From Rugalucina vietnamica (Eukaryota > Mollusca > Bivalvia > Lucinida > Lucinidae): a stretch of 64,000 nucleotides of DNA. The notes beneath the pieces were generated by a model. That model did not search any database. It was not told where the DNA came from and worked only from the letters and a program-made list of their open reading frames with translations. The stretch is taken from the NCBI GenBank assembly GCA_964017185.1, contig OZ024880.1, forward strand, positions 47,939,071-48,003,070, given 5' to 3'. Within the stretch, counting starts at the first letter, position 1; every line of letters starts with the position of its first letter. The position numbers and the translations under genes were made by a program. Below, piece after piece: positions 1 through 64,000 of this stretch.

Positions 1-290
1 GGTCGTCCAAAGGCGATATTTCTTTAGTAGTGGTTTTTATTGTTTATTGTTTTGGTGTTGTTTTTTGTTGTTGTTTCTTGCACCTCATGTGCGTTTCATC
101 TGTTTAGTTAAGTTTAGGTACCTAAGTGGCAGCCTTAAGGGAAATAGCTGCTTACTCGGCTTACGGTATGTTTTCTCAGTTTAACTTAGTGTTAATTTGG
201 AGTGGGAATTTCTTTCTTATTGCCAATTTCCTGATCATTGTCTATTTTTACTTTTAATGTGACTGACTTTTACTTTTATTTCGTATCATT
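1..290 (+). repeat. Decayed Penelope-like element 3' region
   Basis: It shares, with many mismatches, the blocks found after the PLE ORF at 40730-41335: the TTAGTTAAG run, GGCC(A/T)CC, AATAGCTGCT(C/T)A, CGGCTTACG and GGAGTGGGAA. Left end outside the window. Confidence 0.6.
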
Positions 291-359
291 TTTCTTTGTT
301 TTGTCCTTTCTTACAAATAACAGCAAATAAAACTTCTTTTTGAAACCATTAAACACATT

Positions 360-598
360 AAGAAAAATGCCCATACAAATTCTACCCCACTGAACCCCAC
401 TTTTATATTGAACATCTGGGGTTTACAGAGGTATACCTATTTGTCTTATTTTTGATCCTAAACATAGACTGTTGTGTACCCACAATCAATGTTCAGCAAA
501 AATAAGAAAAAAAAACAACATCAAAATGTCTCTACTGAAAAGTTTCACTTTTTACATATTTCTTAAAATCGGTATATAACATGGGCACTTTTTCGTTA
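360..598. mobile_element. MITE-2 copy beside the donor of exon 27
   Basis: It belongs to a family also seen whole at 62500-62795: ATGCCCAT-type ends, a CCCCACTTTTATAT block, GGTATACCTATTT, and a central inverted repeat around ACATAGA...TGTACCCAC. It ends about 10 bp from the splice donor at 607. Confidence 0.55.
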
Positions 599-607
599 TG
601 GTGTTAC

Positions 608-790
608 CTTTGAGATTACACACTGGTAATGGTGATGTCGACCATTGGTTGTCGGTACACTGTAGTTTATTCTGCTCAGCGTTTGCCAACACATAATTAT
701 CTTTACATGTGTATGTGACCTCGGTGCCATCATCATTATATACGAATGTCGCATGTGGGATAGCTCTTGCATTTCCACAAGTAGCGGTTG
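608..790 (-). CDS. Exon 27: second sushi (CCP) domain
   Basis: 61 codons, phase 1-1: ATATCGNARAIPHATF, EVTYTCKDNYVLAN, LQCTDNQWSTSPLPVCN. Four cysteines and the W-S motif are as in sushi modules. Donor AAAG|GTAACA continues the gene past the left window edge. A MITE-2 copy ends right beside this donor. Confidence 0.85.
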
Positions 791-1565
791 CTGGAATATT
801 GTGCGAATGTGGTGGTTATTATAATGTTCATACTAGATAGCATTTAGAGGGCATTGCATGTATAATACACACTAAATATAGGGCATGCAACGTTTTCTAC
901 CTTTTAACTAATTATAGGCTTAAAATAGAATCTAGGCCTTGAACTATCTCATAGGCCTTTGCCCAAGCCCAATCCTCGTTGCATATATGTATTTGAATAT
1001 ATGCTCGCCGGCAAAAGTTTAGTCAGAGAAAATACATGTAAAATTCCATTGGGACAGTTTAAATAGCTATAGCTGCAAAACCCCTAGATAGTTTAAGATT
1101 GGAATTACCAGTCATAAAACTGAGAATAAGTCCTAACATCTCCAACAAAAACAACTGAAATATCGCAAGCGGTTTTGCCACAGTGCTTGCACCAATTTTC
1201 GCCGTTGTTTCAAATGAAAGGGAGGTAATCTAAAAATAATGAATATTTGACGTGTTCTTTTTTCTCGATACTGTGGCTGAATTTTGAAAAGATTTTTACG
1301 GATTTTTTGTTACTGACAACCACTTCAGAAAGCGCTATTAATCAAAGCCCCGAATGGATTATTTATCGGGTAATTACAAAAATTATGTTTTACGAAAAAG
1401 GCCAATAACTGTCGGAATTGACAACTAGTGGAATTTCTTTCCAGAATTAGAAAGAGACTGACTTTGCAAATTTAATAAAGGAAAACATCTACGGCAAGCG
1501 GCTGGGCATTATAGTAATCGGGCTGTTCAAAGTTACTGACTAAACGTTTTTCCTCTGAGTATATA
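791..1565. other. Intron sequence with no recognised feature
   Basis: AT-rich intronic DNA between the last visible exon and a mariner-like MITE. I see no coding exon or repeat family here. Confidence 0.5.
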
Positions 1566-2509
1566 TACGAGGATGATTCAATAATGATTGAGACTTTTCT
1601 CTTGTTTTATAACCCCTTTTGACTGGCTCAAGTTAACTACTTTCGTGTACTAGATACACATTTGATCTCTCTACGGAGTGTGTTTTATCAAATTTGGTGA
1701 ACAACTTTGGTTGCTATGGTTATTTAAGAACTACCCGTGCAGTAAATATGGCCACCATATGCCCTTTGAACAAACATAATCTATATAAATCTAGCTATGT
1801 CACAAATTTTAAAAGCTGTATCTTATAATAATTGAGTATTGTCTGTGTTAACATTTATCTCTGAAATATTTTGCTTCGGTTGATTCGAGTCTTGCGCTAA
1901 TGATCAAGAGGTGGTTGCCTAGCAACAATTTTCCTCTATGAATTATGGCTTATAGCATTTTCCAAATTCTATTGTTGCTAGGCAACATAAAACGAAAGGG
2001 ACAGGTGTTCCTTTTGAAATTCTTTTGATATATGTAACCCATAATTGATCATTTTATGGTTTAAAACAATTAATTGTGGCATGTATACTCAAGTTATAGG
2101 ATATTTCTCACCCCTACCCCCAAAATCACTGAATTTTCTCGCAACTAAAACCCACCTTTTCTCGTAAAAATGCTCAGCCTAATTGAATTATGAGCTGTAT
2201 GTTAGTGATATTTGCAGAGCATAAAGCTATTCATGAACGCTATAAATAACTGTGTGCCATGATTGGAAATTTTATCACCAGTTGCCATGGCAACCCATTT
2301 TATATGCATATGTACCACGTGGCCAAGGACAATTTACTAACATTCTCTCGTTGCTAAGCAACAGAAGGCAGTTGTCTACATGTGGATTTTAATCAATGTA
2401 TCGAGTGCACATTACATTGAGTAATGTTAAAAAGATATTCATAATAAGCCAAGTTTATTCACTTAGGAATAATTCAAAAAGTCTCAATCATTATTGGATC
2501 ATCCTCGTA
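1566..2509. mobile_element. Mariner-like TIR element carrying X-box palindromes
   Basis: The ends are near-perfect inverted repeats of about 30 bp beginning TACGAGGATGAT, with TA at the boundary as in Tc1/mariner insertions. It is ~944 bp with no transposase ORF, so non-autonomous. Inside are GTTGCCTAGCAAC (1914), GTTGCTAGGCAAC (1974), GTTGCCATGGCAAC (2281) and GTTGCTAAGCAAC (2350). Confidence 0.75.
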
Positions 2510-2548
2510 TGTTGGCTGAAATTTCATAATTATCTCATCAAGTAAACG

Positions 2549-3460
2549 TACGAGGGGCGAGCAAAAAGTTTAAGGACTTTCATAATAATTTTATAATTGA
2601 CGTCCAATTGTTTTCGCACATGCAATAATGGTATATTGTCAATATTCAAATAACATTTTATTTCTCGAATCTTACTTTTTATTGGTTAAATTACATCAAC
2701 AAACACGCGGGGTTTGCTACCCCGGAGCACGCCGTAAAATCTCTGTTAACATGTTTATAATTATAAACATATTTTAAAAAATACCCCATTCAAATCTCCT
2801 TAAATTCTGAAAATATTAATAATGATATAATTCGCCTTGAAATATAAAATTTCAGTCCTCGCATTCAAAAGACAACGCTACAGCGACACTTTTTGAGAGA
2901 CAAGTCTAAGCAGAAATTCAGTAAAAATGACGTTACTGGTAAATGGCGGAAACTCGCACATCAATTTGTGCGAGACTTCCGAATAAATCATAGAGAAATG
3001 TTTAATTTGTAACAAACAGCTAGACACATGAGAACTGAAACACTCAACATTGTTCAACTTAAACGTCATGACAAGTACCGGAAAATCCTATCATCTGTTG
3101 CAGAAATTGTCATAAAAACTAAATTTTTCTATCGAATTACCTTAAACTCTCGACTGTGATCTTTCACGGATTGGGAATAATTATATGACAGTTTGCTCAA
3201 AGTCGAATAAGAAATAATGTTTTTATAGGAATTTTTGAATCCCATTGTCAAATGACGTTAATGTATTGGCGTGCTCCAGGTCGCTCTAACACGAATCGAA
3301 CAAATTGTCATAATGACGACATTTATCAAGCGATTTGTCTGAAACTTTCCACGTTTGTTTGTATTAGATTGACTGCGAACATAGTGTAATTTTAGAGAAA
3401 TCGCATCGGCACTTTTGATTTTATTGAAAAAGTCCATGAACTTTTTGCTCAGCCTACGTA
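2549..3460. mobile_element. Second mariner-like TIR element, non-coding
   Basis: Left end TACGAGGGGCGAGCAAAAAG and right end, inverted, TACGTAGGCTGAGCAAAAAG match over ~30 bp. It is ~912 bp with no recognisable transposase. Confidence 0.6.
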
Positions 3461-3529
3461 TCTTTAGAAACAGATCTCTTCTCAAATCAGATTTCTTATG
3501 CTAAAGATCATGTTATTAGATTTATTAGT

Positions 3530-3975
3530 AAAATGTCTGTAACGCTATGTTGTTTTTATGAAAAATTAGTAAACGGTCTGTCATGCAATGCTTTTTTTTT
3601 TGCTTTTGTAAAAAGTAAGCAGCCTTTCATGCTATGCTGTTTAGATAAAGATTAGTAATAACTCTTTCATATTATGCTGGTTTAAGAAACAAATAGTAAA
3701 AGGTCTGTCATGCTCTACTGTTTTATTAAAAATTAGCAAAAAATCTGTCATGTTAACCGCTTTATTAACAATTAGCAAGAATCTGTCATATTAGCTGTTT
3801 TATTAAAACTAGCAAAAAAAAAAAAAAAAACTGTCATGCTATGCTGTTTTATTAAAGCAATTAGCAAAAACAAAATACAAAAAAAATACTGTCATGGTAT
3901 GCCATTATCTAAAATCTTAGCGCAGTGTCTGTCTTGTTGATTATGCCATTTGCTTAAAAAGTCAGGACAGTGTCT
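3530..3975. repeat. Minisatellite, ~50-bp degenerate unit, ~8 copies
   Basis: The repeating core is TCTGTCATGCTATGCTGTTT, followed by TATTAAAAATTAGCAAAA with variable A-runs. It lies immediately after the second mariner-like element. Confidence 0.7.
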
Positions 3976-6210
3976 AACATGATTAAAGCTATTCATGACC
4001 GACTCTACCTGACCTAAACGACTTGTCACGAGTAAGTGCTGTATAGACCAATAAATGTGAAGTCATTCAGACATATTGTCTCATGACTGGGCAGTTGGCC
4101 CTTTTTATCCTGGATATTGACCTGAATATCCTAGTAGGTGTAATCCAAAATCATCACATATTTTTTTCGCAAAATACTGGTAGACTGTAGACAATAATGG
4201 ATAAACGTTTAGCTTAGTGATAGCATCATGTAGATAGGTAAGTTTGTGTTTTCATTAATTTGTTACAATGCCAAAATTGACAGACTAAAAGTTGATAGAA
4301 TTGTTGACTGATACTGAAATTTAAAAAGTCTAATTTTATCACAATGTAATTAATAATACATTGCTGTAAAAATAATAAATGAACTAGCATAAGTACAAAG
4401 AAATATTTTGAAAGCGCGAGAAAAAATCATTCATGTGGATTCTAAAGCAAAGATTGGATTTTTTATCTGACTGACATGCTGAATGTTCTTTTGTTTGCTT
4501 CTGGTCACAGGTTAAGACTTTGTAAAACCATAATTACTCATGTATTGTAATAATATTTATACTACATTTTTTAGGAATATTTGTACAAATTGTATTCTAT
4601 TTTGTTTATGCAATTATACTTTCATTTGTTACATTTTATATGCACAATATATTGTCTTCTTTTATTCTTTCTATCTTTGAATGCTCTCTGCTTTAAATGA
4701 GCTGGTCAAGAGCACTGCAAAATAGATCATCATGCAATATATATTTCAGTAAACCCCTTTACTATAATGGTATATTACCATTTGGTTGTTATGGCTTAAT
4801 TAAACATTTTAACTGTGGCATTTCTCACACATCAGACAAGCTTATCCATTTCTATGCCTGTCTGAGATATTTCTACCTCAGTAATAAATTTTAGCTGTCT
4901 AAAATGTCAATCATTTCTGTATTTAGCTAATAGAAATGCACACCTCATGTTTATTTCCATATCAGGAAGTGACGAGCTGGATGTCAATTAACTGTCACAG
5001 ACAAAACGCATATGTTGATTTCAAAGGATATGAAGAGGACTTGTATTCTGCTGCTTTTATAAGAATAAAAAGAAAAATGCAGGCATTTTGTAAACAAAAC
5101 AAAATGCTGATTTGATATTTATATAAAGGTTAGTGCAAGTACAAAATTATTTTTGTTTTTCCAAAAGGTTAATTTGCATTTTTTTCTTTTTTCTTTTTGT
5201 TTTGTTTGTTCAAACAAAATGGCTACCTGAATAGAACTTGAAGCCTATTCAGAGTCAAAATGTTTTAAAAGGTGGTTGAGAGAAATGATGGTGTTGAAGC
5301 CTCAACAAGGAAATATCAGGCTCGTATTCAGATAGAGTATCAGGCTCGTATTCAGATAGAGTCTCTTCCTCGGCAGAGCCTCGGATGAGACTTGAATAAT
5401 CCGTAAACATGTCTGAGATTCCTTTGTCTCGGCCTAAACAGCATCATACAATCTTTTAGTTTAGAAATTGAATCGCTCCCAAAACGCACAGATGATTTGC
5501 ATTGCCTCAAAAAAGGGTGTCAAGTAGACTGTCTACAAGACACCTGTCTACAAGACACGCATTTTAGCCCTGGTGTTGATAAAAAAGTTTGTTCGTTCCC
5601 GTTGGAATGGTGACTGTTATTTTAGTTTCTTTTTTAATTAAAATGCAATGATCGTGGCTATTCTGTTCACTTAAACATTTGAGTATTAAGTAAATAAATG
5701 TATCAATGACACCATTGGAAATTATTTATTATTAGACATGACAGCAAACAGGAGTCGTTTTACTCTAGTAACTATTTATGGTCAAATCGCAGATAACTCT
5801 CATTTTTGAAACTATTTCAGATACGACTGCAGAACTGGAGAATGGCTCTGTCAGAGGGTGTGGATATGTTTTACAGATGATTTTCTGTGTACCAAATGCT
5901 TACAATCTAAGTAAGAACTCTCATTTATAAGTATATTAAGTACATACACCAGCATTAATGTTCATATCATAAGTGTGGTAGGAGCAGACATTTTCATGCT
6001 TTCTGAGGAAAACATGTTTATTTCTGCCCTCCTGTTTGAGAATGATCATGATCTCCTTACTATTAATTAGTTTTAAAACATCTCTACATTTGCCTACAAA
6101 AAGACACTAAGACGTCTGTTAGAAACACTCTATTTATGCCTCTGTAATATGTGTTTGTAAATATGCTTGTTTATGTCTCATAGTGCCACGTATGTGGACT
6201 GAGAGTAATA
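3976..6210. other. Long intron stretch, little recognised
   Basis: AT-rich intron. The only structure noted is a 22-bp tandem duplication at about 5319-5362 (ATCAGGCTCGTATTCAGATA) and a short one near 5530-5560. A Cys-containing plus-strand stretch near 5820-5930 is not supported as an exon. Confidence 0.5.
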
Positions 6211-6884
6211 AAGAGTTTTGTATTGCTTGGTTCTAATCCTAAAACTGACAACTGCAATTACAAGACAATAAACAATACAAATGCAAGGGAGAAATTATTA
6301 GATATTATTTACAATAAACATTTAATATATCCATATAGAGATGAACATGCAGATTTAAGAAGGTACACTCGGAGAAGAAAACAACCATTTCAACAAGCTA
6401 GACTTGACTTCTTCTTAATCTCGGAAGATCTTTTAACATCTGTAAAAAGTGTATAATAGAAAATAGTTATAGATAGCATTATTGTCCAGTATTACGTAGC
6501 ATGTGTTTTAAAAATTTTAAACATATTTTTAGATGAAGTTTAACAACTCTTTACTAAAGGATACTGAATACTTAGAAACTATTAACAATAAAATAGTTAA
6601 AGTTACATTACAATATAGCCTTCCAATTTATAATTATGAGCACTATGATAATTTTTCACTCTTGTTCGAATTTTCTGTCCGTTGCCTTCATCAGGGAAAC
6701 AAAAATGTTATTCTCTAAGAAAGTGACTTCCATACTGAATTTCCACTCATTAGTAAAAAAAAATTATCATAGTGTATATCTTCTATTCCCTCCGACATTT
6801 TTCATTTGAAAGTATAATTATGAAGGTTTGCAAAACATTCCTAATTCTGAAATTCAATTTACCATAAATGATAAAAATAAAACT

Positions 6885-7205
6885 GAGATCCTTTAAGAAC
6901 AGTGACAATATTGAGAATTAATGGGGCTGGGCCATACCGCGCTTTCGGCTACTTAAGCCTCTTCAGTGACCCTATAGATTTGGTAACATGGAGCCAAAGA
7001 GAATTACTGTAAATTGGTATCTTTCAGCAGGGTAGTCGAGTATAATCGAAATGGGGCCAAATATATTAAACGTTGGACAAAAAATGATTCTAAATCGATA
7101 AACAATTTCTGATTTCTCAGAATACCCTCGCTGTTCAGTTTTTTTTTCTGGACACATTACTAATGAGCGGACAATTATCTTTAATGATCCATTTAGAATC
7201 ACCAA
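6885..7205 (-). mobile_element. Hammerhead-bearing repeat, single copy (retrozyme-like)
   Basis: Minus-strand copy of the family in tandem at 61190-61770: shared TTTGGCTCCATGTT, CCAAATCTATAGGGTCA and GGTATTCTGAGAA blocks. It carries a hammerhead motif at 6929-6972 whose stem III is weakened. Confidence 0.6.
6929..6972 (-). ncRNA. Hammerhead ribozyme motif (stem III weakened)
   Basis: Core CTGAAGA, stem II GGCT/AGCC, GAAA and stem I GGGTCA/TGGCCC are kept. Stem III (GCGCGG) has a G-G mismatch, so activity is doubtful. Confidence 0.5.
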
Positions 7206-7867
7206 AGACAGTACAATACCAAGGTTTCAAACCAGAATTAACCATACAATTTTAGCAACAAACGCATTCGTATGGAAAAAATCGTAACCAATAACACCAA
7301 ATGCTCGTTCTGCTATATATCCGAGGAAACAATTGATCACCTCCTATGGGAGGGTAATTACGTTAGATAGTTTCTGCATGAGGTAATTAACTGGCTCAGT
7401 AAGCATAATATACATAAAATACATATAAATCTTGAAGATATATCATTTCTCTTTGGTTTATCTAAAAATCAAGAAAATGAAGTGAATTAACTTATCCTGA
7501 TTGAAACACAATATTACACACGTATTTTCGCTAAATGCAGTAAAATAGTCTCAGACTTTCTATATTTAATATCAAACCAAGCGATAAGTTTTTATTTTAG
7601 ATAATAAGTTTGAAACATTCCAGTTAAAATGGCGAAATTACCATAATCTATTCATATAGGAGGCAAAATAAGGACCCTGAAATAAAAACGTTTCTATTGT
7701 GAATCCCTTCAGAATCTTAATCACAATTCCATTTAGATTTTTTTACATCAATCAGATGATATCAATAAGGTCCAGCTCATACAACATCTTTTCTCTCATT
7801 CTATTTTCTCAGTGACTCATCTTTGTTTCCAAAAATAATCCTCGTTATGACAGTTCTCAGTACATGT

Positions 7868-7870
7868 ATT

Positions 7871-7917
<47 letters not shown>

Positions 7918-7938
7918 TAATAATAATAATAATAATAT
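7868..7938. repeat. (TAA)n microsatellite
   Basis: About 23 TAA/ATA units with one interruption (TGA). It makes a spurious Tyr-rich reading frame on the minus strand. Confidence 0.95.
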
Positions 7939-8180
7939 GTACATACGTATCTTATAAAAAGGCTTTTGAGAGAGGTGTGTAAGGGATCTTTGATATAATA
8001 CATATTGAGAGTAAGATGTGTAGAGGGATGGTCCTCCCTGACCCTCTGCATGTCATGTTACGGAGAGAATATGTGGGATACAACCACTGTAGGTAGCTGA
8101 AAACAAAAACAAGTAGTTTATGGAATAACCACATGCATGCACTACACGTTCTAATAAAAAATTGAGTCACTGATACAAAC

Positions 8181-8369
8181 CTTTGATTGTACAATTCACA
8201 TCAGCACCCGCGCTCCAGTCCCCATTAGCCATGCATTCTCTGTGTGTTGCACCAGTCAAAATGTATCCATCGTCGCATGTGAAATTCGCCACTGCCCCAT
8301 ATGTTGACGTTGCTGTGCCATATACACCATTTACTTTTCCGTTCATTGGAGCATATAATCTTCCACAAT
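8181..8369 (-). CDS. Exon 26: sushi (CCP) domain
   Basis: 63 codons, phase 1-1. It reads DCGRLYAPMNGKVNG, then ATSTYGAVANFTCDDGY, CMANGDWSAGADVNC. Four cysteines, the G-x-x-x-x-FxC-x-x-G-Y core and the W-S near the last Cys define a complement control protein module. Confidence 0.9.
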
Positions 8370-9250
8370 CTGAAAATCAGAGCAAAATGAAATGAAAAGT
8401 TCATGCTTCTCCAATATGAGTCAATATGGGTTTTATTATACTGATAAAAAAAGTAAAAGTAAGATTTTTAAGGACGCATTTTGGCACCAATAGATAATTA
8501 AGATTGAATTTATATAGTGGATTAGCATTTTTATTGCACTTGTATATGCCAGCAATTTTAAATTGATGCATCATATGCCTTAAGCACAGCTGTTCTTTAA
8601 AAGCAAGCTCCCAAAAATCCAAATGATAAAAAAATCAGTAAGATCTGTTTAAAAAAACAATTTTGCCAATTCATGAAAACATTGCAAAATTGCACGATCG
8701 TTATCAAGTTTAATCATTTCTAAGGTCAGCCACCCCCCAAAAAAAATATTTTTGCTATTTTTAAAGTTTTGCACGAGCCAACTTACACTGCATCATTAAT
8801 TCTATATGGGTTTTTCATGGCACTTTTATTTCAAGGTAGTCTGACTTAAAGCCTGGTCTTGTTGATTATACAAAATTGCATAGGTACCTAACTGTATTTG
8901 TCTCGTATACTATCGTAGACGCTAATGGATTAAGTCCTAGAAGGAGTTGTTCACATTCGTTTTGGATGTTTTTTATTCTTTACCTCTGTATGATATGAAT
9001 AGGCTACGATATTCGATTTTTCAATGTTTTTTTGACACAATTTTTTCCTTTATTTCTATTTTTCTCAACTGATAACTTTCAAAAAGCTTTTCCCGAACAC
9101 ATATGTGTCTACATTAAAACAATAGAAAAAGCAACACAATGCTACATATGATATGCTTAAACTTTTCGCATCTGAACCCTTGAATGAATCAAGGAAAGTT
9201 TTAAAACAGATAAAAATGCAAAACCTTATCCTAATTTTTCTAAAACTTAC
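8370..9250. other. Intron between micro-exon and sushi exon, no feature seen
   Basis: AT-rich intron with no recognised repeat or coding exon. Confidence 0.5.
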
Positions 9251-9277
9251 CAACATTCGGCGTTGTCGTGGGCAAAG
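9251..9277 (-). CDS. Exon 25: 27-nt micro-exon, Thr/Pro linker
   Basis: Nine codons reading ALPTTTPNV with the split codons, phase 1-1. It has a TTTTCAG acceptor and a GTAAGTTTT donor and keeps the frame between exon 24 and the sushi exon. A TTT-P linker would be an O-glycosylated hinge. The call rests only on splice signals and phase, so it is less certain than the others. Confidence 0.6.
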
Positions 9278-9757
9278 CTGAAAATACAAATGAAGCATTA
9301 GACCACGAATCACACTAGTGACGCTTTGTTTTAGCAGTTTACCAACATGTTAGTAAATATTCAATGAAATGTGAGCTAAATAATACAGTACTCTGCTGTC
9401 CTATTGAGCAAGCCAAGCGATGCATACGAGGAAAGGTCGCTGGACAGAAGGAGGCATTTTAGAGTTTAAGAAGTGCATGATGGTAGATAGGATGATCAGT
9501 TGGTAGTCTGACCTTGATTAAGTCTTAAAACAAACACTTCTTATTCTGCAATTCTTATTCTGCAAACAGGATATGAGAAAGAATCGCTGGACGAAAGCAT
9601 TTAAGAGAATGGGAAGTATATGATTGTAGATAGTATGACCAGTTTTAAACTGACCTTGGTTTTTATTGTGATTAATTGAAATAACTTAAACTGACCTTAA
9701 GACAGTCACTTCTTATTCTGCAATAATTGTCGATATAAAAGTTATTTTATTTATTAC

Positions 9758-10036
9758 CTTCACAGGTCCCTTGATCATTTTTCTCGTAGCCAGGTAAACA
9801 GTTGCACTCAAAACCACCTTCAATATTATCGCATTCTGTGTTTGGTTTACTTGCGCAGTTGTCGGTTCCCAAAGCACACTCGTTCACGTCAGTTTCACAG
9901 CGGGAACCAGTCCAAGTCGGAAGACAGTCACAGTTACCGGTCTTCCTGTCACATGTCTGAGCCGGGTTGTTGGTGTGAGCATCAGTACAGTTACAGGTTC
10001 CAGTACAGTTGTAGTTGTGCGTGTTGTCAGGGCAAG
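9758..10036 (-). CDS. Exon 24: double EGF module
   Basis: 93 codons, phase 1-1: PCPDNTHNYNCTGTCNC, CDCLPTWTGSRC, then DVNECALGTDNC and GYEKNDQGTCEG. It is the longest double module and the last EGF before the sushi domains. Confidence 0.9.
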
Positions 10037-10109
10037 CTGAATAAAAACACACCCGTGCTATATATAAACATTCTTAAAGTTGTATAAGAATGAAAAATTT
10101 TAGTAGCCA

Positions 10110-10260
10110 AAAAAAAATCTGATTTTTGCTCAATTTTTTTTTTTTTTTTTTTGAATAAGAAGAAAAGGGATTCCCATGCAATCCCCAGTTTTCTATATTA
10201 AAGTGGGGTTCAAGGGGGTATGCGTTTCATGGACATGTTTTCCTGATGAAGAGGCACTAT
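10110..10260. repeat. MITE-2 fragment with poly-T tract
   Basis: Contains a T-run at 10134-10152 and the family blocks CCCCAGTTTTCTATAT and AAGTGGGGTTCAAGGGGGTA, then TTTCATGGACATGTTTTCCT. Only one end of the family is present. Confidence 0.5.
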
Positions 10261-10587
10261 CTTGAGACTGTGGATCTGAATTGTTCTCCAGGGACATCTA
10301 CTATCTGCATAAGATGTAATTTGTTGTCATTCGGTAAGAAATTTCATACTTTCTGATTTAACAGAAAAGTAACACTCCAATCCATAATTTTCACATAATT
10401 AACCATTTAATTTTGCAGCGCAGGCTTTCGTTTGTTCAATGTAAACTGCCATGGTTTTAACGTTGGTTTTACATAACATTGACTGCAATAGAAATTATAT
10501 CATTTAAGCTACAACGTACAATAACTAGATAAATTAATAGACAAAAATAAAAGTGAATGTAAAATCATTGGAAAAGCATGAACTCAC

Positions 10588-10704
10588 GCATACAGATATT
10601 TGCCGCCCCCAGGTAACCAGGGTAACAGTAACATTTGAAGCTTCCTGGCACATTTTCACACTCTTGTAGACAGTTGGAGGAACCTTCCAAACACTCATTG
10701 ATAT
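10588..10704 (-). CDS. Exon 23: Ca-binding EGF module
   Basis: 39 codons, phase 1-1, six cysteines: DINEC start, CLQECENVPGSFKCYC, GYLGAANICM. The 13.8-kb intron between exons 22 and 23 is enlarged by the nested transposons at 11.8-24.1 kb. Confidence 0.87.
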
Positions 10705-11214
10705 CTGAAAGGCATAACATGTTACGAATATACGTGCATGCAATATACTGATTTTTCTGAAGTTGTAAAAATTGTAAATTTTCAGGTAAAAGTTTTGCTA
10801 TTTTTATTTTAGTGTTGCTCAATCACAGGCCGTTAACCTGATCAGGGTCAATATTTAGATTTAATGATGAGGTAAATATCGACGAAACAAAATTTGTCAT
10901 GATTGAAGCCCTACAAGAAGGGATCTTAGCTCCCCGCTGAGCGAAAACTGATACATGTATCTCTACCCAAAACTCTATTTTTATTTCAGATCTCTGCTCC
11001 CTAAAACCCCAAAACGTAATTATGCTTTCTCCTAAAATCCCTGAAAATAAATGACCTTTCTCCCCAGATCCTCTTAACCCCTGGTATGGTCCCATCTTTA
11101 CTAATATTCAGGTTCACCTCGGCTTTTCTAATAGAAGCATAATGATTTTCGGTCCTGATCAGTTCTACACTTTCAGTCCTTCATAAGTGTCCGTCCACTT
11201 GAGCTTATAATATC

Positions 11215-11395
11215 GTCCGGCATATCATTACGAAAACATGCCGATGTCATATACTGATTTTTCCTAAGTTTTAAAAATTGAAAATTGCTCAAAACATAGA
11301 TTGTGGGTACATGTAAGAACCGCCTCCGCGAATAAGTCGGGTTTAAGGGGGGTATACATTTCACGGACATGTTTTCCTGATGGTTGTTTGGACTG
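11215..11395. repeat. MITE-2 copy, internally deleted
   Basis: Has both family ends (TCATTACGAAAACATGCC at the left and TTCACGGACATGTTTTCCTG at the right) around the central CATAGATTGTGGGTACATGT block. Confidence 0.55.
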
Positions 11396-11636
11396 GCCTT
11401 TGAACTGTGAATGTGCATTATGATGACAAAAATAAGCAACTTTACTCGTATCAATATTGCTAAACATGAACGTGAGCTATAATAATTTGTACATACGTTT
11501 TAAAAATCGTATTTTAATTAGGCTGAAAAAACGTTAAGGTACAATTAAAAGGATTGAAACAAATGATAATTTGATCAAAAAGTTCACAAATTTGTGTGAC
11601 GCAGGGATCCTTAGTGTTGCTGTCTGCAACATGAAG

Positions 11637-11804
11637 CTTACCAATACACTTAAGTTCTCACTGATTCTGTATCTTAATTTATCAACACACATTTAAATTT
11701 GCATTGATTCCGTATCCTAAATTACCAATACATTCAATGTTTGCATTGATTACAAAAACACTCAAAATTTGCATTGATTCTGTAAACCAGGTACCAGCAC
11801 CGAG
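11637..11804 (-). repeat. Splice-donor minisatellite, distal part (about 4 units)
   Basis: Four degenerate units of the array at 24099-24532, here separated from it by the 12.3-kb transposon insertion. Each unit on the minus strand resembles the last codons of exon 22 (TGCAAA-TTTGAGTGTATTG) followed by a donor-like TAAG. Confidence 0.75.
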
Positions 11805-12001
11805 AAAGACGCAATTTATATCGCTGTGCATAAACTTAAACAGTTCTTCAATCAGTGTCAGATTGATTTGGAATTTTGAGGATATCTTAATCTTATATTG
11901 GATTATTAATATCAGAATTTTCCTGAGTGAGTGTTACATACTTTTTCCGATACTTAGAACAATAGATGTTTCAACAACAAGATATAGTATTCATAAAGAC
12001 C

Positions 12002-12950
12002 ATACTAACTCGCAATAGGCCATTTATTAGTATTATATTGTGCGAACATCTCACTATAAGACGGTTTACGTCGATTGATTATCGGAAAGAGGGACGAAAC
12101 TCTGTGTCTGACGCTCTGAAGTATACCAACAACTGCAAACATCGTTTGCGTATATCGGATGCTTGCGATATGGGCCTTGATTCAAAGCTGCTGCAGTATG
12201 AGGATTCGCTCAAAGAGAAACATCTAAGCATCTTCAGTAAACAGGCGATAGAGGAGCTGAAAAAAATCAAGAAACACGAATATAAGAAGACGTTAATGAA
12301 CGAGCTGGGTGGCTTACTTACTGACTGTCAGAAACAGCAGTATGATCAAACCGCCCTATGTATAGTAAATTTCCTTCAAAGGGAAGTAATAAATCTAGTG
12401 CGAAATAAACCTTCGTCCTCTCCAAGGGCCCAGTTCAGACTTGTTATCAGAGACTGTGCTCAATGACTTTGACTCAACCATGCAACTTACAACTGACGAA
12501 ACCGACTGCGAGGTTGAAGTAAACGGTCAACCTGATGCTGAAATCAACACTATCGATGGCTCTGAAAGATTCTGTGAAAATACACAGAACTTAGACGATA
12601 GCATAACGGTTCTTAAAGAAACGGTTAATGCAGATACCAATTCCCAACAGCTAGCTGGAACTAAGGAAAAACCTACATCCGCAAATTCGAATAAAACTAT
12701 TACATGCTGTGAGTCGTGCAAAGTGAAACCCACAGGTAATAAGAAATATGACCAAATCCAGTGTATTGTCTGTATGTGCTGGTATCATGAAATGTGTGTC
12801 GGCATCAAAAAAGATGACGCGATCGGGATATGGTTCTGTTCTCCATGCCGAAAGGTTCCATCAGATCTACAAAATGATATTAACTCGCTAAAAACTGAAG
12901 TTAATGAAATAAAAACGTGCACAAAATCTGTACTTAAGGCAATCGAATGA
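12002..12950 (+). pseudogene. Non-LTR ORF1, N-terminal part with PHD-like zinc finger
   Basis: Two overlapping frames (to 12466, then 12441-12950) suggest one ORF1 with a frameshift near 12430. The second has C-x2-C and C-x2-C pairs with an H-x2-C (CCESCKVKP, CIVCMCWYHEMC, WFCSPCRK), a PHD-like Cys4-His-Cys3 pattern. A Lys-rich helix precedes it. ORF1 proteins bind the element RNA. Confidence 0.65.
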
Positions 12951-12956
12951 CTGTTT

Positions 12957-14120
12957 ATGAACTTTGACAACACGTTCGGCTCAATTAAAGACCAAATGAC
13001 ATCCATATCTAGACAAATAAACAGTAAAGAACTCTGTATATCAGAATCCATAGAAAACTTACAAACAACTTCAAACAATCTTAAAATGTTAGTGGACCAA
13101 AACACCTGCCAGCTGATAAACAAAACGACAGCAGTCTATGATAAAGTCAATGCACATACAGACAATTAAAAAACAGTTCCACAGAATTCTCAAAAACAAT
13201 TTAATAAAGAGTCAAGCGAACCCCTAAAACGTCCTAGCATACCAGCAGACAAAACAAACAAATCTAAAGGTACTGGAAGATACCAGAAGCCGACAAATAA
13301 ACAACAACTACCCAAGGGTCGAGCAATATCCGAACAACAAAGGCAACATCAACGGGATCCGGAAGTTGCTGAAGCTTCACATGCAACGGACGATTTCGTG
13401 ATCGATCTGGTTGAACGAAAACGTATCCAGCAGCAAACGTTGTTGGTTGGTAGTTCGATACTGAAGGATGTGAGAAACAACCAACTCAAACCCAATACCA
13501 CAGTCAGGTCTTTCCCGGGAGCGACTACAGTGACACTTAAAGAAAAACTACGCGCTTACAACCTCGAACAGTGCAAAACGATAATCGTACAAGTCGGGGA
13601 AAATGATGTCGATGATGGTAAAGACTTAGATACTTTCTGTGATGACTACATCTCCCTCTTGGACAGCCTATGCAATGATGACCGTCGCATAAGTGTGTCC
13701 GGTCTTTTACCTAGAATGGACATAAATCTTGAACCCTATAATGAACAGCTGAAAGCTATATGCGAAGAGAATAACATTGAATTTATAAACAATTTTGATG
13801 ATTTCTTGTATGCTTCTGGTGAGCTACCTGCAACATATTTCAATAAAGTCAAACTGCACTTGAATTTTAATGGTACCATTAGAAAACTGCTTTCTAATGT
13901 GGACAAAACGTGTAAGATTACTCGACCTGATACACAAGGTTATGACGCACCAGTCCCAAGAAGGCCTCGGTACTTTGGTTTAGGGCGTGGTCACCAGGCC
14001 GGTGGAAGACCTCGTTCAAATCCAAAATACTGTCACATTTGCTCTAAACAGGGTCACAGTGCACAGGATTGTTATTTTAACGTACGTATGAACGAAACAT
14101 CGCGATATTTCTCCCGATAG
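12957..14120 (+). pseudogene. Non-LTR ORF1, C-terminal part: SGNH esterase and CCHC knuckle
   Basis: Reads from a coiled-coil stretch (12957-13169, ending in a stop) into 13398-14120. That part has TLLVGSSILKDV (block I), QVGENDV (block III, GxND) and VKLHLN near the end, as in SGNH/GDSL esterase domains. A zinc knuckle CHICSKQGHSAQDC follows an Arg/Gly-rich linker. This matches ORF1 of esterase-bearing CR1-like elements. Confidence 0.65.
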
Positions 14121-14344
14121 GAAGTCAAAGGGCATATGAAACTGTTATCAACAGAGCAAACTTCTGCAAGTAATACATTTTCAAGCAATAACAAGGTAAA
14201 TAACAACACATTACATTTGTTGGATCGCACCTGCCGCGAAATAAACACGACTTCCTTGTCGGCCTGTCAGGAGGAATCTCCCATTGTCATTGACCCTTCT
14301 ATCAGCGTTGTGAATGATAGCAATTATTCTTCAACCGACAATCG

Positions 14345-14590
14345 TACCTACTTATCGTCATATGATAAGAGCATTTTTGTAACCTCAATATTCAGCACTT
14401 CCTTCCGAAAACTGACGAGCTTCGAATTTTGATGACATATGACAAATGTCCAGCTATTTTTGGACTTTGTGAGACATTTCTTGAACCAGACATTATGCAT
14501 CAGCAGGTAGAGATTGAAGGTTACGATTTTATACCTAAAGATAGAAAGTGTACTCTTGATAAGACTGGTGGTGGACATCTGCATTGATGG
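14345..14590 (+). pseudogene. Truncated AP-type endonuclease start
   Basis: In shifted frames, LRILMTYDKCPAIFGLCE and TFLEPDI resemble the N-terminus of the endonuclease of non-LTR elements (LNI...GLCET-FL). It stops after GGGHLH. About 350 bp of unrelated or deleted sequence then precedes the RT. Confidence 0.5.
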
Positions 14591-14934
14591 CGACCATGTG
14601 ACCAAGTGACGTTGAACGCCTAAAAACAATCACTTTTCGGGTACTGAAAGTCAGTGCTAACTTCTGGCGTTAAGCCGTGAGTTTCAACGTTGGTATTTCC
14701 ATAGACTCATCGGAAGATTGTCCAGGTTTTGAATCGTGTGAATTGTTTTGAAAAATTTCGAGCCCGCGCGCGCGGGGCACGGGAAATGTAGTTTTGTACC
14801 CTGAGGCGTGTTCCCGCGCATGCGCACTAAAATCACAGATTTTATAACATGCAAAGATTTTCGAGTCATTTTAATGATGATAGTCCACAAATGTTTTCGC
14901 ATAACTGACCAATTTAAAAGAAGAGAGGAAAAAA

Positions 14935-15378
14935 TAAAGTTGCGTTGGCGATGGAACTCAGTATATTAACAAACTTGAGTGCTCGAAGGCTACGGGTCTT
15001 GATGGAATCGGACCTAGAATATTTAAAACAGCAGCCCCTGTTGTTTCGCCTTCTATTGCTATGTTAATAAACAAAAGTATTGCGTTTGGAACGTTCCCAG
15101 ATCAACTGAAACAAGCAAAAGTCTTTCCTATTTTTAAAAGTGGCAGTAAATCAGATCCTTCCAATTATAGACCTATTTCCATTTTGCCTAGTGTATCAAA
15201 TTTTGTTTGAAAAACATATTAATAAACACCTTGTGGGATATTTAAATAAACATAAACTGCTGCACGAAAGCCAATCGGGCGTCCGTCACAAACACATCTG
15301 CCAAACTGCACTGACAAAATTAATCGACAATTGGTCCGAGTGTATCGACAAGGGTGGCATGATTGGTGCTTTATTCAT
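14935..15378 (+). pseudogene. Non-LTR reverse transcriptase, N-terminal block
   Basis: Reads KATGLDGIGPRIFK, then QAKVFPIFKSGSKSDPSNYR and PISILPSVS (RT blocks 0-2), ending at the fold-back insertion inside the block that becomes ALFI-DFRKA when continued at 20862. A stop interrupts it near 15208. Confidence 0.75.
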
Positions 15379-16199
15379 TATGGTGGCTTGTTAGTGCCAT
15401 TTTGTCTTTTCGTTATTTCGCAGCGAAATAACGCCACGCGAAAAGACGAACAGACGAAATAACGCCGAGCGAAAAGACGAAAAGACGAAATAACGCCGCG
15501 CGAAAAGACGAAAAGACGAAATAACGCCGCGCGAAAAGACGAAAAAACGAAATAACGCCACGCGAAAAGTCGAAATAACGAAATTACTGCACAAAAAGAC
15601 GAAATAACGCCATGCGAAAGAACGCAATTTTATAGCCATCATAATGGCGTCTTTTCCAGTGCCTTTTTTCGTTATTTCGTCTTTTCGTGTTGCGTCTTTT
15701 CGTTATTTCGTCCTTTCGTTATTTCGACTTTTCGTTATTTCGTGTTTTCGCGTGGCGTCTTTTCGTTATTTCGTCTTTTCGTTATTTCGTCTTTTCGCAT
15801 GGCGTCTTTTCGTTATTTCGTCTTTTCGTTATTTCGCGTGGCATCTTTTCGTTATTTCGTATTTTCGTTATTTCGTCATTTCGCGTGGCGTCTTTTCGTT
15901 ATTTCGTCCTTTCGTTATTTCGTCTTTTCGCGTGGCGTTTTTTCGTTATTTCGTCTTTTCGCGTGGCGACTTTTCGTTATTTCGTCATTTCGCGTGGCGT
16001 CTTTTCGTTATTTCGTCCTTTCGTCTTTTCGCGTGGCGTCTTTTCGTTATTTCGTCTTTTCGCGTGGCGTCTTTTCGTTATTTCGTCTTTTCGTTATTTC
16101 GTCTTTTCGTTATTTCGTCTTTTCGTCTTTTCGCGTGGCGTCTTTTCGCGTTTAAAAATAGATGATAATAATCTATACCTTTGGTGACCTTTATTATAA

Positions 16200-16433
16200 G
16201 AGCCTGTGCGTGAGAAAACCAACAATTTGGGTTCCGACCAGGTTCGACACAAACCAGCCCGTACAGTCACAGAAGCAGGCTAGATGCTTGAAATTTCGGA
16301 TTTAAGAAGAAGAAAGATTGTACTATCTGTGTAATGAAAACAAAGGCGCTGATCAGCTGTGCAGTTACTGCACAGCTGATCTGCAGCTTTGTTTTCACCT
16401 ATGCAAATTGTGGGATTTCTCATGCAGTGGCTC
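16200..16433 (+). mobile_element. MITE-1 copy
   Basis: Ends GAGCCTGTGCGTGAGAAAAC and the inverse of GAGCCACTGCATGAGAAA, flanked by ATAA on both sides (4-bp duplication). It has the family's internal stem around GCTGATCAGCTGTGCAGTTA. Confidence 0.7.
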
Positions 16434-16516
16434 ATAATAAATTTGTCATCTTGTCGAAACCATTGTAGTATTTTAAATGCGGACCTTTACAAAGAATGGT
16501 TCATTCAATTTCATTT

Positions 16517-16736
16517 GAGCCGCGTCATAAGAAAACCGGACGTTTTCCTGTATGGAAAAAAGACGCAGATCAGCTGTGCAGTTATTTTCTCAGCTTGATC
16601 AGTGCCATGTTTTCGCTAATCGGATAGTACAATAATCAGGAATTTTAAGCTTCTAGCCTTCTTTTGAGATTGCACAGTCCGATGTGTGTCGGGCCGGTTC
16701 GGAAACCCAAAGACCGGTTTTCTCGCTTCGTGGCTC
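16517..16736 (-). mobile_element. MITE-1 copy, reverse orientation
   Basis: Begins GAGCCGCGTCATAAGAAAAC and ends GTGGCTC, flanked by ATTT on both sides. It has the internal dyad with GCAGATCAGCTGTGCAG. Confidence 0.65.
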
Positions 16737-16762
16737 ATTTGTGACCGAGCAATAATAGAATT

Positions 16763-16972
16763 GAGCCGCCTCGTGGGAAAACCAACAATGTGGTTTCCGA
16801 ACAGGTCCGACACAAACCGGCCTGTACAGTCACAGAAGATGGATAGAGACTGGAAATTTTGGATTTAGAAAGTCGAGAAATTGTACTATCCATGCAGCGA
16901 AAACAAAGGCGCTGATCAGCTTCGCAGTTACTGCGAAGCTGATCTGCGCCTTTGGTTTCGCATATGCAAATA
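16763..16972 (+). mobile_element. MITE-1 copy, 3' truncated
   Basis: Begins GAGCCGCCTCGTGGGAAAAC and contains CCGGCCTGTACAGTCACAGA and a long hairpin GCTTCGCAGTTACTGCGAAG. The terminal GGCTC is missing. Confidence 0.65.
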
Positions 16973-17004
16973 TTATACAAAATACAAATCCAATACAAAT
17001 TGTA

Positions 17005-17330
17005 TTTGGCAACGCATTACGAAAACTTGCCCATGCAACATACAGAGATTTTTTTCAGCTGTAAAACGTGAAAATTACATTGGAAAATGTTTGAAGTTTT
17101 TAATATTTTTGCTCAAAACATACATTGTGGGTACATGTTATAACGGCCTCGGTGAGGCGGTTCTAACAAGTACCCACAATGTTTGTTTTGAATAAAAAAT
17201 GAGAAAAAATATAGGTATACCCAAGTGTACCCCAGTTTTGCTATATAAAAGTGGGATATAAGGGGGTATACATTTCATGGACATGTTTTTCTGATGTACA
17301 GTAGTGCGACATAATGTCAAGAATGGAGTT
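17005..17330. mobile_element. MITE-2 copy
   Basis: Ends GCATTACGAAAACTTGCCC and TTCATGGACATGTTTTTCTG, with a central near-palindrome ACATTGTGGGTACATG...AAGTACCCACAATGT. Confidence 0.6.
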
Positions 17331-18854
17331 TTCTGAAGGTGGCGAATACTTATGTCCACTGACTGTAGTTCAGAATGTTGGCTACAATAAAAAGAATAGA
17401 AGTGTTAACTGATATACAAGGTCATACTTAACCATAATAAAGTGAAAATAATCTAATTTAACAAAGCCACTAACAGTAACTGTTATGCTGCATGCCATGT
17501 CAAATGTCATCAACTTTTGAAAGTTTTATTTTTATTACTTTAAGTCCTTATTATCCTATAATTTGATTAGATAATGCCATATATACAGTCAGACATAAGT
17601 TAAGCATCACCCTAACATTATTCTGGAGACTGTTTTGAGATAACAATTACTTCATAAAAACAATTATTCTGTGACGGTAGTTTACCAGTGTTGTTTCTTG
17701 ATCGGATAGAACTGTTAGAACGCCATTTGCCTTAAAGGCGGTTTAGATTCTATGGGGCCATTTATACACAAACCCCTATTTTTGGGATATACCCTTATGT
17801 ACCAGTCATTTGTATCCCCGGCTCCCCTAGGGTCGGGGAATAGCGGTACTTTTAACTTTCCAATTTTTAAAGCCCCGCTGAAAGCCCGGCACCGCGGGGC
17901 CAGATTTGTGGTAAAATCCCTGCTAAAAGCCCCAGCTCCTCGGAGGCTGACCATAATGTGGAACAATAGCTGGGAGCTGTTCTGATGAAACTGAAGTATG
18001 AAAGAGGATCTTGAACTCATGCGTGTAAAAGTACAGGTACATTTGCAAATTGAATAAGGACCATAAGGCCAGAATTGTAAAAATGTAAAAAATAAATAAA
18101 AATGCAACAGTTCATTCATTTACATTTAAATCATGAAAGATATTTAAATTATAAAGGCATCATCAGGTAGAGTTGAAACTTGAAAACTGAGCAAATACCT
18201 AGTTTCAAGGATAGCAGCTCATATTAACATAAGAGAAAATCAATGCAGAAAACTTTCCAACGACTGCACAAAATAAAGAGAAAGAGCTGCAAAACAATTC
18301 AAGGCTCATATACACTTTCAGATTTTGAAATAATCGTCAACTTCTACCGATGCATTTTTTTGCATTTTAAAGAAATTATCATTAATATAACAAACGCCAT
18401 AAATCTTACAAGTCGAATGTTTTGTGTAGTCAGTTCCGGAACATACATGTATTCTAAAAGATGTTGTTGTTGCACTTATAGCATAAAGCACTCTACATGG
18501 TGAACAGCGGGTACAGGAAAATCAAGGTACATGCACAAAACTTATGTTTTGAATTCATGCAGCCCGGTTAGCACGACAAATGTTTACATGTCTTTGATAG
18601 TTTCTAACCTAAATAATCACACTCGGTTTCAAAACAAACATGGTAAAAATGTCATCTATTAAGAAAGTATGACATAATATGTTCCGGTGATTAACTTCCT
18701 TTTGCCAACGTATCATATTGATTTAATTTTGTAGTAATTGGTACTACAATTATGTCATTTTGATGTTATTTTGAGATGGCGCACCAGAGGTCAAAATGGA
18801 GCTATAGCAATAAAATTAGATGGTCGTAAAAACACGTTATCATAACTAAGTTAA

Positions 18855-19225
18855 AAGGTACAAGTAGGCAAAGACCAGGAAAAGGCGCAATCAGAAAGAG
18901 ATTCCCACTCCAAAAACCAAGGTGGGAAAAAACTAAATGAACAATCGGGTACTTATACCATGAAAACATATCGTAAGCCGAATGAGCAGCTATTTTCCCA
19001 ATAGGTGGCCACTAAGTTACCCAAACTTAACTAAAAATATATGAAAACACACATAAGGTGCGAACAGCACAAAAAATTTAAACACCAATACATAAAACAA
19101 AAAGAACCACCACAGAAGTATTGCCTTGGAACGATCAGTAATATAAAATTACTGGCGGGATCAAACCGGTTTTACAGGTACCTAACCTCACCCTCAGCTT
19201 CTGCAGTGGTTCACAACATTTAGAT
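18855..19225 (-). repeat. PLE 3' fragment inside the fold-back element
   Basis: Shares AAAAGGTACAAGTAGGCAAA, GCCGAATGAGCAGCTATTTT and the CACCCTCAGCTTCTGCAG block with the PLE at 21383-22942. No ORF remains. Confidence 0.75.
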
Positions 19226-19786
19226 AGTTTATAATAAGTAACAAAGCAAGCTGAATGCACAATTTATGAACAGTTATATTGTAAAGATAGATGGCCTTCC
19301 CTTGTTCAGGTGTGTCAGTGTTTGATACTATTGGCTGTCAGAATTGTTTCTGTTTAAACTTTCTGTTAGGCTGAAATTCATTTTCAATCACTGAGGTAGG
19401 CAGATTGTTGATATGTAGGTACACATTCAGAAATCTGTCTGTCACAATTGACAGTTATAACAGTGTATTTTAAAGTGGTGAATATTTAACATAAAGACAG
19501 AGTTACAGTTCGGGTCCCACAAGGGGCATATGTTGGACAAGCCAAGTTCTGCTTGCGGGTGTGCCATGTGTTTCTTCTAGTTTTTTTCTTCTATTTTGGC
19601 CTGTCTCATTTGAGATGAAGTTATCTAGTAAGGAACGTTTAGACGGAATGTAAAACAGATATACCCACATGAGCAGGGCCTGTTCGGATAAAGAAAAATG
19701 TTATGACATGGATCAACAATAAAGTCAAGTGGCTAATGATATGTTGATTGGTCATGATTTATAAAATTTATTTTTGCTCGACAAAT

Positions 19787-20006
19787 GAGCCGCGACGTGA
19801 GAAAACCGGTCTTCAGGTTTCCAAACCGTTCCGACACGAATCGGTCTATGCAATCTCAAAAGAAGGCTAGAAGATTGAAATTCATGTTTAAGAAGAAGAG
19901 AATTTGTATTATCCCATTAGCAAAAGCAAATGCACAGATCAGGCTGTGAGAGTAACTGCACAGCTGATCTGCGTCCTTGTTTTAGCATAGGCAAAAGTCC
20001 GGTTTT
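19787..20006 (+). mobile_element. MITE-1 copy, 3' truncated
   Basis: Begins GAGCCGCGACGTGAGAAAAC, then CGACACGAATCGGTCTATGC and CTGCACAGCTGATCTGCGTC. The terminal inverted end is incomplete. Confidence 0.6.
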
Positions 20007-20861
20007 CGATTTACAATGGTGTCAATTTAAATAAAGACAGTGTGACACATTTTGTTATAAATATAAAAGTCACTGAAGGTGTAGATTATTATCATGTATA
20101 TCTATTTTTAAACGCGAAAAGACGAAATAACGAAAAGACGAAATAACGAAAAGACGCCACGCGAAAAGACGAAATAACGAAAAGACGCCACGCGAAAAGA
20201 CGAAAGGACGAAATAAAGAAAAGACGCCACGCGAAATGACGAAATAACGAAAAGACGCCACGCGAAAAGACAAAATAACGAAAAAACGCCACGCGAAAAG
20301 ACGAAAAAACGAAAGGACGAAATAACGAAAAGACGCCACGCGAAATGACGAAATAACGAAAATACGAAATAACGAAAAGACGCCACGCGAAATAACGAAA
20401 AGACGAAATAACGAAAAGACGCCACACGAAAAGACGCCACGCGAAAAGACGAAATAACGAAAAGACGAAATAACGAAAAGACGCCACGCGAAAAGACGAA
20501 ATAACGAAAAGTCGAAATAACGAAAGGACGAAATAACGAAAAGACGCAACACGAAAAGACGAAATAACGAAAAAAAGGCACTGGAAAAGACGCCATTATG
20601 ATGGCTATAAAATTGCGTTCTTTCGCATGGCGTTATTTCGTCTTTTTGTGCAGTAATTTCGTTATTTCGACTTTTCGCGTGGCGTTATTTCGTTTTTTCG
20701 TCTTTTCGCGCGGCGTTATTTCGTCTTTTCGTCTTTTCGCGCGGCGTTATTTCGTCTTTTCGTCTTTTCGCTCGGCGTTATTTCGTCTTTTCGTCTTTTC
20801 GCGTGGCGTTATTTCGCTGCGAAATAACGAAAAGACGAAATGGCACTAACAATCCACCATA

Positions 20862-21382
20862 ATTCATAGACTTCCGCAAAGCTATTGATTTGGTTGACCA
20901 TTCGATTCTGATGCAAAAACTTGCTATCTATAAATTCAGTCCATTAACACTGCAGTGGTTTGGTTCATATCAAAGCCATCGCCAACAAGCTATTGAAAGT
21001 GATAAAGTACCGACTTCTCACTTATACGCACGGGTGTTCCCCAGGGGTCCATTTTAGGACCAACACTATTCCTCATTTTTATAAACGATCTACCCTTATG
21101 TTTCGAAAACTGCTTTTCCGACCTATATGCCGACGATGCTACAGTTCATGTCAGTGACAGTGACATAAACAATATAGAACACCACTTGATAGGCGACTTC
21201 AATAATGCTATTTCCTGGAGTATACCTAATAAAATGAAAATCCATTACGGTAAAACCACATGCATGTTACCTGGAACTATACAACGATTAAATTTAACCC
21301 GCAAATTGGATATCAATATCGATAATACGCACATCAAGAACGTATTGGAACAAAAATTACTAGGAGTTTATATCGATGAAAA
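20862..21382 (+). pseudogene. Non-LTR reverse transcriptase, catalytic block (middle segment)
   Basis: Continues the RT directly after the fold-back element: DFRKAIDLVDHSIL, QWFGSYQSHRQQ, then, with frame changes, FINDLPLCF and LYADDATVH (the YADD catalytic motif). It runs up to LLGVYIDEK, where the PLE is inserted. Confidence 0.75.
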
Positions 21383-22942
21383 AAGGTACAAGTAGGCAAA
21401 GATCAGGAAAAGGCGCAATCAGAAAAAGATTTCCACTCCAAAAACCGAGGCGGGAAAAACCAAACCAACAATCAGGTACTTACTTATACCATGAAAACAT
21501 TTCGTAAGCCGAATGAGCAGCTATTTTCCCAATAGGTGGCCACTCAGTTACCTTAACTTAACTAAAAATATGAAAACATACATAAGGCGCCAACAGCGCA
21601 AAAATATTTTAAACACCAAGACATAAAACATAAAGAACCACCACAGAGGTATCGACTTGGGAACGATCAGTAACACAAAGTTACTGGCGGGTTTAAACCG
21701 ATTTTACATGGCAATAACCTCACCCTCAGCTACTGCAGTGGTTCATAACATTTAGTTAGTTCTTCGGTCCTCGTGGTGAATCTCTAACTAGTCAATGAAT
21801 CATCAAGAACAAACAAGTCATGATAAACATCCTGATCAAAAGCCAGGACTCAGAGATTCAGTAAGCTGCCCGACGATGGAGATCCCTGGGCGCCGAATAA
21901 CTTACTAACTCCTGAGCAAAAGAAAAACATCAGTTGGACCCCGTTGGGCCAAGCAACAGACAAGAAGCTCCGGCCCCAACCAATTAAAATGAATAGCTTT
22001 AAGTCGGGGCCATCATAGAGTCTTACGCCCGACCCACCGCCGTGCAATTAAAGAAGGCAGCATAGTTATCAACCGTGATTGGGTTAAAAACTAAGCATGC
22101 AGACTGTCGCATAACATTCAAGTTATAACCTATACGTTTGTAACGTGTTATGATTTTTCTAAACTGAAAAGAAAAATCATTACTTTCTATAAGTTTCTTA
22201 AATTTGTATACCAAGTCACCATAAAATTCTGGTTCCGAATGGCCCTCACTTAAAAGCGTCTTTAACCCAACATTATATTTAGAGATCAATTCATAGTGTC
22301 TACGATAAAAATTAGAAAAGGTTTTTCGAAGTTTATGATACCGATAACCCTGTTGGAGAAGTTTGGCCGTTGAACATTTATTTCGAGCGTTGAAGTCTGT
22401 AACATGATTGCAGACTCTAGCAAACCTAATAAGTTGCGAAATGTATACACCATAAGAAGCACGACGAGGAATGTCACCATCCAAAAACGGAAAATTTACT
22501 ATATCAAAATCAAAGTCATCGTGCTTATCATAAATTTTAGAAGAAACAAATCCATTTTCAACAGAAAGATGTAGATCTAAAAAGGGGGCTTCGGTATCCG
22601 ACATATTGGCTTTGTTCAACTGTAGTTCAGATGGATAAATTTGATTGACCATATCTTCAAAATTAGGGTTGTCAATGTTCAAAAGGTCATCGAGGTACCT
22701 AGAAGTGGAATTAAAAGCCTCGATAACATCAGCTTGATTATCATGGTTAAGAGAAACCATGAAATCTCTTTCGTAGCAGTATAAAAATAAATCAGCTACG
22801 AGGTGCGCAATTTGTACCCATCGGAATTCCAACAATTTGTCTGTATAACTTGGTCCCAAACCTAATATACATATTATCCAGGAGATAGGATAAGGCGTCG
22901 CATACATTCTGACATGACCAAAGTGAAAACCTAACTTGGTCA
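21383..22942 (-). mobile_element. Penelope-like element, 5'-truncated, inserted in the non-LTR RT
   Basis: Minus-strand element: ORF at 22023-22943, then 3' non-coding DNA ending in the GCCTACTTGTACCTTTTTT block common to all copies of this family in the window. The same family occurs at 38885-39600, 40230-41335 and 41604-43130. Confidence 0.75.
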
Positions 22943-22943
22943 A
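22023..22943 (-). pseudogene. PLE reverse transcriptase fragment
   Basis: Contains HLVADLFLYCYERDFM, the catalytic SRYLDDLLN (YLDD), EAPFLDLHLSVENG and RRASYGVYISQLIRFARVC, in the order of Penelope-like RTs. The N-terminal RT motifs are missing, so it cannot be functional. No GIY-YIG domain follows. Confidence 0.75.
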
Positions 22944-24098
22944 AACACATAAGTTATTTATGCTCAGTCATTGCTTCTAAGATATCTCTTCTGTGGCAGA
23001 TATCAGAATACGTCCCAGTTGATGATCAAAAAACTTTATATCAAGGGTTATACCTTACCTTATATAGATTACGGATCCGTGACGTGGGGCTCAGTTTCTA
23101 CAGTACATATATAATGTCTGACTAAACTGCAGAAACGAGCAGCGAGGATAATATTGCGCGCAGAATTTGACACTCCTTCTGAATTAATGTTCAATGAGTT
23201 ATGTTGGCTCTCCGTAACAGACAGACTTAAATACAATAAAGCTGTACTTACCTACAAGGCTGTAAATAATCTCACCCCAGATTATATATCAAAACTCTTG
23301 AAACCAGTATCACACGTGCATAACCTTAATTTGAGGTCATCAGTCAACGGAACCAGTTTTGTTCCTAAAACTCATACCACGCTTCGTGATGGGTCATTTT
23401 CTTGCTCAGTCCCTAGGCTTTGGAATGCTTTTCCTCAGACAATCAGAGAAACAAAGTCTGTAAATGTTTTAAACGTAGCCTCAAAGCGCACTTGCAGACT
23501 AATAAAAAGTAAGTCTTAATTTTAACTTAGCAAACATATATCCAATTTTAATTTACCTTCACTACAATGTCGGGTTTTAAACATTAATTATGTAACTGTG
23601 TGTGCGGGGTGTGTGCTGTCTGGACATTGGTATCCGCCACATGCACTCTACTCGACAGTTTCTTCCTTAGTGTTGAATAGTAACTATTTTTTAAAGAATG
23701 TTTTATTGAAATAGTATGCATGTACAAACAAAAAAATGTATATATGTTATAAAACCTTTTTATGGATGCTCTATTTCAAATATGTTCTAGGTATATATTT
23801 TTATGTTTTATACGCCCATGGATCATTCAACGAAATTACTGTCTTCGTCATAAGGACCAAAATTTAAAAGCATACCACTTTTATTGTTCTTTTTCACGAC
23901 GTAAGACTATTTATTGTTTTTAGGGCATAATGAATATGTTGACAATACTGTGATTACAGTTTTATAACTTGTGCCAACTTTGTATTTTATGCTGTTGTAT
24001 ATATGTAAATATTTGTTATTTCCAGAGGGCCATAAGGTAGAATAGCTGATAAGCTGTTACTCTCTTTATACATTGTATAAATAAAATAAATAAATAAA
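22943..24098 (+). mobile_element. Non-LTR element, RT C-terminus and 3' UTR
   Basis: Resumes with ASKISLLWQISEYVP, then after a frameshift YTLPYIDYGSVTWGS and, at 23154-23519, LQKRAARIIL, NELCWLSVTDRLKYNKAV and VPRLWNAFPQTIRET, the usual end of CR1/Jockey-type ORF2. An A-rich (TAAA)n tail ends it at ~24098. Confidence 0.8.
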
Positions 24099-24532
24099 TC
24101 CGAATTTACCAATACATTCAAAGTTTGCATTGAGTCTGTATCCTAACTTACCAATACACTCATGGTTTGCATTGATTATGTACATTAACTTACCAACACA
24201 CTCAAAGTTTGCATTTATCCTGTATCCTTAGTTACCAATACACTCAAAGTTTGCATTAGTTCTGTATCCTAACTTATCAATATACTCAAAGCTTGCATTG
24301 ATTCTGTATCTTAGCTTTACTTGCAAATAAACTCAACGTTTGCATTGATTATGTATCCTAACTTACCATTACACTCAATGATTGCACTGATTCTGTATCT
24401 TTACTCACCAATACACTAAAAATAGCATTGATTATGTATCCTTACTTACCAACACACTCAATGTATACATTGATTCTGTATCTTAACTCAACAATACACT
24501 AAAAATTGCATTGATTATGTATCCTAACTTAC
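24099..24532 (-). repeat. Splice-donor minisatellite downstream of exon 22 (about 10 units)
   Basis: About ten units of ~42 bp. Read on the minus strand, each is a decayed copy of the last ~34 nt of exon 22 (GGATACAGAATCAATGCAAA, then CTTTGAGTGTATTG) followed by GTAAGTTA. Several units still code a GYRINANFECIG-like end. Four more units lie at 11637-11804 on the far side of the transposon. Confidence 0.85.
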
Positions 24533-24796
24533 CGATACACTCTAAGTCTGCATTGATTTTGTATCCATCTATACAACTGCACTGAAACGATCCCTGGGTA
24601 TTATTGCAAATTTTGAGCGAGTCGTTGCATGGGTTGGTGAGAGTTGTACACTCATCGACATCGTCCGTACAGTTAGTGCCTTCCCAGCCTCCATTGCATG
24701 TACAAGTACCATTGATCTTGTTACATGATTTTGTATTGCCAGCGACACATGTACAGGTTTCAGAACAGTCGTTACCGTAGTGTGTGTCATCACATT
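24533..24796 (-). CDS. Exon 22: double EGF module, source of a splice-donor minisatellite
   Basis: 88 codons, phase 1-1: ECDDTHYGNDCSETCTC, CTCNGGWEGTNC, then DVDECTTLTNPC and GYKINADLECIG at the end. The donor is ATCG|GTAAGTTAGG. The intron downstream consists first of about ten tandem copies of the last ~34 nt plus donor. Confidence 0.9.
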
Positions 24797-24829
24797 CTGA
24801 AGTAAATCAATTATGGAAAAAGAGTCTAT

Positions 24830-25315
24830 AAGTAACTATATAACATACTGAACACCAATTAATTTTCGCGAAAAATTCACGAAAAAAATCGCCATGAAAA
24901 TTCTTATGTTGGAATTATGCTTCTTATTCTTGCATAGGCCAATTATTCAGTCCGCAAAAATAAATCACCGCGAAAATAATCCATAAAAAAACTCTAGAAA
25001 ATCAATAACTGGAGAAAAATTGCGCAACAGTCAGTTTTCTTCTAGTCTGTCGCTGTTATCACTTTGTAGTGCGTATGTTAAGAGGGTACAAGTAGGCTGG
25101 CGCAATCATAAAGAAAGTCACTCTCCAAAAACCGACATTTTATGAATTTGCCAGATGATGTCATATGTATATGATAATACGTATTTCAGAAAGTAACTCG
25201 GTTATTTATATCTTCAATGGAACCTAATTAGCACAAATTAAATCAATAGAATGAAGCAACTAATATTAAAAATTCAAAAAGATTAATGTTCAAAACTGAA
25301 AAAAAGAAAAAAAGA
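24830..25315. other. Intron stretch with one PLE-like scrap
   Basis: AT-rich intron. Near 25083-25135 GGGTACAAGTAGGC and CACTCTCCAAAAACCGA resemble the PLE 3' end; nothing else recognised. Confidence 0.4.
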
Positions 25316-25326
25316 AACACCATTAC

Positions 25327-25372
25327 CCTGTCACGTTCTCTGGGATGCTTTCGAGAAGGCAATGTCACACAG
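25327..25372 (-). pseudogene. Duplicated tail and donor of exon 21
   Basis: Matches the last ~45 nt of exon 21 with substitutions and retains the G|GTAATG donor (ATTACCCTG on plus). It sits ~170 bp downstream of the true donor. Confidence 0.7.
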
Positions 25373-25495
25373 TACGATCAAGGAAACTTGACTTAAATCT
25401 CAAAGTGGAGTGTCAGTATAGAACAACTGATGTCAATTTTTTTACAGGTTAAACCTCTAAAATAAACTAAGACCCCCCCTCTCAAAAAGCATTAC

Positions 25496-25759
25496 CCTGG
25501 CACTTTCCACCAGAAGCTTTGGAGAAGCCAATGTCGCACTGGCAGTAGAAAGAACCATTTAAATTCTGGCACTCTGAATTTTCAGGACAATTGTGTACAG
25601 CGGGGTTGACACATTCGTCAATGTCAACGTTACAAAATCCTCCTCCCCATCCCTCCTTACAAACACACAGGCCTTCGTCGTGGGTACAGCGCTTCGTGTT
25701 GGCCTCCACACAGCCACATGTCTTGGTACAGTTGTCTCCCCATGACCCCTCAGGACAAA
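25496..25759 (-). CDS. Exon 21: double EGF module
   Basis: 88 codons, phase 1-1: VCPEGSWGDNCTKTCGC through CVCKEGWGGGFC (laminin-type), then DIDECVNPAVHNC through GFSKASGGKCQG (Ca-binding). A copy of the exon tail and donor lies ~170 bp downstream at 25327-25372. Confidence 0.9.
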
Positions 25760-25914
25760 CTGAAATGAAAAGTCACCAATAAAGTCACCAAAAAAATGTT
25801 TCTTTAATGGCACCTCGGCAGTATTGAATTAATTATCTTAGCCCATTTCTTGAACTTTTTGGCGAAGACATGCATTTTTGTTAAACTCAAAAGCGGAATA
25901 CTGATTACTCTTAC

Positions 25915-26040
25915 CAACGCATGTTGCCTGGTCAACATCGAGCTGGTACCCAGTTTCATTACACAGACAGTAGTAACTTCCTGGCTGCTCCACACAATAT
26001 TGGGAACATGGGCTTGGATCTTTTGAGCACTCGGGAATAT
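25915..26040 (-). CDS. Exon 20: Ca-binding EGF module
   Basis: 42 codons, phase 1-1, six cysteines: DIPEC start, CVEQPGSYYCLC, GYQLDVDQATCVG. Acceptor TTTATCAG, donor GTAAGA. Confidence 0.87.
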
Positions 26041-26199
26041 CTGATAAAAATTACAAAATCGATGAGAGAGAAATTCAAAACATTATATGCACTGTGTTGC
26101 TTGAAATCGTTCAAGGGTTGTTTTAGTTTATAAGTTGACCTAGATCGACAACCGAGAGAGATCCTGATCACTCATACCCTATTAGTTAACCCAGAAATA

Positions 26200-26640
26200 A
26201 AACTCTTGCCTTTTTGAACCAGAATCTTGGTCATTCGGGATTGAACTGGTGGTTTTTTCGTTTGCTCCAGGTTTTTAGTGGTGTTGTTTCACCCAGGGAT
26301 CTCCAAATTCCGGGCAACATGTATCTGTGAGACCTCATGTTCGATTCCTCTAGTGTTTATCGTAATACTTGCTTGTTGACTAGTTAGAAATTCACCACTA
26401 GGACCGAACAATTCGTTTAATGCTGTGAACCACTGCAGACGCTGAAGGTGAGGTTGAGACCCGAAAAAAAAAACGGCTCAAGCCCCCAGTCGTTTTATAT
26501 TACTGACTGTTCCATGTCGATACTTGCGTTGTGGTTTTTATTGTTTTATGTTTCCATGATTCTTTTTGTATCTGATTTTAGAATTAACTAAATTCCGCCT
26601 TGGATTTTGGAGTGGTATTTTCGTTCTGCTTGAGCCATTT
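26200..26640 (+). repeat. Decayed PLE 3' region
   Basis: Shares CAGGGATCTCCA, TTCACCACTAGGACCGAA, GTGAACCACTGCAGACGCTG and TGGTTTTTATTGTTTTATGT with the 3' region of the copy at 40730-41335. Confidence 0.65.
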
Positions 26641-27222
26641 ACAGATCATTGCTTAATCTTACCTTTCCACAGTTTTAGCTCATCCGCGACATTATATTTA
26701 ACACCTAACCCAAGCAAACAACATGAAACGCCAATGACAGCTCCAGCGGTTGTCAGTCAGCTACACAATGCCATATTTACTTGACCTTACGTATGTTGCA
26801 TGCCTTGAGCGCAATGGCTATGGGCATTCGAGAAAATTGAAAGTACAAACGCCCTTTTCGCATGAATAACAATTGGGATTGTTTCCAACACATAAGAATA
26901 GAAAACACTGCTACTGGTTTACAATGGAATCACAAAAATTATCATTATTTTTGTCTTCAAGTGAAGTGTTATTTCAGACGAAAATCATTAAGCATCAGTC
27001 TGACGGTCTTTCAATATTTTGTAATTTGCAAATGTTGAAATACGCAAAACCATACGTAGTTGTGAAAATTATCGGCCTTATCATACGTTCTTAAGCATTA
27101 AAATTGTAGACATGCACCTTGCTCTCGATTCTATAATAATAAACCCAACTAAATGTAATAACTTAAGGAATAAAATATAATTGTTAGATCCTTTGGAAGC
27201 AGTAAAACATTCAAAGAGAGGT

Positions 27223-27268
27223 GGGCCATATTGTACAATTTCGGGTAATGAACCTTCATCAGTGACCC
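27223..27268 (-). ncRNA. Hammerhead ribozyme
   Basis: Minus-strand order: GGGTCA (stem I), CTGATGA, stem II with GGT/ACC, GAAA, stem III ATTG/CAAT with a TA loop, cleavage triplet ATA, TGGCCC (stem I). An A/C mismatch sits at the base of stem II. Confidence 0.65.
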
Positions 27269-27601
27269 TTTACAAAACTGGCAGCGAAAGCCAGACATTC
27301 ATGATTGCTGCAATTTCAAGAATTTTCACCAGTATAGTCTAAATCAAAGACATATATTCCCAAAGGGGCCAAATACGCAAAATTCTGTTAAGATGATGAT
27401 TCTTAACGTACAGTATATTTGAAATACTCCAAATATCTTCACTGATCTCAAAGGATCAAAAGAAAAATATAATCTGCACTATGGATGATGTACGGGGAGA
27501 CTTTTTAGGGCCGCCACACGGCACAACACCAGCTGCAGTAATAGCAAATAAAATATAATTGTTAGATTCTTTGGAAGCAGTAAAAACATTCAAAGAGAGG
27601 T

Positions 27602-27647
27602 GGGCCATATTGTACAATTTCGGGTAATGAAACTTCATCAGTGACCC
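27602..27647 (-). ncRNA. Hammerhead ribozyme, second repeat (stem II weakened)
   Basis: Same layout as the copy 379 bp away. A G-to-T change in stem II (AGTTTCATTACCC) breaks one pair. Confidence 0.55.
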
Positions 27648-27812
27648 TTTACAAAACTGGCAGCGAAAGCCAGACATTCATGATTGCTGCAATTTCAAGA
27701 ATTTTCACCAGTATAGTCTAAATCAAAGACATATATTCCCAAAGCTTCAATTACAAACATGCATCTGTCAATGCTAATTTCATATTCTATGAATTATTAA
27801 AGAGTTACTAAC

Positions 27813-27941
27813 CTATACAAGCATCCGACCCATTCTTTTGAAATCCTGCTCGACAGATACATGTTATATTGCCTTCAATTACAGCACAGTCCGCATTATC
27901 ACCACATGCCGCAGTCTGGGTTGAGTTACACTCATTTTCAG
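27813..27941 (-). CDS. Exon 19: EGF module
   Basis: 43 codons, phase 1-1, six cysteines: AENEC start, CGDNADCAVIEGNITCIC, GFQKNGSDACIG. The hammerhead repeat locus 27181-27760 starts just beyond its donor. Confidence 0.86.
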
Positions 27942-28734
27942 CTGTGTTAAAAGAGGAAAATAAAACACAAAATATGAATAATAACCTGTTTTGTTTTATT
28001 TTAAGATTTTTAAATGTACAAGAGCAGTTAAACTAGATTAGCTGTTCTGTGAGAACGGATGTTTACTTGGATTTTAAGAATTTTCTCTGGTGACAGCAGC
28101 CTTAGAAATACCCTAATTTCGGCTATTTCAATAGTGTTGAGCATTTTATATATTATGCATATTCGTAGGCATGGAAAGTTAGATCACGACAATAATTCCA
28201 TGCTATTTAGTTAAGCTGTTTAAACGATTTATTCAATTATAAAAAAGTGCCTCCTTCCTTATGCTTGTGATTTAAAGTTTCCGTGAAACGGGAATTTTCT
28301 GTATACTATGAAAAAAGGAAGATCACTGAATACTTCGTGATATAAGTTTAGGGTTAAGACAAAAGTGTTTAGTTTAATCATTATTCTTCGTTGACAAAAT
28401 GCCCATTCTCACATGTCATGCTATACTGCTTTTCATTATTCACATAAATGTCTATGATTTCTAGGAAACTAAACAGTTCTTTTACGATCCGATTCAATAT
28501 AATGGCACTCAATTTTACTAAATGGACTAGGTAAACGACTTTAGCTAGTGACATAGATACACAAATTCTTATTTAGTATCTACATAATGTAATTAAGTTT
28601 GAATATATCTATAGAGTCTCTAATAACCATAATTAATATGATTTGGTTCCTTGAAAGTGGAGACATTTTATCATCATAATAATAAATAGTCTAACTCTAA
28701 TATATAAAACTAATTGCCATTTACAACAACTTAC
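27942..28734. other. Intron between exons 18 and 19, no feature seen
   Basis: AT-rich intron without recognised repeats. Confidence 0.5.
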
Positions 28735-28857
28735 GTCTACAAGTTTTGAGGTCAGTTGTATTCAGTTTAAATCCTGTATTACACGAACAGCGGTAACTAC
28801 CCACAGTGTTGACGCAGCTGTGACTGCAACCATGGCTCCCAGTACATTCGTTAACAT
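28735..28857 (-). CDS. Exon 18: Ca-binding EGF module
   Basis: 41 codons, phase 1-1, six cysteines: DVNEC start, [25 protein letters not shown]. Acceptor CCCGTAG, donor GTAAGT. Confidence 0.88.
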
Positions 28858-29082
28858 CTACGGGAAAAAAACATATCAATCAGATGGGCAATAAAACATA
28901 ATTATCATAAGGTGCAGATAAACGAATTTCGGCTTGCTCAGGTGTCTAATTACATTTTCAGCACCTCAGAAGTATGTTTCGATTTTTTATCAATTTAATT
29001 TTATTTCGACACAGTTTCTTTCACCAAACAGAATAGCCTCAGATGATACGCCGTGTTCAATCGCATGAAAGAGTGGGCTATA

Positions 29083-29515
29083 CTAATTGAGCCGCCGCAT
29101 GAGAAAACCAACAATCTCCATAGGCGAAAACAAATTGATTTCGCTACACGGATAGTACAATTCCTCTTTTTTTCTAATTTCTTAATCTCCATCCTGTAAC
29201 CATCTTATGTGACTGTACAGGCCGGTTTTGTGTCGGACCTGGCCCTGAGGTAATAAAACTTTTTCTCTTGCTCAACTCAGCTGAGCATGAAATATTAATT
29301 CCGCATAACTATTAAAATACCCCAAATAAATTGAAATTTCAGGTGAAGATCACCAAAGCCTGTAATCTATCCTGCTCATAAAAATGTTAAAATGCCAATA
29401 GTTGCTGGCATTTTAACATTTATGAACACGATAAATTTTAGTCTCAGCTGAGTTGAGCATGAAAAAAGTTTTATAACATTAGGGCCTGGTCGGAACCCAA
29501 TTTAGCATAATTGCC
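29083..29515 (-). mobile_element. MITE-1 copy split by another MITE
   Basis: MITE-1 runs from GAGCCGCCGCATGAGAAAAC to GTGTCGGACCTGG, is interrupted, and resumes at GGCCTGGTCGGAACCCAA (29483-29502). Its internal hairpin is deleted. Confidence 0.6.
29246..29482. mobile_element. MITE with CTCAACTCAGCTGAG ends, nested in MITE-1
   Basis: Inverted ends of ~33 bp (AATAAAACTTTTTCTCTTGC then TCAACTCAGCTGAG) and an inner palindrome ATGTTAAAATGCCA...TGGCATTTTAACAT. Confidence 0.65.
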
Positions 29516-29623
29516 TTTAACCCACAAACACTTTCGGATTGTAGTTATAAAAGGTGAGCGCTTTTGTCCGACATTGTAATAAACTCGACAGATATCCCTT
29601 TGATAGGTAATATCCCTACTCAC

Positions 29624-29737
29624 CATTACATGCACGTCCATTTGCTGTGAACCCAGGATTACAGCTACAGACATAACTACCGTCATTGTCCGTACAGATC
29701 TGATCACACGGTGACATTGTCGCACACTCGTTTATAT
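29624..29737 (-). CDS. Exon 17: Ca-binding EGF module
   Basis: 38 codons, phase 1-1, six cysteines: DINEC start, CTDNDGSYVCSC, GFTANGRACNG. Donor GTGAGT. Confidence 0.88.
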
Positions 29738-29989
29738 CTGGTGAAGTAAATCAAACATAAGTAACATAACACTGGACCACATGTTACCAATAATGTTTCA
29801 CTATCGTAGTAATCTTTTCTTGAAAGAAATCATATCGTTTTGCAAAAACAGAATTTGTTATATTAACGTTAATTGTTCACACTAGAATGTTTTCATCTTT
29901 AAAAATGGTGTCGTTGTTTATGTTATAGCATATTATCATGTATACATCAAACGATGTTCAAGACGGTGTTGAATTTTAAGGGTACTCAC

Positions 29990-30250
29990 TGACACAATGG
30001 TTGGTGGCATTTTTCTGGTACCCCGTCTGACACTGACACTTGTAGGAACCAGGGTTATTCACACAGTCAGTGTTAGGTTTCATGGCACAGGGGTTAACGG
30101 CTGAACCACACTCATCCAGGTCCTGGGTACACTTGGGACCGCCCCAGCCGGCTGCACACACACAGCCGGTGGCATGATCACAGTGTGTTGATCCTACTCC
30201 ACAATCACACCTCTTGGCACAGTTCTCACCATAGAAAAGACCGTCACAAG
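29990..30250 (-). CDS. Exon 16: double EGF module (laminin-type plus Ca-binding)
   Basis: 87 codons, phase 1-1. The first part, ACDGLFYGENCAKRC to CVCAAGWGGPKC, is eight-Cys laminin-like. The second, DLDECGSAVNPC to GYQKNATNHCV, is a Ca-binding EGF with an NAT glycosylation site. Confidence 0.9.
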
Positions 30251-30461
30251 CTGAAAAATAAGAATAATTTACTACTGTGTTTTGGCAACAGAATTTATTT
30301 TGTAGTAGCCATGAACCGTTTGTTGTTTTTGAAGATCTGATGAACTAACGTAACCAAAATGTTAGCAATGCCCTTAGTGAATTTGAAAATATATTTAAGT
30401 GGAGATCAGCACACAAATAAAATGTGAAATATATAACAAACGCTTCTGTTGCTGTACATAC

Positions 30462-30596
30462 GTGCACACGTTCTGCCGTCATTCTCAAGTCTGGAACCAA
30501 TACTGCATGAGCATACATATCCCCCATCAGTATTCAGGCACTTGTCAGGCTCACTGCACTGGCTCAGGTCTAAAGTATCATCACACTCATCTATGT
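30462..30596 (-). CDS. Exon 15: Ca-binding EGF module
   Basis: 45 codons, phase 1-1, six cysteines: DIDEC start, then CSEPDKCLNTDGGYVCSC and SRLENDGRTCA. A minisatellite begins right at its acceptor. Confidence 0.87.
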
Positions 30597-30599
30597 CTA

Positions 30600-31440
30600 T
30601 AAATAGATCATTACATAATTGCTCAAAATAGATCTTTACACCATAGCTCCAAATAGACAATAAAATCATAGCTCAAAATATATAATAACATCATTGTTAT
30701 TAACAGAAAATTACACCATAGCACAAAATAGATGATTGCATCATAGTAGATCATTACATCATAGCTCTAAACAGATAATGTCATCATTGTAATATATTAT
30801 ACAATTATTGACTATTGAGTTATTGAATATGATGTGATATCCAACAGAGACTACCAATATTGACCGAGGCGAAGCCGAGGTCAATATTGATAGTCTCTGT
30901 TGGATATCACATCATATTCAATGACCCAATAGTCAACAATTGTTTTATTATGTAACACTCTTTATACAAACATGATAAAAATAATTTTAAAATAACTATT
31001 TTCATCTGTAAATGAATTTACATATAGTTTACATATAGTCCCAGCATGACTGAAAAATGTTCATTGGGACATTTAGTCTAAATTCAAATAAACTAAACAG
31101 TAATAAACATCATTTGTACTTAATCGGCATTACTGCTTGACAGTAATCAGTGTACATTTCCAATGACAGAGAGAGTTCTATTTAGTAACATATATTCAAT
31201 GGAAAAACCCCAGGTCACATAATATGACAAAATATGCAATGGGATGTAAGCAGTATCTGAAATACTGTCTATTTATAGTTATATAATAAAGCTCATTACA
31301 CCATAGCCCAAAAGATTATTACATCATGGCTTAATGTAGATCATAACATAATAGCTCAAAACAGACACATGTAATGACATCATTGTTATATATGGCTGAT
31401 TACACCTTAGCTCAAAATAAATCATATCATATGTCAGAAT
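30600..31440. repeat. Minisatellite of ~30-bp units, interrupted by a palindrome
   Basis: Degenerate CATAGCTCAAAATAGATCAT units at 30600-30790 and again at 31285-31440. The stretch between holds the 131-bp palindrome and unassigned DNA. Confidence 0.6.
30812..30942. repeat. 131-bp near-perfect palindrome
   Basis: The arms from CAATTATTGACTATTG to GACCGAGGCG fold on the reverse arm ending ATAGTCAACAATTG. It looks like a snap-back MITE. Confidence 0.8.
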
Positions 31441-31879
31441 ACATAAGTACATTACAATAAAGAGAAAATCACATGACTATAAATAACAACGTCAAAGCTC
31501 TAAATGATATTATCGTGTTGAAAATAGATACTGCTACCAAACATCATTATCTTAGAACCAGTAACACGACTCATGTGGGTTCGGTGCTATAATGAATATA
31601 TCCCGACACAAACAGTGGCGAAATGCCTAATTGTTTGTATTAAATAATTATGAACTACTTTAAATACAGGAATACCAGAAATAAACTTTACACATTCCTG
31701 CACTTGTTAGGCACATAAGGCTAACATTACAGGTAAAATATAGGATATTGTGCCTTGGGATTTCATATCAAGGGTAACTGTAGAAGAATACCAGACCTTA
31801 GACCTTACATATACAATTTATGGATATATATGGTGTCTTCCCAATCACATGTTATGTTCGGGCTTATATCCTTGAAAAC

Positions 31880-32195
31880 GGTACATGTATGCAATGATCA
31901 GGAAAAGCATAATCAGAAGGAAATTCCCACTGCAAAACCGATGTGCGAAAAAACTTAACTTATACCTAGAGAACATAGCGTAAGCCGAGTGAGCAGCTAT
32001 TTCTCAAAAGGAGACCACTTAGTTACCCGAACTTAACTAAAACTATGAAAACCTACATTTGGTTCAAACAGCACGAAATATCGACTCCAAAACATAAAAC
32101 AATTATAATCTCAACAGAAGTATCGCTTTGGAAATATATGTAATATAAAACTACTTGGAACGATCAGTAATAAAAAACAACTATGTCTCAGGGCA
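31880..32195 (-). repeat. Decayed PLE 3' region
   Basis: Blocks ATGATCAGGAAAAGC, GTAAGCCGAGTGAGCAGCTA, CCCGAACTTAACTAAAA and CAACAGAAGTATCGC follow the family order. Confidence 0.65.
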
Positions 32196-32300
32196 TTATT
32201 TATTGTGATGCCTAAAGTATCTAATCTTAAGTTGCCGTGTTTTAGTTACCCAGGATCAACTTATTTATAGCTATTTACTTTAGATATGTGTGTATATTAC

Positions 32301-32426
32301 CCAAACACGTTTGGTTGTCGGCTCCAAGTTTGTATCCACTCCTGCAGGAACAGTACGGTTGATTGTCAGCAACGAGACATATATCACTGCATCGTATCTG
32401 GCTAAAGTCTGTACAGGGATCAAAGT
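32301..32426 (-). CDS. Exon 14: EGF module
   Basis: 42 codons, phase 1-1, six cysteines: DFDPC start, CSDICLVADNQPYCSC, GYKLGADNQTCLG. The DFDPC opening departs from the DxDEC calcium motif. Donor GTAATA is weak. Confidence 0.86.
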
Positions 32427-33640
32427 CTGTAATATAATCAGTTCTCAGAATTAAAATCATCCCTTAAAGAGTTGAGGAGACCAATTTCAACATAAAAATG
32501 CAACCACAGCCAACTTAAATCAAATTTATCGGCTTTATCCTGTAAAATGACATTTTTGCACATCTGTATATCTTCTTAAAAAGCAGATTGATTTTAATGT
32601 TAGAATATCGAGTGAAAATTGGTCACCTTAACTAAGGAAACTTTAAGGAAATATTTTAATTCTGGACTCATGTTAATGTGTAGTTTGTGTTGCACCATCA
32701 TCTTAGTTGTCACATTCATACATGTACTATAAATTAAAGAAGATTTGTTTATTATGACTGGCTTTCACAGTATGGGAGCGGAAGTGAACGAACAACTGCG
32801 ATTGTACAGGACTTGCGACTTTGTACAGTGACGATCAGTCACTTGCACTCAAAAAGTAATCACGTGGTGTGTTCAATGTTTACACGGCAGCCATGAAGGT
32901 GAATTTTGTTACTGGAATTTTGTTTGCCTAAGTTTTCACTTATTTATCCCTTTCATTGATGACAGTGGCATAAGAATCAATGACCGTATCGCTTGAAAAA
33001 ACAACATTGATCAGTAGACCTGGTCGTTCCCCCGATCTGGCCTGCTTTATAAAACAGTGTATTAAAATACGAAAACAATATCAAATGCTTCTTTTTAATA
33101 TGCCCTGTAATCATTCAATCAACTATGTGGCGGACAGTCAATGAAAATGTGAGTAGGTGCGTAAAAGGCATTAGATATCCGTTCAAATGTAGGTCAGTAT
33201 TTTTGGGTCAATTGTACGGTCACTTTTACTTTGATTGAACAGTCTCTTGCGATCAAGAAGAATTTAAATTGAACGGTCACTTGTGCTCGTGATTTTACAA
33301 GTGTGATATTAGAACATTCTAGGACAACTCTGACTGGAGACTGATATCCACTTACTACACACACTAGCATACTGCTTTAATTCGCCTTTTTAAAAGAGTG
33401 ATAATGGCTGAGTGAATGATATTAGTTTCTACAAAAGTGAGCATATTATAACGCATCAATTTCTGTTAGCTTTTTGGCATTTGATATAGATAAAATGCCA
33501 GTTAAATAAGAATACTAAACAACATCTGCTCTTCATAATGTACCGGCACATATGTGTAGCGCAGTCAGATCGACTCAAACTTTGACCAGTGTCGTATTTT
33601 TGTCTGTTATTTCAGGCTATGTTTGATTGAATTTATCAAG

Positions 33641-33919
33641 ATGGATTCCACAATCAAATGCTACTACTGTGACACCTCTTCGATGGTTTTTGGCGATGTA
33701 ATAAAACATTCTATAGACAGGCATGAAAGCCAAATGTTGCATGTCAAGATAGAATCAGCAACTGAAAAATTCATAAGAAATTTTACGATAAAACCGAGAG
33801 ACATGCATGAAAGGGGAAAAATGATTATTCCTAATGATGATTCGTGGACAGTCAAAGTATACAGATCGCTCCAGACACCATCGCCTTTGGTAAAAGGTCG
33901 AAAAAGCGGGATGTACTAG
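33641..33919 (+). pseudogene. Zinc-finger N-terminal remnant of a transposon protein
   Basis: 93 codons from ATG at 33641 (an upstream in-frame TTG start is less likely). It has KCYYCDTSSMVFGDVIKHS then IDRH, a C2H2-like finger, followed by KPRDMHERGKMIIPNDDSW. The frame ends where a MITE-1 fragment begins. I do not recognise the family with certainty. Confidence 0.45.
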
Positions 33920-34085
33920 CACAGAAGATGGATAGAGACTGAAAATTTTGGATTTAAAAAGTAGAGGAATTGTAGTCTCCGTGTAGCGTAAATAAAGGCG
34001 CTGATCAGCTTCGCATTTTCTGCGAAGCTGATCTGCGCCTTTGGTTTTGTATATGCAGATTGTTGGTTTTCTCATGAGGCGGCTC
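33912..34085 (+). mobile_element. MITE-1 copy, 5' truncated
   Basis: Runs from AGCACAGAAGATGGATAGAG through the hairpin GCTTCGCATTTTCTGCGAAG to CTCATGAGGCGGCTC. Confidence 0.65.
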
Positions 34086-34444
34086 ACATGTATGACTATT
34101 AAGCTTATCAGGATAGTGTTCCTTGCATAAACAGCACTGAATTATACCCATGAAGGAAATAAAACTATTTCTACGGCGGTATGTCTGCTTTGGATCTTTG
34201 ATAATACTTCATATGCTGCCCCCACATTTTTAATAATAATTCAGAGTACCTCCACTGGGCATACATTTTGCATCTTGTAACAGTTTCTGAATAGCTATAA
34301 TTTTGGAAAAGCTGCTTACTCGATTGATCCTGCGTTGTTTAAATGTAACAATACTTATTTGCAATTTGCTTTCTGCCTTGATATTAAGAACGAGACTTTG
34401 GTTCTGATTGAACCAGTTCCTGTACACGGGTGGGAGCTTAGTAC

Positions 34445-34760
34445 TATTCCATCACAATAGGATCGGTGTGATAGGGTTAAAAATTGACACATAGGTTGCA
34501 CTAAGTAATATTCCATCACAATAGGATCGGTGTGATAGGGTTAAAAATTGACACATAGGTCGCACTAAGTAACATTCCATCACAATAGGATCGGTGTGAT
34601 AGGGTTAAAATTGACACATAGGTTGCACTAAGTAATATTCCATCACAATAGGACCGGTGTGATAGGGTTAAAATTGACACATAGGTTGCACTAAGTAATA
34701 TTCCATCACAATAGGATCGGTGTGATAGGTTTAAAAATAGACACAGGTTGCACTAAGTAA
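34445..34760. repeat. Tandem array, 63-64-bp unit, 5 copies
   Basis: Near-identical units starting ATTCCATCACAATAGGATCG, each with an inner ATCACA...TGTGAT dyad. It is inside the CACAGTA-ended transposon. Confidence 0.9.
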
Positions 34761-34903
34761 ATTAAAGCGCATTTCCAAAATTATACCACGCAAGTGATCG
34801 TTCAAGTTAATTGCAGTTGATCTGTACAAGGGATCATCTGATGACTGCAGGTGACTGTACAATTATGCTTTTCGCATGATCCGTATTTTCAAAATTTCAC
34901 GAA

Positions 34904-34976
34904 TAAGAGCGTATATAGACCATCTTCAAACTGCAGTTGAATGTTTGAAGATGGTCTATATACGCTCTTATAAAGG
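34904..34976. repeat. Perfect ~29-bp-stem hairpin
   Basis: TAAGAGCGTATATAGACCAT then CTTCAAAC is repeated inverted after an 11-nt loop. Confidence 0.85.
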
Positions 34977-35509
34977 GATTCTGCCAGAAGAATAAATGCT
35001 AAACAAAAACGAATTTGTTTCTTTAAACACGTTTACGGATATTTACAATGTTGTCAAACAGACGTCTGCTAATGATAGACAGGTGATCAGAACACAATTT
35101 CTTCTTCCAACATGTTTCGTAGGTCGGAAAATCATAAAAACATTTAACTCACCGAAAACGTGTAGCAAAACCCATATAGTTGCCTATCCTATGTGACACT
35201 TACATATTTCGCTACCCGTGCCAATACCGCAAGTGACCGATCGTCACTGTACAAAGTCACAAGTCCTGTACAATCGCAGTTGTTCGTTCACTTCCGCTCC
35301 CGTACTGTGGCTTTGACAACATTACAAGTGAATGAAGAATTATTTGAACTTGCTAAGATGTCTTACTTTATGAAGTTTGATTTTCGTTGGAAATTACCCA
35401 TAGATATGTTTCTTTCAAAACCACACATCTTCCTATGTAAGCTAAAAATCATTTTGTGTACGCCGATTTTGTTATAACGCTCAAATTGAAGATTTTCAAA
35501 CTAAAATAC

Positions 35510-35635
35510 CTTCTCTACAAGTTTTCCTGTCGGCTTCCAGAACAAAACCGAGGTTACAGTCACAAGAGTAGCCATTTTCCGTAGGAAGACATATCTGATC
35601 ACATCCTGACACACCCCTTGCACACGCATCAAAAT
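35510..35635 (-). CDS. Exon 13: EGF module
   Basis: 42 codons, phase 1-1, six cysteines: DFDAC start, CLPTENGYSCDC, GFVLEADRKTCREG. The donor is GAAG|GTATTT. Confidence 0.87.
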
Positions 35636-35678
35636 CTGAAAGAAATGTAGATCACATAAAGTTTAAAATTGTAGATCA

Positions 35679-35922
35679 GGGCCCAGTTGTTCAAAACTAA
35701 CGACATCGTTAGTTAACGTTTCGTTAAAATTTCAAACATTAATATTACAAATACACTGTTATTTTTTGTTGAAAAAATGTGAGAATCCTTTGCACTGCAA
35801 AGGATTCTCACATTTTTTCAACAAAAAATAACAGTGTATTTGTTACTTTAGCTGATATTTGCTTAACAAATTTATGTCTTAACGATATCGTTAAGCTAAC
35901 GATGCTTTGAACAACTGGGTCC
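35679..35922. mobile_element. Palindromic MITE with GGGCCCAGTTGTTC ends
   Basis: TIRs GGGCCCAGTTGTTCAAA and GGACCCAGTTGTTCAAA. The centre (35747-35842) is a perfect 48-bp-arm palindrome. Confidence 0.85.
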
Positions 35923-36349
35923 AGATAAGTAAACCATTGGATCTATATGCTTGTGAACTGATCCCTTAAATTTCGTGTTTTTTTTTTCTTTTCAATTCAG
36001 AATTATTATTATAAAATTCATGAAAATACATATTTTATTATATCATTAAAAGCTGTTTGTCATCAAGTATATGTAAGCACATTTGGCTTTTAATATTTAC
36101 AAGCAGGAAAACTGTAACCATGTTCAGTTGAACTGAAAAAGGTTAACATTATAACCCTTTCGAAGGAGTCGTCCATTTAACTCTTCCATTTAATTCTTAG
36201 TTAAACGTTACAATAAGGTTCTTATTTATCGCCTGTTTACTTCTCTGTCATGCTGTTTGTTTAAGTTGATGCTAGCCAAACGCCATCCTTGCTTTGACAT
36301 ACATACTATTCTTGTTCAACAAAGCAGTGCTTTATTTTGAGTTTCTCTC

Positions 36350-36672
36350 TTTCAATACCTAGTAGTTTTTGGGTTGCGATTTTCAATTTCTAAGTCAAAG
36401 TCGATACTTCTGTGGTGGTTCATTCGTTTTATGTCTTGGTGTTTGAAATTTTTTTTGTGCTGTTGGCGCCTTATGTATGTTTTCATATTTTTAGTTAAGT
36501 TGAGGTAACTGAGTGGCCACCTATTGGGAAAATAGCTGCTCATTCGGCTTACGATATGTTTCATGGTATAAGTACCTGATTGTTGGTTTGGTTTTTTCCC
36601 ACCTCGGTTTTTGGAGTGGGAATCTTTTTCTGATTGCGCCTTTTCCTGATCTTTGCCTACTTGTACCTTTTT
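36350..36672 (+). repeat. PLE 3' region, solo
   Basis: Close copy of the PLE 3' end: GTCGATACTTCTGTGGTGGT, GGCCACCTATTGGGAAAATA, CTTTGCCTACTTGTACCTTT. Confidence 0.75.
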
Positions 36673-36890
36673 AAAAAGTCACGTTCTGTTGAGTCAAGTT
36701 GACCGGGTTAATTATAAAACCCTCCCTGCATCTGCATGTAATTTATATAATTTTATTTCTTTTGCTCCAAACACAGATTGTTGGCACTTGTTAGAACCGC
36801 CTCACCAATGTGGTTATAACGGATACCTAAAATCTATGGTTTGGGTTTAAAGGGAGATAGTCAGAAATATATTCAGACAGAGTTACTCAC

Positions 36891-37019
36891 AGTCACACTG
36901 AGTCAAGTTGACTGCGTTTACGACATAACCTTCCCTACAACTGCAGGAAAATCTTCCCCGAGTGTTGGTACACAGCTGGTCGCATATGTTCAAATCTGCC
37001 GTAATACATTCATCTACAT
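36891..37019 (-). CDS. Exon 12: Ca-binding EGF module
   Basis: 43 codons, phase 1-1, six cysteines: DVDEC start, CTNTRGRFSCSC, GYVVNAVNLTQC with an NLT glycosylation site. Donor GTGAGT, acceptor TTTTACAG. Confidence 0.87.
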
Positions 37020-37307
37020 CTGTAAAATATTGAATTCAGATGTTCTTATTTACTCTCAGGCCAAACATTATGACGTTTTATATTATTTTGGGTTAATACA
37101 ATGCATTTAGTTATCCTAGTTATCCGCTCGCCTTTGATGAATAAATGTCTCATGCACACGTTTTCATATGAATACTAATTCTTATATCAATATGCACACA
37201 GCTTCCGTGGCCATGATATTCAATCAGAACTTAAAATACACTTAAATTATCAAATAAAACAAAACATTAGCCAGAATCAATTAAATGTAATCATTAGCTT
37301 TATATAC

Positions 37308-37454
37308 CTATACATGTAGTACCATCCGTGTCGAGTGTGTAGCCTGTTTTACAAGAACACGTAAAAGATCCGATAGTGTTTATGCAGTCTTTGTATTCGT
37401 CACCACAAACGTTTGTATCTTCGCATTCATTGGTATCATTATCGCAGCTTACAC
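37308..37454 (-). CDS. Exon 11: Ca-binding EGF half of a double module
   Basis: 49 codons, phase 1-1. It starts GVSCDNDTNEC and has CINTIGSFTCSC and GYTLDTDGTTC. Together with exon 10 it makes 86 aa, the same size as the one-exon double modules (87-93 aa). Confidence 0.87.
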
Positions 37455-37464
37455 CTGGAAGTTT

Positions 37465-37725
37465 GACAACATATGATCGAAATCTAGACTTATACATGTA
37501 CATATTAGAACACATGATAGAAATATAGGTTTACGCCTTCAAACATTAGAACTTGATCGAAAATATAGGCTTACGAATGGAATTATTAGACTAACGATCG
37601 AATAAACCTTTATATAGTAGAACATGTGATCGAAATATACGCTTCCATCTTAAAATATTTGAAATCATGATCGACTTAAAGGCTTATCGTATAAATATTG
37701 GAACCGATTATCGAAAATATTAGTC
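37465..37725. repeat. Minisatellite in the intron dividing the double EGF module
   Basis: About five degenerate units of ~50 bp with the core GATCGAAATATAGGCTTACG. Confidence 0.65.
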
Positions 37726-37829
37726 TATCCAATAGATGGAGGAAACAGTTTTACACAAACTGATTTTCATACAACCAGACGACAGCACGAATCTCATTTA
37801 TAAAACGTGGTTCATATTCAAAGTTATAC

Positions 37830-37940
37830 CTTCCCAGCCGAGTTCACAGAGACATCCCCTCACTGGATCGCACTCTGTGGCACCCTGGCCACACTCACAT
37901 GTCAACTCACAGTTGTCCCCATAATGCGGAGACTCACATG
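37830..37940 (-). CDS. Exon 10: laminin-type EGF half of a double module
   Basis: 37 codons, phase 1-1. It reads ACESPHYGDNCELTCECG and ends CLCELGWEG, with the eighth cysteine supplied by exon 11 (GVSC). This eight-Cys pattern is fused to a Ca-binding EGF in a single exon elsewhere in the gene (exons 16, 21, 22, 24); here an intron divides the two. Confidence 0.85.
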
Positions 37941-38333
37941 CTGAAATTAAGTATGCATTATATAAAATTATATGCATAAAAATTGAGCAAGTATTAAATT
38001 GTGTTTGGTTTGCTGCTTAAAGTCTCAGTCAGCATCTATGTCGGATTGTTGTTTCATTTTTATGGGAAGCTATTGTGATTGAAGTTGATGCAAGTTTTTT
38101 AGTGTATTTTTACAGACGATACCATGAGGCTATTGATCCCGTTAAAGGCTGGTTTCTAGTATCAAAACAATGACTTGATTGGTATTCTCTCATGGGTCTT
38201 GGTCATTATTGTTGACAGTCAACTTACATGAAATCTTTAAAATCTAGTGATAGCAATGATCTTCCAAGAAAGAGACGCATCGTGCGGTCATCATATAATA
38301 TGTCATTATCACCGATTGAATAACGTCAGTACC

Positions 38334-38370
38334 TGTAAACGCTTTGCCGTCATTTTCCAGGTGGTATAAA
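38334..38370 (-). pseudogene. Duplicated tail of exon 9
   Basis: Copies the exon-9 end (TTTGCCGTCATTTTCCAG, then GGTGGTAT) with an adjacent GTAC on the donor side. It is ~205 bp downstream of the real donor. Confidence 0.65.
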
Positions 38371-38384
38371 GTACAACTGGGGAG

Positions 38385-38570
38385 TACAGGGTCATATCTT
38401 TTTTTCCTAGTTTTGCTCCAAAACTTGCATTGTGGGTACTCGTTCTAACAATCCATGTCTAGAGTGAAAACAAGAAAAAATACCCCCAAAAATACATCTG
38501 ATTTATTTTTTCATTTTTTACATACTTAAAAATCTCTGTATTTTGCATGGACAACATGTTTTGCTAATGA
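38385..38570. repeat. MITE-2 fragment
   Basis: Contains TTTGCTCCAAAACTTGCATT, GTGGGTACTCGTTCTAAC and AAAATCTCTGTATTTTGCAT of the family. Confidence 0.5.
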
Positions 38571-38573
38571 TAC

Positions 38574-38690
38574 CTGTACAAGTTTTGCCGTCATCTTCTA
38601 GTTGGTATCCTGTGTAACATCCGCACGTGAAGCTGCCTTGTGTGTTGGTGCAGGACTGGGTACATACTGTCAACTCACACTCGTCACGAT
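38574..38690 (-). CDS. Exon 9: Ca-binding EGF module
   Basis: 39 codons, phase 1-1, six cysteines: DRDEC start, [12 protein letters not shown] and [13 protein letters not shown]. The donor is ACAG|GTATCA. A partial copy of the exon tail occurs at 38334-38370. Confidence 0.88.
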
Positions 38691-38884
38691 CTGCAAACAT
38701 TATATTAAAGAATGAAACACAGTATAAAAAAGACAATCGCATGTGAATTCAAGAGGTATTCAAACTTAATCGGGCACAAACAAGACGCCCCGGCTCAGAG
38801 TCAGCTAGCCGATTTTACGTAAAGAAAAAGAATACAATATAATACGAGATCCTTTGAAAAAAGGTACAAGTAAGAAGCAGTAAA

Positions 38885-39600
38885 ACATTCTCACGGTGAA
38901 TATATGAGTTAAAAGGTACAAGTAAGCGACGATCAGGAAAAGTCGCAATCAGAAAAAAACCAAGGTGGGAAAAAATTTATTTAACAATCAGGTACTTATA
39001 CCATGAAAACATACCGTAAGCCGAATGAGCAGTTATTTTCCCAATAGGTGGCCACTCAGTGTTAACTAAACTTAACTGAAAATATGATAACATACAAAAG
39101 GGGCAAACAGCACAAAAATTTAAACACCAAGACATTAAACAATAAGAACCACCACAGAAGTATCGCCTTGAAACGATCAGTAATATAGAATTACTGGCGG
39201 GCTTAAACCGCTTTTACAAGTACCTAACATCACCCTCAGCTTCTGCAGTGCTTCACAACATTTAGTTAGTTGTTCGGTCCTCGTGGTGAATCCCTAACTA
39301 GTCAATGAATCATCGTGAACAAACAAATAAATCATGATAAACATCCTGATGAATCAAAAACCAGGACTCAAAGATTGAGTAAGCTGCCCGACGATGGAGA
39401 TCCCTGGGCGCCCAATAACTTACTATCTCCGAAGCAAATGAAAAACACCAGTTGAACCCTGGTGGGCCAAGCAACAGACAAGATGCTCCGGTCCCAACCC
39501 ACTAAAATGAATAGCTTTAAATCTGGGCCATCATAGAGTCTGACGCCTGACCCACCGGCGTGCAATTAAATAAGGCAGCATAGTTGCCAACCATGACTGG
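38885..39600 (-). mobile_element. PLE copy: ORF end and 3' region
   Basis: Same 3' region as the 21383 copy, truncated at the ORF C-terminus (NYAALFNCTPV region). It is inserted next to a scrap of the hammerhead repeat (GAAGCAGTAAAACATTC at 38876-38892). Confidence 0.7.
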
Positions 39601-40229
39601 AAACAATATTAAATTCGACAACCGAAGATACACAATACATGAAATTTTAAGTTTGATTATTCAGAAAGTAAATGACGCCACAAAGTTTATTTCAATGACA
39701 AAAATATCTACAGCTGTAGACAAAACGAAAAAAGTGATTAATCTTCTTTAAAAGCTCGAATAAACCCAAACTGTTTTGAATTATTTTATATATCATCATG
39801 TATTTTGTTAATCACTTGCCTCTTCACATCATTCTAAAAAGCTCAACCTATTAACAGACTGCCTTTCTTCTAACTTATCATACCATGAATGTATATACCC
39901 AAGCATAAACGACCCTGATTCAGTCTTCAGACCTTCTCCTGAAGTAGTGGTCTAAGCAAGGGTATTGCATCACTTCTCAACTTCCTTCCATATATTTCTT
40001 TATTCTATCAATTGTTAATTATTTGTTCTATTTCAGATCAAGGTAGGCAACTCTGGTACTTTCATTTATCAAAAATAAGTGTGAAAATATAGATTTTCTG
40101 TTTTCGGGAGATCGTTCTAGTGGTGTTAAACATAAGCATCCTAGGCTCTCTCCAAAACAGCAGAAATGTCATTTCCAGTCTGGTTTCAAATATGTTTAAA
40201 AAAGAAATCATAAAATATACCTGAATATT

Positions 40230-41335
40230 GTTAAATTTATTTTTTTGGATGGTGACGTTCCTCGTCGTGCTTCTTATGGTGTTTACATTTCGCAACTTAT
40301 TAGGTTTGCTAGAGTCTGCAATCATGTTACAGACTTCAACGCTCGAAATAAATGTTAAACGGCAAAACTTCTCCAACAGGGCTATCGGTATCATAAACTT
40401 CGAAAAACCTTTTCTAAATTTTATCGTAGACACTATGAATTGATTTCCAAATATAATGTTAGGTTAAAGACGCTTTTAAGTGAGGGCCTTTCGGAACCTG
40501 AATTTTATGGTGACTTAGTTTACAAATTTAAGAAACTTATAGGAATTAATGATTTTTCTTTTCAGTTCAGAAAAATCATAACACGTTACAGACGTATAGG
40601 TTATAACTTAAATGTTATGCGACAGTCTGCATGCTTTGTTTTTAACCCAATCATGGTTTATAACTATGCTGCCTTCTTTAATTGCACGCCGGTGGGTCGG
40701 GCGTCAGACTCTATGATGGCCCCGACTTAAAGCTATTCATTTTAGTTGGTTGGGGCCGGAGCTTCTTGTCTGCTGCTTGGCCCACCGGGGTCCAACTGGT
40801 GTTTTTCTTTTGCTCCGAAGTGAGTAGGTTATTCGGCGCCCAGGGATCTCCATAGTCGGGCAGCTTACTCAATCTGTGAGTCCTTGTTTTTTATTCATCA
40901 GGATGTTTATCATGATTTATTTGTTTGTTCTTGATGATTCATTGACTAGTTAGAGATTCACCACGAGGACCGAAGAACTTACTAAATGTTATGAACCACT
41001 GCAGAAGCTGAGGGTGAGGTTAGGATCCTGTAAAACCGGTTTAAGCCCGCCAGTAACTTTGTGTTACTGATCGTTCCATGGCGATACTTCTGTGGTGGTT
41101 CTTTTTGTTTTATGTCTTGGTGTTTAATTTTTTTTGTGCTGTTGGCGCCTTATGTATGTTTTCATATTTTTAATTAAGTTAAGGTAACTGAGTGGCCACC
41201 TATTGGGAAAATAGCTGCTCATTCGGCTTAAGTGTCTGATTGTTAGTTTGTTTTTTTCCCACCTCGGTTTTTGGAGTGGGAATCTCTTTCTGATTGCGCC
41301 TTTTCCTGATCTTTGCCTACTTGTACCTTTTTATG
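40230..41335 (+). mobile_element. PLE copy, plus strand: RT tail and 3' region
   Basis: ORF pieces at 40228-40443 and 40440-40730 (frameshifted) read LRVYNVRLKTLLSEG-like text, SEPEFYGDLVYKFKKLI and NYAAFFNCTPVGRASDS, then the full 3' region to CTTGTACCTTTTTA. With the copy at 38885 it forms an inverted pair. Confidence 0.7.
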
Positions 41336-41562
41336 AATATAATGAAAATAAGTATTGGTACGTAAACTCCTCTAAATACATAAATTGATTTTTTTTTAAA
41401 TGGAGTATTAAACTATTGATATGCACTTGTATTTATTTGTATTCTCATGTAAAATATATTCATAATTGAATAAATAAACATATATAATGGATATCATCAT
41501 CTAACCATTAAATCATCATCAACTCTTTTTGCTCATATATCATCCTTCGGAGAAGCTTGATG

Positions 41563-41603
<41 letters not shown>

Positions 41604-41604
<1 letters not shown>

Positions 41605-43130
41605 ATGACTCGGTTAAAAACTAAGCATGCAGACTGTCTCATAACATCATTTAAGTTATATCCTATACGTCTGTAACGCGTAATGATTTTTCTGTATTGA
41701 AAAAAAAAAATCATTTCTTCCTATAAGTTTCTTTAATTTGTAAACCAAGTCACCATAAAATCTGGTTCCGAAAGGCCCTAGCGTAAAAGGGTCTTTAGCC
41801 CAACATTAAATTTGGAAATCAGTTCATAGTGTCTACGATAAAATTTAGAAAAGGTTTTTCGGAGTTTATGATACCGACAGCCCTGCTGAAGAAGTTTGGC
41901 TGTTCAACATTTATTTCGCGCATTGAAGTACGCAATATGATTGCTGACTCTAGCAAACCTAATAAGTTACGAAATGTACGCCATAAGAAGCTCGGCGAGG
42001 AACGTCACCATCAAAAACCGGAAAGTTTACTATATCAAAATCAAAGTCATCGCGTTTATCATAAATTTTAGAAGAAAAGAATCCATTTGCAATAGAAATA
42101 TGTTAGTCCAAAAATGGGGCTTCGGTGTCCGTGATGTTTGCTTTATTCAACTGTAGTTCAGGGGGATAAATTTGTTTGATCATGCCTTCAAAATAAGGAT
42201 TGTCAAAGTTGAAAAGGTCATCCAGATACCTAGAAGTCGTATTAAAAATAACATCAGCTTGATTGTCATGGTTAAGAGAATCCATGAAATCTCTTTCGTA
42301 GCAGTATAAATATATATCAGCTACGAGAGGGGCGCAATTTGTACCCATCGAGATTCCAACAATTTGCCTGTATAACTTAGTTCCAAATCTAATATAACTA
42401 TTATCCAGGAGATAGGATAAGGCATCGCTTACATTCTGACATGACCCAAGTGTATATCACTTTGGGCAGAGGAAGTGAAAAAAGCTTTTCTGTCATTACA
42501 GGTCAAATAAAGTGAACCATAGTTTTTTAATGCTCCTTTGAATGTCCACTCTATCAGATCGAGTAGTTTTTCTTAAATCAGATTATTTGGCAATGTGGTA
42601 TACAGAGTAGAAAAATCGTATGTGGACAAGCTCGTAGCACGGAACCTCGCCAGAATTTTTATTGACCAAAACCAATTTTTATTTGAAGTTCCATACACCG
42701 TCTCACAGTATCGTATGATATGAGATTGATAGTAGTAAGACAGGAAGTTAATAATTTAGAAAGTTCAGTGGTAGTGCAAGAACTAGAATTAGCAATAAAT
42801 CTAGCTTTGTACGGTCTTATTTTAAACTTAGGTAACCAATAGATCGTAGGAAGTTTGTCCTGGCCTTCATTGACACAAACAGAAAACTTTACAGGTAATT
42901 TATTTAAGTGAGTATTAACTACAGACATTTCATCACTATCTGTCTCCTGATAAGCCCTGGTACCACCAAGCTCCTTCCTGTTTTAAGGTGTTAGTATAGT
43001 GAAGCCTACAAACAACAATAACAACATTGTTTGCGGCCTTGTCTGCTGGAATCAAGACATATTTTCCTTGGAATTCTTGGATACCCTGGTTCAAATGCCT
43101 AAGGATAAGTATAAGTAGATAACTTTTAGT
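41604..43130 (-). pseudogene. PLE copy, minus strand: longest RT remnant
   Basis: Pieces in order: IPADKAANNVVIVV, KFKIRPYKARFIANSSSCTT, MGTNCAPLVADIYLYCYERD, SRYLDDLFNFDN and EAPFLD. These are RT motifs in PLE order, with frameshifts and stops. It ends at a 41-nt A-run (41563-41603). Confidence 0.7.
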
Positions 43131-43315
43131 TGTTGGCATTTAATTTCTCAAGCGTCACCTGCTGTATACTCGATTACTATAATTTTTGTTGGCTATTCTC
43201 TTGTGCAATGAGAGATTATATCAATCACCAATATCAAACACACAAACACACATCCCTATCTGTTAAAAAAATAGAAAATGTGTTTATGAAACACTATGCC
43301 CCCAACTGGTGCGTC

Positions 43316-44038
43316 ACTTTCAAGATGTGACAATTTCTGAAAATTGAAAAGTTCAAATTGCACAAAAAAGACAAGAAATTAATCTGATAGGTATATCCCA
43401 ACCATATGCATATCTTCAAAGCATATCAAAAATTGAAAAATATCGGTATTAAACTGTACGAGGAGTTGCGCACACAAGGTACCCTCTATCCATTCACTGA
43501 AATGCCCGAAAAAATGACTAAGTTCAAATTGTGAAAAAAAGGACAACAATAATCTGAAGATTATATCCAAACAATATTCATATTTTCAAAGCATGATCAA
43601 GGTACCCACTGTCTATTCACTTTCATTGTCAAAATGCCTGAACAATGGCTGTTCAAATTGCGTAAAAAGTGACAAATTTACCTGAGGATTATAGCCAAAC
43701 AATATGCACATCTTCAAAGCATGGTCACAACATGAGAATCGGTATTAAACTGTAGGAGGAGTTGCGCACACAAGGTTCCCACTGTCTGTTCACTTTATTA
43801 AGAATTAAAAAGGGACACAACTCTCACAGAATGGGCCCCTAGCCCCTTGAATTTTCTTAAAAGAAAAAAAAAAGGTCCTCTTAATTTTCATATACAAACT
43901 ACATACCAAGTTTCAAGTTCCTAACTCTAACGGTTCTTGACCTAGTGTAAGCGTTACTTACATACTGGGTACACAGACACACGGACGGACAGACCCAAAC
44001 CAATATGCCCCCTCAACGTTCGAAGTTGGGGGCATAAA
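43316..44038. repeat. Interspersed repeat with internal tandem units
   Basis: Two to three diverged units (GTATTAAACTGTA-GAGGAGTTGCGCACACAAGG; CATCTTCAAAGCAT), then the tail CACACGGACGGACAGACCCA and ATATGCCCCC. Family not named. Confidence 0.5.
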
Positions 44039-44059
44039 AATGTAACTATCTGTACTCAC

Positions 44060-44191
44060 CTACACATGTATCATTGGTTAGTAGTTCGTAACCTGTGTCA
44101 CAAAAACATTTAGCCTCTCCATTCTCCTCAATGCATCCATTTGCATTACTACAGACATTGGTACTACATACCGCAGGGGTTGTTGTAGCGT
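44060..44191 (-). CDS. Exon 8: EGF module
   Basis: 44 codons, phase 1-1, six cysteines. It opens DATTTPAVC rather than DxDEC, so the Ca-binding motif is missing. It continues CIEENGEAKCFC and GYELLTNDTCV. Acceptor TTTTCAG and donor GTGAGT are clear. Confidence 0.85.
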
Positions 44192-44399
44192 CTGAAAATA
44201 TTTTCATATAGATAAGATAATGATCTTAATAAACAACAGTCCTAAAGAGTGAACTATGAACAATTTCTGGGTGTGTATCTTTTTCTATTTGTTTGATTTG
44301 TATACGTTTCAACTACAAATCTACCTTATGCTAACATTTTGGAAAAGTGCTGCTTTCTCAGATGACAAATCCATCTTTTTGTGTACAGGCAAAGCTTAC

Positions 44400-44452
44400 C
44401 TTCAGTATATATATTTGCTGTGCTATCGTTTGTATAACCGGCGAGACAGTAA
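44400..44452 (-). pseudogene. Duplicated tail and donor of exon 7
   Basis: Minus strand codes YYCLAGYTNDSTAN then IYTEG and retains a GTAAGC donor. The real exon end, CHVGYTYDSTANNCTAG, is only 15 bp upstream. Confidence 0.75.
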
Positions 44453-44466
44453 TAGGAAAGGCCTAC

Positions 44467-44592
44467 CTGCGGTACAGTTATTCGCTGTGCTATCGTATGT
44501 ATAACCGACATGGCAGGAGCAGTTAAAACTACCTTCGGTGTTTGTACAGACTTGATTACAGTTTGATATTTGTTCATCGCACTCGTTTATAT
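44467..44592 (-). CDS. Exon 7: Ca-binding EGF module
   Basis: 42 codons, phase 1-1, six cysteines, DINEC start and CTNTEGSFNCSC. The donor is GCAG|GTAGGC. A diverged copy of the exon's 3' end with its own GTAAGC donor sits directly downstream at 44400-44452. Confidence 0.88.
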
Positions 44593-45015
44593 CTGAAAAA
44601 AGTAATAAACAAGGTATTTACAAAAGTTTTTTTTTTATGTTTTATAGCATTTCATCACCATAAAAACAATATCTCTAATTTTTAGAGATGTCACGTAGTG
44701 GTTGTTTGTGTGTATTGTTGTGTTCAACTGAGAAGGTCATACCCAGACGGGGCAACTATTGAGAATCCCATCCGAAAAACTATGGAAGCCCGGTATCGAG
44801 ATTTAAAAAGTCAGTGGGAAAATAACGAAACAAAAGGCTATATTCTACTTCTTGCATTCCAACCCTTGTGCATAGTAAGTCCCAATATTTCATGCCACAT
44901 GTTTTATTCAATAATGGTCACATTGTATAAAGAGTGTAACACATAGCGAGGTTTACCTAAAATCATTAAATATACAAATATTATATATATATATTGAAAT
45001 AAGAGTTGACGTCAC

Positions 45016-45411
45016 ATGTTTTTTGGCTTTAATAGAAAATATTCTATAATAGAACAAAACTTCTTTGATTTTAATGGTAAAATATTTTATGTACATGCAA
45101 ACATGTCATGTGATGTTAAAAACGTCCTGTACGTAATTAGATGTTTAGGGTGTAATGAGTATTATATAGGACAAACTGGCGGAAAACTAAGAGATAGGCG
45201 CACAGTACATGCGCAACAAATACGAGACCCCTCGACAAGACAAATTCCTTTAAGCGCACATTTAGACATGTGCAGTAAAGTCACTCCAAAATTTGTCATG
45301 TTTCCGTTTTTCAAAATTAAAACCGAGACAACTTCGGCTAGAATAGCTAAAGAACACTTCTTCATAAAATGTTTTAAGCCATTATTAAATGCATCGAACT
45401 TAACTTCATAG
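45016..45411 (+). pseudogene. PLE GIY-YIG endonuclease fragment
   Basis: 131-codon frame with HANMSCDVKNVLYVIRCLGC, NEYYIGQTGGKLRDRRTVHA and SARIAKEHFFIKCFKP. The VLYVI...YYIGQT pattern is the GIY-YIG signature of endonuclease-bearing PLEs. No RT precedes it in frame, so it is a 5'-truncated insertion. Confidence 0.7.
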
Positions 45412-45650
45412 GGAAAAACATAAATATAAAAAAAATAATTATAGGGGCGTTTACATACTTCATACAAGGTGCGCCGAAAATTCAACGGCGGGACACTATG
45501 AACATTCAATATGGCCGTCGACTACCGGAAACGTCACGTAACCGGAAACGTCGCCGTTTCTAACGTTACATTGAAAAGCCGCACTGGCGAAAGCGCTTTG
45601 TCTTATTTACTGAATCAAATTTACGGCATGTGAATCAGCTTGTTATTTTA

Positions 45651-45751
<101 letters not shown>

Positions 45752-45875
45752 GAGAAATAGGACAAACATCAAACAAAAATCTTCCCGGTGGCACTGGATC
45801 CTAAGAAAGGATTCGAAAATGATTGAAATAAGTATATAGGGGGATTAAACCATTAACAGTGCAAGAATAAATCAA

Positions 45876-45915
45876 ACTAAGCGCGCTTTCGGCTTTCGCC
45901 TTCTTCAGAGTCAAT
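45876..45915 (-). ncRNA. Hammerhead-like motif in the left PLE arm
   Basis: Minus strand: GACT, CTGAAGA, A-GGC-GAAA-GCC, GAAA, GC-GC-GC, TTAGT. Stem I is short (3-4 bp) and an unpaired A lies in stem II. The inverted copy at ~49215-49255 lost a base in stem I. Confidence 0.45.
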
Positions 45916-46619
45916 ATGTATTTACAGGTAAAAACTGGAAAAAAATGAAAATAGGTAAATAAACAAAATAAATAAAAAACAATGCAAAAATACACAAATA
46001 CACAAAAATCACATGAAATGTGACAAAGTTGACACCACTGTATGTTCGGCAGTGGGTAAACGACTTAAAATTAATTCATGAACGCCCTTTGAAAGGGCCC
46101 AGTATCTGCTAAAAATGGCGACAAAAATTGCGCGTCACTTTACTACATAAGGTCAGTTTGTAGCGGTGTGTTTAATTTGCTCGGTAATTGTGTATTAGCT
46201 ATGTAAGTTAAACATTGGGGAACCAGGGCTGGAGGCAACCAGATAAAAATCAAGGTAATAAGCACAAAATAGAGTCAAACAGAGTACTTTCCATGAATGC
46301 AAATCATCCCAGAACTGCTCACGGACGGTGCTTGGAAGGAGAGACGGCGAAAATGGCCATCCTCGATTTTTGAAATATAAAAATTTAGATAAAAATTGCC
46401 TTTGTGCTCAATTGGCGAACATTTGATTTATTGAAGTTTGAAGAATTTAGATGAAAATCACATTTATGTGGTCAGAAGAGGAGGCGAACACACCGCTACA
46501 AGCAAGAAAAGGGGGATGCGAAAACCATGTTTTATGCAGAGAGACGAGACAGATATACGTATGTAGCTGAAATGGCCCATAGGTTGACACACTGCTACAG
46601 AATGCATAACTGGTAAGCT

Positions 46620-47840
46620 GTGGGGACCCAGGAAAACTGGGGAACCCAAGGGACGGCCATGGGAACGAAAATGGCACCATCATACGCCAACATTTTTATG
46701 GGTAGGCTTGAGAAACAGCTCCTTCAGTCTGTGAGCTTGAAGCCATTCTCGTGGCTCAGGTTCATAGACGATATAGACATGAAGTGGACCCACGGCAGAG
46801 AGACACTGGAAGAATTCCTCGCGGGTGCAAACAACTTCCATCCAACAATAAAGTTCACTGCAGAGGTATCCAACGACAAACATGTCTTTCTAGACACCAC
46901 GTCTCACCTAGAAGGAGACAGAGTCGTCGTGGACCTCTACACTAAGCCCACAGACTCACACCAGTATCTCCTGCCATCAAGCTGCCATCCACCCCATTGC
47001 AGTCAGAACATTCCTTACAGTCTTGCGCTACGCATCAGACGCATTTGCTCAGACGACGAGGCTTTTGAGTTGCGAGTGAAAGAACTCTCTGATCAACTCA
47101 GTAAACGAGGTTATCAGAAGCAGAGCATCGACCAAGCCATAGGAAGGGTTAGACAAATGGACAGACTAAGTCTGTTATCGTACAGGCCTAAACCCACCCA
47201 AGACAAAGCCATCTTGCCATTCGTCATAACTTATCACCCAGACCTACCTAAGGTCAGGAATATCGTTGACAAGCATTGGCCCATCATCGAATCATCAGAC
47301 CATCTGAACTCAGTCTTTCCGCAAAAGCCAATTATGGCTTTCAGAAGGCCCAAAAGCCTAAGAGACCTTCTTGTGAGAGCGAGACTGAAGCCAGATTCCA
47401 TAGATGATGAGCCTCATGGCGAATGCAAGCCCTGTGGCAGATCAAGATGTCGAACCTGCGACATGATAACCCCGTCCCACATAGCCAAGTCGTCGAATGG
47501 GGCAAAAGTAAGACTGAGGGGGAGTACTGACTGCAAAACAATGAATGTGGTTTACCTGATATCGTGTGGAGAGTGTGGAAAACAGTATGTTGGGGAAACC
47601 AAGGGCCTACTCAGCGTGAGGATGAATGGTCACAGAGATGACTGGAAACACAAGAGATTTGAACGATCTCCAGTTGCAGAGCACTTCCGGTTGCCAGGGC
47701 ATGACTTCTTGAGTCATGCCTCTGTTTGTTGCTTGGACCACAATTCGGGTTGGACGGACAAGACCAGAAAACAGCGTGAGAGCTACTGGATACGCCGTCT
47801 CAACACACTGAATCCAAGCGGCATCAACAAAGGAGATTAG
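46620..47840 (+). CDS. PLE RT C-terminal half plus GIY-YIG endonuclease
   Basis: 406 codons. RT motif B is [16 protein letters not shown] at the very start, and motif C is [10 protein letters not shown]; then [33 protein letters not shown], a C-x2-C/C-x2-C linker ([15 protein letters not shown]) and GIY-YIG as [18 protein letters not shown]. The fingers and motif A are missing, so the protein is truncated, but this frame has no stops. Members of this family copy RNA at nicked DNA ends. Confidence 0.8.
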
Positions 47841-47849
47841 TCCAAATTC

Positions 47850-48520
47850 TCTTCAGTTGACCAGCCATTATGGTTTCCTTCATTTGACCAGTTTCCCTGG
47901 GTTCTCTCAGTTTGCCAGTCCCCCCTGTTTGTTTCCCCAACAAGCTGGAATTACACACACATTCCAATGACATGCAGGCCGTCATCTGTTCTCGTTTTAT
48001 AGCAGTGTTTCCTTCACCTAACCAGTTTTCCTGGGTTCTCAAAGTTTACTAGTTTTCCTGGGTTCCCCAAGTTCACCGGTTCTCCTGGGCACCCCCAGCT
48101 CACCAGTGCTTCTTGGTTCCTCCGACAAGTTGCAGTTCCACACACATTTTAGTTTCCTTCATACAACCAGTTTTCCTGGGTTTCCAGTTTTTTTCCCCAA
48201 TTTACCAGTTCTCCCGGGGTTCCCCAGACAAGTTGACATGCAGACCGTCATTTGTTCTCGGTTTGTAGCAATGATTCTTTCATCTTACCAGTTTTCCTGG
48301 GTTCTCCCAGTTTACCGGCATTCCTGGGTTCACCCAATATACCAGTTTTCCTGGGTTCCTACAGCTTACCATTTCTCCTGGGCTCCCTCCACAAGTTACA
48401 GTTTCACACACATTTCAGTGATATGCAGACTGGCATCTGTTCTCGTTTTGTAGCAGTAATTGCTTTATCCTACTCGTTTTTCTGGGTTCCCCAGTTTTCA
48501 TGGGTCCCCACAGCTTACCA
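47850..48520. repeat. Minisatellite CCAGTTTTCCTGGGTTC, ~27-bp unit
   Basis: More than 15 degenerate units of CAGTTTACCAGTTTTCCTGG then GTTCYCC, starting just after the PLE stop codon and running into the right arm. Confidence 0.8.
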
Positions 48521-49453
48521 GTTATGCATTCTGTAGCAGTGTGTCAACCTATGGGCCATTTCAGCTACATACGTATATCTGTCTCGTCTCTCTGCATAAA
48601 ACATGGTTTTCGCATCCCCCTTTTCTTGCTTGTAGCGGTGTGTTCGCCTCCTCTTCTGACCACATAAATGTGATTTTCATCTAAATTCTTCAAACTTCAA
48701 TAAATCAAATGTTCGCCAATTGAGCACAAAGGCAATTTTAATCTAAATTTTTATATTGTAAAAATCGAGGATGGCCATTTTCGCCGTCTCTCCTTCCAAG
48801 CACCGTCCGTGAGCAGTTCTGGGATGATTTGCATTCATGGAAAGTACTCTGTTTGACTCTATTTTGTGCTTATTACCTTGATTTTTATCTGGTTGCCTCC
48901 AGCCCTGGTTCCCCAATGTTTAACTTACATAGCTAATACACAATTACCGAGCAAATTAAACACACCGCTACAAACTGACCTTATGTAGTAAAGTGACGCG
49001 CAATTTTTGTCGCCATTTTTAGCAGATACTGGGCCCTTTCAAAGGGCGTTCATGAATTAATTTTAAGTCGTTTACCCACTGCCGAACATACAGTGGTGTC
49101 AACTTTGTCACATTTCATGTGATTTTTGTGTATTTGTGTATTTTTGCATTGTTTTTTATTTATTTTGTTTATTTACCTATTTTCATTTTTTCCAGTTTTT
49201 ACCTGTAAATACATATTGATCTGAAGAAGGCGAAAGCCGAAAGCGCGCTTAGTTTGATTTATTCTTGCACTGTTAATGGTTTAATCCCCCTATATATATG
49301 TATATATATATATATATATATAGTATGAGATTTGGGTAATATACATCAAACAGACAAACCTGTCGGTAGCACCGGATCCCTAAATGGATGCTTGAATGAT
49401 ATGCTTTAAGTATATGTGGAGATTTTATCATTAACGGTGCAAAATTTTATTTG

Positions 49454-49493
49454 TGCCTGAGCTAGCTTTCGCCTTTCGGCTTTATCAGAGGCA
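49454..49493 (-). ncRNA. Hammerhead motif with core mutation
   Basis: Same as the motif at 50081-50120 except that the core reads CTGATAA, so the invariant G8 is replaced and it is probably inactive. Confidence 0.55.
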
Positions 49494-50080
49494 TACTGAT
49501 TAGTGCAAGTTTACAGAAAAATAGAAGCTGAGACAGCGAAAATGGCCGTCCTCGATTTTTGAGATAAGCAAATACAGGTAAAAAATCACATTGTACTCAA
49601 TTGGAGAACACATGAGCAACAGGAATTTGATGCAATTTGATTAAAATCCCGAAAATAAAACTCAAACAAGAAGAGGGGGGGGGGGTGGAAATAAAAAAAG
49701 AAAAAGAAAGTATAAGTAACAAACACGACCGTTCACTTCGAAGGTTGCAAAACTACTGAAGGTGGGCTATGCAAAGCCTGCCTTTAAACACACCGCTACA
49801 AACGCTGGTCATTTTTATGGTTATGTAAACAGCTGCGGGCGAGGTTTTCCTAAATAATTGGCTAAGTTGAAGACTACTTGATACAATATGGAGAATGACC
49901 AGGTTTGACTGGATCAAAAGATACAAGATGTATATAAATTAATAGTATAGTATGAGATTTGGGTAATATACATCAAACAGACAAACCTGTCGGTAGCACC
50001 GGATCCCTAAATGGATGCTTGAATGATATGCTTTAAGTATATGTGGAGATTTTATCATTAACGGTGCAAAATTTTATTTG

Positions 50081-50120
50081 TGCCTGAGCTAGCTTTCGCC
50101 TTTCGGCTTCATCAGAGGCA
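50081..50120 (-). ncRNA. Hammerhead ribozyme
   Basis: Minus strand: TGCCT (stem I), CTGATGA, stem II GCC-GAAA-GGC with one unpaired A before it, GAAA, stem III AGC-TA-GCT, cleavage triplet CTC, AGGCA (stem I). All conserved core bases are present; stem I is 5 bp and stem III 3 bp, as in hammerheads reported from PLEs. Confidence 0.65.
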
Positions 50121-50227
50121 TACTGATTAGTGCAAGTTTACAGAAAAATAGAAGGTGAGACAGCGAAAATGGCCGTCCTCGATTTTTGAGATAAGCAAAT
50201 ACAGGTAAAAAATCACATTCTACTCAA

Positions 50228-50287
50228 TTGGAAATTGAAGCTAGCTCAGGCACAAATAAAATTTTGCACCGTTAATGATAAAATCTC

Positions 50288-50295
<8 letters not shown>
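50228..50295 (+). repeat. Inverted partial copy of the hammerhead repeat
   Basis: GAAGCTAGCTCAGGCACAAA continues as the inverse of the preceding copy up to the AT microsatellite, so the locus folds back on itself. Confidence 0.7.

Positions 50296-50330
<35 letters not shown>
50290..50330. repeat. (AT)n tail of SINE
   Basis: About 20 AT units between the inverted hammerhead repeat and the SINE. Confidence 0.85.
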
Positions 50331-50334
<4 letters not shown>

Positions 50335-50553
50335 CAGTTTTACGTCCCTCAAGATTATTTCATATGAGACGGGCCAATCAGTAGGTGAGCGAAAACGGGA
50401 GAACCCCGAGAATAACCACATGGAACACCCGAGAAGCAGAACTTGGCTTGTCTCGCATGTGTCCCGTTTGGGGCTCGAACCCATACCAGACACAGTGGTG
50501 AGATGATCGAGTGATTAAGAAACAGCGCTCTTAACCGTTCGGCCACGGGGGCC
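50331..50553 (-). mobile_element. tRNA-derived SINE
   Basis: Minus strand starts GCGGCCCCCGTGGCCGAACG with an A box (TGGCCGAACGG) and, after a variable-arm-like stretch, a B box (GGTTCGAGCCC). The body ends TTGAGGGACGTAAAACTGAA and then (TA)n. The tRNA fold resembles a Ser/Leu type but is too decayed to be a tRNA gene. Confidence 0.8.
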
Positions 50554-50572
50554 GCTCAGTTATTCTATATAC

Positions 50573-50686
50573 CAGTATACTGTGTTTGTCCGGAGAGTCC
50601 GTTGTCAGTGTTACGTGTACATTAAAAACTGCCAAGAGTAATGAGTTCTGAGAACATTCCACTTGCACCATTATAATAGTATTAGT
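50573..50686 (-). pseudogene. Decayed duplicate of exon 6
   Basis: Aligns over most of exon 6 (ACTGTGTTTGTCCGGAGAG, CAGTGTTACGTGTACA, GTTCTGAGAACATT on plus) with substitutions that destroy cysteines. A GTATAT donor remains; MITE-1 separates it from the real exon. Confidence 0.75.
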
Positions 50687-50690
50687 AATA

Positions 50691-50923
50691 GAGCCACTGC
50701 ATTGGAAAACCAACAATCTGCATGAGCGAAAACAAAGACGCAGATCAGCTTCGCGGTAACCTGAAGCTGATCAGCGCCTTTGTTTTCGCTACACAGATGG
50801 CACAATTCCTATGCTTTCTAAATCCAAAATTTCCAGCCTCTAACCATCTTCTGTGATTGTACAGGCTGGTTTGTGTCAGACCTGGGCGGAGCCGAAATTG
50901 TTGGTTTTCTCACGCACAGGCTC
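50691..50923 (-). mobile_element. MITE-1 copy, complete
   Basis: GAGCC...GGCTC ends, flanked by AATA on both sides, with internal GATCAGCTTCGCGGTAACCT hairpin. It ends 9 bp from the donor of exon 6. Confidence 0.75.
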
Positions 50924-50932
50924 AATACGTAC

Positions 50933-51049
50933 CAGAACACTGTGTTTGTTCTGAGAGCCGGTAGCCAGTGTTACATGTACAATAGAAGCTGCCCGGAGTG
51001 TTCACACAGTTCTGAGAACACCAATGGGTGCCATTGCATTCATCTACAT
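50933..51049 (-). CDS. Exon 6: Ca-binding EGF module
   Basis: 39 codons, phase 1-1, six cysteines, opening with DVDEC (Ca ligands) and containing [12 protein letters not shown] and GYRLSEQ. The donor reads CTG|GTACGT. A MITE-1 copy ends 9 bp beyond the donor, and a decayed copy of almost the entire exon lies beyond that MITE (50573-50686). Confidence 0.88.
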
Positions 51050-51074
51050 CTGGACAATTAAAAAAAATAAAGTA

Positions 51075-51185
51075 TTACGAAAACACGTCAATGCAATATA
51101 TGAATTATATTTAACTGTTATAGTAAAAACTGTTCATTGTTTTCTCTAAATTTTGTCCAAAACATAGATTGTGGTACATGTAAGA
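51075..51185. repeat. MITE-2 fragment
   Basis: ATTACGAAAACACGTCAATG start and CCAAAACATAGATTGTGGTA near the centre; the other half is absent. Confidence 0.5.
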
Positions 51186-51351
51186 ATCGCCCGTTGTTGG
51201 CGTGAAGTTGATGTGATTCCTGTTCTCCTTTATTTCACTTATCATGACAGCTTGATATTTTACAGCCATTTTATGTTACATTTAGTAAGCTAATGCTTTG
51301 ATTTACTTTGATCAACTAAACATAAATTGATATAGTTTTAACAATATTTAC

Positions 51352-51519
51352 CTTCACATTTAGAACCATCATCCTGGTAACCGGACGGACACGGGCTACA
51401 GGTGAACGCCGTCAGACTGTGGTCCGCAGCATGTTCTGCCGCTGGGCGGTCCGTACAGTTCCTGCCCACAGAACATGCACTCAGACGACACCCATCAAAA
51501 TCATCTTCGCAGTCATCAC
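51352..51519 (-). CDS. Exon 5: EGF-like Cys-rich module
   Basis: 56 codons, phase 1-1. The sequence begins DDCEDDFDGCRLSAC, carries an NCT glycosylation site, and ends with CPSGYQDDGSKCEG. Cysteine spacing is EGF-like with an enlarged middle loop. It joins exon 4 in frame (YWDG-DDCEDD), a junction typical of the mucin-like family. Confidence 0.8.
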
Positions 51520-51966
51520 CTGTTAAACAAAGTCACAAGTTTAGAAGTATACTCAACAAATCAAAAATAACTGAAAAGACACTATGATTATAAACAAAAA
51601 CGTCATAATATCCTGCAGAAAATTCTGAAGGGGTTTTTAAAATCACAAATCCTGTAAAGTCACTATATTTATTTACGTTAAGGCAGTTAGCCTTTTTCAT
51701 GGTATAAAATGGCATATTGTCACACGACAATAACAGTCACATATATACTCGTATTTATGAAAAAAGCCATGCATTAATAAAGCAATTCTCATGCGCACGT
51801 GCTTGTATTTATGCTCGTAACCGGGCGTCACGCAAAACACGTGCTAAAATGAGAAACTGAAGTCCGCCCGGAACAAGCATAAGGATGAAAACTTGTAGGC
51901 CTATGAAAATGTGATGAGGCTGTGAAATATAGTGCACCATTATTTTTTTCGTTTGTGCAGACTTTA

Positions 51967-52115
51967 TGTAATAATAGGGATCAAAATGATTTCGTCTTAC
52001 ATTAACATTCACTAGGTCCCTCGGGGAGTGTTGAAAACCTCGGGCTGCACCCTCTGTTTTCAACTCTCCACTCGCGAACTATCGAATGTTAATGAATGGA
52101 AAATCATATTTGATC
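51967..52115. mobile_element. Snap-back MITE-like repeat
   Basis: Outer GATCAAAATGATTT/AAATCATATTTGATC, then AACATTC/GAATGTT and GTTGAAAAC/GTTTTCAAC are paired in nested order. Confidence 0.55.
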
Positions 52116-52401
52116 ATTATATTGTAAATGTTGTACATTCTTGTCATTTTCAAGTTCACCAAATAAAATACAATAGGTTTCTTTTGGCGACATTAAAATG
52201 CAAACGTTTCAACGTGCGTGCGTAAAATGACTAAAATGTAGAATATTTGCAATAAACCATGAGTTTGAAAATGCCGAATGGTTTTTTTAAAGAACAGAAA
52301 AGAGCATTATAGGAAACATTTATTCCTGCATTATCTGTTTTGATAGCGAAAACTTCGTATTACATGAAAATCTGTCGTACAAACTTCATAACACAACTTA
52401 C

Positions 52402-52571
52402 CGTCCCAGTATGGCTCACAATTACAAGTGGCGTATCTGAAATTCTCGTTATTGTCCGAGACACCTCGTATAACATTGTAATTACATGTTCCATGATCGC
52501 TGCAGCCGGAACAAACAACAAACACCACATCAATCACAGCTTCCAAATTCTTCTCGTCCACAACGGCTATG
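52402..52571 (-). CDS. Exon 4: start of Cys-rich / EGF-like segment
   Basis: 170 nt, phase 2 in and phase 1 out, exactly complementing exon 3. It reads SIAVVDEKNLEAV then CSGCSDHGTC and ATCNCEPYWDG. The C-x-C-x-P-x-(Y/W) run is the hinge found before EGF repeats in mucin-like proteins. The intron upstream carries the 6.6-kb gypsy element. Confidence 0.78.
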
Positions 52572-52739
52572 CTGTAAAATGACAATTATAATCTTTATGT
52601 TTAACATAAGGATAGAATATCAAGATGTTTGAATGGCGGATTGCCCTTAGCAGTAGTCCCCTATATTAATGCATGCACCGGCCCTATCAACAAAAGGCCT
52701 TCCGCCTACAATCAACAATACAAAGTCGTTGAGTACAAC

Positions 52740-52861
52740 ACAGACAAAATAAAAATACAACAAAACGATAAATCACAGTAGCACCACTTGAAAGTGTCAG
52801 TAAAGAATAATTGAACAGCTTAAATTGATTTTATGGGATCCTCAACCTCGCCCATGGTCTT
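52740..52861 (-). repeat. Decayed PLE 3' scrap, target of the gypsy insertion
   Basis: TTAAATTGATTTTATGGGAT and CCTCAACCTCGCCC match the PLE 3' region. The LTR element inserted at its left-hand edge. Confidence 0.5.
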
Positions 52862-53677
52862 TGTTACGACCTAGCGTAACTAGACAGGTACAGCGAAAAA
52901 CAACCAAGTAATTTAAACTTAACAATATTTAATCAAACAAATAAATGCTGCAAATACATACAAACAAACAAACAGATAAGTAAATAAATAAATAAATAAC
53001 TTACAAAGTTAATGTCAAATAAGTCCTTGTCCCTCAAATGTAAGTCCACAATCCAGTAACCAGAATATGAGCACATGTATATTTTAATCCACACTTTTCT
53101 TCTAATCCAAAACACTAGTGAAACAACCAAAATTATATACTTTAAATCACTTCAAATTTCTGAATACCTAAGACTGAATTGGGACCTATATTTATACATC
53201 TAAGGAAATTCTACAGGTTTCTAGAGAATGATATAATAAACTTTTCTCTAGAAAAGAAACGAACTAAACGAAAGTTCTTTTAAATTCTCCAAAGAGAATT
53301 TAGAATTCTCCAGAGAAGAATTCAAGGCCGCAACGACCATCAAGACTAAACGAAAGTCTACTAGATCCTTCGAGATCTCAGTAGTAGTATACATAGTCCA
53401 AATATATTTTTAACTTATGGTAAAAAAAACACTCACTCCATTTTCATCTGGAATTATCCACAAAGTGCTCATAGAATTTTCTATACTTCTAAATTATATA
53501 ACAGTTATAAAAATAATCAATGACATTCTTCTATAAAGTTCTAGATAATAAATTGTAGAAACATAAAAAGAAATATATATTAATTAATTGGGTTACTCCC
53601 CTTTAGAATATATATATATAAATTATAAGTAATAGCTTTAAAAAGAATCAATATTATTGAATCAATTATATATAACA
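52862..53677 (-). repeat. 3' LTR of the gypsy element
   Basis: 816 bp, same sequence as the other LTR. It is preceded in element orientation by the purine tract GAAGAGGGGAAG (plus 53678-53689), the plus-strand primer. Confidence 0.92.
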
Positions 53678-53689
53678 CTTCCCCTCTTC

Positions 53690-54074
53690 AATGAAAAGAA
53701 AGTTTTATGAAATAAAACTTTCTTTTGCAATACACATATGCAAACATACAAGGCAAAACTGTCAAGCTCTTGAAAGGGTGTCTGGAATTATATTATCTCT
53801 ACCTTTTATGTGTCTAATGTCAAGATTGTGCTCTTGCAACATGAGACTTATGCTCTAGATAATACTCAGATGGAGTCTCATTTTTCATTAAGTGTTGATG
53901 ATAAACTAAAGCACTTTAAAGTATGGCCCAAACCAAACAAAAACTTTGATAAGCCTCATTCCAAACATACCTGACCTTCTTATCATAAAGTAAGTTTGTC
54001 AAAGGCTCAGCTATAACTGAAAAATTATTACAGAACTTTCTGTAATATCCAGCCATACCCAAAAAGCGCATCAG
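53690..54074 (-). pseudogene. Remnant of RT thumb and RNase H end
   Basis: After the stop, minus-strand text LMRFLGMAGYYRKFCNNFS and, beyond a deletion, HIKG-like and ...PDTL.R-like scraps match the region between RT and the end of RNase H. The central RNase H is missing. Confidence 0.65.
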
Positions 54075-57000
54075 TTACCGTTTTCCTGTAGGTACAGGAA
54101 AATCTGATATAGCCTCAACTTTGGCTTCTACAGGTCTGACCTGACCTTGTCCAACAATATGTCCTAAAAATGTCAAACTAGCATGGCAAAATTCACTTTT
54201 CGGTAAGTTTATTGTCAGTTTAGCATCACTGAGTCTTTTGAAGAATTCTCTGATGATCTCCAGGTGTTGTTTCCACTCTTCACTGTAGATGATGGCATCG
54301 TCGATGTAAGCTTTACACCCATCCAGACCGAAAATCAAACTATTAACCAAGCGAACCAAGCAACATTTCAGCGCTTTCAGTTTATTTCGAAATTGTCTTT
54401 CTGTAGTAACAAATTCTAAAATCTCCTTTGGACTGTCTGTAAATGGAATCTGCCAAAACCTTTTCAATAGATGGAATTTTGTCACATATTTGGCGTGACC
54501 AATGTTGTCGATGCAGTCATCAATTCTTGGTGTGGGAAATGTGTCAGTTTTTGTGACAGAATTTACTTTTCTGTAGTCTGTGTACATTCGAAATGTCCCA
54601 TCAGATTTTGGCACAAGTATACAAGGAGAACTCCATTCACTTTGACTAGGTTCTATAAAGTCATTGTCCAGCAAATACTTAACTTCTTTCCTGAGATATT
54701 GTTGTCTTTCAGGATGAAGTCTATATGGATGTTGTTTCACCGGTTTTGCTCCTTCAATAATGTCTACATCATGGTAGATTTTATCGGTTCTGGATGGAAT
54801 GTCCGGAAATAAGTGCTCATATTCAAGAATTAATTGTTTTAGTTCATGTTTCTTGTCCGGATCTAGATGTGACAGTTTCTGATCGAGGTCATGCAGAATG
54901 TCAGAATTCTGGAGTTTTGAGGATAATGGTTCACAGTTCACAGAGTTTATTTCTTCAAAGTCTGTCTGATTTTGTTCATGAGGGACAGAATTAACTATGC
55001 TTACTGAGGAAATAACTGAACTATCATTATCACTATCCCTATCAATGTACTTTTTAAGCATGTTAATATGACATAATTGTTTTTGCTTGCGCCTCCCAGG
55101 AGTGTTAACAATGTAATTTACATCACTTAACTTTTTCTCAACAGTATATGGACCATAATATCTAGCTTGTAATGGCCTGCCAGGAATGGGCAAAAGAGCA
55201 ATCACCTTGTCTCCAGGGTCAAAATTTCTGTTCTGAGCATTTTCATCAAAATGCAACTTCATTTTGCTCTGAGCTGACTTAAGATTGGACCGAGCAACTT
55301 CCCAAGCTTTTGTCAATCTAGTTTTGAAGTCAGACACATACTGAAGTAAGTTCAAAGGACTGTCATTACTTGAAAGAAACTTCTCTTTCATAAGTTTTAA
55401 AGGTCCACGAACAGTGTGTCCGAAAACAAGTTCAAACGGACTGAACCCAAGAGACTCTTGTACTGACTCTCTGACAGCAAATAATAGCAAATGTATGCCT
55501 TCATCCCAATCTTTTTCGGTGTCAAAGCAGTAAGATCTGATCATGTTCTTCAAAGTTTGATGGAATCTTTCCAAAGCACCTTGACTTTCAGGATGATAAG
55601 CTGATGACTTGTATTGTTTAATGCCAAGTTCATGCATTACTTGCTGAAATGTTCCTGACATAAAATTGGAACCCTGATCTGATTGGACTGATTTTGGAAG
55701 ACCTACAAGTGTGAAAAACTTTACAAGGGCCTTAACTATTGTTTTCGTCTTGATATTCCTGAGTGGAATTGCTTCAGGAAAACGTGTTGAAGCACACATT
55801 ATAGTCAAGAGATATTGGCAACCTGATTTAGTCTTGGGTAACGGACCTACACAGTCAATGATAATCCTACTGAATGGTTCATCAAATGCAGGAATAGGCT
55901 GTAAATTAGCTTTTGGAATAGTCTGATTAGGTTTTCCTACCATTTGACAAGTGTGACAGGATTTGCAATGTTGGGAAACATCAGATTTTAATCCTGGCCA
56001 GTAGAAATGCTTGAGAATTTTGTGGTAAGTCTTATTTATCCCTAAATGACCTGACATGGGAGTTTCATGGGCCAAGTTTAAGATTTCAGGACGATAAGCC
56101 TTAGGAACCACAATTTGGTGATTTATGGTCCATTCGTCTTCCGCTGAAACATCAGGAGGACGCCATTTTCTCATTAAGATGTCATTTTTGACATAAAAAC
56201 AAACAGGAACCTGAGAAATTTCATTTTCATCTAAAGCCCTTTCAAATAAAGGCGAGATTTCAGGATCACTGTGCTGTTCTTGACAAAGTTGTGACCTTGA
56301 CATTTGGTCGTGACCTTGGTCAATTAAAATTGAAGGTGTAAGGTCATTGTCTGACCTTTGATTGTTGAAGTCAGTTTGACTTGAAGAAAGAGATTTTGTA
56401 ATCTCATCATGAAAAGACTGACCTATAAAAGTGTCAGTTAAGTCAACATCCTGTATCCCATCATTCAATTTGACTTTCTTTGCCATAGCCCTTGTAACGG
56501 CACATGAAGGGTAAAGATCAGGAATTTCCTGCTCAATGGGATCAGGCAATTGATCCTCACAAGGTGTATTGGTCAAAAGTGGGTTTACCACAACCTTATC
56601 TCCGGCTAAGTCATTGCCTAATAGCAAGTGAACACCTTTAAAAGGTAAAGAAGGCCTAATACCTACAGCCACAGGACCAGAAACTAAGTCTGAAGACAAA
56701 TAAATGTTATGGAGCGGTACATTAACAAATCCACACTCTACTCCCTGAATAAGGACACTTGTCCCAGTTGAAGTCTTCTCGGAAAAAGGCAGGGTATCTG
56801 CTAAAATAAGAGACTGAGAAGCTCCGGTATCTCGTAAGATTTTAATAGGGGTAGACTGGGCAGAATCACTAGTAAGTGACACAAAACCTTCTGATAAGAA
56901 TGGTTCATAAATCTCCATAATACAATCAGTCGCAGACGTTTTGGCCAAAATAGGATTTTCATCCTGAATAATCGACTGTGGTTTTGACCTTAAAGAAGTA

Positions 57001-58577
57001 AGACCTGTTGGTCTAGAATTATTTTGATTTTGTCTCTCTTTTCTTCTTTTCAAAGTTTCACATTCAGAAATGACGTGACCGTCACCTTTACAATAATTGC
57101 AAAACAGCCGGGGTGAGTATGAGGATCTTTGACCTTTGTTTTCACTAGTATCTTTATTTTTAGGATTATGTGAAGGACTGGAACTATCAGCTGTTAGTCC
57201 AGCTTGTGGTTGTGGATTAGGTTGAGGAGAATTATTTCTCTGTTGAGGGTTAAATGGTTTTGACTGAGGTGTATTAGGTTTAAATTGAGGGTTAAAAGGT
57301 TTCTTGTAAGGCTTATTTACAAAAGACACCTTATGAGTCAAAGCATAATCATCAGCTAATCGTGCTGCTACATCTAAAGTTTCTACTTCCCTTTCGTCAA
57401 GAAAAGATTTGACATCAGAGTGTATGCATCGTTTGAACTCTTCAACAAGCATGAGCTGTCTTAATTTTGCATGATCAGACTTTACATCCTTTGAAGAACA
57501 CCACCTATCAAATAATTGCTCCTTAGTTCTAGCAAATTCTACATGGGTTTGGTCATGTTCTTTCCTACAATTTCTGAATTTCTGCCTATAAGCTTCAGGT
57601 ACTAACTCATAAGCCTTAAGAATCAGATTTTTGACTGTGTCATAATCTGAACTTTGATCAAGTGGAAGCTGAGTGTAAATTTCTCGAGCTTTACCAATAA
57701 CAACACTCTGTAGAAGCAAGGTCCAATGCTCTTTTGGCCATTTCAAATTTTCTGCTACCTTCTCAAAATGTAAAAAATACTTATCTACCTCTTTTTCTTG
57801 AAATGGAGGAACGAGCCTGATATGCTTTGTAACATCAAATACTTTACTAGGATCAAAAGACACAGGAGGCATTGATTTACTGCTTAATTCAAGCTCTTTC
57901 ATTTTTAAACTATATTGCAGTTTTTCTTTTTCAACCTCAATTCTTTCTTCTTGCTCTAATTTTTCTTTTGCAAGCCTTTCTTCTAACTCTCTTTGTTTTT
58001 CTAACTTTTCTATTTCTAACTGTCTTTGTTTTTCTAATCTCTCTTTTTCAAGTCGTTCTTCCATTTCTCTTTGCTTTTGTTTTTCTTCTCTTTCAAACTG
58101 CATTTGTTTTTCTTTTTCTCGCTCTTCCTTTGCTAACTTTTCTTTTTCTAACTCTAACTTTTCTTTTTGCATTCTTTCTTCCCTTTCTTCCTTTTGTTTT
58201 TCAAGCTCTAACTTTTCTTTTTGCATTCTTTCTTCCCTTTCTTCCTTATCTGCCCTTCTTTTTTCTTCAAATTCTAATCTTAATTTTTCCAGTTCAAGAT
58301 GCCTTTTTAATTCTAACTCTTTCAGCTGTATGTCGGTTTGTGAGACCATAATTAGAGATGTAGCTGAGGGTTCAAAAAATTCCTCATCAACAAGAAACTG
58401 AATGATAACATTCTTAATTTCACGTTTTAACATAGATGTTTTGACATCAGGTATGCTATAATGACTAGCAATGTCTAAAAGATCACTCTTTTTGGCCAAG
58501 TTTAACAGCTCTTGAGAAGGCGCAGCAATGAAATCTTCAAGTTTGAATGACATGGTTGCTTTTTGCTGGTATGACAA
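54075..58577 (-). CDS. Gypsy gag-pol polyprotein, C-terminally damaged
   Basis: 1,500 codons. A highly charged coiled coil (about residues 60-245), capsid-like region (about 260-430), zinc knuckle CNYCKGDGHVISEC (~490), protease RDTGASQSL (~582), integrase zinc finger H-H-C-C (~830-875), integrase D (IIIDCVG), D (SDQGSNF) and E (ESQGALERF) at about 906, 963 and 998, a GPY/F-like end (RYYGPYTVEKK, ~1142), then RT from ~1270. RT motif A has His for the catalytic Asp (KFHLLKRFW), the PFG(L/M) block is replaced by an indel, YIDD is kept (~1422), and the frame stops shortly after. Most of RNase H is deleted. Confidence 0.88.
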   Translation of the reverse strand: MSYQQKATMSFKLEDFIAAPSQELLNLAKKSDLLDIASHYSIPDVKTSMLKREIKNVIIQFLVDEEFFEPSATSLIMVSQTDIQLKELELKRHLELEKLRLEFEEKRRADKEEREERMQKEKLELEKQKEEREERMQKEKLELEKEKLAKEEREKEKQMQFEREEKQKQREMEERLEKERLEKQRQLEIEKLEKQRELEERLAKEKLEQEERIEVEKEKLQYSLKMKELELSSKSMPPVSFDPSKVFDVTKHIRLVPPFQEKEVDKYFLHFEKVAENLKWPKEHWTLLLQSVVIGKAREIYTQLPLDQSSDYDTVKNLILKAYELVPEAYRQKFRNCRKEHDQTHVEFARTKEQLFDRWCSSKDVKSDHAKLRQLMLVEEFKRCIHSDVKSFLDEREVETLDVAARLADDYALTHKVSFVNKPYKKPFNPQFKPNTPQSKPFNPQQRNNSPQPNPQPQAGLTADSSSPSHNPKNKDTSENKGQRSSYSPRLFCNYCKGDGHVISECETLKRRKERQNQNNSRPTGLTSLRSKPQSIIQDENPILAKTSATDCIMEIYEPFLSEGFVSLTSDSAQSTPIKILRDTGASQSLILADTLPFSEKTSTGTSVLIQGVECGFVNVPLHNIYLSSDLVSGPVAVGIRPSLPFKGVHLLLGNDLAGDKVVVNPLLTNTPCEDQLPDPIEQEIPDLYPSCAVTRAMAKKVKLNDGIQDVDLTDTFIGQSFHDEITKSLSSSQTDFNNQRSDNDLTPSILIDQGHDQMSRSQLCQEQHSDPEISPLFERALDENEISQVPVCFYVKNDILMRKWRPPDVSAEDEWTINHQIVVPKAYRPEILNLAHETPMSGHLGINKTYHKILKHFYWPGLKSDVSQHCKSCHTCQMVGKPNQTIPKANLQPIPAFDEPFSRIIIDCVGPLPKTKSGCQYLLTIMCASTRFPEAIPLRNIKTKTIVKALVKFFTLVGLPKSVQSDQGSNFMSGTFQQVMHELGIKQYKSSAYHPESQGALERFHQTLKNMIRSYCFDTEKDWDEGIHLLLFAVRESVQESLGFSPFELVFGHTVRGPLKLMKEKFLSSNDSPLNLLQYVSDFKTRLTKAWEVARSNLKSAQSKMKLHFDENAQNRNFDPGDKVIALLPIPGRPLQARYYGPYTVEKKLSDVNYIVNTPGRRKQKQLCHINMLKKYIDRDSDNDSSVISSVSIVNSVPHEQNQTDFEEINSVNCEPLSSKLQNSDILHDLDQKLSHLDPDKKHELKQLILEYEHLFPDIPSRTDKIYHDVDIIEGAKPVKQHPYRLHPERQQYLRKEVKYLLDNDFIEPSQSEWSSPCILVPKSDGTFRMYTDYRKVNSVTKTDTFPTPRIDDCIDNIGHAKYVTKFHLLKRFWQIPFTDSPKEILEFVTTERQFRNKLKALKCCLVRLVNSLIFGLDGCKAYIDDAIIYSEEWKQHLEIIREFFKRLSDAKLTINLPKSEFCHASLTFLGHIVGQGQVRPVEAKVEAISDFPVPTGKR

Positions 58578-58653
58578 ACAATAAATATCTTTTCAAATTC
58601 AGAATAAAATAGGTGCACAAAATGTTCAATCCCGGCTCAGAGCCCCCAAAATC

Positions 58654-59469
58654 TGTTACGACCTAGCGTAACTAGACAGGTACAGCGAAAAACAACCAAG
58701 TAATTTAAACTTAACAATATTTAATCAAACAAATAAATGCTGCAAATACATACAAACAAACAAACAGATAAGTAAATAAATAAATAAATAACTTACAAAG
58801 TTAATGTCAAATAAGTCCTTGTCCCTCAAATGTAAGTCCACAATCCAGTAACCAGAATATGAGCACATGTATATTTTAATCCACACTTTTCTTCTAATCC
58901 AAAACACTAGTGAAACAACCAAAATTATATACTTTAAATCACTTCAAATTTCTGAATACCTAAGACTGAATTGGGACCTATATTTATACATCTAAGGAAA
59001 TTCTACAGGTTTCTAGAGAATGATATAATAAACTTTTCTCTAGAAAAGAAACGAACTAAACGAAAGTTCTTTTAAATTCTCCAAAGAGAATTTAGAATTC
59101 TCCAGAGAAGAATTCAAGGCCGCAACGACCATCAAGACTAAACGAAAGTCTACTAGATCCTTCGAGATCTCAGTAGTAGTATACATAGTCCAAATATATT
59201 TTTAACTTATGGTAAAAAAAACACTCACTCCATTTTCATCTGGAATTATCCACAAAGTGCTCATAGAATTTTCTATACTTCTAAATTATATAACAGTTAT
59301 AAAAATAATCAATGACATTCTTCTATAAAGTTCTAGATAATAAATTGTAGAAACATAAAAAGAAATATATATTAATTAATTGGGTTACTCCCCTTTAGAA
59401 TATATATATATAAATTATAAGTAATAGCTTTAAAAAGAATCAATATTATTGAATCAATTATATATAACA
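58654..59469 (-). repeat. 5' LTR of the gypsy element
   Basis: 816 bp, in element orientation TGTTATATATAA...GCTAGGTCGTAACA. The first bases inside the element read GATTTTGGGGGCTCTGAGCC, which contains the candidate tRNA primer site; the tRNA is not identified. Confidence 0.92.
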
Positions 59470-59728
59470 TCTTTTAACATGCAATGCATACAAAAGCGCT
59501 GGTTCAGAAACAAATTATGTACAACTTAATGAAATTGTTATGGATTATAGTCCTTAGCTATAAGATACCATGAGTTATCACATCTGACATAAAATGTAAG
59601 CCATAAATGTAAATATGAATTGATTACTAAATCGTATAACCTTTTCATTAAACAGGAATTGTGTTTTTATAGCATACTGCCAAAAACGTTTGAGTATATT
59701 TTCATGGTAAGTAATGATGTCACATTAC

Positions 59729-59957
59729 CTTAAACTCTGTGGTTCTGTGTTTGTCAATGTCAAACTGACATTATACTCGTCGCCATCTTGTGTCGCCACA
59801 GCCCCTGCCACTGACGAGTTGAGAGAGAACTGGAAGGTCCCGTCATCTGAGCCATTGACGATGAAGAACACGGTCTCGCCTACTTCTACGTAGAGGAGCT
59901 GTTCGCCAGATACATCTGTTAACCCATTTACAACACCTATCTCTGGGGCAGCATTAG
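59729..59957 (-). CDS. Exon 3: Ig/cadherin-like beta domain
   Basis: 229 nt, entering in phase 1 and leaving in phase 2, the only phase-2 junction of the gene. The sequence runs from ANAAPEIG to NTEPQSLR, is rich in alternating hydrophobics and Gly/Asp turns, and has no cysteine. It follows the post-VWD segment as a beta-sandwich domain does in mucin-like proteins. The domain class is inferred from pattern only. Confidence 0.75.
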
Positions 59958-60049
59958 CTGTAAATAACATTTAATATTAATACATCAAAAATCTGTAGTT
60001 TACGTCTTCCCCAAGGATTCAGTACGTTGTCTCCGTTTCGGACCTTCAC

Positions 60050-60455
60050 ACTAAAGAAAAGAGCCCCCAACTGGAAATAGCTGGAAATAGAGCAACGCAA
60101 AACAGCACGCTGACCAAAAGACATTTCGACAACCGGTCAAGCACTACTGCCACTGTAGACAAACGCGGATTGAGAACGCTTGAGTTACAACGGCCAGATG
60201 CCCGCCTATGTCTGTTTTTTTTTTTTTTCAAAATAGTACAAGGACTGGTCGCCTTCATGGCTAAATCAAACCATCTAAAAGCATCATGAATGACCTTTCG
60301 CCGGTTACAACAAGTACGAACTACTATAAATACGCATTCATTTTACTTGACATTGTCCAGTGGAATGTCCTCCCTGCAGATGTTGCATCCTTACTAAATC
60401 GGGAGTCCAGCAAGGTCGCAGTTAGGAATCTGCAGCATCCCAGGCCGTAGACACA
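60050..60455 (+). pseudogene. Non-LTR RT C-terminal remnant
   Basis: With stops and frameshifts: NRATQNSTLTKRHFDNRSST, RTLELQRPDARLCLF, KIVQGLVAFMA and WNVLPADVASLLN match the end of CR1/Jockey-like ORF2 proteins. A T-run is inserted in it. Confidence 0.6.
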
Positions 60456-60459
60456 GTAG

Positions 60460-60720
60460 GCAATGATCAGGAAAAGGTGCAATCAGAAAGAAATTCCCAC
60501 TCCAAAAACCGAGATGGGAAGAACTAATTGACAATTAGGTACTTATACATGTACTTAGAAAACATATCGTAAGCCGAGTGAGCAGCAAATTCCTAATAGG
60601 CCACTCAGTTACCCGAACTTAAATAAAATCATGAAAATGTACACAAGGTTCAAACAGCACATAAATTCGACTCCAAAACATAAAACATATGGAATAACAA
60701 TAGAAGTCTCGCCTTTTTAT
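60460..60720 (-). repeat. PLE 3' region fragment
   Basis: ATGATCAGGAAAAGGTGCAA, CCACTCCAAAAACCGAGATG and GTAAGCCGAGTGAGCAGC follow the family order. Confidence 0.7.
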
Positions 60721-61296
60721 CCTGACCTTAGACTCGTCTTAGCTATAATAACCTATCATCTTTTATCCGTCTTGATGAATGTTTTAAGAGACCTATTTCC
60801 CTGTCTATTGGAGGTCATTAACTGCTCACTGAGAAGGGACATGACACTTGAAAACCCTGGTGGCCTGACATTGACTCTGAGTACAGATGGGGAATCAAAC
60901 AGGTAAAAACCAATATTGATTGCAGAGGGAAGCAGCTTGATTGCACAGGTAATCAGGGATCAAAAAATCAATAAGCAGTGGACCTTTGGTATTATCCTTT
61001 AGGGGCCTTTCTATTGCCCGCCTGCAGAGATGAGGTAATCATCTTATTTTGACAGTCCTTTGATCTCTGGACGATAAGGTCCATATAATAAACAGCAGTG
61101 GTACCAATATTGCCCCTTCAGGAGCTTAGTCTTTTTTTTTTTAATTTTCAGCATTTTTTTTCAACAGCGCATCTGCCTGAAATGTCCGCGAGGGCGTATG
61201 GCAGTATATGGAGATACCCATTTGGGATATCGACTATCCTGTTTAAAGATGCAAAATTACAGTAATTCTCTTTGGCTCCATGTTGCCAAATCTATA

Positions 61297-61340
61297 GGGT
61301 CACTGAAGAGGCTTAAGGAGCCGAAACCATGGTATGGCCC
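61297..61340 (+). ncRNA. Hammerhead ribozyme A
   Basis: GGGTCA (stem I), CTGAAGA core, stem II GGCT-TAAGG-AGCC, GAAA, stem III ACC-AT-GGT, triplet GTA with predicted cleavage after 61334, TGGCCC (stem I, one G-T wobble). All conserved positions fit. Confidence 0.78.
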
Positions 61341-61672
61341 ATCCCCTTTCTCATTAATATATTCACTGCTCTTAAAGGATCTCAGTTTTATTTTTATTTG
61401 CTATTACTGCAGCTGGTGTTGTGCCGTGTGGCGGCCCTAAAAAGTCTCCCCGTACATCATCTATAGTGCAGATTATATTTTCCTTTTGGTCCTTTGAGAT
61501 CAGCGAGGGTATTCTGAGAATTCAGAAAATTAATATCGGTCTTGATTCATTTTCTGACCAACGTTTCATAAGTTTGGTCCCATTTGGATTATAATATTCT
61601 TTTTATCGACTATCCTGTTTAAAGATGCAAAATTACAGTAATTTTCTTTGGCTCCACGTTGCCAAATCTATA

Positions 61673-61716
61673 GGGTCACTGAAGAGGCTTAAGTAGCCGA
61701 AACCATGGTATGGCCC
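61673..61716 (+). ncRNA. Hammerhead ribozyme B
   Basis: Same as copy A, with loop II TAAGT instead of TAAGG. Predicted cleavage 376 nt from the site in copy A would release a unit-length RNA. Confidence 0.78.
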
Positions 61717-62024
61717 ATCCCCTTTCTCATTAATATATTCACTGCTCTTAAAGGATCTGTTTTATTTTTATTACTCATGAATGGCTTGTCGGTGCAGCCA
61801 AACACGGCTAGAGTTTTTAAATGGTTTTTACTCGAAAAAATGTACAGTTGAACATGTATGACCAAATGCTGAAACGATATGCTTTTAAACGAAATCTGAC
61901 TAAAACCCTGCTTGAAAGGTCCGTTTAATTGACAAATCATGTCTCGTTTTTGGCAATAACTACGTATCTAATTAAATTAGATAACAAACACAACACCTAA
62001 TGTTTCTGTATAAGAAAAACTACA

Positions 62025-62226
62025 ATTTGCATAGGCGAAAACAAAGACTGCACAGCTGATCACCGTCTTTATTTTCGCAAAACGGAAAGTACTGTCCATC
62101 ATCTTCTTCTTAAATACAAAATGTCAAGCCTCTAGTCTAGCCTCTAGCCTCTAGTATCAGACTGTACAGGCCGGTTTGTGTCGAACCTGGTCGGAAACCC
62201 AAATTGTCAATCTTTGCGAGGGTTCA
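62025..62226 (-). mobile_element. MITE-1 copy beside the donor of exon 2
   Basis: Left end truncated; contains CACAGCTGATCACCGTCTTT, GACTGTACAGGCCGGTTTGT and GTCGGAAACCCAAATTGTC. It ends ~8 bp from the splice donor. Confidence 0.6.
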
Positions 62227-62233
62227 TTAATAC

Positions 62234-62491
62234 CTAATTCTTCTGCAGTGATCTGTGCATGTTGCTCTGTCTCCAGTGTTTGGCTTGCAAGTTCAGCATT
62301 CCGTGTATACACAAAATCGAAGAGACATGGTAAATTGGTGGACCCGTTACAATGACCTTTTGCCTCTGCGAGTAATGCCGGGTCAGCTTCATCCAAAAAC
62401 TTCGGTACAAAGTCTTTATTGTCTTCTACATAGTATTTATAACTTCTGCCATTGTGGTACATGAAGATCGACTCATTTTCAAACGTTGTCC
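62234..62491 (-). CDS. Exon 2: MUC4-like post-VWD segment
   Basis: 86 codons, phase 1-1. The text FENESIFMYHNGRSY, a stretch with C-x-G-S-T...PCLFDF, and NAELASQTLE match the region that follows the VWD domain in MUC4 and mucin-like proteins (family knowledge). It ends in AEELG and splices in frame to ANAAPEIG of exon 3. A MITE-1 copy ends only about 8 bp downstream of its donor. Confidence 0.85.
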
Positions 62492-62499
62492 CTGGAGAA

Positions 62500-62795
62500 C
62501 AAAAAGGTTCTCAGAGCATCAGGAAAACATGTCCGTGAAATGTGAACCCCCTTAAACCCCACTTTTATATAGCAAAAACTGCGGTATGCTGGGGTATACC
62601 TATTTTTCTTATTTTTGCTCCAAAACATATAGTGTGGGTACTCGTTAGAACCGCCTCGGCGATGCGGGTCTAATGTGTACTCACAATCTATGTTTTGAGC
62701 AAAAATAAGAAAAATACCAAAATTTTTCTACCGAAAAATTTCATTTTTTACAACTTTAAAAATATCTGTATAATACATGGGCATGTTTTCATAAT
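62500..62795. mobile_element. MITE-2, complete copy
   Basis: Ends CATCAGGAAAACATGTCC and its inverse CATTATGAAAACATGCCC. The centre is an imperfect palindrome CATATAGTGTGGGTACTCGT...GTGTACTCACAATCTATG. Confidence 0.7.
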
Positions 62796-63069
62796 GATGG
62801 TTGGTTTACAATAAAATAAACAATGAAGGAATAATAAAGTCAAACATTAGAATCAAATTATCTACCAAATGCACTAAAACTGTCAAAAATATCGTTTTTG
62901 TTAACTCGACAATTTGTATTTGGTTGATGCAAGTGGGATGCATACTTTGTATGGAAAAAGCTGTAAAACTTGCTCTTCATGCGTGTTAACATTTTCTAAC
63001 CCTTTGTGCTGTATTTTCTTTCCCGCATGTCACAAAAATACATTGCTGAAGACATTCTCATGAATATCA

Positions 63070-63300
63070 AATGTGCCATTGCGTGGGAAAACCATCAATT
63101 TGGCGTTCAGAACAGGTCCCATACAAACCAGCCTGTACAGTCACAGAAGCAGGCTTCGGATAGAAGAAGAACAGGAATTGTAGTGTCCGCGTAGCGAAAA
63201 CAAGGGCGATGATCAGCTCCGCAGTCACTTCGAAGCTGATATGCGCCTTTGACTTTGCATATAAAGAATGCTGTTGTTTTTTTAGATGACGCGGTTCAAT
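63070..63300 (+). mobile_element. MITE-1 copy, worn
   Basis: GTGGGAAAACCATCAATTTG, CCAGCCTGTACAGTCACAGA, GCTCCGCAGTCACTTCGAAG, and an end near GATGACGCGGTTC. Confidence 0.6.
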
Positions 63301-63532
63301 TATTAAAGTTAAGCCAATTCCTCATTTGTAAGTATCCCTTGTCCGTCACATTAACAATCTTCAGTTAGACAAAATATTGAAAAGACTGAATAAAAGTTAT
63401 TGTAGGGACATAAAGATCAGGTAAACACAAAAAAGGTCAGATACATGCCCTGAGTGTGATTATTTGCTAATTATCATTATGCACTATACTATAATATACA
63501 AAAAAAAACAAATTCAAACCTACATGTTTTAC

Positions 63533-63721
63533 CAAATTGGAATACGGTACTGTCGTTTGAGTTACTAGGCAATGGAGTAGTTTCACCCCGCGGTAGGAGG
63601 TCATCATCAGGATCACCATTAAAATTACCCATCAGACCCGAGGTCTTTCCGTTATAATTGCCCGGTATAAGAGTAGCAATCGTCAGAAGACCATTCGCTT
63701 CAGTTATATTCACAGAAATGC
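63533..63721 (-). CDS. Exon 1 (of those visible): C-terminal part of VWD domain
   Basis: 63 codons, phase 1 at both ends. It contains GLMGNFNGDPDDDL, the signature near the end of von Willebrand D domains of MUC4-like proteins, then ends in FQFG. The donor after CAATTTG is preferred over one 10 nt further on, because only it joins in frame to the next exon to give the family-typical FQFG-TTFENES. N-glycosylation sites NIT and NDS are present. The N-terminal half of the VWD lies outside the window. Confidence 0.85.
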
Positions 63722-63739
63722 CTAAAGGAAGATATAATA

Positions 63740-63774
63740 TCTTCAGTTATATTCGCAGATATGCCTAAAGGAAG
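63740..63774 (-). repeat. Duplicated acceptor region of exon 1
   Basis: CTTCAGTTATATTCGCAGAT plus ATGCCTAAAGGAAG repeats 63698-63731 (two mismatches), so the TTTAG acceptor and the exon's first ~23 nt are present twice. Confidence 0.75.
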
Positions 63775-64000
63775 GTACAAAATCAGCATCAAAGAAAGTA
63801 AATTTACATCAAATACTAATTACAATATCTGCACAGATATAATTAAACTTTGTATTCTTGTATTCTTCTTGTATTCTTGTATACATAGTTTGACATTTTT
63901 ACTGTACTTATATGGAATGAATTTTATTACTCATACTAGAAAATATTACGACCATATTACGAGTTACAAAGAACAGAAATGAACTTATTTATAATGGGTA

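Follow-up and report, generated by a model that had tools for sequence, protein, structure and literature searches.

Retrozymes of this sort are already known in animals, as the sequence-only reading of the DNA studied here had stated; according to the available text of PMC7229834, published metazoan ones include those of the mussel Mytilus galloprovincialis, with units of 350-390 bp and ribozymes without loop contacts. In the same text and in the available part of a 2020 review (PMC7761336), the question of which enzyme reverse transcribes animal retrozymes was stated as open in 2020, and the review describes metazoan retrozyme repeats as holding no conserved motif that betrays the helper. 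Target duplications are an optional feature of metazoan non-LTR retrozymes and are longer than 4 bp when present. Minimal hammerheads reportedly occur in Penelope-like elements as well, as Cervera and de la Pena in 2014 and Lunse in 2017 are said to have described. In PAc, from a lizard, the cut is at 26, and reverse transcription begins at an internal site of the RNA, 111-118 nt into the ORF (PMC11167929). Penelope insertions occur both with and without target duplication (PMC3846280, available text).

Sequence analysis confirms that Rugalucina vietnamica harbors a real retrozyme family of this known kind, which looks abundant and of which one branch looks recent, and for which the evidence on insertion anatomy is new. 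The 64-kb stretch analyzed as a whole, hereafter the window, contains three loci of this kind (Table 1).

Hammerheads and tandem units in the window

Locus A holds two complete type I hammerheads, which are predicted to be self-cleaving. Hammerhead 1 reads GGGTCA CTGAAGA GGCT-TAAGG-AGCC GAA ACC-AT-GGT A^TGGCCC (^, predicted cut), and hammerhead 2 is identical except for one loop base. In both, stem I comprises 6 bp including one U-G pair, stem II 4-5 bp and stem III 3 bp closed by a 2-nt loop, and the cleavage position H17 is A. When both strands of the 64 kb were scanned for the strict three-helix motif, these were the only two occurrences, and in 60 first-order Markov sequences there were no strict motifs and on average 0.12 loose ones. 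The direct repeat of locus A spans 166 nt at 95% identity ungapped, or 171 nt at 97% identity gapped, and its spacing, the distance between the predicted cuts and the unit length are all 376 nt. The sequence-only reading had claimed a full core in two copies, stems I, II and III of 6, 4 and 3 bp, and a repeat distance of 376, and on each of these points it agrees with the scan and the repeat analysis. The range that it gave, 61190..61770, is the right place, but the element extends from about 61217 to about 61772, beyond that end.

Table 1. Positions of retrozyme and related features in the window.
Feature	Position	Strand	Remarks
Locus A, retrozyme insertion, ~1.45 units	61217..61772	+	5' end CCCATTTGG, 3' end TTTTTATT; from alignment of the two copies and 3' junctions
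Hammerhead 1, type I	61297..61340	+	minimal palindromic stem III ACCAUGGU; predicted cut 61334/61335
376-nt unit RNA expected from double cleavage	61335..61710	+	predicted from repeat spacing and motif scan
U-rich site in the unit, at the homologous position to the 3' end of most insertions; putative reverse-transcription start	61386..61399	+	
Conserved module, ~107 nt, adjoining the putative start site downstream	61397..61503	+	
Hammerhead 2, type I	61673..61716	+	predicted cut 61710/61711
Locus A 3' end, GTTTTATTTTTATT	61759..61772	+	62 nt past second cut
Locus B, second family, 379-nt unit, ~1.5 units	27169..27744	-	
Locus B hammerhead copy 1	27602..27647	-	A-C mismatch at stem II base and second stem II mismatch; stem III AUUGUACAAU
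Locus B hammerhead copy 2	27223..27268	-	A-C mismatch at stem II base
Locus B conserved module	27442..27548	-	
Locus C, single partial unit, 263 nt, same 3' site, without conserved module	6871..7133	-	
Locus C hammerhead	6929..6972	-	stem III decayed (AGCGCGGU)
Penelope-like element fragment	46617..47840	+	reverse transcriptase end by eye; GIY-YIG endonuclease just below Pfam cut-off

No hammerhead in the window was matched by Rfam at the gathering threshold. With E values up to 10 allowed, Hammerhead_3 matched hammerhead 1 only, with 18.4 bits (E = 0.67) against a gathering threshold of 48.5 bits, and the Infernal search that had been proposed as a check, with the lack of any hit to count against the claim, thus came close to such an outcome. 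We attribute the miss at threshold to the minimal stem III and the way in which Rfam models this stem. The miss would also be expected of a hammerhead-like sequence arisen by chance in an ordinary repeat, an explanation rendered virtually negligible by the absence of strict motifs from the 60 simulated windows and by the covariation over 82 distinct rows described below. The best local fold around the motif is not the native hammerhead, and the 376-nt unit folds only somewhat better than its shuffles (linear z = -2.08), as do the circular forms (z = -1.8 for A and -1.3 for B).

A model made from the five hammerheads of the window recovers those five in the window, with the next match at E = 0.45. 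Between the A and B hammerheads two pairs are changed on both sides, which is weak evidence alone, as 129 of 500 shuffles reach two. The GC contents are 0.38 and 0.369, below the 45-50% used as a criterion for metazoan retrozymes. No long frame was found in the 376- or 379-nt unit, and the longest frame of unit A is stopped in B. A coding role for the conserved module was likewise rejected, since the frame that is open in A carries a stop in B.

Copies, covariation and insertion ends across the genome

First-look searches of the 1.09-Gb genome gave 4739 candidates with A as query, 3645 with B and 1804 with C; these are not confirmed copies, and 40 of each query's candidates were scored. Among the 40 scored of the 3645 B candidates, the top matches are 95-98% identical, and the B family therefore looks young. 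This apparently young family retains the A-C mismatch at the base of stem II (27223-27268 and 27602-27647, minus strand). Our sample consists of 58 genome pieces obtained via the A and C queries, which both ended near the 3' site and whose loci were chosen by best score rather than at random, and 20 pieces obtained via a module query. After removal of overlap duplicates and of BLAST groups that were shorter than 80 bp or came to within 30 bases of a piece end, 64 distinct copies remained, with lengths of 88-2319 bp, from part of one unit up to 6 units. The five-copy hammerhead model, applied to the window and to 68 of the 78 loci, gave 157 matches at E<=0.01; ten overlapping loci were left out of this count, some overlap remains in it, and six of its rows are seeds or their copy in L009. 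Beyond the genome itself, there were 0 exact matches for three patterns in viral contigs and for one in genome contigs, these collections being of viruses and prokaryotes.

An alignment of 150 hammerheads, 82 of them distinct, was used to examine covariation. Among the 82 distinct hammerheads, standard pairs fill 96.3% of the pair cells, and both sides are changed in 21 cells; neither figure, nor the covariation score, was reached by any of 500 shuffles (0/500 in each case). Further pair types were reached by 5 of the 500 shuffles. Double-change pairs numbered 4, a value that 23 of 500 shuffles reached and that is not special. When the partners were slid, at most 45.1% of the cells were paired, and the double-change pairs numbered up to 5 (at a slide of -2 or -3) versus 4. 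Two circumstances bias these figures toward structure, namely the fitting of the alignment to it and the kinship of the sequences, and kinship can beat shuffles even without any structure. The covariation supports selection on the hammerhead fold. The strict core is kept in 53 of the 82 distinct rows (119/150 with identical rows included). Of these, 37 carry a self-complementary stem III, which occurs as three different sequences (98/119 with identical rows included). Since stem III is self-complementary in most strict-core rows, dimeric action is possible, such as has been reported for amphibian ribozymes (PMC7229834, available text).

Most of the copies share a preferred 3' end. Counting the first base past the cut as unit position 1, the 3' end falls at position 58-72 in 53 of the 64 distinct copies, 32 of which end at 64 or 65, and the cluster is found in both the A sample (27/31) and the C sample (26/33). 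The choice of query could favor copies that reach the 3' site, but nothing in the selection forces them to stop there. Among the 20 pieces chosen by the module, whose edge lies only ~27 nt past the 3' site, 11 end at 57-72, 5 end elsewhere and 4 reach the piece edge. The remaining 11 of the 64 copies have their 3' ends at other positions, and four of the 11 belong to one long array (G000 C7:49698116-49705493). In this array (L012, L018, L021, L026 and L038), stretches of retrozyme alternate with ~375 bp unlike unit A, perhaps as a higher-order repeat. The 3'-end site is U-rich (GUUUUAUUUUUAUUU) and lies ~64 nt after the cut, and 41 of the 53 copies with a clustered 3' end exceed one unit. At the other end, the starts of loci A and B differ by no more than 2-3 nt, and locus C starts at the module edge. 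A defined 5' end, which these three starts had suggested, was rejected, as the 5' ends of the 53 copies show no significant clustering (1161 of 2000 uniform simulations were as clustered).

These ends also bear on whether the family is a satellite DNA amplified by unequal crossing-over, in which the hammerheads would be decayed passengers. Tandem arrays of up to 6 units with like units would be in keeping with such an origin, but copies on many contigs share one preferred 3' end, by which it is already disfavored; moreover, the hammerhead helices covary and the strict core persists in 53 of the 82 distinct rows. We therefore regard a satellite origin as highly improbable.

Immediately downstream of the putative start site lies a module in which A and B are identical at 104 of 107 positions; the rest of the unit has 193 matches, 50 mismatches and 55 gap columns. 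In the A sample, obtained with a query that contained the module, 25 of 27 copies are closer to A in the module than in the remainder of the unit; in the C sample, obtained with a query that lacked it, 20 of 23 are. Copies with too little of the module or of the rest had been dropped (30 to 27 and 32 to 23). Copies chosen by the module query are biased for module conservation. Recent exchange as the sole cause of the near-identical module of A and B is rejected, as the module is also the slower part in the C sample (20/23). The other conserved part of the unit is the hammerhead region. The fold of the module is unremarkable (z = -0.99), and its conservation and position suggest that it is a putative recognition site for reverse transcriptase. 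Among the titles and abstract openings listed, mostly of non-subscription literature, no published description of a fixed start site in a retrozyme was found.

Ten loci gave matches across their joined flanks; four of these insertions, which lie in repeats, have clear empty sites, and the matches of the other six are ambiguous (68-82% alike). At the 3' junction, the four clear ones read TTTTT (L037), TTTT (L039 and L052) and TATT (L040). L039 and L052, on different contigs and with different 5' ends, have a common junction, TTTT|ACA; the junction of L037 is TTTTT|ATTT, and in L040 TATT stands next to CAT. The T-rich junctions are in keeping with a nicked target end that anneals to the U-rich site and serves as primer. 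Directly after the 3' end, the 53 copies have A (31), C (13), T (7) or G (2), with flanking T undercounted, as a T in this place would be counted as element. Target duplications show no clear excess: a common word of at least 8 nt was found in 2 of the 53 copies versus 0.9% of control pairings (~0.5 expected), and the mean common flank word is 4.09 versus 3.97 in controls, with 5' ends known only roughly.

LINE endonucleases use T-rich sites, and T-rich targets followed by A (31/53 copies) resemble such sites. Mobilization by a LINE through target-primed reverse transcription, instead of by a Penelope-like enzyme, is nevertheless unlikely, as there is no clear target duplication by either of the above measures and as priming appears to take place inside the unit, not at the tail of the RNA.

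The empty target of L040 is related to another sequence of the window. At 40705-40772 (+) there is a SECIS_1 match over the Rfam threshold (39 bits, gathering 35), which overlaps the end of a reverse-transcriptase-like frame recognized by eye (40359-40730). Similar sequence is also present at 22114-21877 and 39600-39395, and in L040 it is the target into which a retrozyme has inserted. The match is probably a repeat hairpin and not a selenoprotein signal.

Probable mode of insertion and the candidate helper element

Taken as a whole, the family is very probably a non-autonomous non-LTR retrozyme with a fixed internal start of reverse transcription. Transcription would give a tandem RNA, which each hammerhead would cut, alone or as a dimer via the palindromic stem III, into 376-nt units that a host ligase could close into circles. 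A reverse transcriptase acting in trans would start at the U-rich site ~64 nt past the cut, primed by the nicked T-rich target, and synthesis would run upstream for one or several laps of the circle, or along tandem RNA, with no fixed stop. Cleavage, circles, priming and the identity of the enzyme are what we infer from the features described above. The clustered genomic 3' ends (53/64) are in keeping with a fixed internal start downstream of the hammerhead, a trait of Penelope-like elements. In 30 of 43 arrays the units are closer to each other than to the nearest other locus (copies below 480 bp and inter-locus matches below 150 nt were left out, and locus B has no close relatives in the set), as expected if one circle was copied; later conversion could also make the units of an array alike. 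A fuller reading is that animal retrozyme RNAs carry a dedicated entry site for a borrowed reverse transcriptase, made up of the U-rich start ~64 nt past the cut and the 107-nt recognition module, and that circles are copied for one to several laps by internal initiation of the Penelope type. We advance it tentatively, with slightly more doubt than belief. If true, the entry-site reading names the missing step in retrozyme spread. The preferred 3' end and the adjoining conserved module also permit a direct biochemical test with the 376-nt RNA and offer a route to the helper element.

The Penelope-like fragment in the window shows that such elements are present, which does not imply that this copy is the helper. 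The genome has at least 104 Penelope-like copies among the matches listed, and 3819 candidates. In one family with 964-aa open frames, some copies of which form tandems of 3892-3893 bp, five pieces show a hammerhead-like motif in the pseudo-LTR, with helices assigned by eye; its stem III is AGCGCGCU (AGCGCACU in one piece), and its stem II has one additional A at the base. The four ends examined (L080, L081, L082 and L083) each run into a long (TA)n at one of two internal sites, ~41 nt (two ends) or ~132 nt (two ends) past the cut; either the enzyme prefers (TA)n targets or it slips. Retrozymes thus co-occur in the R. vietnamica genome with Penelope-like elements bearing minimal hammerhead-like motifs. 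The 376/379-nt units themselves have no ORF with reverse transcriptase and GIY-YIG, as Penelope-like membership would entail. The layout of the Penelope-like family parallels that of the retrozyme and of PAc, but the targets differ, being (TA)n in the Penelope-like family and not in the retrozyme, and no common sequence was found at E 0.01. A Penelope-type enzyme is therefore our first guess for the helper rather than a finding, and its chances seem about even.

Alternatively, the family could be a non-autonomous Penelope derivative, whose repeats are pseudo-LTRs, whose ORF has been lost and whose template is linear uncut RNA and not a circle. The pLTR-like layout of loci A and B, the insertion of PAc in vitro independently of hammerhead cleavage (PMC11167929), and the Penelope-like family of the same genome, whose 3' ends are fixed and whose hammerhead-like motif has a palindromic stem III, would all fit such an origin. 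However, a comparison of the retrozyme with the five Penelope-like pieces and two window areas revealed no common sequence at E 0.01; the 5' ends are scattered instead of lying at one start site; and arrays of several like units are better explained by a circle. Descent from a Penelope element in this manner is possible, though on balance doubtful.

Other repeats were also observed in the window. The regions 15424-16148 and 20111-20816 are composite arrays of CGAAAAGACGAAATAACG-type short repeats with long frames on opposite strands, as if they were inverted copies, and 54075-58592 (-) contains a 1505-aa open frame that by eye resembles a Ty3/gypsy-type element.

Comparison with known retrozymes

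The designation of locus A as a tandem retrozyme-like locus is upheld by 376-nt units that each have a type I hammerhead, 38% GC and no long shared reading frame, and further by the thousands of first-look candidates, the copies ranging from partial to 6 units and the covariation of the helices. As in metazoan retrozymes, there is a type I core with three helices, the tandem units fall within the range of ~150-450 nt, dimers to multimers occur and copies are many. The closest likeness is with M. galloprovincialis, whose retrozymes also have type I hammerheads in tandem non-coding repeats, with units of 350-390 versus 376-379 nt in R. vietnamica, low GC, thousands of copies (candidate copies here) and Penelope-like elements in the genome (PMC7229834, available text). 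This likeness is drawn from the published description of the mussel sequences (MN642551-MN642576). The suggestion that the family's sequence may be new holds only in part, as its kind has already been published in metazoans, mussels included. The available text of PMC7229834 describes no fixed 3' end, conserved module or T-rich targets for the mussel retrozymes.

Like locus A, plant LTR retrozymes have two hammerheads in direct repeats around a short middle; they differ in that their ribozymes are of type III and their units measure 600-1000 bp, and in having target duplications of 4 bp and a primer binding site (PMC7229834 and PMC7761336, available texts). The type I topology and the lack of a clear target duplication set the R. 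vietnamica family apart from this type. In newt and axolotl, hammerhead repeats have a weak palindromic stem III and possible dimer action, as here, but the stem III of R. vietnamica, with 3 bp and a 2-nt loop, differs from theirs when compared by description (PMC7229834, available text). From Penelope-like elements the R. vietnamica retrozyme differs in its lack of an ORF, its 376-nt unit and its target other than (TA)n; PAc and the Penelope-like elements nonetheless resemble it in their minimal type I hammerhead, in an internal start of reverse transcription shortly past the cut, putative in R. vietnamica, and in their tandem copies (PMC11167929).
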